DNA of 64,000 nt, taken from NCBI GenBank assembly GCA_016187935.1, contig JACPIU010000018.1, forward strand, positions 1 through 64,000, written 5' to 3'. A program made the translations under genes and the position numbers. The stretch comes from Bdellovibrio sp. (GTDB lineage: Bacteria; Bdellovibrionota; Bacteriovoracia; Bacteriovoracales; Bacteriovoracaceae). Numbering within the stretch: the first letter of the stretch is position 1; each line of letters begins with the position of its first letter. Below the pieces are notes generated by a model that was given only the letters and a program-made list of their open reading frames with translations, did no database searches and was not told where the DNA came from. This document shows, piece by piece, positions 1-64,000 of this stretch.

Positions 1-57
1 ACGCAGTAACACGCCACACCGGGTACATGGCACCCTTCTTCTTCCCCATTCGTACTC

Positions 58-86
58 TGTTAAAAATGTCGATGACATGGGATAAT
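58..86 (+). promoter_or_regulatory. Possible promoter of the GMC-oxidase operon
   Basis: GATAAT at 81-86 is preceded by TGG, giving an extended -10. The -35 region around 58-63 (TGTTAA) is poor. It lies about 30 bases upstream of the first gene. The call rests on sequence pattern only. Confidence 0.3.
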
Positions 87-115
87 TACCAGTAATTTTA
101 CCAAGGTGGACTTAA

Positions 116-1744
116 ATGATGCAGGAATACGACGTGGTCGTGATTGGCAGTGGTTTTGGTGGGGCCGTCTCGGCCATGCGCTTGGCCCAGAAAGGCTACA
201 AAGTGGCCGTTATTGAAGAGGGGATGGCATGGAAAAACTGCGAATTCCCTAAATCAAATTGGCGGGTCACTAAATATTTGTGGGCACCTGTGATTCGTTG
301 TTTTGGCATTCAGCGTATTTCTCTCTTAAGAAAATTAATGATTTTGCACGGAGTGGGAGTCGGTGGCGGAAGTTTGGTTTATGCCAATACCTTGATGCGA
401 CCGGAAGAGGATATTTTTCGCGGTCCCACATGGCCTAAGGCGGTGGATTGGGTCAAGGAACTTTGGCCTCATTTTGAAATCGCCAAAAAAATGTTGGGTG
501 TGGCCACAAATCCTTACCTGGCCCCTAATGATTTGGCGATGCAGACCTTGGGCCAGAAAATGGGCGTAGCAGAAACTTTTCATGCCACTGAAGTGGGGAT
601 TTTTTTCGGAAAACCTGAGGTGGAAGTGCCTGATCCCTATTTTAGCGGTGACGGTCCAACTCGTACCGGCTGCCATTTCTGCGGAAGCTGTATGATTGGT
701 TGTCCCAATGGCGCCAAGAATACATTGGATAAAAATTATCTCTACTTCGCGCAAAAATGGGGGGCCAAAATATTCCCCGGACTGCGGGCGGAGAAGATAG
801 CTCCTGAGAGTGATGGGAGCTACAGCGTTGCTACTGTTTCTGTTCGTGCCTGCTGTGGCAATGGGGGAGTCACGTTTAAGGGAAAAAAGGTGGTCTTTGC
901 CGCTGGGGCCCTCGGAACGGTGAAACTGCTTTTGAAAAATCGCGATATTTACAAAACCTTACCCAAACTCTCAAAAAAAATCGGTGAGGACGTGCGCTCT
1001 AATGGTGAGAGCTTATTGGGAGCATCGACCTTCGATCAAGAGCAAGATTTTTCCAAAGGAGTGGCGATCGGTGCTGCTATCCATCCCGATCCGTACACAA
1101 AAATTGAAGGTGTGCGCTATCCCGCCGGTTCTGATTTGTTACGCTTTTTTGCCGTGCCGTTAGCTGGTGATGGCAATTGCATCGTTCGTCCACTCAAAAT
1201 GGCCTGGCGTTTCTTCACCAAACCATTTAATTTTCTTCGTCTGTTATTTTTACGGGATTGGGCCAAGAGCACCATTATTTTGCTGGTCATGCAGTCGGTG
1301 GAGAGCAAGATCAAATTGACCTTAGGTCGTCCGATTTTGAATTTTTTCCGTTTGGGTTTGAAAGGACAGCGACAGCAAGGTGATATTCCCAGCTATCTCC
1401 CCGTGGCACAAGATGCGGCGGTAAAATTGGCCGATATTATCAAGGGAGAACCACAAAATATTTTTAGTGAAGTCTTTTTTCAAACTCCCGCCACCGCCCA
1501 TATTTTGGGAGGGGCCTTGATTGGTGGAAACGCCGAAGAAGGGGCGGTCGATGTCAATCATGAATTATTTGGATACAAGGGGCTGTATGTCAGCGATGCT
1601 TCGATTGTGCCATCGAATTTGGCGGTGAATCCGAGTTTGACCATCACCGCCTTAACCGAACGGTTTGCGGCCCATTTCCCTCTAAACCCTGCTGTCGGGC
1701 CGTCTTTCAAGCCGCCAGTCATTCAATTTGGAGCAAAAGAATAA
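116..1744 (+). CDS. GMC-family FAD oxidoreductase, ChoD (cholesterol oxidase)-like
   Basis: A 542-aa flavoprotein expected to oxidise an alcohol group on a lipid or sterol-like substrate. The FAD-binding GSGFGG lies at residues 11-16 and a C-terminal GMC segment carries VNPSLTI. A tetracysteine stretch (CHFCGSCMIGC) sits near residues 186-196. The surrounding segment (FFG, VPDPYF, GAKNTL, KNYL) resembles mycobacterial ChoD-type proteins more than secreted Streptomyces cholesterol oxidase. No signal peptide is visible, so it is probably cytoplasmic or membrane-associated. AAGGTGGA lies upstream of two tandem ATGs (116 and 119); either may start. It is the first gene of a six-gene operon and its stop overlaps the next ATG by one base (TAATG). 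The substrate cannot be read from sequence; the family assignment is firm. Confidence 0.85.
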   Translation: MMQEYDVVVIGSGFGGAVSAMRLAQKGYKVAVIEEGMAWKNCEFPKSNWRVTKYLWAPVIRCFGIQRISLLRKLMILHGVGVGGGSLVYANTLMRPEEDIFRGPTWPKAVDWVKELWPHFEIAKKMLGVATNPYLAPNDLAMQTLGQKMGVAETFHATEVGIFFGKPEVEVPDPYFSGDGPTRTGCHFCGSCMIGCPNGAKNTLDKNYLYFAQKWGAKIFPGLRAEKIAPESDGSYSVATVSVRACCGNGGVTFKGKKVVFAAGALGTVKLLLKNRDIYKTLPKLSKKIGEDVRSNGESLLGASTFDQEQDFSKGVAIGAAIHPDPYTKIEGVRYPAGSDLLRFFAVPLAGDGNCIVRPLKMAWRFFTKPFNFLRLLFLRDWAKSTIILLVMQSVESKIKLTLGRPILNFFRLGLKGQRQQGDIPSYLPVAQDAAVKLADIIKGEPQNIFSEVFFQTPATAHILGGALIGGNAEEGAVDVNHELFGYKGLYVSDASIVPSNLAVNPSLTITALTERFAAHFPLNPAVGPSFKPPVIQFGAKE

Positions 1745-4149
1745 TGGGACAATTAGGGATTCGACTCTCAGAGCGGATGGCCGGTTGGGTGCAGTTTAAT
1801 TCTACGGTGCTGCAAAATGGCCAAATGCAAGGGGCCATGATGGAGGTGGAAGCTCAGTACCCCTTTGACTTCACCATCCACGCTTTTAGCACAAAATTTT
1901 TGCAATATCCCTTTTGTCTTGAGTTTAAAGGGCAAGCCAATTTTCCCGGGTTGCCCTTGCGCGATAATGCCACTTTTCTTGATCGGCAAGTTCCTATCTA
2001 CGGAACCATGAGTATTTCCCACCGTGGTGTGGCCTATCAGATTTTCAGTCAGAATTCCCCTTGGGGGCAGTGGAAAATTGAAGGGGCAAAAACTTATCTC
2101 TGGTGGCCGTTTTCTTGGAAGCGTTTACGCCATTCCCTGGTATGGTTGCCGGCCGAGATGAAACAAGATGACAAGGTTATTGGGAAGTGCGAGCTGGAAT
2201 ATTTGCCACCCCTTTGGCAATTTCCCTTTGGAATCAGGATCAAGGACTCACAGTGGGCACACCGGCCGCATGGTTTTTTGAGCCATCGTTTTTATGAACT
2301 GGCACGGCATTTATATCCGGATATTAAACAACTGGGCACAGAAGAAGAGCTGATTCGGAGTATTGAAGCTCAATTGGCCCCAACTCCTTATTTTGTTTAT
2401 CTGCTTCTCTGCTGGGCGATGTATTTTATTCGCATGCTATCGTGGATATTCTTTTTTAATTCTCTCTCCCGTCTGACAAATGTCGAAGGTGAAGAGCTGC
2501 TTCAGAAGATCAGAAAAAACTCGGTGATCAAATTGGCCTTGCTGCCGCTTTTGACCACTATTTTGTATCCTCTTTTTGAACAGAAAACTTTTTTGAAGGC
2601 CAAAGGTCAGAACATTGTCGAGCCACCGAAAAATATTGAAAGTGAACCATGGATGGCGCAAAGTTTTCCCCCGCAAACGCGACGAACCTCTGACCAATCG
2701 GTAATTGAGGCCGATTGTGTGGTGATCGGGTCGGGGGCCGGTGGTGCTGCCTTTGCTTATGAAATGGCGAATAGAGGCAAGGCCGTGGTGGTCTTGGAGG
2801 AAGGGCATTATTTTAAGCGCCAAGACCTGAGTGGGATGGCCGCCGATATGATGCGAAAGCTTTACACTCAGGCAGGCATTCAATTCTCGCTCTCTAATGC
2901 GCCCTTATGGATTCCTACAGGGACTTGTGTGGGGGGAACCACCTTTATCAATAGTGGTACCTGCATACGAACGCCGCGAGAAGTTTTAGATCGATGGCGC
3001 GGGATTTTGGGGCTTGAGTTGAACTTGGATAAATATTATCCCGAAGTGGAGGCGATGTTGGGGGGAATACCTCCCGTGCCGGAAAATATTCAAGGAGGAG
3101 TGGCGCGGGTTTTGGGCAAAGGACTTCAGGGAACAGGTTATACTTATGGGCCTCTGAGACGTGCCGAATCAGGTTGCGATGGACAGAGTAGCTGTATTGC
3201 CGGCTGTCCGATCAATGCTAAACGCAGTACTGCCGTATCCTATCTGCCTGAGGCCTTAAAACGAAATGCTTTTCTCTTTTCCCATATGCGGGCGGCAAAG
3301 ATATTAGTCGAGAACGGGCAGGCGGTGGGAGTGTTGGCGGGAGTCCCAGGTTTCGGGCCGGATTTTAATATGATGATTAAGGCCAAGATTGTGGTGCTTG
3401 CTGGTGGCACTTTTGGCACACCCCAAATCCTTTACCGTTCTGGCCTGCATAAGAGGAATCCTCATATCGGTCGCCATCTTACCATTCATCCCGCCTTCAC
3501 CATCGGAGGGCTTTTTTCTGAAGTGGTGCGCGAGACTTTTTTTGTTCCCCAATCGCTGGGCGTTTTTGGGATAGAAGGTGGTGGTTATGTGTTGGAAGGT
3601 TACACTCTTCCTGTTGATGTGATTCCCGCCGCTATGGGGCAGTGGGGCCAGGAACTTTCCGTACTCATGAGTGAAGTTAATCATTTCACCAATTTTTCCT
3701 CGATGTTGAAAGACGTTTCTGAAGGGCAATTGATTTTGACTCCTTGGGGGGCCTTGCCATATTACTATGTCACACCCGAACTGATGCGAAACGCCCAGGA
3801 GAGCCTCAAGATGATGGCCAAAATATTCTTTAAGGCCGGTGCTAAAAAAGTTTATCTCCCTATCCAAGGGCGTGAGGCCATCACTTCCATGGACCCCATT
3901 TCTAATCTTGATAATGAAAGCATTCACCCTGCGCGAATTATTATCTCGGCCCACCATCCTTTGGGAACTTGTCGCATGGCCCGTACGGAAGCCTTGGGAG
4001 CGGTTTCTCCCGACGGGGAATTTTTTGGGGTCAAGAATCTTGTGGTGACCGATGGCTCAACTATTCCCGGACCTCTGGGGGTTAATCCTCAAGTAACTAT
4101 TATGGCCAACTCCCTGAGGGTGGCCGACATTTGGAGTGAGCGCCTATGA
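1744..4149 (+). CDS. GMC-family FAD oxidoreductase with extra N-terminal domain
   Basis: An 801-aa protein. The first ~320 residues are a domain I cannot assign; it includes a hydrophobic aromatic segment (YLLLCWAMYFIRMLSWIFFF, near 219-238) that could be a membrane anchor. From ~322 it is a GMC oxidoreductase: GSGAGG FAD motif, a Cys-rich segment GCDGQSSCIAGC near 477-488, the C-terminal HPLGTCRM motif holding the expected catalytic His, and GVNPQVTI. Gene 1 has four cysteines in the equivalent segment (CxxCxxCxxxC); here one is lost. It is translationally coupled to both neighbours (1-base overlap upstream, ATGA overlap downstream), so it probably works in the same pathway as the first oxidase. 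The substrate is unknown. Confidence 0.82.
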   Translation: MGQLGIRLSERMAGWVQFNSTVLQNGQMQGAMMEVEAQYPFDFTIHAFSTKFLQYPFCLEFKGQANFPGLPLRDNATFLDRQVPIYGTMSISHRGVAYQIFSQNSPWGQWKIEGAKTYLWWPFSWKRLRHSLVWLPAEMKQDDKVIGKCELEYLPPLWQFPFGIRIKDSQWAHRPHGFLSHRFYELARHLYPDIKQLGTEEELIRSIEAQLAPTPYFVYLLLCWAMYFIRMLSWIFFFNSLSRLTNVEGEELLQKIRKNSVIKLALLPLLTTILYPLFEQKTFLKAKGQNIVEPPKNIESEPWMAQSFPPQTRRTSDQSVIEADCVVIGSGAGGAAFAYEMANRGKAVVVLEEGHYFKRQDLSGMAADMMRKLYTQAGIQFSLSNAPLWIPTGTCVGGTTFINSGTCIRTPREVLDRWRGILGLELNLDKYYPEVEAMLGGIPPVPENIQGGVARVLGKGLQGTGYTYGPLRRAESGCDGQSSCIAGCPINAKRSTAVSYLPEALKRNAFLFSHMRAAKILVENGQAVGVLAGVPGFGPDFNMMIKAKIVVLAGGTFGTPQILYRSGLHKRNPHIGRHLTIHPAFTIGGLFSEVVRETFFVPQSLGVFGIEGGGYVLEGYTLPVDVIPAAMGQWGQELSVLMSEVNHFTNFSSMLKDVSEGQLILTPWGALPYYYVTPELMRNAQESLKMMAKIFFKAGAKKVYLPIQGREAITSMDPISNLDNESIHPARIIISAHHPLGTCRMARTEALGAVSPDGEFFGVKNLVVTDGSTIPGPLGVNPQVTIMANSLRVADIWSERL

Positions 4150-5192
4150 CAGCATCGGTCCTTCCTTCGCGTATTGAATTAGGCCAGACTGAGAAAACTC
4201 GGCGAATTTATGAATCTTTTTATTTTCGCGGTAATTTGCAAAATTCGCCATTATCCTTTTGGCTCAAACACAATCTGCTTGAATTCAATGATGATCCGCG
4301 GGTGAGGATCGATAGTATTTTAATTCTCTTTAATGACGAGACCAAACAAAGTTGCGTCTATCAGCAGAGTAAGATGCTTTCGTTTGAGCAATATCAAAGT
4401 GAAGTTTTGGGCAAGGGGCAGTCTTGGCGTCAGCTCCGTATCGAGTTTGAGAACGGAGGATTTTTTGAGCTGGCCACTGGCCGATTGCATGGATCAATCC
4501 CTGGACAAGCGTCCTGGGATATTAAAGTTAATTTTTCCGACATGGTTTATTATCACTTTGATAAGGATTGGTTTTACCGCGGATTTTTCCCCAAGAAAAA
4601 GATTCTTACCGCCGATTGTTTTATGAAATACGAGGGAGCGATCACATCGCCTTTTTTTAATTGCCAAGGACAGTTTCAAGGCATGAATGGACACAATTGG
4701 GGAAAAGAGCATGCTTACCAGTATGCCTATGCCAATTGTAATGAATTTAGCGAAGAGGGGAAGCCACTTTCGGAAACTTACTTTGATTGTTTTTCCGCCA
4801 AGATTTTGTTGGGGCCTTGGAAATCGCCCTATCTCTCGGCCGGGTCACTTTTTTACAAGGGAAAATGGTACGATTTTAATCGCGTCCTGACTTGCTGGCG
4901 GCCCAGAGTGGAAGAGCTTACACTCAAAACATATCATGTGATTTTCAAGAACAAAGAATATGAATTCGATATTATGATTAATGGTGGGGGACCTTCCATA
5001 TCCGTCAATGGCGAAGGGCATGCCTGGGCCACGTTGGCTTATGATCATCCTTCGCGCAAAATTTCCCAAGTCCACAATACCAAGCACGCCAAGGGAACCG
5101 CCAAACTCACGCGCTTAAAAGATCAGCAGGTCATCGCGCGGCTGTTTAGTTCCAGCTTCGAATTGGAAACACTTATACCTGAGCTAGGATAA
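4146..5192 (+). CDS. CrtC/AttH-like lipocalin-fold protein (hydratase or cyclase-like)
   Basis: A 348-aa protein without signal peptide or clear TM segment. The central GMNGHNWGKEH followed by an aromatic stretch resembles the HNWG signature region of the CrtC (hydroxyneurosporene synthase)/AttH/tocopherol-cyclase-like superfamily, which binds hydrophobic isoprenoid or lipid substrates. The many Trp/Tyr/Phe residues fit a beta-barrel with an apolar pocket. It overlaps gene 2 by ATGA and ends 4 bases before tryptophanase. In context it could modify or carry the lipid handled by the two GMC oxidases; that role is inference. The superfamily link rests on a short motif and overall character, so confidence is moderate. 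Confidence 0.5.
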   Translation: MTASVLPSRIELGQTEKTRRIYESFYFRGNLQNSPLSFWLKHNLLEFNDDPRVRIDSILILFNDETKQSCVYQQSKMLSFEQYQSEVLGKGQSWRQLRIEFENGGFFELATGRLHGSIPGQASWDIKVNFSDMVYYHFDKDWFYRGFFPKKKILTADCFMKYEGAITSPFFNCQGQFQGMNGHNWGKEHAYQYAYANCNEFSEEGKPLSETYFDCFSAKILLGPWKSPYLSAGSLFYKGKWYDFNRVLTCWRPRVEELTLKTYHVIFKNKEYEFDIMINGGGPSISVNGEGHAWATLAYDHPSRKISQVHNTKHAKGTAKLTRLKDQQVIARLFSSSFELETLIPELG

Positions 5193-5196
5193 TTCT

Positions 5197-6558
5197 ATGC
5201 AAGATTTTGAATTTAAAACTATTATTGAACCTTTTCGAATTAAGATGGTGGAGCCATTGTCACGGCTCTCGCTTAAAGAGCGCGAAGAATGGCTCGGACG
5301 CGCTCATTACAATTTATTCCTCATTCCTGCCGAGGCCATCTTGATTGATCTGCTCACTGACAGCGGCACGGGGGCGATGTCTTCCAAACAATGGGCCGGG
5401 ATGATCGATGGTGACGAATCTTATGCCGGGGCCCGATCATTTTTTGCCTTTGAGCGTGAAGTGAAAGGGCTGACTTCCCACGCCTTCATTTTTCCCACTC
5501 ATCAAGGCCGTGCCGCCGAACGCATCTTGTTCACGATCATTGGCAAAAAAGGCAAATATATTTTGAACAACAATCACTTTGATACCACTCGCGCCAATAT
5601 TGAATATACCGGGGCCGAGGCGGTGGATTTGGTGATTGAGGAAGGCAAGAATCCCCGCTCCGAGCATCCCTTTAAAGGGAACATGGATCTCGACAAGCTG
5701 AAAGATTTTATCAAACAAAAAGGGGTCGAGAATATCCCTATGGTGCTCATGACAGTGACCAATAACTCGGGTGGCGGCCAGCCGGTGTCACTGGAAAATA
5801 TCAAGCAGGTGAGCAAAATCTGTCGTACTCATAAAATTCCTTTTTTCCTGGATGCCTGTCGCTTTGCCGAGAATGCCTATTTCATCAAGAAACGTGAGCC
5901 AGGCCAAGCTCATCGCACCATTAAAGACATCGTTTGCGAAGTTTTTTCCTACACCGATGGTTCTCTCATGTCGGCGAAGAAAGATGCCATGGTGAACATC
6001 GGAGGATGGCTGACACTGAACGATCCCGAGTTGGCAGCGCATGTAAAAAATCTTGGGATTTTGACTGAAGGCTTTCCCACTTACGGAGGCCTGGCCGGAA
6101 GGGACTTGGAAGCGATCGCTCAAGGTCTGCGTGAAGTTGTCGAGGAAGATTATCTTCAGTATCGAATTGCTTCGATGGAATACTTGGGCCGCCATTTGGT
6201 CAAGCACGATATTCCCATTTTGACTCCGGTGGGTGGGCATGCTGTCTATCTCGATGCCAAGGCCATGCTTCCGCACATTCCCACCCATCAGTTTCCCGGA
6301 CAGGCCCTTGCGACAGAATTATATCGAGTCGGAGGGTTGCGGTCAGTGGAGATTGGAAGTTTTATGTTTCCACAAAATGCCAAGATGGAATTAGTACGAC
6401 TGGCAATACCTCGCCGTGTCTATACTCAGAGTCACATTGATTACGTGGGAGAGGTGATTGTAAAAGTCAACGAGATGAAAAAGCAAATGCGTGGTTTTAG
6501 AATTGTCGAGGAACCACCATTTTTACGCCATTTTTCGGCCAAACTGGAGAGAGTATGA
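5197..6558 (+). CDS. tnaA: Tryptophanase (tryptophan indole-lyase)
   Basis: A 453-aa PLP enzyme of the beta-eliminating lyase family, expected to split tryptophan into indole, pyruvate and ammonia. The PLP lysine is in SAKKD (K262). Three positions separate tryptophanase from tyrosine phenol-lyase, and all favour tryptophanase: FDTT (Asp129, where TPL has TTT), EIGSF (Ile386, where TPL has the substrate-binding Arg of MERG), and RHF (His445, where TPL has Phe). Length and full-length similarity to E. coli TnaA are good. There is no TnaC-like leader and no tryptophan permease gene beside it. It lies 4 bases after the lipocalin-like gene and overlaps argC by ATGA, so it is co-translated with unrelated-looking genes. 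Confidence 0.9.
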   Translation: MQDFEFKTIIEPFRIKMVEPLSRLSLKEREEWLGRAHYNLFLIPAEAILIDLLTDSGTGAMSSKQWAGMIDGDESYAGARSFFAFEREVKGLTSHAFIFPTHQGRAAERILFTIIGKKGKYILNNNHFDTTRANIEYTGAEAVDLVIEEGKNPRSEHPFKGNMDLDKLKDFIKQKGVENIPMVLMTVTNNSGGGQPVSLENIKQVSKICRTHKIPFFLDACRFAENAYFIKKREPGQAHRTIKDIVCEVFSYTDGSLMSAKKDAMVNIGGWLTLNDPELAAHVKNLGILTEGFPTYGGLAGRDLEAIAQGLREVVEEDYLQYRIASMEYLGRHLVKHDIPILTPVGGHAVYLDAKAMLPHIPTHQFPGQALATELYRVGGLRSVEIGSFMFPQNAKMELVRLAIPRRVYTQSHIDYVGEVIVKVNEMKKQMRGFRIVEEPPFLRHFSAKLERV

Positions 6559-7610
6559 CAAAAAAAATCAAAGCGGCATTAATGGGCGGCAGCGGTTATG
6601 CTGCGGCCGAATTAATTAAACGTCTCGTTCATCACCCTGATGTGCATTTGAATCGCATTTCCAGCATTGATCATGTGGGGAAAAATGTCGGTCAGGTTCA
6701 TCGCTGCTTTGGTGATCGTTTACCCTATATCCTTGAAGATATTTCGCCTCAGGAATTAACCAAAGATTGTGAGATTGTTTTTTTAGCGCTTCCTCATCAT
6801 GTTTCTTTTCTTAAAGTGCCTGAACTGATGAAAATGAATATTAAGATTATTGATTTCTCAGGAGATTATCGAATTAAAAGCGCTGCCATTTACAATAGCT
6901 ATTACAAAACAACTCATAGTAATCCGGAAAATTTAGAAAAATTCGTTTATGGTCTGCCGGAACTTAATAAAAATGAAATCAAGACAGCAAAATATATTGC
7001 CAACCCGGGATGTTTTCCTACCTCGGTGGCCTTAGGTTTGCTTCCCCTGGCGAAAAATGGACTGTTAAAAGGCAAAGTCCGCACTATCGGTCCCACGGGC
7101 AGTAGTGGAAGTGGTGTTGTCCCACAAGAGGGAACCCACCATCCCATTAGGGTTAGCAATCTCAAAAGCTACAAGCCGCTGACTCATCAGCATCAGCCAG
7201 AGATGGAGCAAACTTTAATCGCGGCCGGTGGAAAAGATTTATCCATTGACTTCATTCCCATGTCAGCTCCCTTGGCCCGTGGTATTTTGACCAACTCGGT
7301 GGTTGATCTGCCAGCTTCTATCACTGAAGGCGATATTGAAAAGCTCTACCGCGATTATTATAAAAATGAACCATTTATTCGTCTGGTCTCACCCAAAGGT
7401 CTGCCCGAGGTGATTAATATCGCCCATACCAATTTTGTGGAAATCGGCTGGGCCCTGCGAGAAGAGAAAAGTGGCTCGAAAAGTTTTGCAGTCATGACTG
7501 CGATTGATAATTTGGTCAAGGGGGCCGCCGGACAAGCGGTTCAAAATATGAATTTAATGTTTGGCTTCGAAGAAATGGCCGGACTTGATGATTTTGGATC
7601 ATGGCCATGA
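6555..7610 (+). CDS. argC: N-acetyl-gamma-glutamyl-phosphate reductase
   Basis: A 351-aa enzyme for the third step of arginine synthesis: NADPH reduction of N-acetylglutamyl phosphate to the semialdehyde. An N-terminal Rossmann motif GGSGYAAAEL is followed by the active-site Cys153 in NPGCFPT. The downstream segments GSSGSGVVPQEGTHH and HQHQPEM are typical of the ArgC family. The start overlaps the tnaA stop (ATGA). ArgB follows after 10 bases, so two successive arginine enzymes share the transcript. No other arg gene is in the window. Confidence 0.93.
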   Translation: MTKKIKAALMGGSGYAAAELIKRLVHHPDVHLNRISSIDHVGKNVGQVHRCFGDRLPYILEDISPQELTKDCEIVFLALPHHVSFLKVPELMKMNIKIIDFSGDYRIKSAAIYNSYYKTTHSNPENLEKFVYGLPELNKNEIKTAKYIANPGCFPTSVALGLLPLAKNGLLKGKVRTIGPTGSSGSGVVPQEGTHHPIRVSNLKSYKPLTHQHQPEMEQTLIAAGGKDLSIDFIPMSAPLARGILTNSVVDLPASITEGDIEKLYRDYYKNEPFIRLVSPKGLPEVINIAHTNFVEIGWALREEKSGSKSFAVMTAIDNLVKGAAGQAVQNMNLMFGFEEMAGLDDFGSWP

Positions 7611-7620
7611 GGTTCGTATT

Positions 7621-8430
7621 ATGATTGTTATTAAGTTCGGAGGAGAGGTTGCGGAATCTTCTGAAGGATTGAGTAATCTGATTCACTCGGTGGCCAGACT
7701 GCATGGTGAAAAGCAGGATATTGTTTTAGTGCACGGAGGTGGGCCGCAGGCCACTCTTCTTTCGAGACGTCTAAACCTTGAACCCGTGATGGTCGGAGGC
7801 AGAAGAGTCACTGACCAAGAAACTCTGGAGGTCATGAAAATGACTCTTCCCGGAGTCATCAACAGTAATGTTCTGGCCATGATTCATAAATTCAAACTTC
7901 CCGGCGTGAGTGTGAGTGGAATTGGTGTCGTTCGCGCAACCAAGCGTCCTCCCAAAGCGGTGAGTGGAAGCGAGGGAAAACTTGTCGATTTTGGCCTTGT
8001 CGGAGACATTGTGGAAATCCGGCCAAAATATCTTCAATATTTGGTTGCTGGCAGATACATTCCGGTCTTGAGTCCGCTTTGCTGTGACGATGATGGAACG
8101 ATTCTCAACATCAATGCTGACACTGTCGCTGTGCAGATTGCCCAGGTCCTCAAGGCTGATAAGCTGGTTTTAATTACTCAAATCGGCGGGGTGTTTGAAG
8201 ATATCCATAATCCCCAATCAAAATATGCCGTCCTAAAGATGAGTGATGCCCAGGAAAAAATTAAAAAGGGCATCATCAAAGGCGGAATGATTCCCAAATT
8301 GGAAGAGGGGTTCAAACTTTTAAAAGAAGATCTGGATTCTTTTCATATCGTGGGCGTCGAGTCTCCGGAAACGATCTTGAATGAAATTAACCGCCCTGGG
8401 AGTTGCGGGACGGCGATCGTGAGAGGATAA
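7621..8430 (+). CDS. argB: Acetylglutamate kinase
   Basis: A 269-aa amino-acid kinase that phosphorylates N-acetylglutamate to the substrate of ArgC. It shows KFGGEV (nucleotide-binding lysine), HGGGPQ, GGRRVTD, NINADTVA and the C-terminal KGGMIPK motif. I chose the ATG at 7621 because the KFGG motif follows directly and GAGG lies 8 bases upstream; an in-frame TTG at 7561 would overlap argC and add non-family residues. The 3' end overlaps the convergent metal permease gene by 44 bases. Confidence 0.92.
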   Translation: MIVIKFGGEVAESSEGLSNLIHSVARLHGEKQDIVLVHGGGPQATLLSRRLNLEPVMVGGRRVTDQETLEVMKMTLPGVINSNVLAMIHKFKLPGVSVSGIGVVRATKRPPKAVSGSEGKLVDFGLVGDIVEIRPKYLQYLVAGRYIPVLSPLCCDDDGTILNINADTVAVQIAQVLKADKLVLITQIGGVFEDIHNPQSKYAVLKMSDAQEKIKKGIIKGGMIPKLEEGFKLLKEDLDSFHIVGVESPETILNEINRPGSCGTAIVRG

Positions 8431-9211
8431 GTAACACGACCGGCACCAAAGTGAAGCAAACGACAATGAGCGCCCCAACCGGCAAATCTAAAAGATGGCC
8501 AAAGATCATGCCGACCAAACTCAAGATGAAACCCAGGGCCCAACCGAAGAGTAGGCGAGCGCGGATTGTGGAATAGAATAAACTTCCAACCACCGCCGGG
8601 ACAATTAAATAGGCAAAGACTTGGAGTACACCGGCCATGCTGACTGAGGAAGTTATCACCACACCAAAAAGAGCGTAGAAGACAAAATCCCAAAATGCCG
8701 AGTTTGGACTATTATGTTCAAATGATGCAGCGATGATCTGTTTACGAAAGATATAATGAATAATGGCCACCGCGCCATAGATGAGCGCAGTTTTAATGAC
8801 ATCACTCCAAGTGACCCACAAAACTTGTCCCACCAATAAATCCTTGATGTGCTCGGCCCCATGGGCAATTTTATCAACTACGAGCACCACTGCCGCTGAG
8901 GCCAGAGCATAAACGATACCGATAATGGCCTCTTGAGAAAATGATTTTTCGTGACGTCTGGCAAAGGCAAAGAGTCCCGCTGCGCCGAAGGTACTGGCAA
9001 GGGAGATAAAATAGGTGGCGGGTGAATGATGATCAAAGCCAAAAAAGATCGCCAAGGTGGCCCCAAACGCCGCAACTTGGGCCAGGCTCAGATCGACGAA
9101 GATAACTCCTCTGGCCAGAACGTGTAATCCCAGATAGCAATGAATTCCGGCCAGGAGAAGGCACATAAAAAAGGGTGCAGAGAGAAATAAAACTACTTCT
9201 GAAATTGGCAT
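8387..9211 (-). CDS. ABC-3 metal-ion transporter permease (ZnuB/MntB-like)
   Basis: A 274-aa polytopic membrane protein of the ABC-3 family that imports Zn2+, Mn2+ or Fe2+. Segments such as FVDLSLAQVAAFGAT and DLLVGQVLW, plus the C-terminal hydrophobic helices, match the family. The start at 9211 follows the binding-protein stop by one base; an upstream in-frame extension would run through that gene. It pairs with the ZnuA-like gene, but no ATPase gene is adjacent. Its tail overlaps argB by 44 bases on the other strand. The exact metal is not determinable, though the neighbours favour zinc. Confidence 0.85.
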   Translation of the reverse strand: MPISEVVLFLSAPFFMCLLLAGIHCYLGLHVLARGVIFVDLSLAQVAAFGATLAIFFGFDHHSPATYFISLASTFGAAGLFAFARRHEKSFSQEAIIGIVYALASAAVVLVVDKIAHGAEHIKDLLVGQVLWVTWSDVIKTALIYGAVAIIHYIFRKQIIAASFEHNSPNSAFWDFVFYALFGVVITSSVSMAGVLQVFAYLIVPAVVGSLFYSTIRARLLFGWALGFILSLVGMIFGHLLDLPVGALIVVCFTLVPVVLLILSRSPSRNSQGG

Positions 9212-9212
9212 A

Positions 9213-10121
9213 CTATCTCCCGTTAATAGTATCGACGAGATGTTCAAAGAGAGCATCCAATGTAGAAACATTTGGTCCCCCATCCACCGCGACCATCACA
9301 GTCGCTGAGCGAACTGTGGGTACTCTATTTTTAATTTTTTCGGTAACGGTTGGATCGAAGTAATTTTCAACCAGAATCAAGGGGATTTTTTGCTCTTTGA
9401 TCTGTTGGATAATTTCAATGATGTGTCCACTCGTTGGGGGAATTCCCGGTTTAGGTTCTAATATCGCGGAATTTTCCAAGTTAAAACGATTGAGAAAATA
9501 AGAGAGTGTCTTGTGGTAGGTCACAATCTTCTTAACTCCGGATTGATCAATGGTGGCCTGCCATATCTTCACCTTGTCTTGAAGTCTTGTCTGCATGATT
9601 TTGGCATTCTTGATAAAAATTTCCTGATGCTCTAAATCCAATTGCCCCAACCGTTCAGCGATAAACAGGGCGATTTGACCTACTCGAATGGGGTCCAAAG
9701 TCACGTGGGGATTACCATCGGGGTGAACATCACCTTGAGCACGGCTTATTTTCCCAGTCGGTACTTCAAGTGGTTCCACTAATGGCCCAACTTCCAAATA
9801 TCCTTTTTGGCCTTTGAGCACCTTAGGGTTTCTGGCACCTTGGATAATATTAGGCAACCAACCGATTTCCAAATCAAGACCAATGGAAATGAGTAAATCA
9901 GCGCGATTTACTTTTGTCATAAAGGATGGTTTCGCTTCGATGTAGTGAGGATCTTGAGTTCCTTTGGCAATACTGTCCACTGTGACAAATTCTTGCCCTA
10001 TTTCAGATACAAGCGCGCGCAAATCGGTGGTGGTTGTGACAACATACAGTTTCGCCTGTGCTTGTCCGCAAGCGGCCAAGGTAAAGATAAAAAACAGAAA
10101 TATTTTGAAAAATGGGCCCAT
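9213..10121 (-). CDS. znuA: Metal-binding solute lipoprotein of ABC transporter (ZnuA/TroA-like)
   Basis: A 302-aa periplasmic metal-binding protein. The signal sequence ends in a good lipobox, LAAC (Cys18), suggesting lipid anchoring; cleavage after AQA is the alternative. Metal ligands expected for the cluster A-I family are visible: His in DPHYIEAKP, His in GNPHVTLDP, His in TYHKTLSYF and an acidic ligand in ENYFDP. A short Asp/His segment (GDVHPDGNPH) replaces the long His-rich loop of E. coli ZnuA. GGAG lies just upstream of the ATG. It sits between the outer-membrane protein and the permease. Confidence 0.87.
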   Translation of the reverse strand: MGPFFKIFLFFIFTLAACGQAQAKLYVVTTTTDLRALVSEIGQEFVTVDSIAKGTQDPHYIEAKPSFMTKVNRADLLISIGLDLEIGWLPNIIQGARNPKVLKGQKGYLEVGPLVEPLEVPTGKISRAQGDVHPDGNPHVTLDPIRVGQIALFIAERLGQLDLEHQEIFIKNAKIMQTRLQDKVKIWQATIDQSGVKKIVTYHKTLSYFLNRFNLENSAILEPKPGIPPTSGHIIEIIQQIKEQKIPLILVENYFDPTVTEKIKNRVPTVRSATVMVAVDGGPNVSTLDALFEHLVDTINGR

Positions 10122-10132
10122 ATAATTTCTCC

Positions 10133-11218
10133 TTAATAGACATGCGCAGGGTGGGCGCCGACACTAATGTTAAATTGAAGAGAAAAAGTGTGATCATCAT
10201 CGGCACTGCCTTGTGTCTTCAAATGATCATACTGAAATCTGAAACCGGAAAATTCTGAAGGGTAAAAAGCCAGTAGGGCACTTTGCTTTTCCTGTGAGGG
10301 GATGCTGGCGGGATGTGGGAGTCCCATCTTTTCATAGCGCGTCTGAACCCACCAGCGAGCGGCAAACTGATATTGAATCCAAGTGGCCATACCGCCTAAA
10401 TGTTCCGCCGAATCCCCTGTGACTTCATCGGTCAATCCTTTGCGTTTGCCATCCAGAAACTCACTGGACCAAATAAAGGCATGGTATTTTCCGCCTTCGG
10501 CAGGACGCCACTTGAAAGTGAGATCACCGGCCAAGAGCGTGCTGGTTTTGGCGAACTGATTTTTCCCTGTGACTCCCGACAGACCAATTTCCAAAGTCAG
10601 ATCATCAGTCAGGTCCCAGAGATTTTTAAAATGCGCGAGAGTGCCAGTCTGCCCGCTGCTGGGACTTTGAAACAAATCCTCGTTAGAGAGAGTGATGACC
10701 TGAAGGATCAATTCCGAGTACCAACTGGTGGGCAGGAGGATGGCCGCCGAGAGGGCCGACTCAACAAGTCCTTCGTCGCCGGTGAGTTGCTGATGAATAA
10801 GAGGCGCATCGATAAAAGGATAAGCGTGGGGATGGAGGGTGTTATGTTTCCCCAATGCCAATTTAAATTGTCCTGCTCGCAGAGTTACATGAGGCAAGTT
10901 GAGCGTTTCAAAATAGACCTCTTCTGGATCGATGCCGTATTCGGTGCTTCCTGATTCTTGAGCGATCCCCAGGAGCGCCGTGCCTTTGAAATAAGCATCA
11001 ACATCTGAAGTGAATTGTAACTCAGCTTCCTGAAGCGAAAGTCCGTTGTGGGGAACTTGGGTACGATCTTCCGAGAGGGCCGTACCACGCTGGAACAGAC
11101 CTAAAAAATTGGCACTGATGTCGGGATTAAAAACTTTACCTCTGGTTTGGGGGTTTTGTGACCATGCCACTGGAATGCCGAAAATAATTATCATAAAAAC
11201 TTTAACAAAAGTATTCAT
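10133..11218 (-). CDS. Porin-like outer-membrane protein of the metal-uptake cluster
   Basis: A 361-aa protein with a signal peptide (cleavage near VAWSQ) and alternating aromatic/polar strands through to the C terminus, consistent with an outer-membrane beta-barrel. It is encoded 11 bases upstream of the ZnuA-like gene and has a clear GGAG ribosome site. Families of zinc-regulated outer-membrane proteins are known beside ZnuA-type genes, so a role in outer-membrane metal entry is plausible but inferred. No plug domain or TonB box is visible, so it is not a typical TonB receptor. Confidence 0.65.
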   Translation of the reverse strand: MNTFVKVFMIIIFGIPVAWSQNPQTRGKVFNPDISANFLGLFQRGTALSEDRTQVPHNGLSLQEAELQFTSDVDAYFKGTALLGIAQESGSTEYGIDPEEVYFETLNLPHVTLRAGQFKLALGKHNTLHPHAYPFIDAPLIHQQLTGDEGLVESALSAAILLPTSWYSELILQVITLSNEDLFQSPSSGQTGTLAHFKNLWDLTDDLTLEIGLSGVTGKNQFAKTSTLLAGDLTFKWRPAEGGKYHAFIWSSEFLDGKRKGLTDEVTGDSAEHLGGMATWIQYQFAARWWVQTRYEKMGLPHPASIPSQEKQSALLAFYPSEFSGFRFQYDHLKTQGSADDDHTFSLQFNISVGAHPAHVY

Positions 11219-11261
11219 AACGATTCTCCATTAAAACGCGAAAATAAAATAATGAATCAAT

Positions 11262-11600
11262 TTAGACAAGAAAAGGAGGAGCGCGAGCATGGGAGAATTG
11301 TTGAAAAACAATGCTGGGAAGACAAAAGAAATTGAAAGCAATGTCGCTTAAATTTTCAAAAACAAGAGAATAGGCGTTGTCGAAAAGAACTTTGAACGGA
11401 TGGCCCTTGAAAAAGGTACAATATTTACATTCATGGACTTTGAGGTGAAAGTCATGAAGCTGCTGTCCATGTGGAGCTGACGGGGTTTGTAACTGCTGGT
11501 TTGAATGCTGTGCCAAGTGAGCAACAAACGCGACAGGTTGGAAGCTATAACACCCGAGAAAAAAAAGAATGAATAAGACAATAGTATTTCTGAAATGCAT
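11262..11600 (-). CDS. DUF2946-like His/Cys-containing exported protein
   Basis: A 112-aa protein with an N-terminal hydrophobic segment, several His residues (AHLAQH, HDFHLKVHE), a CKYC pair and the C-terminal motif HARAPP. This arrangement (His residues, CxxC, then RAPP) resembles DUF2946-type small proteins found near copper and zinc genes. It lies 43 bases upstream of the outer-membrane protein gene and 61 bases after the TolC-like gene, all on the same strand. A metal-sensing or metal-chaperone role is an inference. Ribosome binding site is weak. Confidence 0.55.
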   Translation of the reverse strand: MHFRNTIVLFILFFLGCYSFQPVAFVAHLAQHSNQQLQTPSAPHGQQLHDFHLKVHECKYCTFFKGHPFKVLFDNAYSLVFENLSDIAFNFFCLPSIVFQQFSHARAPPFLV

Positions 11601-11661
11601 GCAAGATTAGTCTAGATTTTTAGAGATTAAAAAGCAATATGTTTACAAGTTGCCAGTTCGC

Positions 11662-12927
11662 TTAATTAAGACAAGATTTTATCGACACTCCCAAAGAATG
11701 GCAGTAGGCAACCAAGGCGTTATGTACGTCTCTTAAACCTTGCGCATAGTTCAGGCGTGAATTGAAAAAGCGTTCTTGTTCAAGCGCCAAATCTTTGTAG
11801 CTCAATTTCCCGGCAGTATAGTGACCTTTCATAAGATTAAAAAGTTTCTCACCTTTTTTTAAAATATCCTCGCGCGCCTGATGTCGCGCCAATCCTTGAG
11901 TGAGTGCTTGCTGCTTGGCGCGGAAATCGGCCTCAAATTTTTGATCCAAGGTGAGCAGTTGATACTTGGCCTGATAAGATTGGTATTCGCTTTCGCGATA
12001 ACTGATATAATCGCTGAGCCGTTCGAAAATAGGAATTGAGATTGTGAAAGCAAAACTTGTGTCATATTGGTTCAGCCCATAGAGGGTTTGCTTGGAGCGC
12101 TGGGCGCGAAAGTCGATGGTGGGAAGAAAATCTCCCTTGGCACGCAAGACATTTAAATCCGAGGCCTGCATGGCCAAATAGGTCTCTTGAAAATCAGGTC
12201 GAGTGCCTTTGTCCGGCCGGCGCGTGAGGAGGGCTTGCATCGGTGATCCATTTAATTCCCGCACGAAAGGCCATTTCTGCTCAAGTTCGCGTCCTTCCGA
12301 CAAGGTCCCCAGCGATCTTTCGAGTTCGGCCTTGACATCTTTAAATTCAAGTTCGGCAAAGGTCAGAGTGGATTCGGCATTTTCCAAATCGACCTCTGAT
12401 GAGAGTACTTGATGTTCAGGAATGAGACCTTGAGCATAACGAGTTTTGGTAATTTTTAATAATTCCTGGCGAACTTCAACTTGTGTGCGCTTGATTTCAA
12501 TTTCCTGGATGCGCCAGAGGTAGTCAAAAAGGGCGCGAGTGGCACGAGACTCGGCAGTCAGGTTTTCTGCCGATACATGTTCGATGGCACTTCGTTTGGA
12601 ATACTCCTGTGCTTTGAGACCTAAAACATCGACACCATTTCTCCACAGGCTAAAATCGATAGTGCCGGCCATGGTTTGGCCGGAATCTTGAAATGAACTA
12701 TCGCGATTTTGAGTGGCGGTCACACTTACAGCGGGAAGAAATTGGGCGAACGCGCCCAATTGCCGTGCTTTCATTCTTTCCAAATTGTCTTCACTTAATT
12801 TTAATGAAAAATCGTTACGCAAGATCATTTGCAATGCCTGTTCAAACGTCAGCGTTGTTTCCGGCATGGCGGAAAAAGAGTCAAGCGAGATAAAAAACAG
12901 AAAGAAGACTAAAGTTTTTATTGCCAT
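11662..12927 (-). CDS. TolC-family outer-membrane efflux channel
   Basis: A 421-aa outer-membrane efflux protein. A signal peptide (cut near SFSA) is followed by long helical segments and short beta strands in two repeats, as in the OEP/TolC family. It provides the exit duct for the RND pump encoded just upstream and overlaps its 3' end by 10 bases. The C-terminal half carries the typical helical pattern (EADFRAKQQAL, LALEQERFFNS, then LNYAQGL). Confidence 0.85.
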   Translation of the reverse strand: MAIKTLVFFLFFISLDSFSAMPETTLTFEQALQMILRNDFSLKLSEDNLERMKARQLGAFAQFLPAVSVTATQNRDSSFQDSGQTMAGTIDFSLWRNGVDVLGLKAQEYSKRSAIEHVSAENLTAESRATRALFDYLWRIQEIEIKRTQVEVRQELLKITKTRYAQGLIPEHQVLSSEVDLENAESTLTFAELEFKDVKAELERSLGTLSEGRELEQKWPFVRELNGSPMQALLTRRPDKGTRPDFQETYLAMQASDLNVLRAKGDFLPTIDFRAQRSKQTLYGLNQYDTSFAFTISIPIFERLSDYISYRESEYQSYQAKYQLLTLDQKFEADFRAKQQALTQGLARHQAREDILKKGEKLFNLMKGHYTAGKLSYKDLALEQERFFNSRLNYAQGLRDVHNALVAYCHSLGVSIKSCLN

Positions 12928-15900
12928 GCAGGTTCCTCGTCGGCGAGTAACTCAGTTTCTTCCTCAACCTTTTCATCTTTAGCTAATAGTTTTTGTTTTC
13001 GTCGAAGTGTGAGGACTTCAAGCCCTGGAACCACAAACAAGGTAAAGGTCATGGAGAACCACAATCCGCCACTCACCGCCAATCCCAGAGGGCGTAGAAT
13101 TTTGCCACCTTCACCCATTCCGATCGCTACAGGAATCATGCCGAGAATGGTGGTTAGCGAAGTGATTAAGATGGGGCGAAGGCGTCGTTTGGCCGCCATC
13201 AGTGCCGCTTCACCGGGTGAATGGCCCTCGGCCACCAATCTTAAAGTTAAATCGGCCAACATGATGGAGTTGGCAACGGTGATACCACTAAGCAAGATAA
13301 CACCAAGACTTGAGTTAAGTGAGATCGTGCTTTTGAAAGTTAAAAGGGAAAGAAGCACTCCCACCAGTCCGATCGGTGCGGCCGAAAGAATAATGAGGGC
13401 CTGAACAATGCTTCCGAATTGCAAATAGAGCACGAAGAAGATCAAAAGAATCGAGGTTCCAACACTCCAATAAAGTTGTTGGAGGGCCGCCGTGATATCA
13501 CGTTCCGCATTTTCGATGGCAATGATCGGAGTGGTTGTGAGTTCCAAATCTTTTTTAAAGGTTTTGTTGAAGTCATTTACAAAATTTTTGGCCTGAAGCA
13601 GGCGAGCAGGTTTTTCTTTCTCCGTACCTTTTTTAACTTTGCCAAAGACTTTGGTAACTTCCTGGCCGTCTTCCCTTACGATATCGTGGGCCACAGACTT
13701 TCGTTCAATATGACCTAAGGCCATAAGAGGAATAATCTTTTGGACGACTTTAATGGGGAGTGCCTTAATATCCGTGAGCGTCTTCAAATATCGATCCGGA
13801 AATTGCATGTAAATCCCCATGCTCTGGTTGTTTTGTGTCAAAGCACCGATATTTTTTCCCTCGGTTGCCACGCGGGTTAAATCGGCCAAGTCATAGGTGG
13901 AAAAAGTGGCCCCAGCACGTTGTAGCTCAGGCCAAAGTTCCGTGTAGGGTGTGAACACAACACCTTCAGGCAGGAAAGTGCTTGGTTCCTTCCAGACATT
14001 GGGAAAAATATCCTTTTCGCTAATACCAGAACTGATTTCCGCGGCCACAATGGCGCGATCTTCGGGCGAGCCTCCCTTGATGCTAACCTCCAAACTGGGA
14101 GGATTAGGAATAGGGAGTTCCGCCGGATTCCAAGGTACCACCCAAAATCGGACTGTGGGAGTGTTGGTAAAAGTGCTCTCGATTTTTTTCCACATCTCTT
14201 CCATATCGGATTTATCTTTCAGGCGGGCCATAATATTGCCGTTGTCTTTGCGATGAATTTGCACAAAGGTGTAGAGGATTTTATCACCGAATTTACTCAA
14301 GAGTTCATTTTCCGCCTCGTCAATTTGTCCTTCCATTTCTTTGACGTTGTTCATGCCTTGGGCATTCACACCCAAGATAATCCAATCGGTATCGGGCAAT
14401 CCGATAATTTCTTTTTCCAATCGAGGAAGGCCAAAATAAAGCAGGCTTGCTAAAACGACGGTCAATGCCATGGGAGCTGCAATCATCGGCCACGACTTTG
14501 TGATATACAAGTTGAGCAAACGTTCATAGGTATTTTCCAGCCAATTAATTTGGCGTGCAATGGGAGGTGCTGACAATTGCTCCAGTCCTCCGCGGCGGTT
14601 GAGCAGATGAAGCCGAATGGTAGGAACAAGGAAAAGGGCCACGATGGCAGACAGACCGTGAGAAAAAACCACCGCCATACTTAAGTCGCCCAAGACGGCA
14701 TTGGTGAGATCTTTGGTAAGCGCCAGTGGCAAGAAAACCACTAAAGAAGCGATGGTACTGCCAATAACGGGCCCGCGCACTTCTTTGACCGATTCGGTGA
14801 CGAGATGCAGGGCCTCGGCGGGAGTCAGACGATGCTTGATCCTCTCCATATGCGCAAAAATATTTTCCATGACGACGATCGAAGCATCGACGTTCATGCC
14901 TGCCGATAATGCCAAACCTCCCAAAGAAATGAGATTGATATTGATGCCGGCAAACTTCATAAGAATAAAGGCCAAAACCATGGAAAGGGGAATTTCCAAG
15001 GCCGCGGTAATGGTATTTTGTATATTGCCGACAAATAAAAAGAGTACCAGAACTGCCAAAAAGGCCGCCAAAAAAACTTCTTGTAAAACATTGCTAACTG
15101 AGTTGCGGATAAATTCAGAAGGATCAACTAAGACACGATATTCAATGTCCGCAGGCATGTGGGCCATGACGTTCTTGGTAATTTCTAGAATGTCTTCCCC
15201 TAAGTTCTTGACGTTGGCACCGCTTTTTGGTGAGGCGAAGAGGATCAAACTTTTATTTCCGTTAGTTTTAAAAATTTGCTCGCCTTTGGAAGGGAGAGTC
15301 TGTTCTATGGTGGCAACATCCGATAGCGGAATCAGTTTTTGTGAGGGCGTTTTTATGAGATGCCGTTTTAAATCCTCAAGCGCGTTGATGGCACGGGGAA
15401 CTTGGATCTGCAAACCCTTGTCCTCAATTTGAATATTGCCACCGCGTGGAGCGCGCAGGCCTTCCGCGACGGCCGCTTCTACATCATTGGGCAGAAGTCC
15501 TGTCAGCGCTAACATCTCGGGATTGAGGGTGATGCGGATTTCCTTATAATTGGGATTCCAAAGTACCGCTTCTTGGGCATCGGGAATTGCCTGGAGATGC
15601 GGATAAAATTCGGGATTTAACATGTCATATAGATCATCCAAACTGCGCTTGGAACTAAAAAAACTAATGGCCACAAAACCGGAGGTGTTTGACCAGAAAT
15701 TGACCCACAAAGAATCGCGAATTTCTTTTGGCCATCTGGAACTTTGGGCATTCATGATGGCCTGAACTTCACGCAAGGCCTCCTTGGGATCAGCACCCCA
15801 AGCGAAATCCACCATATAATCGGCGCTGGTGGCATTGTATTCGGCCTTGACCTTTTCAACTTTGAGCGTCTTTGTTTGCAAGGCCTTCAAATTTGATTCT

Positions 15901-16091
15901 ATCGCCATGCCATAGGTTTCGAGAAATTCACGCGCTTGAAGTGCGCCATAACTAACTCCGGTGTGGACTGTTGGTCTGGTACTATTGGGATAAAGAGAAA
16001 TGGGAAGATCGAAGCCGGCCACAATCCCTAAGAGTGCCAGCAGGGCAAAGCATAAATAGACACGAAAATTTGCCTGGTAAATTGTCTTCAT
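12918..16091 (-). CDS. RND-family efflux pump, inner-membrane subunit
   Basis: A 1,057-aa AcrB/CusA-type proton-driven transporter with the usual duplicated layout: TM1, a large periplasmic domain, TM2-7, a second periplasmic domain, and TM8-12. In TM4 the motif is GMNVDASIVVMEN, with one Asp where AcrB has an Asp pair; single-Asp versions occur in heavy-metal and several other RND branches. The C terminus is acidic and soluble. GGAG precedes the ATG. With the adaptor upstream and TolC-like gene downstream it forms a complete tripartite exporter. Metal versus organic substrate cannot be decided, though the co-directional metal genes are suggestive. Confidence 0.88.
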   Translation of the reverse strand: MKTIYQANFRVYLCFALLALLGIVAGFDLPISLYPNSTRPTVHTGVSYGALQAREFLETYGMAIESNLKALQTKTLKVEKVKAEYNATSADYMVDFAWGADPKEALREVQAIMNAQSSRWPKEIRDSLWVNFWSNTSGFVAISFFSSKRSLDDLYDMLNPEFYPHLQAIPDAQEAVLWNPNYKEIRITLNPEMLALTGLLPNDVEAAVAEGLRAPRGGNIQIEDKGLQIQVPRAINALEDLKRHLIKTPSQKLIPLSDVATIEQTLPSKGEQIFKTNGNKSLILFASPKSGANVKNLGEDILEITKNVMAHMPADIEYRVLVDPSEFIRNSVSNVLQEVFLAAFLAVLVLFLFVGNIQNTITAALEIPLSMVLAFILMKFAGININLISLGGLALSAGMNVDASIVVMENIFAHMERIKHRLTPAEALHLVTESVKEVRGPVIGSTIASLVVFLPLALTKDLTNAVLGDLSMAVVFSHGLSAIVALFLVPTIRLHLLNRRGGLEQLSAPPIARQINWLENTYERLLNLYITKSWPMIAAPMALTVVLASLLYFGLPRLEKEIIGLPDTDWIILGVNAQGMNNVKEMEGQIDEAENELLSKFGDKILYTFVQIHRKDNGNIMARLKDKSDMEEMWKKIESTFTNTPTVRFWVVPWNPAELPIPNPPSLEVSIKGGSPEDRAIVAAEISSGISEKDIFPNVWKEPSTFLPEGVVFTPYTELWPELQRAGATFSTYDLADLTRVATEGKNIGALTQNNQSMGIYMQFPDRYLKTLTDIKALPIKVVQKIIPLMALGHIERKSVAHDIVREDGQEVTKVFGKVKKGTEKEKPARLLQAKNFVNDFNKTFKKDLELTTTPIIAIENAERDITAALQQLYWSVGTSILLIFFVLYLQFGSIVQALIILSAAPIGLVGVLLSLLTFKSTISLNSSLGVILLSGITVANSIMLADLTLRLVAEGHSPGEAALMAAKRRLRPILITSLTTILGMIPVAIGMGEGGKILRPLGLAVSGGLWFSMTFTLFVVPGLEVLTLRRKQKLLAKDEKVEEETELLADEEPAWQ

Positions 16092-16114
16092 GTTTAGCTC
16101 CTTGGTCCCCTCGT

Positions 16115-16999
16115 TTACTCGACTATTTCAACTGTCGCGCCATCGGGAATATAACCACTGGCCCTTTCCACTACCAATTCACCTTCTTTTAGGCCTGATG
16201 TGATGAGGACTTGTCCGTCACGCTTCTCGCCCAAGGTAATTTCTTTCTTGCTATAGATTTTATTCTCCACCACGGCAACCAGGGTTTTTTTGCCTTTATA
16301 GTTCAGCGCGATCTCGGGAATGACGATGCCTTTTTGCTCTGGGCCTTTGAAGGTAACTTGGGCCAAACGTCCCGGAGTAATGAGCTTACTCTGGGCCTTA
16401 TCACTTAACATGAATTTGGCTTGGGCCGTTCCGGTGGCGGGGTCTATTTGAGGGGCCAGTCCTTTCATTTTGATGGAAATCTTAGCATTTTGATTGGAGA
16501 GAACCAGGGCACCCTGCGGATAATTTTTAAAATAATCCAGATGAATGGCAGGAACCTCTGCCGTGATTGTGAAGGCATCGGTGCGCGCGACTTTCATAAT
16601 GACTTGGTCTTTGCTTACTTCGGATCGGTCACTGATTAAAATTTCTGTAACAACTCCATCCAAAGGAGCAACAATTCTGGCCGTTTTATATTGAAAAAGT
16701 GGATCAGTATTTTTTATGACGGCCAGTATTTGACCACGTTTAGTTTGTTGTCCGAGGAAGGTTTTGAGTTCAACGACTTCACCTTCGACCGGCGTCTTCA
16801 CTTGCGCCAAGGTATCGAATTCGATGCGGGCAGGGTAGGTATAACTTTCGAAAAAGACTTGTGTCGCGGCCTTGACGGCCTTAACAGTCTTGGGGGGTGT
16901 TTTATTAGGGGATGTTTTTTCGGAAGCGGCCTGGGCTGTATTCATGATCATGAGAAGGCATAAAACAGGTAACGTCAGGGACCGGTATTTAAATAACAT
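16115..16999 (-). CDS. RND periplasmic adaptor (membrane fusion protein)
   Basis: A 294-aa HlyD/AcrA-type adaptor. It has a signal peptide (cut near AQA), two lipoyl-like halves (VKTPVEGEVVEL and ARIVAPLDGVVTEI) with almost no hairpin between them, then beta-barrel and membrane-proximal segments. The ATG at 16999 has GGAG nine bases upstream; an upstream in-frame extension lacks a site and would spoil the signal peptide. The short hairpin implies the pump contacts its TolC partner in a compact arrangement. It is the first gene of the efflux operon. Confidence 0.85.
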   Translation of the reverse strand: MLFKYRSLTLPVLCLLMIMNTAQAASEKTSPNKTPPKTVKAVKAATQVFFESYTYPARIEFDTLAQVKTPVEGEVVELKTFLGQQTKRGQILAVIKNTDPLFQYKTARIVAPLDGVVTEILISDRSEVSKDQVIMKVARTDAFTITAEVPAIHLDYFKNYPQGALVLSNQNAKISIKMKGLAPQIDPATGTAQAKFMLSDKAQSKLITPGRLAQVTFKGPEQKGIVIPEIALNYKGKKTLVAVVENKIYSKKEITLGEKRDGQVLITSGLKEGELVVERASGYIPDGATVEIVE

Positions 17000-17099
17000 A
17001 CTGATTCTCCAGATATTTTTGAGCTGCAAAAGTAGTCTGAGTACATCCCAAAATCCTGCTGATTGGTAAAGTGAAGAATGGCCTTTTGAAAAAAATTCA

Positions 17100-17135
17100 A
17101 ACTTGGTTGTTTGCTAAATGGCCAAGTTGTATGAA
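17100..17135 (+). promoter_or_regulatory. Possible promoter with overlapping 7-bp inverted repeat
   Basis: TTGTTT (17107-17112), a 17-base spacer and TATGAA (17130-17135) form a weak sigma70-like promoter ahead of the gene at 17168. An exact inverted repeat AACTTGG/CCAAGTT (17100-17106 and 17122-17128) brackets its -35 and spacer and could be an operator. The divergent efflux operon starts at 16999. Confidence 0.35.
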
Positions 17136-17167
17136 CACGTCACATTCAGTTTAGGAGGGCCACCCCG

Positions 17168-17587
17168 ATGATAAGACTTTTCAAAGCTACACTCTTTTCA
17201 ATTTCAATCTCGGCCGCTGGAATTTTAAATGCCGGTGATTATACCCTAAAAGATATTCCCAATTCCCTTAAGTGTAAGGCCGAAAGTAAAAATGAGGCCT
17301 TGGAAAAGGGCTTCGAAATTCGTGACATGCGAGAAGAGGTGTGGCTAAAAGATTTAGATGCCCGAGGTGAAGGTGCGGCCGAGATAAGCTATTTTTTGAC
17401 CACCATTAATGCCAATAATGGTTGCGATAATAATTATGACCTGGCCTTTCCCACTGAGGATTTGGTGGCGCTAAAGCTGGGGGATCGTAAGGAAGTGGTG
17501 GGGATCATGAAATTTTATAATTCTAGTCTGGAGTGCGTTGATAAAGGATGCAAGTATTCCGCCACAGCTATAGTAAGATGCAAATAG
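17168..17587 (+). CDS. Small secreted protein of unknown function
   Basis: A 139-aa protein with a signal peptide (cut near LNAG) and a mature part with five cysteines, suggesting disulfides in the periplasm. AGGAGG lies upstream of the ATG at a normal distance. It is divergent from the RND efflux operon and followed by the palindromic element. I recognise no family. Confidence 0.65.
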   Translation: MIRLFKATLFSISISAAGILNAGDYTLKDIPNSLKCKAESKNEALEKGFEIRDMREEVWLKDLDARGEGAAEISYFLTTINANNGCDNNYDLAFPTEDLVALKLGDRKEVVGIMKFYNSSLECVDKGCKYSATAIVRCK

Positions 17588-17592
17588 TTCTT

Positions 17593-17717
17593 AGGGCCTA
17601 TCCCAAAACCCTCATCTGCGTCGTTGCTCAATCGTTCGCTTGTGCGGCGTACACTCTGTGTACGCCTCCGCGCTCTCTCAATCGCGCCTAGCATCTGAAG
17701 GTTTTGGGATAGGCCCT
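17593..17717. repeat. 125-bp palindromic element (MITE- or REP-like)
   Basis: Terminal inverted repeats of 18 bp (17593-17610 and 17700-17717, starting AGGGCCTATCCCAAAACC) enclose a central 9-bp perfect stem GGCGTACAC/GTGTACGCC with a TCT loop, and two copies of CTCAATCG. The element lies exactly between convergent genes, its right end touching the stop codon of the next gene. It has no coding capacity. The ends resemble transposon termini, so a non-autonomous element is likely; it may also terminate transcription from both sides. Confidence 0.75.
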
Positions 17718-18331
17718 TAACTATGGGCCTTGCGCTCAAAATATTGAAGGTCGATGAAGAGAGCGGCGGAGAGAATCAGATATCTTTCATCGGCAGTCAG
17801 AGCTGCATCAGAAAATTCTATGAGAAAATTATCTTTATCAGTGAAGGCTTCAGTTAGAAGGCCGGACCATTTTTTACTGACTTGAGCAACTTGGCGTTCT
17901 CTCTTGTTAAATTGAAAGGTCCAAATTTTCCAAATAGGTGAAGCCACTTCCAAGAGGACTTTGCCCCTGCCATCTTCCACGTCGAAACGCTTGTAAAGAA
18001 GTGAAAAGCGTTGTTGGATGGCCCCTAAGGCGACGCCATCTTTTGTTCTGATTTCCAGACGTTGAAAGATAAAGCGAAAAGGATGGTGAGCGATTAATAC
18101 ATTCTGGTGTGCCTGATCGTAGAGATAGATATCAAAGGTACGCCAATGACCGAGAACTTGGCGCAGAAGAAGGCCTAAGAAACCTTTTTGTTGCTCGGCC
18201 GCAAAGCCCAGCTCCTGCCCTTTTTCGTCTTGAATGCGATACTTGTTCCTGGTTTCAAAACCAACCCATTCGGCCAATTCATGAACCTGGCGTATAAAAA
18301 CACTTTTCCGCTGAAGAAGATCAATGCTCAT
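17717..18331 (-). CDS. Phospholipid scramblase-family protein
   Basis: A 204-aa protein matching the scramblase/LURP-one-type fold: repeated beta segments with RIQDEKGQELG, FDIYLYD, HPFRF, LGAIQQRF and a C-terminal hydrophobic helix (YLILSAALFIDLQYFE). Members bind membranes; lipid scrambling is shown only for some eukaryotic ones. It follows the START-domain gene by 21 bases on the same strand, suggesting a two-gene lipid-related unit. No signal peptide. The stop codon abuts the palindromic element. Confidence 0.75.
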   Translation of the reverse strand: MSIDLLQRKSVFIRQVHELAEWVGFETRNKYRIQDEKGQELGFAAEQQKGFLGLLLRQVLGHWRTFDIYLYDQAHQNVLIAHHPFRFIFQRLEIRTKDGVALGAIQQRFSLLYKRFDVEDGRGKVLLEVASPIWKIWTFQFNKRERQVAQVSKKWSGLLTEAFTDKDNFLIEFSDAALTADERYLILSAALFIDLQYFERKAHS

Positions 18332-18352
18332 AATACAATGAGCTTAGCACGC

Positions 18353-19027
18353 TCAAGGTGTTTTGACGAGAAAAGGTGTGATATCGGGATGAATTTTGTA
18401 ACCCGATTCAGTGGCAATTTTGCCAATTCCGGCGATAGTGTTACTTGGCCATGCGCTTTGAAAGAGATTGACCACCCATTTAGGGATATTGCCATTGGGG
18501 TCGGCCAGGATTTCAACTTCGATATGGGTACGTGTGCCATTATCAATTGATTTTAAAAAATAGCGGCTGGAATGCAAAGTTCCACGCACAATTCCTTTGA
18601 CTGGCGGAGCATCAGGATGAGTGGCGTTTTCCACCAAAATATCCACCGATTTGTTTTCTTTATTAATCACCACTTTTACCGAATAGACAAAATCGCGATC
18701 ATCCAAAGGCCAGGGGGTTTTAGTGTGGTTGTATTCAATTTTTTCCAACACTGATTTGCGTTCCAGAACCCGACTTCCCGCTAAGTCACTCATCCATTCC
18801 TTAATTCTAGACACATCATGGATAACAGAGACGACATTTCCGATGGGCGCATCAATCACCGAAACTCCTCGAAAGGCGACAACCGGGCTATTCGGAATAA
18901 CTCCTTCGAAAACCTCTACGCCTTTGCGGACTTTGATTTTGTTCCATTGGGCGTTGATAGCGGCATTGGAACCGACGGAAATGAGAAGGGACACAATCAC
19001 ATTGATTATTAGCAATACTCTTTTCAT
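18353..19027 (-). CDS. Exported START-domain lipid-binding protein
   Basis: A 224-aa protein with a signal peptide (cut near SNAA) and a START domain: VIDAPIGNVVSVIHDVSRIKEW, then TPWPLDDRDFVY, and a C-terminal amphipathic helix (VNLFQSAWPSNTIAGIG). START domains hold sterols, phospholipids or polyketides in a deep pocket. GAGG precedes the ATG. It lies upstream of the scramblase-like gene. A role in moving lipids in the periplasm is an inference from export plus fold. Confidence 0.82.
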   Translation of the reverse strand: MKRVLLIINVIVSLLISVGSNAAINAQWNKIKVRKGVEVFEGVIPNSPVVAFRGVSVIDAPIGNVVSVIHDVSRIKEWMSDLAGSRVLERKSVLEKIEYNHTKTPWPLDDRDFVYSVKVVINKENKSVDILVENATHPDAPPVKGIVRGTLHSSRYFLKSIDNGTRTHIEVEILADPNGNIPKWVVNLFQSAWPSNTIAGIGKIATESGYKIHPDITPFLVKTP

Positions 19028-19095
19028 TTTATGACCTCACAATAAGCCAAAGTGTTTAGGCCTATTTTTATTGACAGGCCAGCGGCCGGCATTTT

Positions 19096-20559
19096 TTACA
19101 GGGGCGAAGGAATGACGGTAAGTCCGCCAATACTGGTACAAACGTCGGGACCGTTCTCGCCTGGGACATCCTGATAGGCGGGGTTTCCAAAGTGTAAAAA
19201 ACGTTCCTTATGTGCACCGAATCTGGGTGAGTAGAATGCACTCAAATAGTCATAGTATTCCTTAACATTTCTCTGGCCATCAGGAATGTGATTGTCTGGG
19301 TAAGCGAAACGCCAGTTTTTTAGACCAATCATGGCCTCGACTATGCTAAACATGGGCGAGGGGAGACCGGCACATAAGACAAGTCCTGTGCTTATCGCCG
19401 GGCGAAGCAGGCAACCGGAATTGATATCATCGGTATTATCAAAATCCTTTCGAAACCAATTTGGCTCAACCAAGAGGGCCAAATAATTGGCCACAGAGGA
19501 ATTGGCGCGATTCAGATAATCTCGCCATTCTGTTGAATTGGCGTCGATCATGGAATCTATTTCTGACAGGGAGAAATAAAACTCGCCATTGTTGCGTTTA
19601 GCATTTTCAAAAGTACAGCGGATTCCTTCACGGCTTAATACCTGACGATTTTTGGCCTCATCATTGATACCAAAAACTAGTTCATTGATATGGATCGCCT
19701 GGACTTCTGCTGCTTCTTCAAATAATGCCAGCGAGGCACTCTCGATAAAGTCGTGAGTATCGGCGGTGGTACCGGCGATGAAGTTTGGAGTGTAGACGTT
19801 TCGAAAGAACCATTGATGCAGAAGTTCGTGGGTCAGTTCTCGCACGGTCCAGCGCCAGGTTGAGGAAGTTAAACCATTCTCATTATTCATATGCCATACG
19901 TTGGATGAGTCTTTGTTACGAAACCAATTTCTATCAATATGCACCCAACCGCCCGGAGGTGAAAAACCAAACTCGGCAGGCCAATAGAGTTTAGATTTAC
20001 CAGGATTCAAATTCCACTCGTCGAGTTTGAGATAAAGCTTGCGGTAGCCTAAGTATGCTTGAGCGGCGCGAGTATCACGATAGCTTCGAGCTATGCCGGA
20101 ATTAGATGTGTCTGTGGTGTTGTTCAAATATTTATTGAGTGTGACGGTTCGTCCGTTTACGCTGCTGTTGCTGTGCCAAGTAAGAAAGTTATTGATTTCA
20201 ATATCGTAATTTGTGATGAGATCGGAGCTAATGCGGGCGTAATCTCCATCGAGGTAGGCCTTAACCCGAATACGTCGAGAATGAGTACAGCCTGAAGCAG
20301 AATTCTGAGCTGGAATGACCGATACGGAATAATTTCCCTCACTATCTGTTCGGGTGGTTCCCCAATGTGTCCAGATATCGGCTGTCAGCGTAGTGGCCCA
20401 AACTTTGACTTTTACATCTTCTAAATTTTTTATCATTGTGGAGGTGGAGGGGACATAGATGTTATCTTTGACAGTTAGCTTTCCAGTCACTGTCCAGATA
20501 CAGGTAGCTTCGGCAATTGGTAAAATAATCATACCCAATAAAATGATCAGTATTTTCAT
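19096..20559 (-). CDS. Secreted HELLH putative metallopeptidase
   Basis: A 487-aa secreted protein. The start at 20559 has a strong GGAGG site; a longer in-frame start is poorer. After the signal peptide comes a domain like a carboxypeptidase-regulatory/transthyretin fold (GKLTV, DSEGNYSVSV), near residues 25-110. The zinc-binding motif HELLH is at 244-248, and acidic residues in LFEEAAEV about 35 residues later could give the third ligand. I cannot assign a MEROPS family. Peptidase activity is inferred from the motif. Confidence 0.65.
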   Translation of the reverse strand: MKILIILLGMIILPIAEATCIWTVTGKLTVKDNIYVPSTSTMIKNLEDVKVKVWATTLTADIWTHWGTTRTDSEGNYSVSVIPAQNSASGCTHSRRIRVKAYLDGDYARISSDLITNYDIEINNFLTWHSNSSVNGRTVTLNKYLNNTTDTSNSGIARSYRDTRAAQAYLGYRKLYLKLDEWNLNPGKSKLYWPAEFGFSPPGGWVHIDRNWFRNKDSSNVWHMNNENGLTSSTWRWTVRELTHELLHQWFFRNVYTPNFIAGTTADTHDFIESASLALFEEAAEVQAIHINELVFGINDEAKNRQVLSREGIRCTFENAKRNNGEFYFSLSEIDSMIDANSTEWRDYLNRANSSVANYLALLVEPNWFRKDFDNTDDINSGCLLRPAISTGLVLCAGLPSPMFSIVEAMIGLKNWRFAYPDNHIPDGQRNVKEYYDYLSAFYSPRFGAHKERFLHFGNPAYQDVPGENGPDVCTSIGGLTVIPSPL

Positions 20560-20932
20560 AACCCCTCCTAAGAACCCCTGCAATGCTCATGAATAAGCAT
20601 GTTTGATGCCAGGAAAATGTGCCTGTTTTCAAATAGTTATGTCTGCGACAGGTGTTTAAGTTTTGAGCAGTGTCGGGGGGATGACAGAGGGGACGACTTC
20701 GAATAGATGACGGGAATGATGGATAAAGAGTGGGCACAGCACACCTTCACCTTAAAATCCTTGTTTAAAATTCTTCACTCCGTCTGGTGAGTCTTCAGGA
20801 CATCCTAAAAAAGGAGGTTTATATTTGAGCATGTTTCATTAATGCAAAAAAAGTAACTCTGCGATATTTAGCAATTCTTTCGACCAAAATAGACATGTTA
20901 GGATGCCTCCAAAATCAGATGGGAGGAATAAG
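20560..20932. other. 373-bp intergenic region without a clear gene
   Basis: It holds upstream regions for the divergent HELLH and HNH genes. One notable feature is a near-perfect ribosome site (AAAAAAGGAGG, about 20807-20817) followed by TTG and ATG codons opening an ORF of only 5 codons. A small inverted repeat ATGCTcatgaatAAGCAT lies near 20583. I see no convincing -35/-10 pair. Confidence 0.4.
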
Positions 20933-21772
20933 ATGAATCTCAGGAAATTGAGTGATCAAAATTTACACGAGAGCACCTTAACGGCTGCTAAAAAAGAAAA
21001 ATTGAGCACCATCGAATTGCTGCGACACCTGGCAGAAGTACAGCGGCGAGTCCTGTATGCTGAATATGGTCACTCGACTCTATATAAGTATGTTATTTAT
21101 GAGTTAGGATATTCTGAAAGCGAAAGTTGGACACGTATTCAAGCAATGAAATTGATTCGGATATCTGAACTTGCCGAAGAAAAAATTGCTGAGGGTTTGC
21201 TCACGCTTTCTAATGCTGCTGAAGTACAAAAATATATTCAGGAATTTAATTTTACCAACCCTGGTCAGATTACAGAAACAATCAATCTTGCAAGTCAAAA
21301 ATCTCATCGAGCACTGGTACAGGAACTCGACCGACGTGCCCATCGAGAAAAAACTGAGAAAAAAATTGTCTTGCGAAAACAGCTTTTGGATAAAATGGTA
21401 CGCCTTAATAAATTACTTAATGCCGATATGACTGAACTTGAATTGATTGAAATGCTTCTTGATAAGGAAATTCGCGAATGTGAATTACTATCCTCAAAGA
21501 GAACTAGGACGTCAAAGAATGTTAGCAGTGAAAATACTCGTTATCTTCCCATTCAGGTTAAAAGAACCATCGTCATCCGTTCGCAACATCAATGTGAGTT
21601 TCGAGATAAAAACGGAAAACGCTGCGATGAACGTCGCAATCTACAATTTGACCATATAAAACCCTATGCCTTAGGTGGTAAGACCAATGAGCAAAACATT
21701 CAATTTCTATGTCCTGCACATAATCAGAGGCGAATGATCAAGACATTTGGTCTTTTAGATAGACCTCATTAA
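20933..21772 (+). CDS. HNH endonuclease-domain protein
   Basis: A 279-aa protein. The ATG at 20933 is chosen because GGGAGG sits 6 bases before it; the ATG at 20903 has none. The N-terminal ~190 residues are helical (LLRHLAEVQRRVLYAEYG motif) and of the type often attached to solo HNH nucleases in Bdellovibrio and myxobacteria. The C-terminal HNH has Cys-x-Cys spacing (CEFRDKNGKRC), FDHIKPYALGGKTNEQNIQFLCPAHN. The composition is more AT-rich than the neighbours, consistent with transfer. It may be a mobile or defence nuclease; the target is unknown. Confidence 0.8.
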   Translation: MNLRKLSDQNLHESTLTAAKKEKLSTIELLRHLAEVQRRVLYAEYGHSTLYKYVIYELGYSESESWTRIQAMKLIRISELAEEKIAEGLLTLSNAAEVQKYIQEFNFTNPGQITETINLASQKSHRALVQELDRRAHREKTEKKIVLRKQLLDKMVRLNKLLNADMTELELIEMLLDKEIRECELLSSKRTRTSKNVSSENTRYLPIQVKRTIVIRSQHQCEFRDKNGKRCDERRNLQFDHIKPYALGGKTNEQNIQFLCPAHNQRRMIKTFGLLDRPH

Positions 21773-22062
21773 TTTGCTAGAATCCCAGGAGTGACAATTA
21801 ACTGATGAAAAAGGGGATTACTTCTTTTCATCCTCTCGGAGGCTTCTGGTTTATATCCGAAGAAGATATCTACATATGGTTTTAAGATCCGTTCGTTGAA
21901 GTCAACGATGCCAGTGGTAATTCCTGTTACAAATAGATTTTCGAAAATATTGCAAAATTTTTCTGTAGAGAGAATCGTTTTTGGGCCAAGACTCTTGGGA
22001 CTCTGTTTTCTCGCTTGTTGACTATCATCTGTTGGTACGCCCTCGGAAAATTTTGATGGTCG
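21769..22062 (-). pseudogene. Probable gene remnant, convergent with the HNH gene
   Basis: A minus-strand reading frame of 97 codons runs from a TGA (22063-22065) to a TAA overlapping the HNH stop. It has protein-like composition (for example TGITTGIVDFNERILKPYVD) but no ATG, GTG or TTG near its start; the only Met is late. The frame upstream is broken by stops. This suggests the 3' part of a decayed gene or one cut off by insertion. I do not recognise the family. Confidence 0.35.
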
Positions 22063-22174
22063 TCATTTTGGGATCAATTCTTTGTTTCAACGTCCAAGCA
22101 AGTATAGAGTTCCTGATATACAAAAATTAGGACTTAGGCAATCCATGCCCATCATTTTTCTGGAGCAGATGTCT

Positions 22175-22180
22175 TATAAT
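22175..22180 (+). promoter_or_regulatory. Perfect -10 box (TATAAT) ahead of the C92 lipoprotein
   Basis: TATAAT lies 35 bases before the ATG at 22215. No good -35 is found at 16-18 bases, so the promoter is only probable. Confidence 0.35.
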
Positions 22181-22214
22181 AGATTCTTGATAGTTTCGTT
22201 TTTATGGGGGAATA

Positions 22215-23720
22215 ATGAATATATTCGTGGTGGTACTCGTAGTCATCTCTTTAGGCACAGCTTGTTCTCCATTGTCTTCTTTGCCTCCTAATCGCCAACC
22301 ATCGGGACAAGAACTTTCTAGTTCTGAGCAAGGTCTGCGTGAAGTTCTTTTGGAATTGCATGATCAACTGGCAACGCCGGTCGAAACTCATCAACAATGT
22401 TTTGTTGGTGCGGAAACTTATTATAAAAAATTGTTTACCTTGAGTTCCGAAAGCTCCCATCTGCTCAAGTACAATTCCGGCGATATTGAAGAAATGATCC
22501 AGGCCACTTTTAAATCGAAGTTGATTATGCGTGAGTATTTAAAAAATCTGGATTTCATGCAGAGTTTTAGTGACAAATGCTATCATTCTGTACGGGCCTT
22601 ATTGCGCGCTCTTCGATATGCCGAAGATTATTTGGTTGAACTGAATTCCATGTACGAAAATATTTCTGATGTCAAAAAGTACCTGACACTCACCGGTAAG
22701 CCGCCATATTTTATGGTCAACCCTAGTTTCACTTTTCGTGACTATAATGACTTGCAGTCTGGGGATGTCATTTTATCCCGAGGGAATGCCTATACCTCTG
22801 CGGCCATTGCACGTATTGGCGAAGATGATGCACAATTCAGCCATGTTTCTTTCGTCTACAGAGATCCACTGGGTAAGCTGTGGACCACTGAGGCCCATAT
22901 TGAAATCGGTTCTGTGGTTGCCCCCATTCAAACCCACATCAATCAGGCCAATGCTCGCACCGTGGTCTTCCGCTTTCAGGATCAGTCCATGGCCCATAAG
23001 GCCTCTGAATACATGTTCAAACTTGTACAAAAGCAAGCTTTTACGGGAAAAAATGTACCCTATGATTTTGGCATGGATTACAAAAATTCTTCAGAACTCT
23101 TTTGCTCCGAAGTCGTTTCCAAGGGATTCATGGATGTGGGCAAAATAGATGTTCCCCTTTATAAGACAAAATTTTCACCAGGACTTGTTCCGTTCTTACA
23201 GCAACTTGGAATCAGGATTGATGACAGAACAGTTCAAGATTTTGATACTTTCGCTCCAGGGGATTTGGAAGTCGATACGCGTTTTAGCGTAGTGGCGGAA
23301 TGGCGAAATCCACTTAAGATGAAACAATCTCGCTTGAAAGATGCTATTCTGACCAAAATGTTCGAGTGGATGGAAAAGCTTAATTATCAATTTGAGGCCA
23401 CCGGTAAAATTTCCTCGCAAGTTTACATGGGATGGGTGCTACGACGCATGCCCTATTTTAAGAAAAAATTGAAAGAAAAGTTTCCTCTCAATATGAAACC
23501 GCGACAGCTAAAACTATTCATGACGTTGGAAAAAGTTGGCGATTTAATTGAAGCGGAAATTTTGAAGGAAGATCAGAAAAGTTCTCAGCCACTTTCACTT
23601 AAACAACTCTTTACATTGCTGGAAGAATTGCGTGAGAAAGATTTTGCCCGCTATCAAAAGAGCAAGCGGAAGGCCCTTTTTCATCGTTATTTCTATCCTC
23701 ATCCTAAGAAAGCCGACTAA
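22215..23720 (+). CDS. YiiX/YebB-like permuted papain-fold (C92) peptidase lipoprotein
   Basis: A 501-aa exported protein with GTAC around Cys17 as a probable, slightly atypical lipobox. After a helical region (30-165), residues ~178-310 match the DUF830/YiiX (peptidase C92) fold, a circularly permuted NlpC/P60-like enzyme: GDVILSRG, catalytic His210 in FSHVSFVY, EAHIEIG and catalytic Cys297 in LFCSEVV. A further ~190 residues follow that I cannot assign. These enzymes are thought to cleave amide or ester bonds in cell-wall or lipid substrates. GGGGG lies just upstream of the ATG. Confidence 0.75.
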   Translation: MNIFVVVLVVISLGTACSPLSSLPPNRQPSGQELSSSEQGLREVLLELHDQLATPVETHQQCFVGAETYYKKLFTLSSESSHLLKYNSGDIEEMIQATFKSKLIMREYLKNLDFMQSFSDKCYHSVRALLRALRYAEDYLVELNSMYENISDVKKYLTLTGKPPYFMVNPSFTFRDYNDLQSGDVILSRGNAYTSAAIARIGEDDAQFSHVSFVYRDPLGKLWTTEAHIEIGSVVAPIQTHINQANARTVVFRFQDQSMAHKASEYMFKLVQKQAFTGKNVPYDFGMDYKNSSELFCSEVVSKGFMDVGKIDVPLYKTKFSPGLVPFLQQLGIRIDDRTVQDFDTFAPGDLEVDTRFSVVAEWRNPLKMKQSRLKDAILTKMFEWMEKLNYQFEATGKISSQVYMGWVLRRMPYFKKKLKEKFPLNMKPRQLKLFMTLEKVGDLIEAEILKEDQKSSQPLSLKQLFTLLEELREKDFARYQKSKRKALFHRYFYPHPKKAD

Positions 23721-23724
23721 AGGG

Positions 23725-23748
23725 ACAAATTCACTCGGATTTGTTTTC
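23725..23748 (+). terminator. Weak terminator after the C92 gene
   Basis: A 6-bp stem ACAAAT/ATTTGT followed by four T, just past the stop codon at 23720. The stem is AT-rich and short. Confidence 0.3.
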
Positions 23749-23903
23749 CATATTCGTCCATGTGAAATTACGGAGATAGTATTTTCTCTTGATCAAGAAC
23801 AATATCGGTAGTGATTTCTCTCATCGAAGCTATGCTCGACAATTAATTGGACAGGGTTTAAATTTTCTGTCCAACAATGCTACGTCAACGGAGGAAGACG
23901 ATT

Positions 23904-24146
23904 ATGAACGGTATTAATATTGAAATAAATCAAAATTCTATTGCTAAGCGGGCCTATGAGATTCATCTGAGCAAAACAGATTCAAATGGTGATGCATTGT
24001 CGGATTGGCTGAAGGCCGAAGCTGAACTTAAGAATGAGCTTATGCAAGAATTGAACAAAGATATTGCTCTGACACAGAAGAAAGTTGAAAAGAAGCAAAA
24101 AATTGCCAGAACTCTTCGTTCTGGCAAAACCGGTAGAGCAAAGTAA
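23904..24146 (+). CDS. DUF2934-family small protein
   Basis: An 80-aa soluble protein. Residues IAKRAYEIHLS and DALSDWLKAEAELKNEL match the DUF2934 signature (IAxRAYxxxxxxG, DWLxAExEL). The basic C terminus (KKQKIARTLRSGKTGRAK) suggests nucleic-acid or membrane contact. The ATG at 23904 has GGAGG 9 bases upstream and is preferred to the upstream in-frame start. Function unknown. Confidence 0.72.
   Translation: MNGINIEINQNSIAKRAYEIHLSKTDSNGDALSDWLKAEAELKNELMQELNKDIALTQKKVEKKQKIARTLRSGKTGRAK
24097..24127 (-). terminator. Rho-independent terminator lying inside the DUF2934 gene
   Basis: A perfect 10-bp stem (TTGCCAGAAC/GTTCTGGCAA, 24103-24127) has a six-base U tract only when read on the minus strand (24102 down to 24097). 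It would stop transcription of the convergent gene ending at 24153, though it sits within the coding end of the DUF2934 gene. Confidence 0.7.
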
Positions 24147-24152
24147 TAGCAA

Positions 24153-24857
24153 TTACAGCGCTTGGAAAGATCCATCACCTTTTATGTGATAGGAATATTC
24201 TTGCTGAACTTCATTAAGAACTGTTTTGATAGTGTGGCCAAGTTTAATGGTCATGCCTACAACCGGGTTTTTCTTGCTTCCATGATTAACAATGGAAACG
24301 CGCGTGGCCTTAGCATCGAAATTGTAACCCCAGCGTACCATTAAATCTTCCGGGCGAATTTCAACACCCGTGAGGTAACGTCCTTTGCCATCATATTGAC
24401 CACCGTAAGTGTAATTGATGGTATATAACAGACTTACCACCGTAACACCGTAGAGATTTTTAAGTTCCAGGCGATATTTTCTAAAGGCAGGAGAATACCA
24501 TCCTTCCAAGTCCATTTCATCGACCTCTTGGCCACTCACCTTGGGTAAAAGCTTCCAGACGGCATCTTGCCGCGTGACTACTGGCTTACCTTTTTCAATG
24601 ATGGTGTAAATTTTTGTTCCGATGGAAATGATCGTATCCAAGTCAGATTCAAATTCGCTGAGTTCCGGATTGACTTTATTTTTTGCACCAAAAGAAAAAC
24701 GAGATTTTCTTTCTTTTGCTATCGGGGCCAACGGACCTTCTTGGCCATCTTCTAGTGTCAAGGTGCTGGAGCCGATTTGATAATACGCGGAACTTTCTTG
24801 CGCCTGGATATTGTTAAAGCTCAAGATCATTCCCAGCAGTGCGATATATAATTTCAT
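24153..24857 (-). CDS. Secreted protein of unknown function
   Basis: A 234-aa protein with a signal peptide (cut near NIQAQ). The mature part has an Arg/Lys-rich linker then a probable beta-rich domain with YTINYTYGG, GVEIRPEDLMVRWGYNF and MTIKLGHTIKTV. GGAGG precedes the ATG. It ends six bases from the convergent DUF2934 gene and uses the terminator inside it. No family recognised. Confidence 0.65.
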   Translation of the reverse strand: MKLYIALLGMILSFNNIQAQESSAYYQIGSSTLTLEDGQEGPLAPIAKERKSRFSFGAKNKVNPELSEFESDLDTIISIGTKIYTIIEKGKPVVTRQDAVWKLLPKVSGQEVDEMDLEGWYSPAFRKYRLELKNLYGVTVVSLLYTINYTYGGQYDGKGRYLTGVEIRPEDLMVRWGYNFDAKATRVSIVNHGSKKNPVVGMTIKLGHTIKTVLNEVQQEYSYHIKGDGSFQAL

Positions 24858-24914
24858 AAGGCCTCCTCAATGTTGCTGTTCAGAGCGAGGCTTTATTCCA
24901 CAATCTGGCACAGA

Positions 24915-24943
24915 TTGATATTAGATTAATTAACTGAATTCAA
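24915..24943 (-). promoter_or_regulatory. Candidate promoter for the 24857 secreted protein
   Basis: On the minus strand TTGAAT, a 17-base spacer and TATCAA. Each hexamer matches four of six consensus positions; the distance to the ATG (58 bases) is reasonable. Confidence 0.35.
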
Positions 24944-24944
24944 T

Positions 24945-24969
24945 CTAAAATAGATATAGTTCTATATCT
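24945..24969 (-). terminator. Possible terminator at the end of the 25387 gene
   Basis: A perfect 8-bp palindrome AGATATAG/CTATATCT (24952-24969) overlaps the stop codon and is followed on the minus strand by ATTTTA. AT-rich stem, so strength is doubtful. Confidence 0.35.
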
Positions 24970-25387
24970 CACTTTCCCCATACCATGAATGAAAATGCAA
25001 TCGAAATGCTTGATAGGCCTCGGTTTTGTGAGTCAAGCATCCTCGCTGCTGTTCGATTTTTCGTCCCTGATCTATGGTTATGAAAAATTCCCATCGACTG
25101 CCACACCCGACCTGAGACTGGTTGATCGGGCCTTTTTGGTTTTTGGTTGCCGCTTCCACCGCTTGATGAAGATACTCAATTTTCTTTTCTAAATACTCGA
25201 GTTTGACCGTTTTCACCTTCCCATTATAGGTGAATTTGAAAAAATCCTGATTGAGATCTCGGCATATTTCCCACAATCCATCTTCCTTATTATACTTGGT
25301 GTGGTAATTATAGCTTCCCACGACTTGGCAATCGGCCAGAGTTCTGAAAGAGATGGTCAAAAACAATATCCCTACGATGACTTTCAC
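24962..25387 (-). CDS. Small secreted protein, GTG start
   Basis: A 141-aa protein with a signal peptide (cut near LADC). The GTG at 25387 is chosen because GAGG lies 5 bases upstream; the longer frame would overlap the preceding gene. Four cysteines in the mature part (CQVVG, EICRD, GCGS, GCLTHK) suggest disulfides. It follows the HEIAH protein gene by two bases, so they are co-translated. I do not recognise a family. Confidence 0.6.
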   Translation of the reverse strand: MKVIVGILFLTISFRTLADCQVVGSYNYHTKYNKEDGLWEICRDLNQDFFKFTYNGKVKTVKLEYLEKKIEYLHQAVEAATKNQKGPINQSQVGCGSRWEFFITIDQGRKIEQQRGCLTHKTEAYQAFRLHFHSWYGESEI

Positions 25388-25389
25388 CG

Positions 25390-26829
25390 CTACCTCACAC
25401 GACTCGGACAATACGCCGTACGCCCCTGACTTCTAGCACCAACTGTTGCACTGTTAGTACTTATTTCCAGCGAGCGATCGGCGCATCCCAAGGCCCTATT
25501 TAATTTTGGATTGGCGAAAAAAATACGGTTGATTCTGTCTACTGCAAGATTATGCTCATCTTTGTTTTTACGTCCCAAAATCAATTCTTGATTAGGACTC
25601 AGATTACACTGTTTTTCTCGGTCGTAGTATTGGCACATCAAGGAAATATAAGGGGCAAAATTGGAAAGGATGGTCTGAGGATCACCTCCGTTAGGTAAGG
25701 AGAGTCCATCGGCCAAAGATTCTGTCGCCAGCCAATCTGCCATGGCCTCGCCACCTTGCGGCTGTTTAAATTCACTTTCTGCATTTGTTCTGCCGGCGTA
25801 TGTATTGCTGATTCCCATGCAGCTCGGTGTGACTCTGCTGGTTTCATTGAAATCCTGGAGCCAAGCTGTGATGTGCTCTTTTTTCTTTTCCTGCGAATCT
25901 GGAGTAAAAATATTTCCGGGTCGCTGCTCTATTTGCCTGCGTGCTGTTGTTATATAGTGGCCCTGCATGGCCCCATCATTCGGATCGATTTTCATATACG
26001 CCCCTAAGCCGTCACTTCGGCTTAAACACTGGGCAACTCCGGCCAAAGGATAAGTCGTATAAATGGCCGGTCGCACTTTTTTTAGTTTCTCGAAATTGCA
26101 GGGATCAATCATGTGAGCGATTTCGTGAGTGAGAATTTGCTCCAAAATTTTTTCACCATCCGGTTTATCCACCAACATAACCATGGAACCGAGAGTAACT
26201 CCCTCAGTCAAGCTAGCATGAGCATTCCACTCCAACTGGCCCATATTTCTATTTTGATTGGCAAAATGAAGAGCATCTCTCGTCGGTAAAAGTTGAATTA
26301 AGGTGCTGGCTTCGGCCGGAAATTTATTTCGAAGCATGCTGGTTATTTTACCCAGGGCACGGTTAAAAATCTGCTTGGCAGAATTCGTTCTTCGCACGGA
26401 GTATACCCCTTCAGTCTCGCCTTGTCCTTGGGCCACCCGTTTCACAGCAGCAGTTCGACAGGAAGGACTACAAACCCCATTGTGCGAGAGATCTCGTTCT
26501 GCGCCGGCAAGTGAAGTCCTAAGATTGTTGTATGTCAGATGCAAAGTATCGACGGCAGGATTGATATTTTTATTACAAATATATTTTGCGGGATTATTAC
26601 ATACTTGCCCTTGATTCCAGGAAAGGGGAGGGCTGCAATGCAGATTCTGCCATTGCCCGCCAATGGGGGAACCGGCATTGGCAACTTGGCAGTAATTGTG
26701 CGAAGGCGAGTTGGTAAATGTATTGACGGTTTCCAAGATACTACTCATGTCGCGAGTGGTTTCTTCCAACGTGCTATCACCCATAACCTGGATGGAAAAA
26801 AAAATAAAAAAAATAATTAAAAATTTCAT
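25390..26829 (-). CDS. Secreted HEIAH putative metallopeptidase, Cys-rich
   Basis: A 479-aa secreted protein. After the signal peptide the N-terminal third is cysteine-rich (CQVAN, LHCSPP, GQVCNN, YICNK, GVCSPSC). Residues 235-239 form HEIAH, preceded by a helix (GEKILEQILT), a zincin-type active site; GGEAMADWLATES further on may supply the third ligand. Start: ATG 26829 is preferred over the GTG six bases earlier, though the ribosome site is weak. It is followed two bases later by a small secreted Cys protein that could be a partner or inhibitor (inference). Confidence 0.62.
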   Translation of the reverse strand: MKFLIIFFIFFSIQVMGDSTLEETTRDMSSILETVNTFTNSPSHNYCQVANAGSPIGGQWQNLHCSPPLSWNQGQVCNNPAKYICNKNINPAVDTLHLTYNNLRTSLAGAERDLSHNGVCSPSCRTAAVKRVAQGQGETEGVYSVRRTNSAKQIFNRALGKITSMLRNKFPAEASTLIQLLPTRDALHFANQNRNMGQLEWNAHASLTEGVTLGSMVMLVDKPDGEKILEQILTHEIAHMIDPCNFEKLKKVRPAIYTTYPLAGVAQCLSRSDGLGAYMKIDPNDGAMQGHYITTARRQIEQRPGNIFTPDSQEKKKEHITAWLQDFNETSRVTPSCMGISNTYAGRTNAESEFKQPQGGEAMADWLATESLADGLSLPNGGDPQTILSNFAPYISLMCQYYDREKQCNLSPNQELILGRKNKDEHNLAVDRINRIFFANPKLNRALGCADRSLEISTNSATVGARSQGRTAYCPSRVR

Positions 26830-26904
26830 CGCCACTTCAGTGATAAACTTATCGGCAATAAGGAAGCGAGTGATAAATGCGAGAAATGGCTTAACTAGTT
26901 AAAA

Positions 26905-28731
26905 TTACAGCTTGAAAAAGGCCATGGTGATGATGAGAAGGGGGAGATAGGTGATGGAGGTAATAAAGTATCGACGGGCCCAAGTTCTAATGTCTGATTT
27001 GCCCGGCGAGAAGGGCAGTAATCCTCTTAATGCCAAGAGTGAAATCCCCACGCCAAGAGTGGCCGCAGTATAAAAATAAACAGAGGAAAAGTAATTGAGC
27101 AGTTTCGGTGTAAGAGAAGTGGCCACCAAGATCACGGTAAACAGCATAATGAGGGCACGGGTAAAACTCTCTCCATAGCGGGTGGGGTAGGTGTAAATCG
27201 TGGCCTGTTTATAATCGTCCACATGATGAAGAGAGATAGCAAAAAAATGAGGGAGCTGCCAGATGAAGAGAACGAAAAAGAGCGAAACGCTTACGGGATC
27301 AAATTGTCCGGTGACTGCAGTCCATCCGATTAATGGAGGAAGGGCGCCGGGAATAGCGCCAATAAAAACCGCCATTTCGGTTTTTTTCTTCAATGGTGTA
27401 TAGAAAAAGAGGTAGATAACCACGGCCACAAAGGTCAAGGTGGCAGTCAACCAATTGGTCAACAAGAACAATGGCACAAGTCCTGCCAGACTAAGTCCGA
27501 TGCCAAAAATCAGGGACTGGGACATGCTCAGACGCCCAGCAGGTAGAGGGCGATTTTTTGTTCGTTCCATCTTTCCATCAACATCTTTTTCCAGCACACA
27601 ATTTAAGCTCGCTCCACCGGCGATTACAAAATAGATAAAAAGCAAGACCAAGAGGCCATTTAAAAAGCCGATGTGTCCTCTTGCCAAAATCATTCCACAC
27701 AAGGCCGTAGATAACACCAGCAGACCCAATTTGGGTTTGGTGAGTTCAAAATAGTCTGATAACCAGCTGTCTGTTTTGCACTCTGTGGATTTTTCATATG
27801 ACTTTAAGAGCAGGATAATTTTCCAAGTACCAGCGAGAAGCGAGGCCGCCACCGCCAGATGCAGAGTGGTGGGCAGTGGTCCAAGAGAAGTGGCCACTGA
27901 CCAGATTCCCAGGAATATTTGGATGAGCACGGTACTTAAGATGGTATAGATATAGAATTTTATTTCACTCACGAAATGTGAAGCCATGGACCATCTCTTA
28001 AGTGCCCTCAGTAATTTATGGGCGACGATCATGGTGGCCAGGGCAACGATAATTGCGAAATAACGATGGAGAACATGCATCTGTGCTTGGGCCGTGTTCG
28101 GCCATAAAGTATGTTCCCATTTATGAGCATCAAAGCACAGAAGTGAATGTTCCGCACCCAGACCACAGGCCGCACCGACCCCGGAGTGGCGAAGAAAAGC
28201 TCCCAGAATGATTTGCAGAAAGATTAATAAAAGTAATCCGCTTGAATAATGTTTGAAGATTGGACGATAGGCCATATCAGATTTTGGTGCCTGGATGAAG
28301 TTACGCGTCCAAGTGGAGATATGGCCCATGTAAATCAGCATGAGGAAAAATATCATCGAGAGAGCAAGATGGGCGGTCGAGACTAAATTGGAGAGCTTCA
28401 AGAGGACCGTAATGCCTCCAAAAACTCCTTGAATCACCACCATAAAGATGAGAAGCAAAGAAACGCCAAAGGCATGTTTATCGACTTCTCTGCGTTTGTA
28501 TGCGGCAAACACCAGCAGCAACGTCAAAAAACCCACGAAAGAGGCCAAGAGGCGATGACTGTGTTCCCAAAAAATTTTTCCTTCCATTTTGGGAAAAAAT
28601 TGACCGTAACACAAAGGCCAATCAGGACAGGCCAAACTGCTCTCCGTATTGTGAACATGACCTCCCAATACCAAGAGGCAAAATGTACAAAAAATGGCAA
28701 AAAAAGACACACGTTTGAGATTAGTCAACAC
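26905..28731 (-). CDS. ctaA-ctaB: Heme A synthase-heme O synthase fusion (Cox15-CtaB)
   Basis: A 608-aa polytopic membrane protein joining two successive steps of heme A synthesis. Residues 1 to ~310 are Cox15/CtaA: the ACPDWPLCYG loop, His residues in EHSHRLL, STAHLAL, LHRYFA and TLHLAVA, and a second Cys pair (ACGLGAEHSLLC). From ~330 it is CtaB, with the prenyltransferase Asp motif NCVLEKDVDGKMERTKNRP and the second motif VDDYKQA. CtaB makes heme O, which Cox15 oxidises, so the domains are in the reverse order of the reactions. The start is GTG at 28731 with AAGG upstream. It points to an aa3-type oxidase encoded elsewhere. Confidence 0.93.
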   Translation of the reverse strand: MLTNLKRVSFFAIFCTFCLLVLGGHVHNTESSLACPDWPLCYGQFFPKMEGKIFWEHSHRLLASFVGFLTLLLVFAAYKRREVDKHAFGVSLLLIFMVVIQGVFGGITVLLKLSNLVSTAHLALSMIFFLMLIYMGHISTWTRNFIQAPKSDMAYRPIFKHYSSGLLLLIFLQIILGAFLRHSGVGAACGLGAEHSLLCFDAHKWEHTLWPNTAQAQMHVLHRYFAIIVALATMIVAHKLLRALKRWSMASHFVSEIKFYIYTILSTVLIQIFLGIWSVATSLGPLPTTLHLAVAASLLAGTWKIILLLKSYEKSTECKTDSWLSDYFELTKPKLGLLVLSTALCGMILARGHIGFLNGLLVLLFIYFVIAGGASLNCVLEKDVDGKMERTKNRPLPAGRLSMSQSLIFGIGLSLAGLVPLFLLTNWLTATLTFVAVVIYLFFYTPLKKKTEMAVFIGAIPGALPPLIGWTAVTGQFDPVSVSLFFVLFIWQLPHFFAISLHHVDDYKQATIYTYPTRYGESFTRALIMLFTVILVATSLTPKLLNYFSSVYFYTAATLGVGISLLALRGLLPFSPGKSDIRTWARRYFITSITYLPLLIITMAFFKL

Positions 28732-28770
28732 AACAACACCTTGAATTTTTTTTGAGAATCAATAATTAAA

Positions 28771-28799
28771 TTTATAGAAGCTCGTTGGAAAAAAAACAA
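28771..28799 (-). promoter_or_regulatory. Candidate promoter of the Cox15-CtaB fusion
   Basis: On the minus strand TTGTTT, 17-base spacer, TATAAA. The -10 matches five of six positions. It is 40 bases before the GTG start. Confidence 0.4.
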
Positions 28800-28840
28800 G
28801 TATCAAGTCAACTTATGAGCGAAGTTTTGTTAGATATTTC

Positions 28841-29710
28841 CTAGATATTGATAATAACGTTATCGCCATCGACTGTGATGTTGGCAATCTTGGCCTTGGC
28901 GATAGCTTTCAGGAGCAGCCCTTTGATGGGAAAGATCCAGGCATAGGCCTTGCTGATTTTTAGCACCAGTTTGCGGCCATCTGTGGTGTCTTCGCTGGCC
29001 TCGGCGAAAACTTTCATTTTAATTTTGACCAGGAAGCGCACTTTCAATTCAAGGTAGGCTTGGCCCTTTTCAATTTCTAAAAAAACCTCATGAAATTCTT
29101 TGGGCATGAGAGAGAGTCTTTCTTTCGACATCCCGGCCATTACTCCCTTGGGAAAGATGGATAGAAAAGTATCTGATGATTTATTATCCACTTCAATTTT
29201 TGTCGCCGAGATTTGTGATGATTCAAGAAAGGCCTGAAGTTGTTGCTTTCCCAAATCATTAAGCGGCCCATTACATTGTAAAGAGAGCTGATTCACTGCC
29301 TGCGTGCCATTACCCATTTCGAAGGCCAATCGTTCGAAGTTCAGTTTCAGCATTTCTTTTGGTGTAAAAAGAAAATTGGCATCATCGATTTGAATCAGGG
29401 AAGAATTTTTCAAGATATCGCTATTATTTTTAAATAGCTCAAGCCGGGTAAAGTCATTTTCCGCAATAATCGAATCATGGTCGGTATGAATGACAAACTC
29501 TTGGGTTTTAAAGTCGGAACGAAAAATGCCCACTAATAAATTAAATCGTTCGAAACCGATGGTGCCACTCAAATTGTTTAAATTGGCGTTCAGTTTGTTG
29601 ATATTGTAATTGAGCAAAACCTTTTCTGCCGAAAAACCTAAATTATTCAAACAGAATAAGACAAAGATAGTGATAAAAATGCGCGAAGCTGTCTTTCCAA
29701 GACGTTTCAT
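28841..29710 (-). CDS. Secreted protein of unknown function
   Basis: A 289-aa protein with a signal peptide (cut near GFSAE). The ATG at 29710 has GGAA upstream; a longer in-frame start adds an unlikely N terminus. The mature part looks like repeated beta segments (NYNINKLNANLNNL, FNLLVGIFRSDF, LSLQCNGPLNDLG) and could be a lipid-binding or outer-membrane-associated fold. No family recognised. Confidence 0.6.
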   Translation of the reverse strand: MKRLGKTASRIFITIFVLFCLNNLGFSAEKVLLNYNINKLNANLNNLSGTIGFERFNLLVGIFRSDFKTQEFVIHTDHDSIIAENDFTRLELFKNNSDILKNSSLIQIDDANFLFTPKEMLKLNFERLAFEMGNGTQAVNQLSLQCNGPLNDLGKQQLQAFLESSQISATKIEVDNKSSDTFLSIFPKGVMAGMSKERLSLMPKEFHEVFLEIEKGQAYLELKVRFLVKIKMKVFAEASEDTTDGRKLVLKISKAYAWIFPIKGLLLKAIAKAKIANITVDGDNVIINI

Positions 29711-29976
29711 ATTCAATTCCTTTGAATAAAGTGTGTTTAAGTTTCGGATGAGTGACGATGATTTTTTATGAATACTTAGGATGAGAGTTGTCACGGGCAA
29801 ATATTGCCTTTTCACGGCCGGCAAAAGAGTCATCTAATAACTTCTTACACACCATTTCAAGTTGTGTAAAAACGGATGGTTGTACAGTTTATGTGTTGTG
29901 CTGCGTCTTTCTGTCAAGAGGGTTTCATAGACAATTGAATTAACATTTTTTTATTTCTCTAAGGATAGGAGATTTT

Positions 29977-31011
29977 ATGCCAAGGAAAAGGTCGGCCTCA
30001 CTGGCCTTGCTTGTTTTGTTTTTTACTTTTGCTTCATCTATTGCGCACGCTCGACATTTCGCCAGAGTCAACATTCCCGGGGCCCGTTGTGGCAATGGTT
30101 CACCTTATAGTGTCTGGTTGGATATCAAGCAGACTCATAAACTCATGATTGAGTTTATGGGCGGAGGGGCCTGTTGGAGCGCTCAGACCTGCTATGGTGC
30201 CAAGCTTCGCACTTGGATGTTTCCCATTCCCACCGTTCCTGTGGTGAGTTGGATAAGTAATGACGGTGGCCCGGAAAACACCCATGGCCTCATGGCCGAT
30301 GCCAGTATGATTTACTTTCCCTACTGCACAGGCGATGTGCATGCCGGTCAACATGAGGCCGATTATGGATTGGTAAAGGCCCACCATACCGGATACCGTA
30401 ATGTGATTCGGGCCTTACAGTATTTAAATGATACTGGGCTGGTGAGCTTTTCTTCTTTTAAACAGGTGGTGCTCTATGGTGCCAGTGCCGGGGCAATCGG
30501 TTCACTTCTACATGCACCTAACGTGGAAAAATTCTTGGCCCCTTCGGCAGCTAAAATTATTCTGGCCGATGCTCCTGGAATGCATTTTGGCGAGACCTTT
30601 TGGAATAAGTTTTCCGATGAGCTGGTTAACGATTACAAGAAGGCCTTCGCTACAGTGGGAATTTATTTCACTCACCAGGATACCGTGATGGCGCGATATC
30701 TTCCATCCGTGGCCCAAGTCTTGAAATCATGGAATGTAGGTATCTTGCAAGGTGCTCGTGATATTGTGATGAGTGTTGTGTTTGGAAATATCTCACCCAA
30801 CGGACATCGTGAACTGGTCTATGGTCCCAAAGGTCTGTTTGAAATGAGTGTCAACACTCCCAATATTTCGGTATGGTTACCCGATACGCTTCAGCACACT
30901 TTTCTTTTGGCGGGTGTGACTGGAACGATCGATGCAGATGGTGTAAGTGGAATAGAATTCGCAAAGAAAATTTTAGCGCGCGATTCTCAAGTCAGGGTGC
31001 GAACTTGGTAA
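29977..31011 (+). CDS. Secreted pectin-acetylesterase/Notum-like serine hydrolase
   Basis: A 344-aa alpha/beta hydrolase with a signal peptide (cut near AHAR). Family motifs are clear: GGGACWSAQTC (oxyanion region), PYCTGDVHAG and the nucleophile elbow GASAGAIGS with Ser170; a His in LQHTFLLAG may complete the triad. Members remove acyl groups from polysaccharides or lipidated proteins; the natural substrate here is unknown. An upstream AGGATAGGAG gives a good ribosome site. A terminator follows at 31040. Confidence 0.82.
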   Translation: MPRKRSASLALLVLFFTFASSIAHARHFARVNIPGARCGNGSPYSVWLDIKQTHKLMIEFMGGGACWSAQTCYGAKLRTWMFPIPTVPVVSWISNDGGPENTHGLMADASMIYFPYCTGDVHAGQHEADYGLVKAHHTGYRNVIRALQYLNDTGLVSFSSFKQVVLYGASAGAIGSLLHAPNVEKFLAPSAAKIILADAPGMHFGETFWNKFSDELVNDYKKAFATVGIYFTHQDTVMARYLPSVAQVLKSWNVGILQGARDIVMSVVFGNISPNGHRELVYGPKGLFEMSVNTPNISVWLPDTLQHTFLLAGVTGTIDADGVSGIEFAKKILARDSQVRVRTW

Positions 31012-31015
31012 GTGT

Positions 31016-32266
31016 TTAATTTAGAATCTGAAATTCAAGGGGGCCGAGCTGCCCCTTTTTTGTTTTTTTATCAAAGCTAAAGGAGAGGGGCCTTTCGCCA
31101 CTCTTTAAGAGTGCGTTCTGACGTTCTTCTATTGCTTTCAGACAAGCACTTTTTAAGCGACTAACGGAAGATGCAACAGCTTTTACCGGTCGAAGGAGCA
31201 GTGCTTCGCCTTCTGAATTTTTGATTTTGGAGAGATAATCATATTGCTCGGAAAATAGACATTCTGTGCTTTGTCCGTCATCTGCGGTAATTTTTTTATG
31301 CAGAGAAACGACTTCGGAAATTTCTATTCCAATAACCTCACTATTGGCCGTCGTAACGGACAGTACCAAAGGTTTATATCCAGGATTAGGATGAAGATAA
31401 AAGCCTAAATCATTCAAAATTTTTTGATTTTCACTCATTTGTTCATTGGAACGTTCGAAACTCAAGCTAGTCTCAGGAATTTCATGCGGCACGGTTCTTG
31501 TGATGGCGACTAGTTGACTATCACTGATGACAGCTTCAACGCCGCTATCCATCTGCTTGATTTTCAAATAAAGCTTATAAGGCCGCCCGGCATAAGGAGC
31601 GAAGGAATTAGAAATACTGTGACCAATAATCTGCACGCTGTTTAATTTAGCATGGCCGTCCTCATCTTCCGTTTCCACCGTGCCGTCAATGTCAAATTGT
31701 AATTGTATAGCATAGGCAGAGCGGCCAGAAACAGCAATGGGAGTTGGGGATAGCTCAAACTTATTAACCTTGGTACAAATAATATTGGCCTGCTCTTTCA
31801 ACATCTGGCAGATTTTCTTTTCGTTCTTGAAAAAATCTTGGGAATCTTTGTAGTATTTCCGCAACACTGTCAGGTTCGTCATTTTTGAAGTAGCGGGGAG
31901 TGGGGGCAGCTCTTTTTTGCATTCATTTGGCGCATCTTCTGCCAGTTTAGTAAAGCGCATTTGGGAGTTGGTTCGATAGCGCTCATAAAAAGCATGGTCT
32001 AAAGTGATGTCTTCCTGCCATTCGAGAAACTGGCAGGTGACGGTTTGCTCGGCCAAGGCGAAATCGAAACTGTTACGGCCACGAACTGTATAAACATAGT
32101 GGAGAGCTGGATCTATATTTTTTGCCAAGTCTTCACTGGTTATTTTTTCGAAAGAAAAACGCAAAGATTCAGGCGTCAAGGGATCGTCAGTCCTGTTGGA
32201 TTTGTTGCCACAACTCCCCAAGATAGTGAGAAATCCAATGAATAGAATCGTTTGCAATGAGTTCAT
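31016..32266 (-). CDS. Lipoprotein of unknown function
   Basis: A 416-aa exported lipoprotein: the lipobox LGSC follows a typical hydrophobic segment when translation begins at the ATG 32266. The mature protein has five to six cysteines and a probable two-lobed beta structure. I recognise no family. It is convergent with the esterase gene (4-base gap) and its 3' coding end carries that gene's terminator hairpin. Upstream in-frame ATGs exist but weaken the signal peptide. Confidence 0.6.
   Translation of the reverse strand: MNSLQTILFIGFLTILGSCGNKSNRTDDPLTPESLRFSFEKITSEDLAKNIDPALHYVYTVRGRNSFDFALAEQTVTCQFLEWQEDITLDHAFYERYRTNSQMRFTKLAEDAPNECKKELPPLPATSKMTNLTVLRKYYKDSQDFFKNEKKICQMLKEQANIICTKVNKFELSPTPIAVSGRSAYAIQLQFDIDGTVETEDEDGHAKLNSVQIIGHSISNSFAPYAGRPYKLYLKIKQMDSGVEAVISDSQLVAITRTVPHEIPETSLSFERSNEQMSENQKILNDLGFYLHPNPGYKPLVLSVTTANSEVIGIEISEVVSLHKKITADDGQSTECLFSEQYDYLSKIKNSEGEALLLRPVKAVASSVSRLKSACLKAIEERQNALLKSGERPLSFSFDKKTKKGQLGPLEFQILN
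31040..31062 (+). terminator. Terminator of the esterase gene, within the opposite gene
   Basis: Stem GGGGC/GCCCC with a 6-base loop followed by TTTTTTG and a further T run, 29 bases after the esterase stop. It lies in the coding end of the convergent lipoprotein gene. Confidence 0.75.
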
Positions 32267-32375
32267 AAGACGAGGTATATAGATCATCCAGGAAAAGATG
32301 CAAGTTTGAGAGTAAAACTTATAGGTTCTTCTCAAGCGTTAATACTCCGTATTTGCAGGCATTTAAGAGGAAATA

Positions 32376-32750
32376 ATGAGATCAGATGTACAACGGCCAG
32401 AGACATGGAGGCGCTATCAGAAAAAAATGTGCCATAACTGTTTGGCCCTGTGTTGCGCCCTTCCCGTTGAGGTCACGGCCCAAGATCTGGTGAGGATGCG
32501 ATTGCTGACAGAATTTGATCTTACATTGGGTGAAAAACATCTTTCAAATTATTTTAAAAAACAAAAATTAATCCGCTCTTATAACAGGAAAACTGAAAAA
32601 TTCACCCTCGCTCAACGTGCCAATGGTGATTGCGTCTATTTAAATGAGGAGAAACGATGCTCTATTTACGATTATCGACCGGAAACCTGCCGCAATCACC
32701 CTAGAATAGGGCCGCGACCTAATTATTGCCCCCATGAAGCAAAAATATAG
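32376..32750 (+). CDS. YkgJ-family cysteine-cluster protein
   Basis: A 124-aa soluble protein with the YkgJ zinc/iron-chelating signature: CHNCLALCC, then CVYLNEEKRCSIYDYRPETCR. The cysteines probably hold an Fe-S cluster or zinc. An AGAGGA site precedes the ATG. The function of the family is not established. It is followed by a strong bidirectional terminator. Confidence 0.82.
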   Translation: MRSDVQRPETWRRYQKKMCHNCLALCCALPVEVTAQDLVRMRLLTEFDLTLGEKHLSNYFKKQKLIRSYNRKTEKFTLAQRANGDCVYLNEEKRCSIYDYRPETCRNHPRIGPRPNYCPHEAKI

Positions 32751-32753
32751 GCA

Positions 32754-32785
32754 AAAAAAAAGGCCTCTTTCGAAGCCTTTTTTTT
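32754..32785. terminator. Bidirectional Rho-independent terminator
   Basis: Stem AAAAAAAAGGC/GCCTTTTTTTT, with a 10-base loop containing CTTTCGAA. It serves the YkgJ gene (+) and the convergent small lipoprotein gene (-). Confidence 0.85.
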
Positions 32786-32805
32786 GATGTTGAACTAACA
32801 ACCAA

Positions 32806-32997
32806 TTAATGTTGTTCAGCAGGAGCTTGTTCAGCTGGCGCTTGCTCGGCAGGAGCTTGTTCGGCAGGAGCTTGTTCAGCTGGAGGAGCAGCTTGTTCAG
32901 TTGTAGCAGCAGGAGCTGCTGTTTCAGTTTTTTCTTCAGACTTCATGCAAGCAGAAGCGAGAAGGCCTACGATCAAAAGTGCACTGAGGATTTTCAT
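32806..32997 (-). CDS. Small Ala/Pro/Glu/Gln repeat lipoprotein
   Basis: A 63-aa lipoprotein: signal sequence ending LLASAC, then MKSEEKTETAA and repeats of APAEQ ending in H. The mature part of about 46 residues is low-complexity, extended and acidic, probably a flexible surface or periplasmic tether. GGAG precedes the ATG. The 15-bp DNA repeat makes its length prone to change by slippage. Confidence 0.75.
   Translation of the reverse strand: MKILSALLIVGLLASACMKSEEKTETAAPAATTEQAAPPAEQAPAEQAPAEQAPAEQAPAEQH
32814..32888. repeat. Five 15-bp tandem repeats coding APAEQ-type units
   Basis: Units begin GTTCAGC, GTTCAGC, GCTCGGC, GTTCGGC and GTTCAGC in the plus strand. They are in frame with the lipoprotein, so unit gain or loss would keep the frame. 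Confidence 0.8.
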
Positions 32998-33068
32998 ACT
33001 AATCTCCTTGTTATGACCCTATTGGGAAAACCCAGTTATTAATTTTCTTGTCCGGATATCCAGTGGGT

Positions 33069-33119
33069 ACGAAAAACTCACAACACTATAACAGAATACT
33101 CCTCAAGTTGTGTTTTCGT
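33069..33119. repeat. Imperfect inverted repeat in the lipoprotein upstream region
   Basis: ACGAAAAACTCACAAC (33069-33084) pairs, with two bulged bases, with GTTGTGTTTTCGT (33107-33119). It lies 72-122 bases upstream of the small lipoprotein start and could be an operator or the tail of the methyltransferase transcript. Confidence 0.35.
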
Positions 33120-33141
33120 AAATATCTTCCTCAATAATATT

Positions 33142-34230
33142 TTAGGTCCGACTTAAGAGGGCCTGAATTTCGAGGTGGAGGGTTTGGGGAAAAAAGTCAT
33201 AGGCGCGAAGAGAATGAACTTTCCAACCTGCCTTGACGAAGTTTTCTAAATCACAGCAGAGGGTCTTGGGAGCACAAGAGAGGTAGGCCATTTTTTCTGG
33301 GGCCAGTTGCAAGATGAGTTCAAGTTCGGTTGCTGCCAGGCCAGTTCTCGGAGGATTAGCATAAACAAAAAGGGGGCCAAAAATTTGTTTTTCCCAGTCG
33401 ATAATTTGCGGACGCCGGTTGGTGACGGTCCCTCTGAGAATGGGGATTGATGGGCCATTTTTCTTTGCCAAGTCTGCGGAATCAGAGGATTCAACCCCGA
33501 GACAAGAAGCCCCTTTCGCTTGCCAAAGAAGCAACGAAGTGCCTCGTCCACAATAGAGATCGAGCACTTTTTTTGCCTGAATGTTGCCAAAGAAAAGGAG
33601 TGCCTCGGTTAAACTATTTTGATGAACGCCATCGGCAACCTGAAGAAATGTGCTGGGACCATATTGGAGGTTCTGGGCATCAAGCGAGAATGATTGTCCT
33701 GCCATCAGATGGAACGCCTTGGATTGAAAGATTCGTTTTCCCGCCGCTGGGTTATAATTGATCCACAAACCATCAAACTGGCCTCGTAATTTTTCCCATA
33801 GTGGTTGAGGCAATTGGTACTTTAAGCGGTGTTTTTGATGTTCCTTAAGAATCAGCGTGATTTGTTGTCGGTTGATAAAGGCACCAAACAGCGGCCACTG
33901 ATGCGGGAGATATTGTCCTAGTTGTTTGAAGGCATAGTTAAGTGATGGATGGTGAATAGGACAGTTAGGAATAGGAAGCAGGCATTCCGTGCCCTGTTTC
34001 TCGATGATCGGCCCAAATACCCATTCTTTCAGATGCGCCCTATAGGCACAGCGCAAAAATGATCGTCGGCGCATGCCCCATGGAGTATCAGGATAGGGGA
34101 TGGGAGTTTTAAAAAATGGCCTGAAAGCACTTAAAACCACTTGGGCCTTCTGCCATTTATCCAAGAAAGGATCGAGGCAAACACCCTCATGGTAATGGCA
34201 GCAAGGGCAAGCATGATCACAATGATTCAT
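33142..34230 (-). CDS. RumA/TrmA-like RNA (uracil-5) methyltransferase
   Basis: A 362-aa SAM-dependent methyltransferase. An N-terminal cysteine group (CDHACPCCHYHEGVC) likely binds the [4Fe-4S] cluster typical of RumA/RumB. The SAM site is VLDLYCGRG, followed by ANPPRTGL and SCAPKTL, where the catalytic Cys lies. There is no TRAM domain, so it is nearer to RlmC-size enzymes. It methylates a uridine in 23S rRNA or tRNA; which one cannot be told. It follows the SpoU-type gene by 9 bases. Confidence 0.85.
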   Translation of the reverse strand: MNHCDHACPCCHYHEGVCLDPFLDKWQKAQVVLSAFRPFFKTPIPYPDTPWGMRRRSFLRCAYRAHLKEWVFGPIIEKQGTECLLPIPNCPIHHPSLNYAFKQLGQYLPHQWPLFGAFINRQQITLILKEHQKHRLKYQLPQPLWEKLRGQFDGLWINYNPAAGKRIFQSKAFHLMAGQSFSLDAQNLQYGPSTFLQVADGVHQNSLTEALLFFGNIQAKKVLDLYCGRGTSLLLWQAKGASCLGVESSDSADLAKKNGPSIPILRGTVTNRRPQIIDWEKQIFGPLFVYANPPRTGLAATELELILQLAPEKMAYLSCAPKTLCCDLENFVKAGWKVHSLRAYDFFPQTLHLEIQALLSRT

Positions 34231-34239
34231 AACACAAGC

Positions 34240-34992
34240 TTATTGTATAAGTGGAAAAAGATGGGACAGTAAAATGGCGGCCGAAGCTGCGACATTGAGA
34301 CTTTCCACTTGATTGGTTCCAGGAATAGTCAGGCGAATGTCGGCGTCTTTGAGAGTTTGCGTCCTCAGTCCGGTGCGTTCTTCTCCCAGGAACAAGGCCA
34401 ACTTAGTACTCAGTTTTGGTTTTTGCGCGAGAGCATAAAGTGATAGGTCAGAAGTATGGGAACTGGTGGCAAGAGTTGTGTAATGGTTCTTTTTTAAGAG
34501 GCCTATAAGAGTGTCCGTATTACTTGTGTCAACGATGCTGAGATATTCCCCCCCGCCCTCGGCCACGCGGAAGGCCGATCCGGTCAACACCATGTCGGGG
34601 CGATTGGTAAGGAGACCACTGACGCCAAAGTGCGCTGCGGCGCGCATGATGGCGCCAAGATTGTGAGGATTTTCCACATTCTCCAGACATAGACACAAAA
34701 CCTTCGAACGAGACGACATCAGTTTCAACCATTCGGGAATTTTCATAATCGCCGGCCTTCTTGTAATGAGGCAAACACCTCCATGCCGATCTGACTCGGC
34801 TATTTTGTCCAGTTCTGCTTCGCTCACAAGATGATAGGCCAACTTTTGGGCCGCCATAAATTTCATGACATGGGAAAATTTTTTTTTCTCCTTTTGTACC
34901 AGGTATAGACGAACAATATCGTGGGGCCGCACCTTAAAGGTGGCCTGAACGGCATTTCTGCCATAGATGCGCATTTCCGCTGATTTTTTCAT
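34240..34992 (-). CDS. SpoU/TrmH-family RNA 2'-O-methyltransferase
   Basis: A 250-aa SPOUT enzyme with an N-terminal RNA-binding domain (GRNAVQATF) and the three SpoU motifs: ENVENPHNLGAIMRAA, LFLGEERTGL and IPGTNQVESLNVAASAAI. RlmB (23S G2251) is the closest kind by layout, but the target is not proven. GGAGGAGAG precedes the ATG. It is the first gene of a two-gene RNA-modification operon. Confidence 0.88.
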   Translation of the reverse strand: MKKSAEMRIYGRNAVQATFKVRPHDIVRLYLVQKEKKKFSHVMKFMAAQKLAYHLVSEAELDKIAESDRHGGVCLITRRPAIMKIPEWLKLMSSRSKVLCLCLENVENPHNLGAIMRAAAHFGVSGLLTNRPDMVLTGSAFRVAEGGGEYLSIVDTSNTDTLIGLLKKNHYTTLATSSHTSDLSLYALAQKPKLSTKLALFLGEERTGLRTQTLKDADIRLTIPGTNQVESLNVAASAAILLSHLFPLIQ

Positions 34993-35050
34993 CTCTCTCC
35001 TCCCTACCTCACCCCTCCTCGGTAGATTAGCAAACTTAGAAGTATTAATC

Positions 35051-35079
35051 TTGAAAATAGTGGGTCTGCATCTTAAACT
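35051..35079 (+). promoter_or_regulatory. Sigma70-type promoter
   Basis: TTGAAA (5/6), exactly 17-base spacer, TAAACT (4/6), ending 21 bases before the ATG of the gene at 35101, which also has a GGAGGGG site. Confidence 0.6.
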
Positions 35080-35100
35080 GATTAGGCCCGGAGGGGCAAA

Positions 35101-36444
35101 ATGCTAAAGTTTACTGTGCGATCACCATTTCTCTTAATCTATATTTTCTTTATATGTATTAATTTCAGTTACAAATTAGATGGTGGTACCAATTCAGATT
35201 CCCGTTTTGCCATGATGCGCGCCATGCTTGATGAGAAAACTTTTATAATTAATAAATATAGAGAATGGACGGTGGATTGGTCCCAAACACCTGATCAGAA
35301 TTATTACTCCAACAAGGCCCCCGGTCCCAGTCTGCTAGGCCTGCCGGCCTTTTATTTCATAGACAAAATACGTCCGCAAGAGGTCCGTCCAAGTATGATC
35401 TTTGAAAATTATTTATGCATGATCACTCAAGTTGTTCCCTTTTTGTTGGCCCTGGCGGTCTTAGTTTATTTTATGAGAAAAAAGAATGTTCCCTGGAGGG
35501 CCCTGCACTTAATGGTTCTTCTCTTATTATTTGGAAATACTGCCGCTCTTTTTATGAATACTTTTTTTGGTCACGGTTTTGTGGGGACATTAATTGTGCT
35601 CTTGTGTATAGGGCTCTATACCAAAAAAGATTTTTTAATCGGATTAAGTTATGGCTTATGTCTTCTTTCGGAATATGGCCTGGCGCTCTTCTTATTACCC
35701 TTACTTTTATATCTTGGGATCGAGAGAAAAAATTTTCGATGGCTTGGATTTTTTGTTCTCGGCGGCTTAATTCCTGCGGTTTTATGGGTTTGGTATCATG
35801 TGAGCTGTTTCGATTCACCTTTTGTAATAGCGGCCAAATATATGAATCCCTATTTTCAGAGTGTTAAATCATCCAATAATTTGTTCAATATCTTCAGCAC
35901 AGAGTTCCGATGGAAAGTTTTCTTTATGCTTTTATTTGGGGGAGAACGCGGTATTTTGGTCACTCAACCATGGGTGCTATTTTTAATAGGATTGATTCCC
36001 ATGCAGATTTTCAAAAGGGATGCGCACAGAGAACACCAGGGGCTTGTGATCTTGGGAATAACTTTGTTCACGCTTTTGCTCCTGATGAATGTTAATTTTG
36101 GAACATGGAATTCCGGATGGGCACCCGGCCCCCGATACTTATCGCCAGCATTTGTTTTTCTGGCCTTTATCGTCGGTCTGTCTTATGACACTTTTTCATT
36201 AGAGGGTAAATCTTTTCTATGGTTAGGAGCGCTCGTTGCTTTCGTCGTTTTTGCCTCCGTTGCCTCAAACTCTATCCTGGCACCTGAAGACATATCTCTT
36301 TTTGAGTGGTTCTCTCGCAATGTCTACTCAGACATTCCCAAATATTCCTGGATGAAATTTATTGGTTTCTTGGTGATTTTTGCAGTTTTAAATGTCGCTA
36401 CATGGGTGCTTGTACGAGAACAAGAACTTTTCGGCATGGACTAG
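35101..36444 (+). CDS. Multi-TM glycosyltransferase-like membrane protein
   Basis: A 447-aa protein with about 10-11 TM helices. The first periplasmic loop (SDSRFAMMRAML, YREWTVDW, YYSNKAPGPSLLGLP) matches a family of bacterial PMT/ArnT-like (GT-C) membrane proteins in which acidic residues of this loop act in sugar transfer from a lipid carrier. Donor and acceptor are unknown. It ends 13 bases from the convergent TIGR03545 gene. Confidence 0.65.
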   Translation: MLKFTVRSPFLLIYIFFICINFSYKLDGGTNSDSRFAMMRAMLDEKTFIINKYREWTVDWSQTPDQNYYSNKAPGPSLLGLPAFYFIDKIRPQEVRPSMIFENYLCMITQVVPFLLALAVLVYFMRKKNVPWRALHLMVLLLLFGNTAALFMNTFFGHGFVGTLIVLLCIGLYTKKDFLIGLSYGLCLLSEYGLALFLLPLLLYLGIERKNFRWLGFFVLGGLIPAVLWVWYHVSCFDSPFVIAAKYMNPYFQSVKSSNNLFNIFSTEFRWKVFFMLLFGGERGILVTQPWVLFLIGLIPMQIFKRDAHREHQGLVILGITLFTLLLLMNVNFGTWNSGWAPGPRYLSPAFVFLAFIVGLSYDTFSLEGKSFLWLGALVAFVVFASVASNSILAPEDISLFEWFSRNVYSDIPKYSWMKFIGFLVIFAVLNVATWVLVREQELFGMD

Positions 36445-36457
36445 TAGACCTTCAAAT

Positions 36458-38473
36458 CTAAAGTTTGAATTTCTTTTTAAGTCCTTTGAGTACGGCTTTG
36501 CCTTTGTCTTCTGCGCCACCTGTGTTGGACTTAACTTTATCGTCCAGAGCGGCTTGGGCCTTATTTTTGGCCGCTTCAATGTCCTTCTCTCTTTCTCCCA
36601 CAAGACTGTCAAGCTTGCTCTTGATCTTGGCATATTTTTCTTCGATCATTTTGCGCTTCGGACCAATTTTAGCATCCAGTTTTTTCTTGAGTTGCTCTTT
36701 CGCCGCGGCCACGCGTTCGTTCAGTTCACGTTTTAATCCGCTGGCCAATTCGTCGCCTAAGTTCGAGCTAAAGTCCCAGCTCAGTGAGGCCCACGTTCCG
36801 CGAGCGGTGGCGTCTAAGGTTATCAGAGGAATACCCCTTAGAAGCGAGGACAGAATTTCGGTCACTTTTTTATTCTGGGACTCGACCAAGTACTCCACCT
36901 CACGGAAGCGGTTATTCATGGACATGAGAATCATTTCCTCGCTGTGTTTGAGGTTTACGTTCATCACGCCCTTGGCCTTGGCAATGCCAAATTTTAATTT
37001 TTTACTTTTGGATAAAACGTGTTGGTCGATCGGATAATTTCCAACTGAGAGGGACACTTCTTCACCGGGAGTCGGCAAGTGATGGTTGAGAGAAGCGGTG
37101 AAATTTACGTCATAAATTTTGGCCCCTGGAAAATTCCCTCCCACTGTCAAAATCATGGGTTTTCCAACCACTTGCGGGTCAGTCGTGAAGTTCGTTCCTT
37201 GGCCTTTCAGGTTTCCTTGTGTTCCACCTTGAACATCCTTGGGGGCTTCCGAGCTGATTTCAATATTTTTGAGCCATACCAGAGGGTAAGCTCCTTTTTT
37301 GGGGAAGCGATAATCAACACCACTGGCCCTGGGGCGGGGCTTCGGTTTGGCCAATTCATCCTTGGCCTTCTCGGCCGCGGTTTTCTTAGGCGGGAGATAT
37401 TCCCTTGCCATATCCAGATATTTTTTTGAACTGCCCAATTTTGCCAGAACAAAAGGACCGAACAATCCTTGCGCAAGATTTTTTGTATCCAGAGAGGGAA
37501 TTTTGAAACGGGTCTGAAGATTCTTCAGATCTTGCTCGATCAGATCATCAATTTTCTTAAAAGAAGATTCCAGCATCTTAACGCTGGAAGAGATTTCTTT
37601 TCCGCCCTCCTTGACTGTTTTGACTGTCAGGGTGAGTTTATTGAAATCATCTTTGAAGTCTTTTAGTTGTTTGGCCGCTTGGAGGGGATTGCTATCAAGC
37701 TTAGTTTCCTTTATCTTTTGCGCTGTTTGCTCGAATTCATCCTTTGTAGGCAAAGCTTTGATTTTTTCTTCCCACATTTTTTGTTTGGTGGTCAGCTCTT
37801 GTTCCAGACTTTCAATAAACTTTTCAGATTCAAGAGTATCACGAATCTCTTCCAGTTGAGCTTTGGTGTCTCCACCCTCTAAGATGGCGGCAAGGTCACC
37901 CAAAGCATTTCCCTTGAATTCTTTTTGCGCTTCTTCCAGGGCCACCGATTTTGCCTCACCCGCTAGCTTGCCGGCCGCCGAGGGTTTGTTGTCTTCAGGT
38001 TTTTCAGGTTCGACAGGCAGAACTTTTCCAGGAGATTTTCGGGGAGACTGCCAAGAAATTCCTTTTATGGCAAAATTGTCGATAACAAATTTACCGCGCA
38101 GGAGCCCATCCCATAAAAGTTTGGCGGCGATAGTTTTAATTTCCAAAATATTTGTGGAGGGGTTTTCCTTATCGGTCACTTGAAGACCGGTTAGTTCAAA
38201 ACCTCCACCTAAAAAACTGGAATGAAAATCGGCAACATCCACTTGCGCACCATTAATTTTAGTGCCGGCGAATTCCATGGCCCAACGGAGATTGGCATCA
38301 AATAAAAATTTGAAATATAAAAAAGTACCAAGTCCAATAATAAGCAGAGGCACCACCACTCCCGTGCGAATGGGGCCGGGTGGGCGTTTCACCTTTTGAA
38401 CTTTTTTGGGTTCACTATCCGGCATCGGGGGAACTTCGGGGGGAGTATTAGTAGAGTCGGTCATATTTTTCAT
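36458..38473 (-). CDS. TIGR03545-family protein, membrane-anchored
   Basis: A 671-aa protein: a Pro-rich cytoplasmic tail, one TM helix (residues ~38-56), an AsmA-like segment (AGTKINGAQVDVADF, LELTGLQV type), a long coiled-coil/charged middle (residues ~165-340), a beta-rich part and a Lys/Glu-rich helical C terminus. It matches TIGR03545, an uncharacterised family of outer-membrane bacteria, and overlaps the TIGR03546 gene by 26 bases. An envelope lipid-transfer role has been guessed for AsmA-like proteins; here that is inference. Confidence 0.75.
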   Translation of the reverse strand: MKNMTDSTNTPPEVPPMPDSEPKKVQKVKRPPGPIRTGVVVPLLIIGLGTFLYFKFLFDANLRWAMEFAGTKINGAQVDVADFHSSFLGGGFELTGLQVTDKENPSTNILEIKTIAAKLLWDGLLRGKFVIDNFAIKGISWQSPRKSPGKVLPVEPEKPEDNKPSAAGKLAGEAKSVALEEAQKEFKGNALGDLAAILEGGDTKAQLEEIRDTLESEKFIESLEQELTTKQKMWEEKIKALPTKDEFEQTAQKIKETKLDSNPLQAAKQLKDFKDDFNKLTLTVKTVKEGGKEISSSVKMLESSFKKIDDLIEQDLKNLQTRFKIPSLDTKNLAQGLFGPFVLAKLGSSKKYLDMAREYLPPKKTAAEKAKDELAKPKPRPRASGVDYRFPKKGAYPLVWLKNIEISSEAPKDVQGGTQGNLKGQGTNFTTDPQVVGKPMILTVGGNFPGAKIYDVNFTASLNHHLPTPGEEVSLSVGNYPIDQHVLSKSKKLKFGIAKAKGVMNVNLKHSEEMILMSMNNRFREVEYLVESQNKKVTEILSSLLRGIPLITLDATARGTWASLSWDFSSNLGDELASGLKRELNERVAAAKEQLKKKLDAKIGPKRKMIEEKYAKIKSKLDSLVGEREKDIEAAKNKAQAALDDKVKSNTGGAEDKGKAVLKGLKKKFKL

Positions 38474-38969
38474 ACCATTGAAAGAGGGAAGTGGCCTTTA
38501 AGGCCTTCCACAGTTTGGTGTCTTTAATTTTTGCCACGATTAATTCGCGATATTTTAGGACCAGCATGCGGGTCAATAAGAAAACCAAAGGGAAGAGGAG
38601 AATGGAGAGCACCCCGGAACCCATAACCACCGAGTTGTAAAACTTGGTGAAGGGAACGATCGGCAGATTATAGGCCCAGGTCAGCGTCGAATGGAGACTG
38701 TCCATATCTAAAATGACCCGCCCAAAACGATCGAACAAGGGATCAAAAAGCCAGGCAATGAATTTAAAGAAAAAGGCCGAGAGGCCTGCCGCCCCAAACT
38801 GCACGCGGAAAAAAAGTGCCAAGAGTAAAACCAGAATTGTTTGTAAGGAGAAACCAGGTGCCATTCCCAAGATAAACCCCAGGGCGACTCCAGCGGCGAT
38901 TTGATTGGTTCCTGTTTCTGAATTGAGCAACTTGATAAACGCGAAAATCTGTTTCAGCATCAGTGTCAT
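38448..38969 (-). CDS. TIGR03546-family (DUF2062-like) membrane protein
   Basis: A 173-aa protein with three or four TM helices: QIAAGVALGFILGMAPGFSLQT then GPxGLS-like AAGLSAFFFKFIAWLFDP. It resembles DUF2062-type proteins and the TIGR03546 family, which occurs beside TIGR03545. AAAGG precedes the ATG. It is the first gene of the pair, with its own promoter. Function unknown. Confidence 0.75.
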   Translation of the reverse strand: MTLMLKQIFAFIKLLNSETGTNQIAAGVALGFILGMAPGFSLQTILVLLLALFFRVQFGAAGLSAFFFKFIAWLFDPLFDRFGRVILDMDSLHSTLTWAYNLPIVPFTKFYNSVVMGSGVLSILLFPLVFLLTRMLVLKYRELIVAKIKDTKLWKALKATSLFQWYEKYDRLY

Positions 38970-38996
38970 GGATCAAACCTTTAAAAATTTTTGATT

Positions 38997-39025
38997 AGTA
39001 TAAACCGTGAAGAGTCAGAGGGCAA
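38997..39025 (-). promoter_or_regulatory. Sigma70-type promoter of the TIGR03546/03545 pair
   Basis: On the minus strand TTGCCC (4/6), 17-base spacer, TATACT (5/6), 28 bases before the ATG at 38969. Confidence 0.6.
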
Positions 39026-39043
39026 TTATTCTTGTAGATAAAA

Positions 39044-42000
39044 TCACTCAAGTTTAAATGATTTGATTCCCCAAACGTCGCCGTTATATTTGCACAAGAA
39101 GAGCAGCTGATGGGCCTGGCCTTGTATGCTAACCGGGTTCATGGCCTTGCAGTTATCGGGCACCAAAAAAGAGTATTTGGCGGGAACGAAGGCCTGGTCG
39201 TTGTGCACTTCTAAGATGTAGGCGCGATTTCCGTTTATTTGAGTGTTGTCGATAAAAAGGGCAGGTCGAAGACCGCTTTCGCCTTTCGAAATGATGGGAA
39301 AGAAGAGGTCATTTAAAAGTTTGCCCGGAAGGAAACTAAAACGTGCAATGGGATAGTCAAAAGCGGTGCGATCGATATTGACCAGGTCGGAGGGGCCTCG
39401 AACTTCCGTTTTGATTTTTTCATCCAAAAAGAGCAAACGTGATTTTGTCTGGAAGATTGAAATCATGGAAGATGAACTGTCTTGATGATAGGCTCCCACA
39501 AAACCGAGAATATGATCTGTGGCCCTGGGATAGTTATAGTAACCACCACCAGTGCTGGTGATTGTTTGGATGGCGTTGAGATTGGTGCGTAAAAGGGCGG
39601 TGGTTTTGACCGAGGTCAGGCCTTGGTAACCCACAAAGAAATCCGCCCCGCCACGGGTGGCGCGCTCAGGCGAGAGGCGAGTCGCGGCGTAATGCAAATC
39701 GAGTTCCACTCGACGGCCTTGCAGATTCATCTTTTCCACTTTCGGTTCACCCAACGAAGTGTAGGTCAGAACATAATCATCGCGTAAATAACCTTTACCT
39801 ACGGACAGAAGAATGCGTGCCTCACCGCGTTTGTAGGCGGCACGGTCCGACACTAGTGGAGCGATGACCGCGATTTGGTCATTCCACTTGATTTTGAAAT
39901 CCTTGCGAAATTTTTCATAAAAGGCGGGTGGGTCCAATAACTTGGTCGCCAGTGTGATCACGCCATTTTTCTCTTCCGGGACCAAGACGTATAGGCGCAC
40001 ATAAAGCGAGCGATCAGGGGAGCGGAAAGCACTTTTCTTTTGATAGATCTCGGGCAAGCGACCGACTTCTAAAAAAGCGCGCGTGGCAACCTGTGTTCCG
40101 CCGGGAAGTGGGGCGGGCACAAAAAAGACCTTGTCGGAATTCAAGGCCACAGTGTCGGGGGTATAGCGCCAGTGACTTTTTCCAGGAAAGAGTTCGTGCA
40201 ATTCAAAATCAAAATAACTAAATTGTAGAAATTCTTTGTCTGTGGCCTCTTTCCCCGTTTTGGCCACCGTGGTGATTTCTAAGTCGGGCCGGCCATCATA
40301 ATTGGTGTCGGTAATGGTGAGTGCCAGCGGTCGCGTGGCACCCAGAATAAAAAGTGATTCTGTCCGTTCGCTTAACTTCCCATCCTTCAGATCAAAGAAA
40401 AAGTAGCGCACGCCAAAGTTCGGCCCCTCATTTTCAATTCGCGCCAACGAGTAGAAGGGGTGGGGAAGAAGTTGATAGGGATCACTGACACTCATCATAT
40501 TGGGATAAAGAATCCCGCCTCGAATGTCCGCCAGACGATGCTTTTCGTCTTTGAGAAGAACTTCCGCGTGGGCGATTTGTTCGTCGTCTTTAAAAACACG
40601 TACCAACGGCAGAATATGGTTGAAGCTTTTTTCCGCCATGCCTTCGGCACTGATGGAGACTTGAATAGGAATCTGGTGGTCGCCTTCGAGCGATTCGAGC
40701 GTTCCGTTCATGCGCAGAAGAGCACTCTCGCTTTGAGGCATTTCGGCAATTTCAAAAATATTTTTTTCCAGGTTTAAATTGCTGGGTAAGGAAATCTGCA
40801 CGCGAATATTTTTTGCCAGTAACCAATAGTTTTTGATTCTGAGATCAATAAAGAATTTTTTATCCTTTGCCTGGAATGGGATGTGCGCGAGTTCTTTAAA
40901 AACGGGAGCAAGAAGCGGTGCCGGTGTCGCCTCCAGACTCTTCTCAATGTTGAGTGTGCCAAAAAGTGTCGGACGTGGTCGTTTCAACGGTGCTATCGCA
41001 TCAACCACCGGATTGGTTCCTGCCATCAAACGTGCTTTAAGTTCATCCAGCGTTATTTCAGGTAAAACGGCCTTGAGAATGGCCGAGGCACCTGACACCA
41101 AAGGAGCGGCTTGGCTCGTGCCATTTTTAACCTCATATCCCGTGAGAGAAAAGTTGAGCGGGAAAAAATTGGTGGGATAGGTGCTTAGGATGTGATCTCC
41201 CGGGGCCACAAGATCAACGTGCCCGCCATAATTGGAAAAAGAGGCAAGCTGGCCATCGATTTGGGTGGCACCAACGCACAAGACGTGGTGATAAGCACAA
41301 GGGAAAATGGGTGAAGAGGTATTATTATTACCGGCAGCGGCAACCACCACGATTCCTTGATTAATCGCTTCCATAAAGGCCTGGTGCAGATATTGAGTAT
41401 CTATACTGCGTGGCCATCCCAAACTTAAGTTGATGACATTGGCCTTCATTTTAATGGCATAAAGAAGTCCACGCGCCAGACGATCGGTCATAGAGGTTGC
41501 TGCCTGATTCTGCTCGTCCGCGGCACCCATAACTTTGATGGGTAGAATTTTTACTTGTGGGAAAATGCCGTAAATACCCTGGGTGTTGGCCTTGGCGGCA
41601 ATCAGACCCGCCACATGGGTGCCGTGTCCGGTGTCGTCGAGAGGAAAACGCGCCTCCTTGGAGGCCTTATGCGCCATAAAGTTCCAGCCCATGCAGTCAC
41701 CATGAAGAGAGTTATTATCATTATCGGCGACTTCTGCTTCCGTGCCCTCCGCCATAATCCCACCCTCAGGCGCACATTCTGTTTCGTTGCGTTTGATTTG
41801 CCCCTTCAAGTCAGGGTGATTGAAATCGATACCGGAATCTATGACGGCGACAATCACTTCGCGTTTGAGCCGTGGCGCTAATGTGCCGGCGATATTTTTG
41901 ATGCCAATATCGACGTGGCTACCCGCCGCCAATGTATTGTAATTGATATCATCAATATCCATAGTAACCTGCGGGCCGCTACCGATAACCGGCCACTGGT

Positions 42001-42337
42001 AAGTCAGTAAAGGATCGGTCGAAATGTCTTGAGCGGGGCGATTCGGTGAGGGAATAATACCTTGGGCCTCGATAGGATAGACGCCTTCGGCCTTATTAAT
42101 TTGGAGATTGCTTATACTTTGCAATTGGGTTTTTATCGTGCTGAGTTTGGCTTCGGCACGGTAGAGGCGTTGAAAGTAATCGCTGGGATAATCGCTGAAT
42201 TGCTCCAATGAAGTTTGGCGTATCTCTTCGGTCGTGAGGGGGCGAGAAAGTTCTATGACCCACACTTCTGCCATGGCCTTGCCGATGAAAAGCAGGGACA
42301 AAATGATGAGGACAAAAAGCTCTATCCGTCTACTCAT
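39044..42337 (-). CDS. Large secreted subtilisin-like (S8) serine protease
   Basis: A 1,097-aa secreted protease with the complete catalytic set: Asp167 in VIDSGID, His238 in GHGTHVAG, Asn337 in AAGNNN and Ser408 in NGTSQAAP. A ~140-residue N-terminal part precedes the catalytic domain and could be a propeptide; it contains WVIELSRPL at 26-34. About 650 residues follow the catalytic domain, with beta-rich segments and an FG-GAP-like pattern (TDTNYDGRPDLEI). The ATG at 42337 has GGGGAG upstream and overlaps the stop of the 1,020-aa gene by ATGA, so the two are translationally coupled. Confidence 0.88.
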   Translation of the reverse strand: MSRRIELFVLIILSLLFIGKAMAEVWVIELSRPLTTEEIRQTSLEQFSDYPSDYFQRLYRAEAKLSTIKTQLQSISNLQINKAEGVYPIEAQGIIPSPNRPAQDISTDPLLTYQWPVIGSGPQVTMDIDDINYNTLAAGSHVDIGIKNIAGTLAPRLKREVIVAVIDSGIDFNHPDLKGQIKRNETECAPEGGIMAEGTEAEVADNDNNSLHGDCMGWNFMAHKASKEARFPLDDTGHGTHVAGLIAAKANTQGIYGIFPQVKILPIKVMGAADEQNQAATSMTDRLARGLLYAIKMKANVINLSLGWPRSIDTQYLHQAFMEAINQGIVVVAAAGNNNTSSPIFPCAYHHVLCVGATQIDGQLASFSNYGGHVDLVAPGDHILSTYPTNFFPLNFSLTGYEVKNGTSQAAPLVSGASAILKAVLPEITLDELKARLMAGTNPVVDAIAPLKRPRPTLFGTLNIEKSLEATPAPLLAPVFKELAHIPFQAKDKKFFIDLRIKNYWLLAKNIRVQISLPSNLNLEKNIFEIAEMPQSESALLRMNGTLESLEGDHQIPIQVSISAEGMAEKSFNHILPLVRVFKDDEQIAHAEVLLKDEKHRLADIRGGILYPNMMSVSDPYQLLPHPFYSLARIENEGPNFGVRYFFFDLKDGKLSERTESLFILGATRPLALTITDTNYDGRPDLEITTVAKTGKEATDKEFLQFSYFDFELHELFPGKSHWRYTPDTVALNSDKVFFVPAPLPGGTQVATRAFLEVGRLPEIYQKKSAFRSPDRSLYVRLYVLVPEEKNGVITLATKLLDPPAFYEKFRKDFKIKWNDQIAVIAPLVSDRAAYKRGEARILLSVGKGYLRDDYVLTYTSLGEPKVEKMNLQGRRVELDLHYAATRLSPERATRGGADFFVGYQGLTSVKTTALLRTNLNAIQTITSTGGGYYNYPRATDHILGFVGAYHQDSSSSMISIFQTKSRLLFLDEKIKTEVRGPSDLVNIDRTAFDYPIARFSFLPGKLLNDLFFPIISKGESGLRPALFIDNTQINGNRAYILEVHNDQAFVPAKYSFLVPDNCKAMNPVSIQGQAHQLLFLCKYNGDVWGIKSFKLE

Positions 42338-45300
42338 ATGAGTCTCCCCATTAACCAACTTAAGAAAAACTCGCCTTCGCTCATGCCTGTTAAGCGTTGA
42401 ATGCGGGTCAACGGCCCACCCATATCTTCCTCTCCGAATTCTCCCAGTGAGTTAGAAAGGTAAGGTGAATCGCCATTTTCATCGCCGACTCGAAAGCCTT
42501 CCAATTTGGAGTAGACATAAAGGTTTTCATCGCCACCGACCAATTTTGTGATGCCTTGAAGATTCAATTTATCTTCGGCCAGGATGAGTGCCCGAGTGGC
42601 GGCGTTGGCCATGCCGCTTAAAGATTTCTTTTCGCGTGCTTTGTGGTATTTTTTCTGAAGTGTGAGAAAGCGTCGCACGCCTGATAATAACCAGCGTTTT
42701 TTATTCTGGTTTTTATCAAAGATAGAACGAATATCTTTTTCCGCCAGATTAAACATATTCTGGATGCCATCGGCATAGACGAGGAAGTTGACGTTGATGT
42801 TATAGAGATACAACTTGTCCGCTTCGTTGAGAACGGTCTTGGGATAAAAGCTGAACTGATAACGTTGTTTGACTTCCTCCAAAAGCTTGAGGGCCTTTTT
42901 TCGACTGGCGGAAAAGCCATTCCAAATGCGCGAGACTTTGAGGAAAGGTTTTTCCAGACCTGCCTCCGTGACCTCGCCTTCAAAGGTGGAAATGATATTC
43001 TCGGCCTTCCCAAAATAGTTATTGCCGGCATTTCCTTCACTAATGGCGGGCGGCACATAATCGCCTTTTAAGAAAATCGCCGGGAGTGCTGCTAAGGCCT
43101 CAGTGGCGGCGCCGACCGGATCAGTTCCGAAGGTGCGGCCGCGGTACTTGCGGTAAAGGTTAATGGATTCTCCTTCGGGATGTGTGACAGTGAAACGATT
43201 GCTGGAGTTGATGCGGTCGTAGCGCCAAATGAGAAATCCCAGACTTTGGCGGCCTTCGGTGAAATTATATTTGAGCTTATAAGGCCGCTCAATCTTTTCA
43301 ATGCGCTCAAGGGAATTATGGAAAAAGACATGTCGAAGCGCTCCCAAGGTTTTAATGATGTCGGGATTTTCCTTGTCGATATTGACGGCAATAAATTTAC
43401 TGCGGGCCATGCCCAAGGTCGTGCGCATCTGTGCCTTGAGCACGGGGACGCCGGCGCGGAAGACAATTCCTAGCCCGAGCTGATGGAGATTGCCAAAATC
43501 GCGATAGAGATGAACGATGTTTTCACTCTTCCTTTGAATGTGCAGGCGACTGATCACTATTTCATTGGCGTTGACGGAGGCACCGACGGCAAGAAGGCGC
43601 AGATAATTGACACCCACATTGGCGCCTATACCGGCGGAAATTGAATCAGTGATAATGATGGATTCACCCACTTCCATATTTTCCGTGAAGAGCTTCAGCG
43701 CCTCGCTCACGCGTTTTTGTTTTTCTTCCGCCGCCAATTGATTCAAGTCAACGTTAACCAGATTATCAAAGGCGTGTCCGTACTTGCGCTTCAACAGGGG
43801 AACCAGGATATTTTTAAAGGGATACTTGAGGGCGCGTTTGATGCTGGTAATGGGGCGAATATGGGCGTAGGTGCGGGACAAGTTGGCCTGGGCCGTGGCG
43901 CCGACAGTAAGCGGGGTGGGAATTCCGTCAAAACCGATATAAGCTCCACCTGATACGGAAACGCCAATGGTATCAACGAGCTGAATTCGATTGTTCGTGC
44001 CGAGATAAGTTCCAGCGACGACTTTCCTGCCGAGAATGAATTGCCCGCGCACCATGGGAAAAACATAAGCGCCAAAGTCGCGAGTGCTTGGTTCGCCCAA
44101 AGTCACGTTTTGCGCCAAGGCCTGAGCAGCAAGCTGCTCTTCGCGCGCCATCAATTGAGAATCCAGGTTGGTTCCCAAATAGGGAATGGAGTTTAAAGCG
44201 GTGGTGGCCGCCAGGAGTCCATTGGATACACCTTCTGATAATACAAAAGAAGTCACTTCACTGGCCGATAACGGATTTTCCGGATCACCGAAAGAAAATC
44301 GCCCGGCATAACCAGGCCAGAATTCCTGTTTTAATTCACCCTCGATGAGTTCCGTGCCATTGCTGATATGGGGATTGAATTCCAGTTCATCGCCATCCAT
44401 GCGCAATAATTTGCCCATGGAATTGCGGCGAGAGAACAACTTTTCTTTCACCAGCATGGCCACTGATGAGGGGAAGGCCGCGGCTTCGACGATTTCCTCC
44501 CAATCCGCACGCGTTAAACGCAGGATACGATTGGTGATCCACTTGGCGTCTTCATAAGTGCAATCAAAATTGGCGGCGTCATCATAGGGCAACATGACGT
44601 TGTTGGAAATAATTCTTCCTGCAGACCAATCAAAGAGGTTGACGCTTTCAGGAATTTCCACCAAAGAGTAGGGAATCAAAAGCGAGCGAAATGTGCGTCG
44701 GCCTTGGGGGACTTCGGGCGGCATGAACCCAATGCTCAGGTTATACATGGAGCCATGGTCATCAATCGCCAACATATCTTGCAAAGTTAAAATAGTGGGA
44801 TCTGCATCTCGGGTAATCCAGCGATCGGTAGAACCAAAAGTCGATTCCCCTAATTGAGTGATAAAAAGTTTTTTCTCGTTTTCACTCTTGAAACGCAATT
44901 GTATTTTCTTTAAGTGCTTGATGGCGGGCACTTGATATCCCAATTTGTATAAAAGGGCCTGACGTAAGAGAACATTATGGGCCCGCTTGGAGGCGAGTAA
45001 GGTGAAAAGACGACCTTCTCCCGTACTGACAGTTTTTTGAATGGTGAAACGAAAATTGCCAGCGCGAGAGAGAAGGGGAGATAAATATTGAACTTCATCG
45101 TAGTAATCAATATCAACTTTCGCCAGATCGGCAGATTTGAGCGGACGTGCAAGTTCATTTTTCCAGATCCCTGAAGGTACCGGATCGAGCACGGAATGAT
45201 CGAAATCTCCCGACTGCTGCTGGTAGAGGAGATGCAACTCTTCGGGAGAAATCGGTTTCCCCTGATAGAGCAAATCGTTCGACGGACGATCCATGTATGA

Positions 45301-45396
45301 AAGAGGAATCATCCCCGGTAAAGGGTTCGCCCCGAAACTGTGTAAACTCAGAAGAAATAATAGCAGCGGAAATAAAAATTTTATTTTATGCGCCAA
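42334..45396 (-). CDS. 1,020-aa secreted protein of unknown function, partner of the S8 protease
   Basis: The start is a TTG at 45396: it follows AAAGGGGGA at a proper distance and gives a typical signal peptide (cut near FGAN); the longer frame does not. No known domain is seen. Residues 78-86 read WKNELARPL, mirroring WVIELSRPL in the S8 protease, and a comparable Tyr/Asp-rich stretch follows. The middle (about 500-650) has Gly-rich alternating segments (SISAGIGANVGVNYL) that may form beta strands; the C terminus is helical and charged. Coupling to the protease implies joint function: substrate, chaperone or surface partner. This is inference. Confidence 0.7.
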   Translation of the reverse strand: MAHKIKFLFPLLLFLLSLHSFGANPLPGMIPLSYMDRPSNDLLYQGKPISPEELHLLYQQQSGDFDHSVLDPVPSGIWKNELARPLKSADLAKVDIDYYDEVQYLSPLLSRAGNFRFTIQKTVSTGEGRLFTLLASKRAHNVLLRQALLYKLGYQVPAIKHLKKIQLRFKSENEKKLFITQLGESTFGSTDRWITRDADPTILTLQDMLAIDDHGSMYNLSIGFMPPEVPQGRRTFRSLLIPYSLVEIPESVNLFDWSAGRIISNNVMLPYDDAANFDCTYEDAKWITNRILRLTRADWEEIVEAAAFPSSVAMLVKEKLFSRRNSMGKLLRMDGDELEFNPHISNGTELIEGELKQEFWPGYAGRFSFGDPENPLSASEVTSFVLSEGVSNGLLAATTALNSIPYLGTNLDSQLMAREEQLAAQALAQNVTLGEPSTRDFGAYVFPMVRGQFILGRKVVAGTYLGTNNRIQLVDTIGVSVSGGAYIGFDGIPTPLTVGATAQANLSRTYAHIRPITSIKRALKYPFKNILVPLLKRKYGHAFDNLVNVDLNQLAAEEKQKRVSEALKLFTENMEVGESIIITDSISAGIGANVGVNYLRLLAVGASVNANEIVISRLHIQRKSENIVHLYRDFGNLHQLGLGIVFRAGVPVLKAQMRTTLGMARSKFIAVNIDKENPDIIKTLGALRHVFFHNSLERIEKIERPYKLKYNFTEGRQSLGFLIWRYDRINSSNRFTVTHPEGESINLYRKYRGRTFGTDPVGAATEALAALPAIFLKGDYVPPAISEGNAGNNYFGKAENIISTFEGEVTEAGLEKPFLKVSRIWNGFSASRKKALKLLEEVKQRYQFSFYPKTVLNEADKLYLYNINVNFLVYADGIQNMFNLAEKDIRSIFDKNQNKKRWLLSGVRRFLTLQKKYHKAREKKSLSGMANAATRALILAEDKLNLQGITKLVGGDENLYVYSKLEGFRVGDENGDSPYLSNSLGEFGEEDMGGPLTRIQRLTGMSEGEFFLSWLMGRLI

Positions 45397-45522
45397 AGCG
45401 TCCCCCTTTGAACCGGGGGAATTTAGCAAAATGCCGAACTCTTGGGGGAAAAAGTGAAAAACTTATAGGTGTTAAAAATGGCCGGGACCTTTTTGGCACT
45501 AAACTTTAAAGTATTGAAAATA

Positions 45523-46827
45523 TTAGTTTTTTTTGGTTCGCGGGCGTGGTGAGAGAATAATTCTTCCCACCGCTTCGAGAGATGGGCGCAAAGAGAGGAT
45601 GGAGGTCAAGTAGACTCGGCCGTTCCAGCTATGCAGAGAAATGCGATGATATTTGTTCAGAGTAAAGATTAGTAAAATGGCAATGATGAAGCGAAGACAG
45701 CCAGAGATGAAAAAAACATTAAAATAGGTCAATCCACTGCTCAAAAGTTGCGCCCCAATCAGAGATCCGAGCACACTGAAAAAAACCAAGATGGTATTTT
45801 GCACCGAAAGTAAAAAACGCGCTTTCCCGTAATATAAATTTTGCACCACCAGGAGCATGGTAATCTCCATCCCGCCCCAAAAGATGCCGGATAAAATCTG
45901 CAGAAAGCTCAGGTAGTAAAAATTTGTCCCCAGCATCCACAAAGGCGGTAGGAAGGCGATGAAAACGGCGGCGATTTGAGCACCCCAAAATGGGCGAATC
46001 CCTTTGGAGGCACGGCCCCAATTTTGAATGAACATGGCCCGGCCGATGTAGGGAATGGCGGTGAGGAGTACATAATCGACGGTGTTAAGTTTTAAATCGT
46101 TGATCATGTACGGCATAAAGAAGGGCGAGCAAAGATAACAGGCCATGCGAAAGAGCCCGCTGATCAGAAAGAAGGTAATAAAAATCCTTCTTCGTTCGAA
46201 GGGAAGCGAGGTCATGGCCTCGCTCTTATCTTGGACTATTTCCTTTCCGATATTTTTGTGAGGAGTCCGTGCCACTAGAAAAGCTTGAAGGGCAAGAGAA
46301 CTCAAACGTGCGATCAGCCCTCCGGTAAAGAGGAGAGCAAAAGATGATTTGTCTTTTAAGAGAAAAGAGCATGTGACGTAAAAACATAGTACCACTAGCG
46401 TAGCAATAATATTACGACGTCCTAAATATTGCGGGAAATCTTGCGCACTGATTATCTTGGAGGCCCAGTCCATCCACATCGGCGCAGAGGTCTGCCCGCC
46501 TGCCCAGTAGAGCATGAAGGAGGCGACCAGTAACCAAAAGGGGCCTGGGTAGAGGAGAAAGTGGAGTATGAGAGCAATGCCGATGCTTTGGACCAAAATG
46601 GCGCAGATTAAAGTCACACCCACCGGCCAACGTTTGGTTAGCCACGGCACCGCCAGTTGGGCGGTGGCCCCGACCAAGAGAGGAAAGCTCGCCAAGACGG
46701 CAATTTCCGTATGCGACAAACCATTCTTGGTAAAATAATAAAGCGCATAGCTTTCGGTGGTGGCCACCATGATGGCGAAAAAAATGGCCTCGAAATATGT
46801 TAGTCGTCGAATCAGCGCGCTGGGCAT
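45523..46827 (-). CDS. Major facilitator superfamily transporter
   Basis: A 434-aa protein with 12 predicted TM helices. The loop between TM2 and TM3 has PWLTKRWPVG, a variant of MFS motif A. Substrate unknown; the start ATG follows the transglutaminase-barrel gene by 21 bases, so the two may share a transcript. Confidence 0.75.
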   Translation of the reverse strand: MPSALIRRLTYFEAIFFAIMVATTESYALYYFTKNGLSHTEIAVLASFPLLVGATAQLAVPWLTKRWPVGVTLICAILVQSIGIALILHFLLYPGPFWLLVASFMLYWAGGQTSAPMWMDWASKIISAQDFPQYLGRRNIIATLVVLCFYVTCSFLLKDKSSFALLFTGGLIARLSSLALQAFLVARTPHKNIGKEIVQDKSEAMTSLPFERRRIFITFFLISGLFRMACYLCSPFFMPYMINDLKLNTVDYVLLTAIPYIGRAMFIQNWGRASKGIRPFWGAQIAAVFIAFLPPLWMLGTNFYYLSFLQILSGIFWGGMEITMLLVVQNLYYGKARFLLSVQNTILVFFSVLGSLIGAQLLSSGLTYFNVFFISGCLRFIIAILLIFTLNKYHRISLHSWNGRVYLTSILSLRPSLEAVGRIILSPRPRTKKN

Positions 46828-46848
46828 GTTTCATTTTAGCCAAAAATA

Positions 46849-48795
46849 TTAGAAACGTCCTCCAAGAGTAAAGAAGAGCGAGTGATTTTGTACATTTTCA
46901 AAAGACTGTTGGCCCTTGACGCCCAAATTGAGATGGTCGCCTAAAATATTTTGATTTACTTGTAGTGTTCCGGTGTGTTCGGAGCCTGGTACCCAAAGGG
47001 GCAGGTCGCGGCTTAAGGCACCTTCGGTGCGAACGGCCACTGAAGTTCCCGTGCGGCGTGAGTCAAGGCCGGCCTCGGTCACGTATTGCCAATAGTCGTC
47101 CGTGCCCAGGTCGCGGTAGGCCAGTCCCACCGCCAGCGAACCATGGACATCTCGGCCTAAATTGCCATCGATTTTGTGCATCCAAAGAGCGGTGGGAGTG
47201 CGCAGAGCGATTCCTTTGCTGGAATCCAAGGCGTTGGCCTGATCGACGTAGGATTGGAGGGTTAAAGTGGAAGTGTGGTGAACGGGCCCGGTATAAAATT
47301 CAGTTCCGACACCATAACGGGCGCTGACGTTATAGTCCGTAACGTGATCACTTTCCGATCCTAAAGTTGTATAGGCATAACTTCCGCGCAGTGAAAGTTC
47401 CCCAAAACCAAAGAGACGAAAACGATCACGCTGGTAAATGTTGATGTTGGCCCCTTGAGTGGTTTGGGCGTAGACGCCTATGGCATTCATTTGACCAGCT
47501 TCGGTGGGGCGTTCAGACTGGAAGCCTGCCAGACCGTATTCTCCGTAGAAAATTTCATTGTAATTCACTCGAATATTGTAGGCGGCACCGACCACTTGCT
47601 CGCCATTGCCCTGAGCTGCATTGGCGACAAAAATTCTAAATGTACCATAGGGCGTGTTGAGACCGCCTTGAGTGACAGTATTATTTGAGTGGAGCATGAG
47701 ATCGAGTTGTTGGTCGGAACCTCCCGTGACCAAATTTAAAATGGTGCCACGATCCGAGGGGAGAATAATGGCCGGTCGTCCGTTGGCATCATAAATTCTA
47801 AAACGGATGCCGGCATCGGGAAGTGAGCCATTTTGCGAGAGTGCCGAAGGGCCGCTGACAGTTTGCTCGGTGATACTGCCATAGTTGAGTTGGTAAACGC
47901 GTCCGCGGTTCTTGGGATCGGTGAGGACGAGAGTCCTGTGTCCGCCGCCCACCAAACGAAAACCAACCGTGAAGGCCTCATCAATTCCCATGGCACGGGC
48001 CAACTGAGCGGCCCCTTGATGCATGTCACGGCAGACACCTGCATTTATTTGTGTTCCTGTGGCGAGATTGCTGTTGATGGCGGACAACATAGTTTTCAGC
48101 GAGACCGAACCTTCACTGGCGGGGCCGCTGCCTGTGCGGTCATTGTCATAATTATCGCTGAAGGAGGCAAGAAAAGTGGCGATCAGGCCAACCTTGCGTC
48201 CGAAACTCATTCCTTTTGATTGCTCCGCAATCATGCTGAGAATGGCGGATTCAGAATCGAGGGCACTGGCACGAATGATCAGAAGGGCATTGTCAATGGC
48301 ATCGGTTTTGGCCTGTCCTTCAAGACCGTCAGTACCATTGGCCAGCACGACTTTGAGTTGGTCATCGCTCATGGCCAGAATTTGGGCCCGAGTCATGCCA
48401 GTTGAGTTGGCATAGTTGGCAATGACACTGGTGACATTGATTCGTCCGATGGGAGTCGAGGCAATGGCCATTTTCCCATCATTGCCGACTGCTAAAAATT
48501 GCAAATCAAAAAATAGTTCAACTTTTTTCTTCTTTTTGGCGGCCTCGGCAAAGGCCTGATCTTCCGCCGCGGTGGAATCGGTATTGGGGCAATTTTTCTT
48601 GGCCACTCCAGGAGCGGCAGCAGCATTCACATTGGCGGCAGCTGCGCTGACAACCGCTGGGTCATTGGGGACCAGGGCGGCGGCCGCCTTTGAAGCCTCG
48701 GCGGCCAGCTTGTCTGTCGCTGCTGCGTGCGAAGCTATGGTCTGAGTGCTGATGAGAATGGCAGCTAAAATGGTTGACCAAAATGCTCCATTCAT
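46849..48795 (-). CDS. Transglutaminase-like domain fused to a C-terminal beta-barrel
   Basis: A 648-aa exported protein (cut near SHAA). After an Ala-rich linker (25-65) comes a helical part, then a Cys-His-Asp arrangement of transglutaminase/cysteine-protease type: GVCRDMHQGAAQLARAMGI (Cys255), GGGHRTLVLTDP (His286, Asp293). From ~420 to the end, alternating aromatic strands finish in GGRF, a terminal Phe as in outer-membrane barrels. So an enzyme-like domain may be displayed on an outer-membrane anchor. GGAGG precedes the ATG at 48795. Neither half has been identified beyond fold-level hints. Confidence 0.62.
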   Translation of the reverse strand: MNGAFWSTILAAILISTQTIASHAAATDKLAAEASKAAAALVPNDPAVVSAAAANVNAAAAPGVAKKNCPNTDSTAAEDQAFAEAAKKKKKVELFFDLQFLAVGNDGKMAIASTPIGRINVTSVIANYANSTGMTRAQILAMSDDQLKVVLANGTDGLEGQAKTDAIDNALLIIRASALDSESAILSMIAEQSKGMSFGRKVGLIATFLASFSDNYDNDRTGSGPASEGSVSLKTMLSAINSNLATGTQINAGVCRDMHQGAAQLARAMGIDEAFTVGFRLVGGGHRTLVLTDPKNRGRVYQLNYGSITEQTVSGPSALSQNGSLPDAGIRFRIYDANGRPAIILPSDRGTILNLVTGGSDQQLDLMLHSNNTVTQGGLNTPYGTFRIFVANAAQGNGEQVVGAAYNIRVNYNEIFYGEYGLAGFQSERPTEAGQMNAIGVYAQTTQGANINIYQRDRFRLFGFGELSLRGSYAYTTLGSESDHVTDYNVSARYGVGTEFYTGPVHHTSTLTLQSYVDQANALDSSKGIALRTPTALWMHKIDGNLGRDVHGSLAVGLAYRDLGTDDYWQYVTEAGLDSRRTGTSVAVRTEGALSRDLPLWVPGSEHTGTLQVNQNILGDHLNLGVKGQQSFENVQNHSLFFTLGGRF

Positions 48796-48859
48796 GGGGC
48801 CTCCAAAAAAAACAATAATAGATATTGCTTTGAAGTGCATTTTTGATGCCATTATTGCA

Positions 48860-48881
48860 CTGTAATTACCATGTGTTACAG
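48860..48881. promoter_or_regulatory. Possible operator between divergent genes
   Basis: CTGTAA and TTACAG (10 bases apart) form a perfect 6-bp inverted repeat between the barrel gene (-) and the chemotaxis operon (+). Such TGTAA-type dyads bind several regulator families, but none can be named. Confidence 0.3.
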
Positions 48882-49006
48882 TAGCTATGGCGGCAATGAA
48901 AATGTGCTCTTAATAGACACTGACTAATTTCCAGTCGGTCCATTGGACTTCAGAAGTATGTCTACGGGAGTATGATAAAATGGCCGGCAGCGGGAGGTTG
49001 GGATAG

Positions 49007-49888
49007 ATGGATTTGTTAGAGACCAAAAAAACAGTTCTCATTGTTGATGACGATAGAATATTTCGCCATATGACCAGAGAACTATTGCAAAAAAATTGTG
49101 CTCCCATTCAAATTTTGGAAGCTGAAGATGGGCTCAAGGCCATTACCATGATTCATAATCAAAAATTTGATCTGATTTTGCTGGATTTAAATATGCCCAG
49201 GGCCGATGGAAAAACAGTCATGCGGGCGATTTATGAAGTGAAGGAAAAGGAAAGGGCCTCACATGTGTTGGTCATCTCGTCTCGCTTCGAGAATGAAAAG
49301 GTGCCATCTTCCTCTGGCATCTTTTCATTTATGAGCAAGCCTTATAACTCCGAGACACTGGTTTCCTATGTGCAAAATTGTTTTAACCGAACAAGCTCAG
49401 GCAGCAAATCCCGTGGTGTCATTGATGTGAGCATGGTGAATCCTTTTATCGAGGCGACTCTTAAGGTTTTGGACATTAATGCCGGGATTACTGCTGTCAA
49501 AAAAGATCTTTACATCAGGAAAGATGACATTTTGAAAGGAGACGTAACCGCTTTGATTTCACTTCACGGTTCCCTTTACAAAGGCAGCATGGCCTTGAGC
49601 TTTGAGCAATCGGTATTTTTAAGTTTGGTGAATGCCATGCTGGGGGAAAATTATACTGAAGTTACGGAAGAGAACAGTTCCTGTATCGGAGAACTCTGCA
49701 ATCAGATTTTTGGTCTGGCCAAAACGCAATTAAATGAACTGGGGCATAAATTGGCCCCCTCTCTTCCCACCATTATTGTCGGGCGTGAACACAGGATTTC
49801 CCATTTCGTAAGGGGGGATACGATTGTGATCGAGTTCTCGACCAAAATTGGTGATTTTTTTATAGAAACTGTTTTTTGTTATAATTAA
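49007..49888 (+). CDS. Response regulator with receiver and CheX-like domain
   Basis: A 293-aa protein. Residues 1-125 are a receiver: DDD at 14-16, phospho-acceptor Asp60 in LLDLNMP and Lys in SKPYN. Residues ~145-290 are a CheX-like phosphatase domain, with the ExxN pair in GELCNQIFG that in CheX drives CheY-P dephosphorylation. A REC-CheX fusion could dephosphorylate its own receiver or CheY. GGGAGG precedes the ATG. It opens the chemotaxis operon and is followed 3 bases later by the HD-GYP gene. Confidence 0.82.
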   Translation: MDLLETKKTVLIVDDDRIFRHMTRELLQKNCAPIQILEAEDGLKAITMIHNQKFDLILLDLNMPRADGKTVMRAIYEVKEKERASHVLVISSRFENEKVPSSSGIFSFMSKPYNSETLVSYVQNCFNRTSSGSKSRGVIDVSMVNPFIEATLKVLDINAGITAVKKDLYIRKDDILKGDVTALISLHGSLYKGSMALSFEQSVFLSLVNAMLGENYTEVTEENSSCIGELCNQIFGLAKTQLNELGHKLAPSLPTIIVGREHRISHFVRGDTIVIEFSTKIGDFFIETVFCYN

Positions 49889-49891
49889 AAT

Positions 49892-51253
49892 ATGAACGTT
49901 CCCATTCGAACATCGCATGTCCTGCTTCTCACATCTGACAAAGAAGTCGAAGAACAGATTTCTTCTGCCTTCGATAAAACGACTCAATTGTACCATGCCA
50001 AAAATTATCAGGAGGCCTTTCTTCAACTCGATCGCTCTCCTTTTCAGGCGATGATCATTGACGAGTTGGAATTTGAGACCAAACCCTATTCGGATGGGCC
50101 GAAGATCCCTTCAGTTTTTGAAATTTGTCAGTATGCCTCACAACTTAATCAGCACCTGACCATCATCCTGCTGGTGAATAAACTCTTATCACATGCGGGG
50201 GATTTTGCGCGTAAAAGCGGTGCCGATCTGATTATGCATCGAAAAGAGATTATGATTAATCGTATGCTTTACGTCATGCAAATATTAAGGAAGAGAACCT
50301 TTCGAACTGTTCTCTGTCGTGATTTACCACTCGATGTGCCAGTCCCTATTGATATCTGGCACTACAGACCTTTGGCCGATCGTTACAGTGTTTTCTTGAG
50401 GGCCGGGGAATCTTTTACCAATCAGCACAAGGATAAAATTGCAAAATCCAAGGTGTATCATATCTTCGCTAAAGAAGAGGAGTTTCCCAAATTGGTTGGG
50501 GCGCTTAACTTAACTCGTTCTCAAGAGCTAAGCATCATTCGGAATAAGTACCGCCAATTATTGTCTCAGTTTTTTAATTTTTCCAGCGAAGGGCACCTGC
50601 ATGACGGTATTGAGATGTTCAATGTCGGCATGGAAATTGTGGCGCTTTTAGAGAAATTAATTGCCACCTTTCCCACTGCTTATCAGGCCTTGGAAGAGCT
50701 GCCTTATCCACGTTGGAGCAATCTGGTGCATGGAATTAATTGTGCCATCTATGCCATTATTTTTGCAAAAGTCTGCCAATTGTCCTCCCTGCAAGAGTTG
50801 GCGTTTGCCTCTCTGATCCACAATATCGGGCTTTCAGATTTTGATCAGAAGCTGCTTAAGAAGAGCGAAAGCGATTTTACCAAGACACAGCTTCAAGAAT
50901 ATCAAAAGCACAGTGTGCGTGCTATTGAGATGGCCCGTATCATGAACATCCCGCTTACGCCCCTCATGGAACTGGTGATTACCCACCATCACGAAAATTA
51001 TGACGGCACCGGTTTTCCCGCCGGATTGGCAGGCACATTCTTGCCCATTGAAGCGGCGTTTATGTCAATTCTGGGGAGCTATGATTATTTTAACAGCATC
51101 CATCCCGGTAAGCGCGCCGTCGATCCGAAAGAGGCCTGGGGGCTTTTGAAACAATTCCATGTGAGTGCCACCTCAATGCAAAAGAAATTTCATCCGACAT
51201 TGTTGAGCTGTTTGGATGAGTTTTTTCAACTCTCTTTACCTACACCTACGTGA
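49892..51253 (+). CDS. Degenerate HD-GYP-domain protein with receiver-like N terminus
   Basis: A 453-aa protein. The first ~120 residues look like a receiver fold (VLLLTSDKEVEEQI) with a changed active site. The C-terminal HD-GYP region has HHHENYDGTGFPAGL, but the HD pair that opens the metal site is LIHNIG (His310-Asn311), with Asn for the metal-binding Asp. So cyclic-di-GMP hydrolysis may be lost or altered and the protein may act as a sensor. No membrane segment is seen. It starts 3 bases after REC-CheX. Confidence 0.75.
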   Translation: MNVPIRTSHVLLLTSDKEVEEQISSAFDKTTQLYHAKNYQEAFLQLDRSPFQAMIIDELEFETKPYSDGPKIPSVFEICQYASQLNQHLTIILLVNKLLSHAGDFARKSGADLIMHRKEIMINRMLYVMQILRKRTFRTVLCRDLPLDVPVPIDIWHYRPLADRYSVFLRAGESFTNQHKDKIAKSKVYHIFAKEEEFPKLVGALNLTRSQELSIIRNKYRQLLSQFFNFSSEGHLHDGIEMFNVGMEIVALLEKLIATFPTAYQALEELPYPRWSNLVHGINCAIYAIIFAKVCQLSSLQELAFASLIHNIGLSDFDQKLLKKSESDFTKTQLQEYQKHSVRAIEMARIMNIPLTPLMELVITHHHENYDGTGFPAGLAGTFLPIEAAFMSILGSYDYFNSIHPGKRAVDPKEAWGLLKQFHVSATSMQKKFHPTLLSCLDEFFQLSLPTPT

Positions 51254-51373
51254 AACCCGACAATCTTAATAAAATATTCGGCATGATACTTATCAATTTT
51301 AAGTAGATTTTTATTATTTTTTCTTAAGCAATACCCAAACTAATTCGAAACGGGGTTGTAAGTGGGGCGCGCT

Positions 51374-53206
51374 ATGGATGAATTTGACGAAATCAAAATT
51401 TGCTTTCTTGATGAGGCAGAACAAAACCTCACAGATACGGAACAATGTTTCCTGGCCCTGGAACGTCGGCCGGGCCCGGAGATTTTGGAAAAAATATTTC
51501 GTCTGGCGCATAATCTCAAGGGTAGTTCAAAGGCGGTTGGTTTTGACGGACTGGGTGCCTTCACTCATGATCTGGAAACTTTTCTATTAAAAATCAAGAA
51601 CGGTAACGTGCCTTTGCAACCGGAGGTGGTTGATCTACTTCTGCGCTGTAATGACCACTTGAAATATTTTGTTGCCGAGTTGCGCGCAAATTTCAACGCG
51701 CAAGTGAATAGCCAGGGTCTGTTGGGTGAGATTCATTCCTATCTCGCGGATGGAGGAGAGGCCAAAGCCCCTGCTCCCGCTCCGCAGATTGTGACGAAGG
51801 AAGAAGTACAAGTCGCCAATGTTACAAATGTTACAGACGATATGGCCGCCGCCTTGGCCCAACTTGAGGATGTGCAACCGATGGTGCAAGAAGCAAGCGC
51901 GGTTGTCCCAGCAGAGACTTGCAATCAGGAACTGGTTTTTTCTCAAGCTGAAGCCGCTGTTGAAGCTCCAAAAGCGAATGGCAGCGCCACTAATTCGCAG
52001 GATGAAAGTATTCGCGTAAGTTTAGCTCGTTTGGAGCGACTGCAAAATAATGTGGGTGAGATGGTGATTTTGCATTCGGTATTAAAAGAACAGTCTCATG
52101 GCAGCACTTCGTTAATTTTAAAAAAGACCATCCATCAATTGGGAAAAGTCACACGTGAGGTTCAGGACATTTCCATGGGATTGCGCATGTTACCCATGAA
52201 GCCGACCTTTATGAAACTGCAGCGGATCGTGCGAGATACTTCACGTGCGTTGGGAAAGGAAATTCATTTGGAAATGATCGGTGATGATACCGAGTTGGAT
52301 AAAACGGTTATAGAAAAATTAAGTGATCCGCTTGTTCATATTGTCAGAAATGCTGTCGATCACGGTATTGAATCGCCTGAAGAACGAGAGGAAAAGGGGA
52401 AACCGCTCAAGGGAACTATTAAGCTCAACGCTTACCATCACGTTGGGCAAATAAATATTGAAATTACCGATGATGGTCGTGGACTGGATGCCCATCAGCT
52501 TGTGGAGAGTGCAATTAAAAAAGGCCTGATTCGTCCCGATGCAAAACTTTCAGATGATGAGGCCTACCATCTCATTTTTGCTCCCGGATTTTCCACTAAA
52601 GATGTCGTTACTGATGTCTCCGGCCGCGGCGTAGGCATGGATGTTGTCCGCACCAATATTGAGCAGCTCCGCGGACGGACTCAAATAGAAACAAAAGTGG
52701 GAGAGGGAACATGCTTTCGCATTACTCTGCCGCTCACTTTGGCGATTATCGATGCCATGATTGTTCGCCATGCCAAGGAACGTTTTGTCATTCCGCTTCA
52801 TCATATTTATGAATCTGTGCAATCATCTGAAATGAAGCTCCAAAGTATTTCAGGTTGTAGCGAGATCTTAATTCTGAGAGGTGAAAACATTCCTTTCTAT
52901 CGTTTGAATACCTTGTTGGGACGAAAGGGCGGAGATCCTGTCGATAATGGGACGGCCTTGATCATCAGAACTTCGCAAAACAGTCCTTTGGCCATTTTTG
53001 TTGATGAAGTTGTCGGCCAAACTCAAGCGGTCATCAAGACACTTGGACAGGAAGTGAGACAAATAAAAGGATTTTCGGGCAGTGCCATCTTGGGTGACGG
53101 ATTACCTTCCGTAATTCTGGATATACCCGCTTTGGTGGAACGGCTCTTCCCCCATTTAAATACCGACCGTTCCGCGCATCGGGCCACTAGGAGTGTAGGA
53201 GCATGA
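51374..53206 (+). CDS. cheA: Chemotaxis histidine kinase CheA
   Basis: A 610-aa kinase. HPt domain with His46 in AHNLKGSSK; a linker (about 115-220) rich in Ala, Glu and Pro, where CheY/CheB-binding P2 would be, without a clear P2 fold; dimerisation helices (VGEMVILHSVLKE); the ATPase with RNAVDHGIE (N box) and DDGRGLD; and a C-terminal CheW-like domain. The ATG at 51374 is used; an in-frame GTG at 51362 would add four residues. It overlaps CheW by ATGA. It phosphorylates CheY and CheB. Confidence 0.95.
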   Translation: MDEFDEIKICFLDEAEQNLTDTEQCFLALERRPGPEILEKIFRLAHNLKGSSKAVGFDGLGAFTHDLETFLLKIKNGNVPLQPEVVDLLLRCNDHLKYFVAELRANFNAQVNSQGLLGEIHSYLADGGEAKAPAPAPQIVTKEEVQVANVTNVTDDMAAALAQLEDVQPMVQEASAVVPAETCNQELVFSQAEAAVEAPKANGSATNSQDESIRVSLARLERLQNNVGEMVILHSVLKEQSHGSTSLILKKTIHQLGKVTREVQDISMGLRMLPMKPTFMKLQRIVRDTSRALGKEIHLEMIGDDTELDKTVIEKLSDPLVHIVRNAVDHGIESPEEREEKGKPLKGTIKLNAYHHVGQINIEITDDGRGLDAHQLVESAIKKGLIRPDAKLSDDEAYHLIFAPGFSTKDVVTDVSGRGVGMDVVRTNIEQLRGRTQIETKVGEGTCFRITLPLTLAIIDAMIVRHAKERFVIPLHHIYESVQSSEMKLQSISGCSEILILRGENIPFYRLNTLLGRKGGDPVDNGTALIIRTSQNSPLAIFVDEVVGQTQAVIKTLGQEVRQIKGFSGSAILGDGLPSVILDIPALVERLFPHLNTDRSAHRATRSVGA

Positions 53207-53694
53207 CAACAACACAAGAACAACGCTATTTAACTTTTTCCCTGGGAGCAGAGGAGTATGCCATACCGCTCCTCTCGGTGAGAGAGGTCATGGCCGTACC
53301 TGAAATCACCCCGATGCCTTTCACTCCTTCTTACTTCTTGGGGTTGATGAATTTGAGAGGCCAGGTTATTTCCATCATAGACCTGCGCCACAAGCTTGGT
53401 ATAAAACCAGTGACGGCGCATGAAAATGGCGTGATTATTTGCGAAATGCAGGCCGGACATTTGGGTATTTTGGTTGATTCAGTCAATGCCGTTGTGACTC
53501 CGGGGGCCGATGCCATCACCTCTCCACCTGAGGTGACAGGGAGTTTAAGCCTGGAGTGTGTTGCCGGTGTTTTTAGACATCAAGAAAAATTGATTTTATT
53601 AATAGATCTTGAAAAAACCTTATCAGGTGATGATCGCAAGGCCATGAGTGCAAACAAGAGTGTCCCGCGTCCATCATCCCATAAGGTTGCGTGA
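53203..53694 (+). CDS. cheW: Chemotaxis coupling protein CheW
   Basis: A 163-aa adaptor that links receptor to CheA. It has YLTFSLGAEEYAIPLLSVREV, GLMNLRGQVISIIDLRHKLG and GILVDSV, all typical. It is coupled to CheA by a 4-base overlap and followed by the MCP gene after 10 bases. Confidence 0.95.
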   Translation: MTTTQEQRYLTFSLGAEEYAIPLLSVREVMAVPEITPMPFTPSYFLGLMNLRGQVISIIDLRHKLGIKPVTAHENGVIICEMQAGHLGILVDSVNAVVTPGADAITSPPEVTGSLSLECVAGVFRHQEKLILLIDLEKTLSGDDRKAMSANKSVPRPSSHKVA

Positions 53695-53704
53695 GGAGGG
53701 GACC

Positions 53705-55258
53705 ATGTCTTTTCTACATTCATTTATTCGACGTATATCCTTGCAAGGTAGGATTCGTATTTTTCTCTTTCCTCTAATTGCGGGGTGGATTTTTACCACT
53801 TGGATACTGATCATTCAAAATTATATGACGTGGAGAGACTCCCAAATACCTCCGATTGATGAATCGGCGATCGTGCATAGTCTGCAATCTGAAGTAAATA
53901 CAATCTTCACCAGCGAGAAGGGGCTCTCAAAACAGGAACTCGTCGTGAAAGCATCCATCTTTGATAAAAAAATCGAGGAAGTCGAGCAAGTCATAACGAA
54001 ACAAATTAAGAGCATAAAGGAACATAAGCAGGAAGCGGGAACGATGAGCAAGTGGATCATCATTTTTTGCTTTGTGGTATTCGTAAGTTGCGGCACGATA
54101 CTGTCAGGCCTGGCCTGGTACATCGTCCGAGATTTGACTTCCCAGGTGACGCTGGTCTCAAGTGAAATTAATCAGAGTAGTTCCTTAACCACAACTTCAT
54201 CGCGTGAATTGGCGGATGCTTCAAATGCCTTGTCGGCCGGCGTGACTCAACAGGCGGCGGCCTTACAAGAAACCGTGGCCTCGTTGGAAGAGGTGCGCGC
54301 TATGGTCACGAAAAATGCTGATAACGCCAACAAGGCCCAGACCCTGGCGGTCGAAAGTACCAAAACGTCTCATAAGGGAAAGGAAGCCGTGACTGAGATG
54401 ATGAATGCCATGGGTGACATTCATCAGGGGAATGAAGCCATTCAGAATCAAGTTGAGGCCAGCAATAATGAGTTGGCCGAAATTACAAAAGTGATTTTTG
54501 AAATTGCCAATAAAACTAAGATCATTAATGACATTGTTTTTCAAACCAAATTGCTTTCCTTCAATGCTTCGGTTGAAGCGGCACGGGCAGGAGAGCATGG
54601 AAAAGGTTTTGCCGTGGTGGCCGAGGAAATTGGCAATCTGGCCCAGATGAGCGGAGGGGCTTCCAAAGATATTGCCCAATTGGTTGAGGGCAGTATTAAA
54701 AAGGTGGATAAAATTATCAAAGACACTAAATCTAAGGTCAACAGTTTGGTGCAGGTTGGAAAAGAAAAAGTTGAATCAGGCAATATGACTGCTCGCCATT
54801 GTAATGATGTTCTGGATAGCATTTTAAAAAATGTCGAAGACATGACCCAAATGATTGGTGAAATGTCGACCGCAAGCAGTGAACAGGCCAGGGGAGTTGA
54901 TGAAATCTCGAAGGCCATGAATCAGGTGGAAATCGTTACCCAAGGCAATAGCTCGGCCGCCAATCAGGCCACTATTATCGCCCAGCATTTGAATGATCAG
55001 GCGATTAAACTAGGGCATCATGTTGTCATGTTGCAAACCATTTCAGAGGGTGAAAAAAAGACGTCAAAGACATTGAAGACATCTTCCGACGAACCAAGCA
55101 AACAGCATGATTCACAAGAGCATGTTCCCTTAGGAAATATTCTTCCGCTGGCCTCCAATCGCAAAGCAGAAGCGAAAAATGATGCTCAAACATATAAAAA
55201 GGCCATTGGCGCTGAAAACCCGCCCTCGGAAAACGATCCCCGCTTCGAGGACGTCTGA
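53705..55258 (+). CDS. Methyl-accepting chemotaxis protein
   Basis: A 517-aa receptor: two TM helices (about 20-40 and 115-140) enclosing only ~75 periplasmic residues, no HAMP recognisable, then a long signalling coiled coil with the hairpin tip (KLLSFNASVEAARAGEHGKGFAVVAEEIGNLA). The small sensory loop suggests the receptor reads a signal via a partner or the membrane. GGAGG precedes the ATG at 53705; the upstream in-frame start overlaps CheW. The C terminus is polar and extended, without a pentapeptide tether. Confidence 0.9.
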   Translation: MSFLHSFIRRISLQGRIRIFLFPLIAGWIFTTWILIIQNYMTWRDSQIPPIDESAIVHSLQSEVNTIFTSEKGLSKQELVVKASIFDKKIEEVEQVITKQIKSIKEHKQEAGTMSKWIIIFCFVVFVSCGTILSGLAWYIVRDLTSQVTLVSSEINQSSSLTTTSSRELADASNALSAGVTQQAAALQETVASLEEVRAMVTKNADNANKAQTLAVESTKTSHKGKEAVTEMMNAMGDIHQGNEAIQNQVEASNNELAEITKVIFEIANKTKIINDIVFQTKLLSFNASVEAARAGEHGKGFAVVAEEIGNLAQMSGGASKDIAQLVEGSIKKVDKIIKDTKSKVNSLVQVGKEKVESGNMTARHCNDVLDSILKNVEDMTQMIGEMSTASSEQARGVDEISKAMNQVEIVTQGNSSAANQATIIAQHLNDQAIKLGHHVVMLQTISEGEKKTSKTLKTSSDEPSKQHDSQEHVPLGNILPLASNRKAEAKNDAQTYKKAIGAENPPSENDPRFEDV

Positions 55259-55290
55259 TGACTATCTGAGAACTTGCAGGGCATGGGGGC

Positions 55291-57126
55291 ATGATGGACA
55301 AGATATTCCAAAGCGAGGTTTCTGATCAAACAGTGGCCTTCGTTTCCGATTTAGTTTTTCGACTCACCGGTGTGGAACTTGGGGCGAGTCAAGGAGCAAT
55401 GGTTCGTTCGCGCCTAATCAAACATTTTTCTGATCTTGGCATCGGCGATGCTGCCTATGCTGAATACTTTAAAAAGAATCAAGCAGAGGAAACGCAGGCC
55501 TTAATTTCACTTATCACGACTCATCACACCTATTTTTTTAGGGAATATTTTCATTTTGAGCATTTGGAGTCAGTGGCGCTTCCTGCCTTGGTGGAAATTG
55601 CACGGCAAAGAGGTGATCGAACCATTCGGGTATGGAGTGCCGCCTGCAGTCGAGGGCAAGAAGTTTATTCACTATCCATGTGCTTGAACCGTTTTCTCAA
55701 AGAAAAGGCACCGGACATTCGATACCAGATTTGGGGTTCCGATGTTGATGAGAAAAGTGTGGCCTTGGCGAAGAATGGTGTGTATCTGCGGGACGAAATT
55801 AAGGAAATTCCCATGGCCTATTTGAGCGATCACTGGGCCAGGGGGCAGGGTGAGATTTCCAATTTTGTCAAGGCCAAAAAAAGCATTAAGGAACCTTGTA
55901 CTTTTGAAGTTCGGAATCTGCTCCATCTTTCCCATGAGTCATGGCCGCATCTCTTTGACATTATTTTCTGTCGCAATATATTTATATATTTTTCCTCCCA
56001 ACAAGTGACCAAAATTGCCACTGTATTGATGCAGCTGCTTCAACCATATGGCCAACTTTTTGTCGGTATTTCTGAATCTCTGCGTGGCCACAATGTGCCT
56101 GCCCATGCGTTGGGACCTTCGATTTATACTCACGAGTGCCGGAAATCCTCTCGCCCTGTGGCCACGACTGCCTTGGCGCGAGTTTTATGTGTCGATGATT
56201 CCCCGAGCATACTTCTTCTTTTGAAAAAAATGCTGACACAAGAAAGCGGCTTTGAAGTGGTGGGAACTGCCGGTAACGGCCTTGAGGCGGTGGCAAAGGT
56301 GCAGACCCTCAAACCGGATTTGGTCACCCTCGACATCCACATGCCCGTGAAAAGTGGACTTGAGTATCTTTCAGAGAATATGCATCCCGGGCATCCGCCT
56401 GTGGTCATGGTGACTTCTGTTAATCGGGACAGCATTGATCTGGCCCATAAGGCCATTGAACTGGGGGCGGTGGATTTTGTTGAGAAACCCTCACTTAACA
56501 ATTTTTGTGAGAAGTCGGATGAAATCCGCAATAAGCTGCGAGCTGCCTTGCAGGTGAAAACAGGTCAGCATGCCCAAATTTCACAGGTGGATCATGACTT
56601 TAAAAAATCTCGAACGTTCACCTATTCGGGCCATCCGATGCTGGTCATTTTTATGCACAAAAATAATCTGTACAAATTGTCCGGATTTTTAGCTCAATTC
56701 GGCGAGAATGCTCCCCCCGCATTGGTGGTGATGTCAGAGCACAATGATGATGTGGGAGCTTTTGAAAAATTACACGAAAGGACAGGAGCGTTGCTTCCCA
56801 AGAAAGTTTATCTCGCGACATATTCGCAATGTCCTTTTTTAATTCGCCGTCTCCAAACCGCCCAGCAAATTGTCTTCACCACATCCATCGTCGTCTTTGG
56901 GCGGCTGACCTCTGAGATTTGCGATATCCTTACAACCTGGCCCAAGTCACAACTCCTGCTTCAAGATGAAGAGAAAGGACTGAGTAAACCATTTTCGGCC
57001 AAAGAGAATGTGGCCGGCCATTTTGTTGAGATTGTTCCCGTCACCAGCTTTGCCTATTTATGCCAGGAGTTTTTCGGCCATGCGAAAAGTAATCAAAGGC
57101 CCACAGGGACAGGAGGTGGCAGGTGA
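55291..57126 (+). CDS. cheR: CheR methyltransferase fused to a CheB-type receiver and a degenerate module
   Basis: A 611-aa fusion. Residues 1-275 are CheR: SAM motif VWSAACSRGQEVYSLSM, DVDEKSVALAK and FCRNIFIYF. From ~285 a receiver similar to that of CheB follows (VLCVDDSPSI, TLDIHMP, VEKPS). The last ~180 residues (LVIFMHKNNLYKLSG onward) resemble a decayed CheB methylesterase: the Ser of GSSTGG and the Asp of GMGSDG are missing. The fused receiver may regulate methylation. It overlaps the next gene by GTGA. Confidence 0.88.
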   Translation: MMDKIFQSEVSDQTVAFVSDLVFRLTGVELGASQGAMVRSRLIKHFSDLGIGDAAYAEYFKKNQAEETQALISLITTHHTYFFREYFHFEHLESVALPALVEIARQRGDRTIRVWSAACSRGQEVYSLSMCLNRFLKEKAPDIRYQIWGSDVDEKSVALAKNGVYLRDEIKEIPMAYLSDHWARGQGEISNFVKAKKSIKEPCTFEVRNLLHLSHESWPHLFDIIFCRNIFIYFSSQQVTKIATVLMQLLQPYGQLFVGISESLRGHNVPAHALGPSIYTHECRKSSRPVATTALARVLCVDDSPSILLLLKKMLTQESGFEVVGTAGNGLEAVAKVQTLKPDLVTLDIHMPVKSGLEYLSENMHPGHPPVVMVTSVNRDSIDLAHKAIELGAVDFVEKPSLNNFCEKSDEIRNKLRAALQVKTGQHAQISQVDHDFKKSRTFTYSGHPMLVIFMHKNNLYKLSGFLAQFGENAPPALVVMSEHNDDVGAFEKLHERTGALLPKKVYLATYSQCPFLIRRLQTAQQIVFTTSIVVFGRLTSEICDILTTWPKSQLLLQDEEKGLSKPFSAKENVAGHFVEIVPVTSFAYLCQEFFGHAKSNQRPTGTGGGR

Positions 57127-58547
57127 CATCACCACTTCCACTCACAATACGCTATGGCGAAATTTTGGATCCAAGTATAGATCGAGCTTGCCAGATTATT
57201 TTAGAGCAAAGTGTTTTTCTGTCGGCTTCGGTCGAGGGAAAGTGTGGTGCCTGCGGCGTTCTCTTATGTTCTGAAAAAATCTCCAGCACGGAATACATCC
57301 AGGAAATCAGTCGCCAATTTGCCAAACTCATGAATGCTCATGAATCGGATTTGCAATGGAAAGTGATTGCAAGTGATATGAACCTCCTGATCATTCTCAA
57401 TACCCTGCGCGCTCGTCAAGGCGCCATCGTCAAAGAAATTACCAAACGCGGCACCGCTGATCTTTGGTTCTGGCCAGCTGCCGGGAAATTGCGGATTTCC
57501 AAATCGGCCCCATCCAAAATTCGCGTCATGATTGTCGATGATTCGAAAACCATACGCAATTTGCTGGTCAAAATTTTAAAAGTCGATTCGGAAATTGAAG
57601 TAGTAGGGCAAGCGGAGAATCCGCAAATCGTTGAGGAGATGATCAGGACCACCCGGCCTGATGTGATAACTCTCGATGTTCAAATGCCTGGTATGGATGG
57701 CGTGACCTTGCTAAAAAAGATTTTTCCTATCTATAAAATTCCTACCATCATGATCACGTCTTTGACTCCAAATGACGGACCGCATGTCCTTGATGCCTTG
57801 GAGGCCGGTGCTATCGATTACATTAAAAAACCGGAATTCAAGGAAATAGAGGAAATAGCACCCGTCATTCGGGAAAAAATTAAAATGGCCGCCAAGGCAA
57901 ACATGTTAGAACGTCAAAATGAAAACACCGCCGTTTCCACGGTGGAAGAGAGCGAGCTAGATCAAAGCAAACTGATCGTTATCGGCTCATCCACGGGGGG
58001 AACCGAGGCGTTGAAGGATATACTGATAAAACTTCCGGCGAAAATTCCACCGATTTTAATCGTGCAGCACATTCCTCCGGTATTTTCCGCCGCTTTTGCC
58101 CAGCGCCTTGATGGACTTTGCCCTTTTCAAGTTCGCGAGGCAAAGGATGGTGATCTGATTGTTCCGGGTTTGGCCTTGGTGGCGCCCGGAGGTCTGCAGA
58201 TGTCGGTGGTTTCGGTAGGCAATCAACTGAAAATAAAAATTTCCGATCAACCGCCATCATGCCTGCATAAACCCTCGGTGAATGTGCTGTTTAGTTCTGT
58301 GGCAAAGCACGCTGCAGCCGATACGGTGGGAATAATTCTCACAGGGATGGGATCGGATGGTGCTAAGGGCCTTTTGGAACTTCGCAATAATGGCGCTCAA
58401 ACTATTGCTCAAGATGAAAGAAGTTGTGTGGTCTTCGGAATGCCCAATGAGGCGATTAAGTGTGGTGCTGTTCAGCACATTGTGAGTCTGTTGGATATCT
58501 CCAATAAAATTCTTTTACTGATGTCTAAACGAAGGACGGCGGCATGA
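57123..58547 (+). CDS. cheB: CheD-like domain fused to CheB methylesterase
   Basis: A 474-aa protein starting with GTG (overlap GTGA). Residues ~1-130 look like CheD in length and in the C-terminal pattern (TADLWFWPAAGKLRI), but the catalytic Cys and His of CheD (LGSC, GGxxH) are not recognisable, so deamidation is probably lost. Then CheB: receiver (VMIVDDSKT, ITLDVQMPGMDG, IKKPEF) and methylesterase with Ser in IGSSTGG, His in VQHIPP and Asp in GMGSDGAKG. The methylesterase is intact. Confidence 0.85.
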   Translation: MTSPLPLTIRYGEILDPSIDRACQIILEQSVFLSASVEGKCGACGVLLCSEKISSTEYIQEISRQFAKLMNAHESDLQWKVIASDMNLLIILNTLRARQGAIVKEITKRGTADLWFWPAAGKLRISKSAPSKIRVMIVDDSKTIRNLLVKILKVDSEIEVVGQAENPQIVEEMIRTTRPDVITLDVQMPGMDGVTLLKKIFPIYKIPTIMITSLTPNDGPHVLDALEAGAIDYIKKPEFKEIEEIAPVIREKIKMAAKANMLERQNENTAVSTVEESELDQSKLIVIGSSTGGTEALKDILIKLPAKIPPILIVQHIPPVFSAAFAQRLDGLCPFQVREAKDGDLIVPGLALVAPGGLQMSVVSVGNQLKIKISDQPPSCLHKPSVNVLFSSVAKHAAADTVGIILTGMGSDGAKGLLELRNNGAQTIAQDERSCVVFGMPNEAIKCGAVQHIVSLLDISNKILLLMSKRRTAA

Positions 58548-59785
58548 AAAAAACAACAGCTGTGGATAGTGAAAGTAACTTTGGAATTCATGAGATGTTT
58601 TTCTCAACTACTGATTCCAAAGGTATTATCACCTCAGTCAATTCGGTGTTTGAAAGAGTTTCGGGCCATTCCCTCAGCACCTTGGTTGGCAGTCCTCAAA
58701 ATATTATGCGACATCCTGACATGCCCAAGGCGATTTTTAAAATGTGGTGGGAGAATATCCAAGCTGGGAAACCGTTTACCGCCTATGTAAAAGATCTGAT
58801 TGCCGATGGATCGTATCTTTGGACAATTGCCACGGTCTTTCCTTTTGACGGAGGTTATCTTGCCGTCAGGATTAAACCGACATCGAGTCTTTTTAAAACA
58901 GTACCCGGCCTCTATGCGCAGGTATTGGAAGATGAAAAAAAGAATGGTGTGGAATCAGCGGTAAAACTTTTTTTGAAATTACTTTATGATGCCGGATTCT
59001 CGGGATATGATTCCTTCATGAATCGAGCATTGGCCTTAGAAATGAAAGAGCGCTCTCATGCGTTAACAAAAACCTCAATCAGTCGCGGTGAGGCCTGCTT
59101 CACACGGGTTTTCGAGAAGCTTGAAGCCTTTGCGACCTTAAGTAAAATTTTGACGAATGCCATTAAGGAAATGAAGCTTTCTTTTCAAGGTCTTCGTTCA
59201 CTTTCTCTTAACATGTCCCTTTCTGCCTGCCATTTGGGAAAAACCGCCAACACCTTGGCCGTGGTGGCAGACTCTTTTCAGCACTTTTCCAGTGAGACCG
59301 AGGAAGAAGTGACAAAGTTTCAAAATATCTTACAGGAAGTGCGCATGGCCTTGCGCATGAGTGAATATTATAGTTCTGCCGCGTACTTACAAAATCAAAT
59401 GATTGATTTTTTTGCCGAAGAAACTAAATCTCAGGGTATCAACTCCAGTCGCCGAAGAAAGCAGTTAAGCACCGTGAGCGCAATGTTGATCGATCATTGT
59501 AACCAATTGCTGGAGCAAACACATGACCTCCTTGGCCGATTTTCTGTCGCCGCCAATACTACCGAGGCATCGATTACCGCTTTGGAAATAGTTCGGCAAA
59601 CCGGAAAAGTCGAGGCCGCGCAAGTTCATGGTGCCATGGAAGCGATAGGCCCTTATTTGTTGGATTTGCAAAAATTCACCAAAACTCTGCGGACACCATT
59701 GCGTAAAATCGCTGAGAACTCGGAAAGTTTGGTGAGTGATATTGAAGTTATTCAAGACAATTTAAATATGGCAAGATCGGCTTGA
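58544..59785 (+). CDS. Soluble PAS-domain protein of the chemotaxis operon
   Basis: A 413-aa protein. Residues ~15-120 are a PAS domain of Aer type (TDSKGIITSVN, RHPDMPKAIFKMWWENIQAGKPF), which in Aer binds FAD and senses redox state. The rest is helical, without the MCP tip or TM helices. It overlaps CheB by ATGA. It may present an energy signal to the array; FAD binding is inference. Confidence 0.75.
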   Translation: MKKTTAVDSESNFGIHEMFFSTTDSKGIITSVNSVFERVSGHSLSTLVGSPQNIMRHPDMPKAIFKMWWENIQAGKPFTAYVKDLIADGSYLWTIATVFPFDGGYLAVRIKPTSSLFKTVPGLYAQVLEDEKKNGVESAVKLFLKLLYDAGFSGYDSFMNRALALEMKERSHALTKTSISRGEACFTRVFEKLEAFATLSKILTNAIKEMKLSFQGLRSLSLNMSLSACHLGKTANTLAVVADSFQHFSSETEEEVTKFQNILQEVRMALRMSEYYSSAAYLQNQMIDFFAEETKSQGINSSRRRKQLSTVSAMLIDHCNQLLEQTHDLLGRFSVAANTTEASITALEIVRQTGKVEAAQVHGAMEAIGPYLLDLQKFTKTLRTPLRKIAENSESLVSDIEVIQDNLNMARSA

Positions 59786-59813
59786 GCAAGGACTGTATAG
59801 TTTGGAGGTTAGA

Positions 59814-60230
59814 ATGTCAGCGAACTTACGAATTTTAGTGATTGACGATATGGCGGTTATGCGGAAAATCGTCGTTAAACAATTGGAGACGATGGGTTAC
59901 AAGAACATAGAAACGGCTGAAAATGGGAAGGATGCACTTCAAAAAATTTTGGATGGTGTGAAAAATAATAGTCCCGTTCAGTTTATTGTCAGCGATTGGA
60001 ATATGCCTGAGATGTCAGGATTGGAACTATTAAAAGCGCTTAGGAGTAAAAAGCCTCTGGCCGATATTCCCTTTTTAATGGTTACCGCCGAGGGCGAGAA
60101 AGATCAAATCATGGCGGCCATCCAGGCCGGCGTGACAAATTATATAGTCAAGCCATTCTCTCCTGCCACCTTCAAGGAGAAGATGGATTTGGTTTTGAAA
60201 AAAGTTGGCTTACCGCCGACACCAGCATAA
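59814..60230 (+). CDS. cheY: Chemotaxis response regulator CheY
   Basis: A 138-aa single-domain receiver: Asp11-Asp12, phospho-acceptor Asp61 in SDWNMPEMSG, Thr91 and Lys113. The sequence is close to classical CheY (MAVMRKIV, NGKDAL). GGAGG precedes the ATG at 59814. It would control the flagellar switch. Confidence 0.95.
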   Translation: MSANLRILVIDDMAVMRKIVVKQLETMGYKNIETAENGKDALQKILDGVKNNSPVQFIVSDWNMPEMSGLELLKALRSKKPLADIPFLMVTAEGEKDQIMAAIQAGVTNYIVKPFSPATFKEKMDLVLKKVGLPPTPA

Positions 60231-60248
60231 TCAAGATAGGAATTTGGT

Positions 60249-60662
60249 GTGGATAAGGAAATTTTCCAAGATTTTGTGAATGAAAGCGAGCAAACATTGG
60301 CCCAGGCAAAAATTTTGCTGGGGAAGTATGTGGCTTCGCCGGTGGACGTTAAAGTGCTTTCAGATGTGGGCATTCTGGTTGATCGCGTCTATGGTACCGC
60401 CGCCACTCTCAAAGTGGAGTCGATGTCGGCCCTTTGCCATAAGATGAAGGCCATCAGCTATATGGCGGCCCAAGTGGATAATCGGATATTAAATAGCATC
60501 GTCGCCGGTACCATGCTCTCGGTTTTGGATTATTTATTGGACTTGGTGAAAACCAATGCCTTGTTAACTTACGATAAGAATATTCACTCTCAAATGGTTC
60601 AGCGTCTCGATATTTTGAGTTCAAAATTTTCTTCAGATTTAAGAAAAACCGTGGCCTCCTAA
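60249..60662 (+). CDS. HPt-like helical protein lacking the phospho-His
   Basis: A 137-aa protein starting with GTG. It is all-helical; FVNESEQTLAQAK and VDRVYGTAATLKVESM resemble HPt domains, but at the site of the conserved His (HxxKG) Arg/Val occur. It may bind receivers or CheA without transferring phosphate. No family is certain. Confidence 0.5.
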   Translation: MDKEIFQDFVNESEQTLAQAKILLGKYVASPVDVKVLSDVGILVDRVYGTAATLKVESMSALCHKMKAISYMAAQVDNRILNSIVAGTMLSVLDYLLDLVKTNALLTYDKNIHSQMVQRLDILSSKFSSDLRKTVAS

Positions 60663-60675
60663 CGATAGGTTGATT

Positions 60676-61197
60676 ATGGATCAGGCGACATTTAATAAGA
60701 AGTATGTCGAGTTTACCATTCCGTTCGTAAAAGGATTGCAGAAGATATATTCCACCATGTTGCGTTGTGAGATCAAGCCACTCAAACCCGAACTTAAAAA
60801 AAATGCCTTGCTTCACAGCGACCACACTGCGGTTATGGGAATGAATGGATACTATGAGGAGGCGGGCAAATCACTGCCTTTTCGTGGCTCTCTCTTGATT
60901 TCTTGGCCGGAAGAATCCTATTTGAAAATGGCTTCGGCCATGCTGGGAACGGAATACAAACAAGATTGTGAGGAAATTGCCGATGCCGGAAGTGAAATTT
61001 GCAATATGACGATGGGAGCGGCCAAATCGGTTTTGGTGGAAATTGGTTATCGCATTGAGATGTCTATTCCCACGGCCATCGCTGGTTTAAATCACCAATT
61101 GCAAACGCAAAAAGGTGTCACTACGATTCTGCTCCCTTTTGAATCTTCTCTCGGGAACTTTTTTATAGAAATTAATTTTGCTTTCAATGCGCCTTAA
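60676..61197 (+). CDS. cheX: CheX-like CheY-phosphate phosphatase
   Basis: A 173-aa protein with the CheX fold: SEICNMTMGAAKSVL carries the Glu-x-x-Asn catalytic pair, and the last strands (VTTILLPFESSLGNFFIEINF) are typical. With no CheZ or CheC in the operon, this and the REC-CheX fusion are the obvious signal terminators. The ATG at 60676 is chosen over TTG 60670. Confidence 0.82.
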   Translation: MDQATFNKKYVEFTIPFVKGLQKIYSTMLRCEIKPLKPELKKNALLHSDHTAVMGMNGYYEEAGKSLPFRGSLLISWPEESYLKMASAMLGTEYKQDCEEIADAGSEICNMTMGAAKSVLVEIGYRIEMSIPTAIAGLNHQLQTQKGVTTILLPFESSLGNFFIEINFAFNAP

Positions 61198-61314
61198 CCT
61201 GATAGTTTCTCTCAAATAACAAAATCTCACATTTGATAATTGGCATTGATGCAAATCTGGGCCTCACCCACAATATCTTTATTAGGATTTTTTACCTACA
61301 ACAAGGAAGTTGTT

Positions 61315-62760
61315 ATGTTATGGCGTCCATTCCTGCTCGTGCTTTTTTTGTTTTTGGCCTCTTATGCTTTTTCCAATATCGGTCGGGCCGATTCCGGAAG
61401 CGATTTTTTTGCTCCCTGGGAACCTGAGCGGGAGATTGTCGCGCGCGTGCACTTTTACGATTATCACCTGAGTATGCTTGATTTTCATCACCATGACTTT
61501 GAAGTTTTAGGCGTGGACTTGAAGAACAAAACAATTGACCTCTATCTCAGCAGCGAAGAACTTCAAACGGTGCGCAGAAGCGGGTATCAATTGACTGTGG
61601 TGGAAGAAAAAAATCTGATGCTTGCTCCCGATGCTCAATATAAAACGGCGCAGGAAATTGCCGCTTTCTTACAGCAAGTAAACCAACGCTTCCCTGAGAT
61701 TACCAAGCTGGAATCAATTGGAAAATCAGTTGAAGGACGCGACATATGGGCGCTGAAGATTTCCGACAACGCCAGCATCAATGAACCTGAAGAATCGAAA
61801 ATTTTCTTTAATGGGATGCACCACGCTCGCGAAGTCATGACGCCTGAAATTATGATCGACTTAATTGAGAAGCTGACCCAAGGATACGGGAGCGATGACA
61901 CCATTACCAACTGGGTGGAAAGCAATGAAGTATGGGTTGTTCCCATGCTGAATGTTGATGGTAACAACCGTGTATGGACCAGTAACTCTATGTGGAGAAA
62001 GAATGTGGCCTATGGCCAGGGAGTCGACATTAACAGGAACTATCCTTACAAGTGGGGCTCTTGCAACGGATCTTCTGGTTCAACCTGGTCAGATACCTAT
62101 CGAGGGCCTGCTGCCGGCTCCGAGTTGGAAACCAAGGCGGTCATGGAATTAGTTTCCCGGACTCGTCCGGTTTTTAGTATTTCATACCATAGCTATTCCG
62201 AATTGGTGATTTATCCTTATGGCTGCGATGGCGTGAGGACCGAGACTCGGGCGGTGGTTGAACCCATTGGAACTGAGATTGGACGCTTGCTTGGTTATTC
62301 TCCCGGAACTGCCTGGGAATTACTCTATAGTGTCGATGGCGGTGATATAGATTGGTTGTATGGGCAATATCAGGTGCTCCCCTATGTTATCGAGGTTAAT
62401 GCGAGCAGTGAAGGTTTTCAGCCAAACTATGCCAAGTGGCGTGATAAAACGGTGGCCAAAAACCGCGCGGGCTGGCGTTATCTTCTTGAGCGTTTAAGTG
62501 GTTCCGGACTCAAAGGGCAAGTGCGTGGCGCCAGCGAGCAAGAGCTGGCCCAAGGAGAAGTGACTCTTAAAGTCTTTATCGTTCAGGAAGGCAAGCGAAC
62601 CCTCTTCCAGAATTATCGCGTAAATCCTGATGGCAGTTTCCATATTATTTTAAACCCCGGAACCATTGATGTTGAGGTGATGCGTGCCGGCCGAAGTGGC
62701 CCGACTCATGCAGGTCTGGTGATCGGAAACGGTCGTTTGGATATGGATATTTCCCTCTGA
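61315..62760 (+). CDS. Secreted zinc carboxypeptidase (M14)
   Basis: A 481-aa secreted carboxypeptidase with all M14 residues visible: HxxE in HHAREVM (His170, Glu173), Asn240-Arg241 in DINRNY, His292 in SYHSYSELV and catalytic Glu360 in YVIEVNASS. A ~100-residue N-terminal part resembles an activation peptide, and the C-terminal ~80 residues form a transthyretin-like domain. The ATG at 61315 follows AGGAAG. It is independent of the chemotaxis operon. Confidence 0.93.
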   Translation: MLWRPFLLVLFLFLASYAFSNIGRADSGSDFFAPWEPEREIVARVHFYDYHLSMLDFHHHDFEVLGVDLKNKTIDLYLSSEELQTVRRSGYQLTVVEEKNLMLAPDAQYKTAQEIAAFLQQVNQRFPEITKLESIGKSVEGRDIWALKISDNASINEPEESKIFFNGMHHAREVMTPEIMIDLIEKLTQGYGSDDTITNWVESNEVWVVPMLNVDGNNRVWTSNSMWRKNVAYGQGVDINRNYPYKWGSCNGSSGSTWSDTYRGPAAGSELETKAVMELVSRTRPVFSISYHSYSELVIYPYGCDGVRTETRAVVEPIGTEIGRLLGYSPGTAWELLYSVDGGDIDWLYGQYQVLPYVIEVNASSEGFQPNYAKWRDKTVAKNRAGWRYLLERLSGSGLKGQVRGASEQELAQGEVTLKVFIVQEGKRTLFQNYRVNPDGSFHIILNPGTIDVEVMRAGRSGPTHAGLVIGNGRLDMDISL

Positions 62761-62792
62761 CAGGCTAGCCTAAGCCCTTGATTTTAGATATT

Positions 62793-62818
62793 AAAAAGGT
62801 CGTTTAGGCGACCTTTTT
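62793..62818 (+). terminator. Rho-independent terminator after the M14 gene
   Basis: Stem AAAAAGGTCG/CGACCTTTTT with a 6-base loop, 33 bases past the stop; the flanking A/T tracts make it bidirectional in form. Confidence 0.85.
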
Positions 62819-62838
62819 AATTTGCCGATAAGTCTCAG

Positions 62839-63537
62839 GTGAAGAGCATTATTTTTTCTTGCGCTATTATCAGTGTGCTTATCGGTTCGTCCTGGGGCGA
62901 CGAGTATTCAGTGGTGCCATGTCCGACGCGAAGATTTAACATTACCGATTATATCTTGCCTGGACGCAATTATTTTTTGGAAACTGGTTACGTTTTTAAC
63001 TATGAAGTGTCCGATGCCAGCGTCACCGATTTCCGCCTCAATGATATTTTTCGTCCCAATGCTCTGTCATGGGATATCCGTAGACGGTTGAGGGCCGAAT
63101 TACCTGAGACTGCTGGTTCAGGTACAGGCGAGGCCACAAGTTCGGCCGCCGATATTTTTTATGGTTTTCTAGGTCAAAGCATGGAGTCCAGTATCTCCCG
63201 ATCAGTGGGCGGCGATGCCAGTTTGATTATTGGGTATAGCAGTAATTCGGCCTATACTCCCAGGGCCATCAGGGAAAAGGTGAGTGCCAGTTTAAACCAA
63301 AACGGCGGCACTGGCGGCGTCGATTTCACAGCAACTTATGTGCGGGAGTATTTAGCACTCAAGGCCAGCGTAACTCCCAAGGCCGAGCGGCGCTTCGGTG
63401 CTTTTCAAGGTGTGATTTATGACAGTCAGATGCGTATTCGCGGATTAAAATTCGCCAACCAAACTTTCCTAAAAACGCCCGGTTCACGAGGCTTCGCGAC
63501 GGAAGGCGATAGACTAACTATTTTCGATTTTGAGTAG
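62839..63537 (+). CDS. Secreted protein of unknown function, GTG start
   Basis: A 232-aa protein with a signal peptide (cut near SSWG). The start is GTG at 62839 with no good ribosome site. The mature part has a CPTRRFN segment, a probable Gly/Ser-rich linker (GSGTGEATSS) and beta segments (IRGLKFANQTFLK). A GCCGATAAG sequence lies just before it. No family recognised. It converges on Hsp20. Confidence 0.55.
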   Translation: MKSIIFSCAIISVLIGSSWGDEYSVVPCPTRRFNITDYILPGRNYFLETGYVFNYEVSDASVTDFRLNDIFRPNALSWDIRRRLRAELPETAGSGTGEATSSAADIFYGFLGQSMESSISRSVGGDASLIIGYSSNSAYTPRAIREKVSASLNQNGGTGGVDFTATYVREYLALKASVTPKAERRFGAFQGVIYDSQMRIRGLKFANQTFLKTPGSRGFATEGDRLTIFDFE

Positions 63538-63555
63538 AGCGCCATAGATGCTTTT

Positions 63556-63999
63556 TTATCTCTTGGGTAACGTGATTGTCAGCAAGCTCGCATGTTGCTC
63601 GATCTTGGCCTTTTTCGGATTGGCGTCGGAAGGAATTGGGACAGTCTTAGAAAAACTCGACCTAACCGTGCTGGAAGAAACTCCCATGTTTGATTCTTCT
63701 TTTGATCCTTCTTGGGTTTCCTTTTTCATCTCGCCCGTGACGTAGATATATCCGTCTTTGATATCCAGCTTGAGCGAATTTTGATCAATGTTGTTAAGTT
63801 CAACATCAAAATAATAATTATCTTCGTCCTCTCTGGATTCAATCTTGGTGTCGGGCCTGTCATCGATGTTTCCAAACCCTGCGTTGGGAATGGCACCCTC
63901 TTCTTCCAAAAGTTGCAGCATTTTTTTTCGCATATCATGGAATTGCGCCATCAAATCTTCGTTTTGAATATCGTCCGCATTTCTAAAATTCCGTTGCAT
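63556..63999 (-). CDS. Hsp20 small heat-shock protein (possibly cut by the window edge)
   Basis: At least 147 aa of the alpha-crystallin family: the core strands VELNNIDQNSLKLDIKDG and YIYVTGEM, the variable loop, then HASLLTITLPKR, where the usual C-terminal GxLxxxxPK pattern appears as ASLLTITLPK. These are ATP-independent holdases. The first ATG lies one base from the window end, so translation may begin further upstream. Confidence 0.85.
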   Translation of the reverse strand: MQRNFRNADDIQNEDLMAQFHDMRKKMLQLLEEEGAIPNAGFGNIDDRPDTKIESREDEDNYYFDVELNNIDQNSLKLDIKDGYIYVTGEMKKETQEGSKEESNMGVSSSTVRSSFSKTVPIPSDANPKKAKIEQHASLLTITLPKR

Positions 64000-64000
64000 T

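Follow-up and report, generated by a model that had tools for sequence, protein, structure and literature searches.

A secreted-type S8 subtilase and a partner protein, predicted to be an outer-membrane beta-barrel, are encoded by a gene pair that is well supported as a conserved, co-diverging unit in Bdellovibrionota, and a family of lipoproteins recurs around this pair. That the pair is kept across the phylum and that the lipoproteins occur in the same genomes suggests an undescribed machine for export or processing at the cell surface. The best explanation that we can offer, tentatively and with somewhat less than even confidence, is a unit of the outer membrane that exports or displays the lipoproteins by means of the barrel and uses the subtilase to trim or release them. 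Bdellovibrio-type bacteria belong to a phylum known for preying on other bacteria, and their surface machinery for attacking, digesting and leaving other bacteria is largely without assigned components. The three-component set occurs in roughly one in two of the genomes sampled from the phylum, some of them complete genomes of the Bdellovibrio family, and its partner component has no Pfam family; it is a compact and testable candidate for the building or remodelling of this surface. No description of a barrel-subtilase-lipoprotein unit was found in the open-access papers searched.

The gene pair and its products

The pair was analyzed in a window of 64,000 nucleotides, by which the whole stretch of DNA is meant, and its features are listed below.

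39044..42337, minus strand: S8 subtilase gene, 1097 aa; Asp167, His238, Asn337 and Ser408 invariant in 58 orthologues
39047..40573, minus strand: all-beta C-terminal region, probably a beta-propeller (protease residues 589-1097); invariant Cys1063/Cys1082
40595..40882, minus strand: Ig-like beta-sandwich in the AlphaFold2 model (protease residues 486-581)
40922..42028, minus strand: subtilisin catalytic domain (protease residues 104-472); Z 43.8 to deseasin MCP-01
42029..42268, minus strand: degenerate prodomain-like segment with WVIELSRPL (protease residues 24-103)
42236..42262, minus strand: WVIELSRPL (protease residues 26-34)
42334..45396, minus strand: partner gene, 1020 aa; signal peptide, putatively kinase-derived N-terminal domain without catalytic segment, predicted outer-membrane-type beta-barrel of about 14 strands, 50-aa tail
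42487..44073, minus strand: predicted 14-stranded transmembrane beta-barrel (partner residues 442-970); VIA Z 13.5 to CymA, 11.6 to OmpG
44407..45315, minus strand: N-terminal domain (partner residues 28-330), homologous to the kinase-like domain of the orphan relatives, without the D.K..NNK / HDxG segment
45139..45165, minus strand: WKNELARPL (partner residues 78-86)

The protease belongs to peptidase family S8, as had been assigned from its sequence: the domain was recovered by Pfam at E 1.6e-49, the triad Asp167, His238 and Ser408 and the oxyanion Asn337 are intact, and the structural alignment to deseasin (Z 43.8) begins at residue 102. The segment before it (residues 24-103) has the position of a prodomain and, in the AlphaFold2 model (pLDDT 88), a beta-alpha-alpha-beta-alpha-beta topology; Inhibitor_I9 (PF05922) was matched by one of seven prodomains at E 0.16, below the cut-off. 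In the 69 proteases that could be scored, the stretch ahead of the catalytic Asp has a bimodal length, 32 having a prodomain and 37 not. The C-terminal region is long and all-beta in the model and is probably a beta-propeller. A subtilase of prey exit, Bd2269, is already known (PMC12546842) and is not equated here with the subtilase of this pair.

The start codon of the partner gene is TTG, preceded by AAAGGGGGA. Neither Pfam nor NCBIfam yielded a family for the partner above cut-off, and it has no sequence relative in the PDB. Its AlphaFold2 model, built on 65 sequences (pLDDT 87, pTM 0.82), has a mixed N-terminal domain and, over residues 442-970, a set of 14 long antiparallel strands, which VIA-align superimposed on CymA (Z 13.5), OmpG (11.6) and the autotransporter barrel of NalP (9.7). 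Foldseek on the whole partner returned no match at E below 0.001, only scattered barrels, the weak matches including those of RagAB, SusC and NalP. Most of the barrel strands show an inside-outside alternation of hydrophobic and polar residues; their 9-mer contrast is 2.3 or more in 13 of 14, and does not exceed 2.2 in the soluble strands of the C-terminal region of the protease. These features, with the signal peptide, support without proving an outer-membrane beta-barrel.

Several known families were searched for in the partner. The RAP domain (PF08373) was rejected as sub-threshold, the best value being 2.9e-4, with hits in 7 of 24 members, the partner in the window scoring 15.7 bits where 24.2 are required. 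Pfam searches of 24 members, with E values allowed up to 0.1, gave no match to DUF560 or TPR, by which the Slam family would be recognized; nor did Pfam recover a TonB-dependent-receptor or plug family or a POTRA domain.

The shared N-terminal motif

The preliminary description had noted WVIELSRPL in the protease and WKNELARPL in the partner, and both positions are correct, as is the coupling of the two genes through an ATGA overlap (42334-42337). It read the two segments as marks of a homologous N-terminal module, and this reading can scarcely be maintained. In its favour, six of the nine residues are identical, a value reached in 9 of 300 shuffles (3%) when only the two N-terminal regions are shuffled, so that the match is only locally unusual. 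Against it, six identities are the best 9-mer match between the whole protease and the whole partner, and 98 of 100 shuffled versions of the full-length pair reach as many. Profile-profile alignment by hhalign of 28 protease prodomains (protease residues 24-103) with 65 partner N-termini (partner residues 22-140), the check that had been proposed, gave a probability of 0.2% (E 0.28) against 99.7% in a split-half control within the set of prodomains. Among 121 partner and 104 protease sequences, counted without deduplication, WxxELxRPL is confined to the genus of the window and the partner of one further locus (L111), which has WKNELSRPL and lies beside a protease without any such segment. Furthermore, the prodomain segment is missing in about half of the protease orthologues, beside which the partner is still retained. 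The shared module was rejected on the alignment, the shuffles and the one-genus range, and at the level of sequence the resemblance is a matter of chance. Of the preliminary description, the undescribed protease-partner system is supported and the shared module is not.

Distribution and linkage of the pair

The partner profile matched 172 of 291 sampled genomes of the phylum. All named relatives, save two vaguely titled MAGs, are from Bdellovibrionota, in Bacteriovoracaceae, Halobacteriovorax, Bdellovibrionales and Oligoflexia. Complete single-contig genomes of the Bdellovibrio family (f6) carry the partner, including G081, in which the protease is adjacent too.

A total of 118 distinct partner loci were collected, of which 109 had enough flank to be scored. 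A subtilase gene lies adjacent on the same strand, usually overlapping, at 103 of these, directly downstream at 101 and directly upstream at two, and 99 of the 101 downstream genes overlap the partner or begin within 30 nt of it (with longest-ORF starts). This adjacency, together with a partner for which no description was found, bears out the proposed undescribed system. The condition named beforehand as refuting it, orthologous proteases with no partner alongside, was looked for and not found, the protease being adjacent at the same 103 of 109 loci. Six loci are exceptions: in L179 the protease is about 700 nt away, L052, L053 and L100 have none beside the partner (a full-length protease is on another contig in two of these genomes), and L082 and L083 belong to the orphan group described below.

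The two genes also diverge together. Patristic distances of 90 pairs are correlated at r = 0.92 between the protease and partner trees; permutations reached at most 0.14. The agreement of the trees falls whichever of six within-genome paralogue pairs is exchanged, and hence the protease and partner paralogues travel together. A second pair with an identical ATGA overlap is present in the genome of the window (contig C48). Presence and absence of the two over the 291 genomes are associated at phi 0.90, and genomes without the partner are nearly always without the full-length protease as well. Part of the correlation of the trees reflects shared species history.

Orphan relatives of the partner

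Weak matches of the partner led to loci without an S8 neighbour (L082, L083 and L188-L195), whose proteins align with the paired partners over both the N-terminal domain and the barrel and carry the motifs K..G.E..sE, D.K..NNK and HDxG.sfG. By pattern match, the D.K..NNK and HDxG signature is present in 9 of 12 orphan relatives, and two of the remaining three deviate by one letter only; it is present in 0 of 103 paired partners, whose HMM alignments pass over this block, the one that would hold the catalytic Asp/Asn and metal Asp of protein-kinase-like enzymes. Three orphan loci (L191, L194 and L195) share with CotH kinases a DUF4956-HlyD-VTC neighbourhood, which is the usual context of these kinases (PMC7112168); L202 is a canonical CotH example in a DUF4956/VTC context. 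The orphan relatives and the partner differ from CotH in having no CotH HMM match, in the fusion to a barrel and, for the paired partner, in lacking the catalytic segment. CotH identity was rejected for the orphan relatives, there being no PF08757 match at the orphan loci and nothing from a profile search of the PDB, in which no kinase was matched either, and the term kinase-like therefore rests on motifs and gene neighbourhood. From these motifs and this context, the N-terminal domain of the partner would appear to descend from a kinase-like fold that lost its catalytic segment, a "dead kinase", and the family would comprise kinase-like barrels of which one branch, without the catalytic segment, is now tied to a protease.

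A family of associated lipoproteins

Clustering of the genes around the 103 pairs gave a third family, of lipoproteins, which recurs on either side of the pair across lineages. For 80 of 103 pairs the retrieved flanking sequence contains a gene of this family, mostly on the same strand as the pair; none of the orphan barrels has one as a neighbour. The proteins have signal peptides, are about 190-430 aa long and have in common a C-terminal domain of about 140 aa; a lipobox is present in 88 of 98 and a Gly/Ser-rich tether in 72 of 98, and a Gly-rich tether usually follows the lipidated Cys. In the genus of the window no lipoprotein gene lies beside either pair, and five unlinked members are present in the genome of the window, two of them with Gly-Tyr-Asp-rich repeats; up to 11 copies are present in a single genome (G257). 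The other recurrent neighbours of the pairs, a ribosomal/replication cluster, are confined to about 20 related loci.

Over the 291 genomes, all three families are present in 153, none in 116 and a mixture in 22. Within the taxonomic family of the window, protease and lipoprotein occur together in 78 genomes; the lipoprotein occurs by itself in four, the protease by itself in none, and 15 genomes have neither. The three-way co-occurrence is partly clade-driven, and holds within this family too.

Comparison with known systems

In type 9 secretion, PorU-PorV combine a surface protease with an outer-membrane barrel and act on clients with a conserved C-terminal domain; the protease is of family C25 in PorU and of S8 in the present unit. 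Slam proteins consist of a periplasmic domain and a 14-stranded barrel, and about 52% of their loci have neighbouring lipoprotein genes (PMC5449769); the known Slam or type XI cargo has a conserved C-terminal domain (PMC8406197). The unit is like Slam in its N-terminal domain and predicted 14-stranded barrel, its lipoprotein neighbours and the common C-terminal domain of the lipoproteins, and unlike it in having no DUF560/TPR match, a putatively kinase-derived N-terminal domain and a constant subtilase partner. Membership in Slam (DUF560) fails on sequence, as no Pfam match was obtained in 24 members. NalP of Neisseria is a subtilase that acts at the surface to release lipoproteins (PMC5472700). 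NalP and the protease of the unit are both secreted-type S8 subtilases, lipoprotein release being known for NalP and proposed for the unit; however, NalP, an S8 autotransporter lipoprotein, carries its own barrel, whereas the unit has separate barrel and protease genes, and its protease has Ig-like and propeller-like domains. By analogy, the unit would work like Slam plus NalP in the surface transport of lipoproteins. In the KLIKK proteases of Tannerella a lipoprotein gene also adjoins that of a secreted protease, but no barrel partner is reported and the Tannerella lipoproteins are mutually dissimilar (PMC4404884).

Proposed mechanism and alternative explanations

The observations comprise two products of secreted type, an intact protease triad, conservation of the two genes as a unit, and lipoproteins that are linked to the pair and co-occur with it. 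From this we infer that the two proteins form a physical complex, that transport runs outward and that the lipoproteins are its clients. The Ig-like and probable beta-propeller domains of the subtilase may serve docking, the N-terminal domain of the partner would recognize the C-terminal domain of the lipoprotein, the barrel would move the lipoprotein to the surface or display it there, and the subtilase would then trim or release it. This export and trimming scheme is put forward as the best explanation. Its stronger form is possible but rather doubtful, namely an outer-membrane system of export and processing that is specific to Bdellovibrionota and composed of a barrel translocon of pseudokinase descent, a propeller subtilase dedicated to it and multi-copy, C-terminally tagged surface lipoproteins, unrelated in evolution to Slam, autotransporters and type 9 secretion. 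Against export and trimming stand the missing lipoprotein neighbours in the genus of the window, the lack of sequence likeness to Slam and the partly clade-driven nature of the co-occurrence; the lipoproteins could also be inhibitors or a separate subunit.

As a separate subunit, the lipoprotein might be the lid or binding component of a nutrient machine in which the surface subtilase cuts prey proteins and the barrel imports the peptides, as in importers of the RagAB/SusCD type. The predatory, protein-digesting lifestyle, the active triad retained in every lineage and the RagAB and SusC barrels among the weak Foldseek matches are consistent with this, but a barrel of about 14 rather than 22 strands, the lack of a TonB-dependent-receptor or plug family in Pfam, and the character of the lipoproteins, frequently small, tethered by Gly or Gly-Tyr-Asp-rich stretches and present in several copies away from the pair, make it unlikely. 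We regard as rather improbable that the lipoproteins restrain the subtilase, either as its cognate inhibitors or as prodomains in trans, with the barrel merely anchoring the protease: lipoproteins far outnumber proteases in some genomes (five against two in that of the window, up to 11 in G257) and accompany prodomain-bearing proteases too, even though roughly one protease in two lacks its own prodomain and, in Tannerella, the secreted KLIKK proteases are preceded by small lipoproteins (PMC4404884). Export of the protease itself by the barrel, in a two-partner arrangement with incidental lipoproteins, would agree with the tight coupling in the order barrel then protease and with the NalP barrel among the structural matches (Z 9.7); it is decidedly improbable, given that Pfam found no POTRA domain and that the three-way co-occurrence is left unexplained.

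Gene surroundings of the pair

In the window, a DUF2062 gene directly downstream of the protease is overlapped by the 671-aa coiled-coil gene, and another genome of the genus (locus L044) has likewise retained both of them next to the pair. No Pfam match was obtained for the 667-aa Ala-rich protein.

46849-48852 (-), secreted Ala-rich protein, 667 aa, same strand as the pair and upstream of it
38448-38969 (-), DUF2062 gene
36458-38473 (-), coiled-coil protein, 671 aa, one TM
29977-31011 (+), pectinacetylesterase-like secreted protein (PF03283, E 2.7e-14), elsewhere in the window

Reversed pairs, orphan relatives and repeat lipoproteins

L055 2989-9931, protease-first pair
L130 2048-10029, protease-first pair
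L191 2058-5510 and 5703-9143, orphan partner relatives
L194 3611-7558, orphan partner relative
L195 5089-7557, orphan partner relative
L208 4363-5838 and 5851-7338, tandem lipoproteins of ~495 aa (window genome, contig C8)

In the two reversed pairs both protease and partner start with lipobox-like sequences, so at these loci a lipid anchor may hold the pair itself. The orphan relatives, in which the kinase-like signature appears intact, are candidate barrel-fused secreted kinases; their surroundings are DUF4956-HlyD-VTC. Partner and lipoprotein family are both missing from one complete genome of the Bdellovibrio family (G041; 2.7 Mb, single contig) and were found in other genomes of its genus. 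The tandem lipoproteins, consisting mostly of Gly-Tyr-Asp-rich repeats and ending in the C-terminal domain common to the family, are possible surface fibres, and Yae1_N-like matches were found in their relatives.
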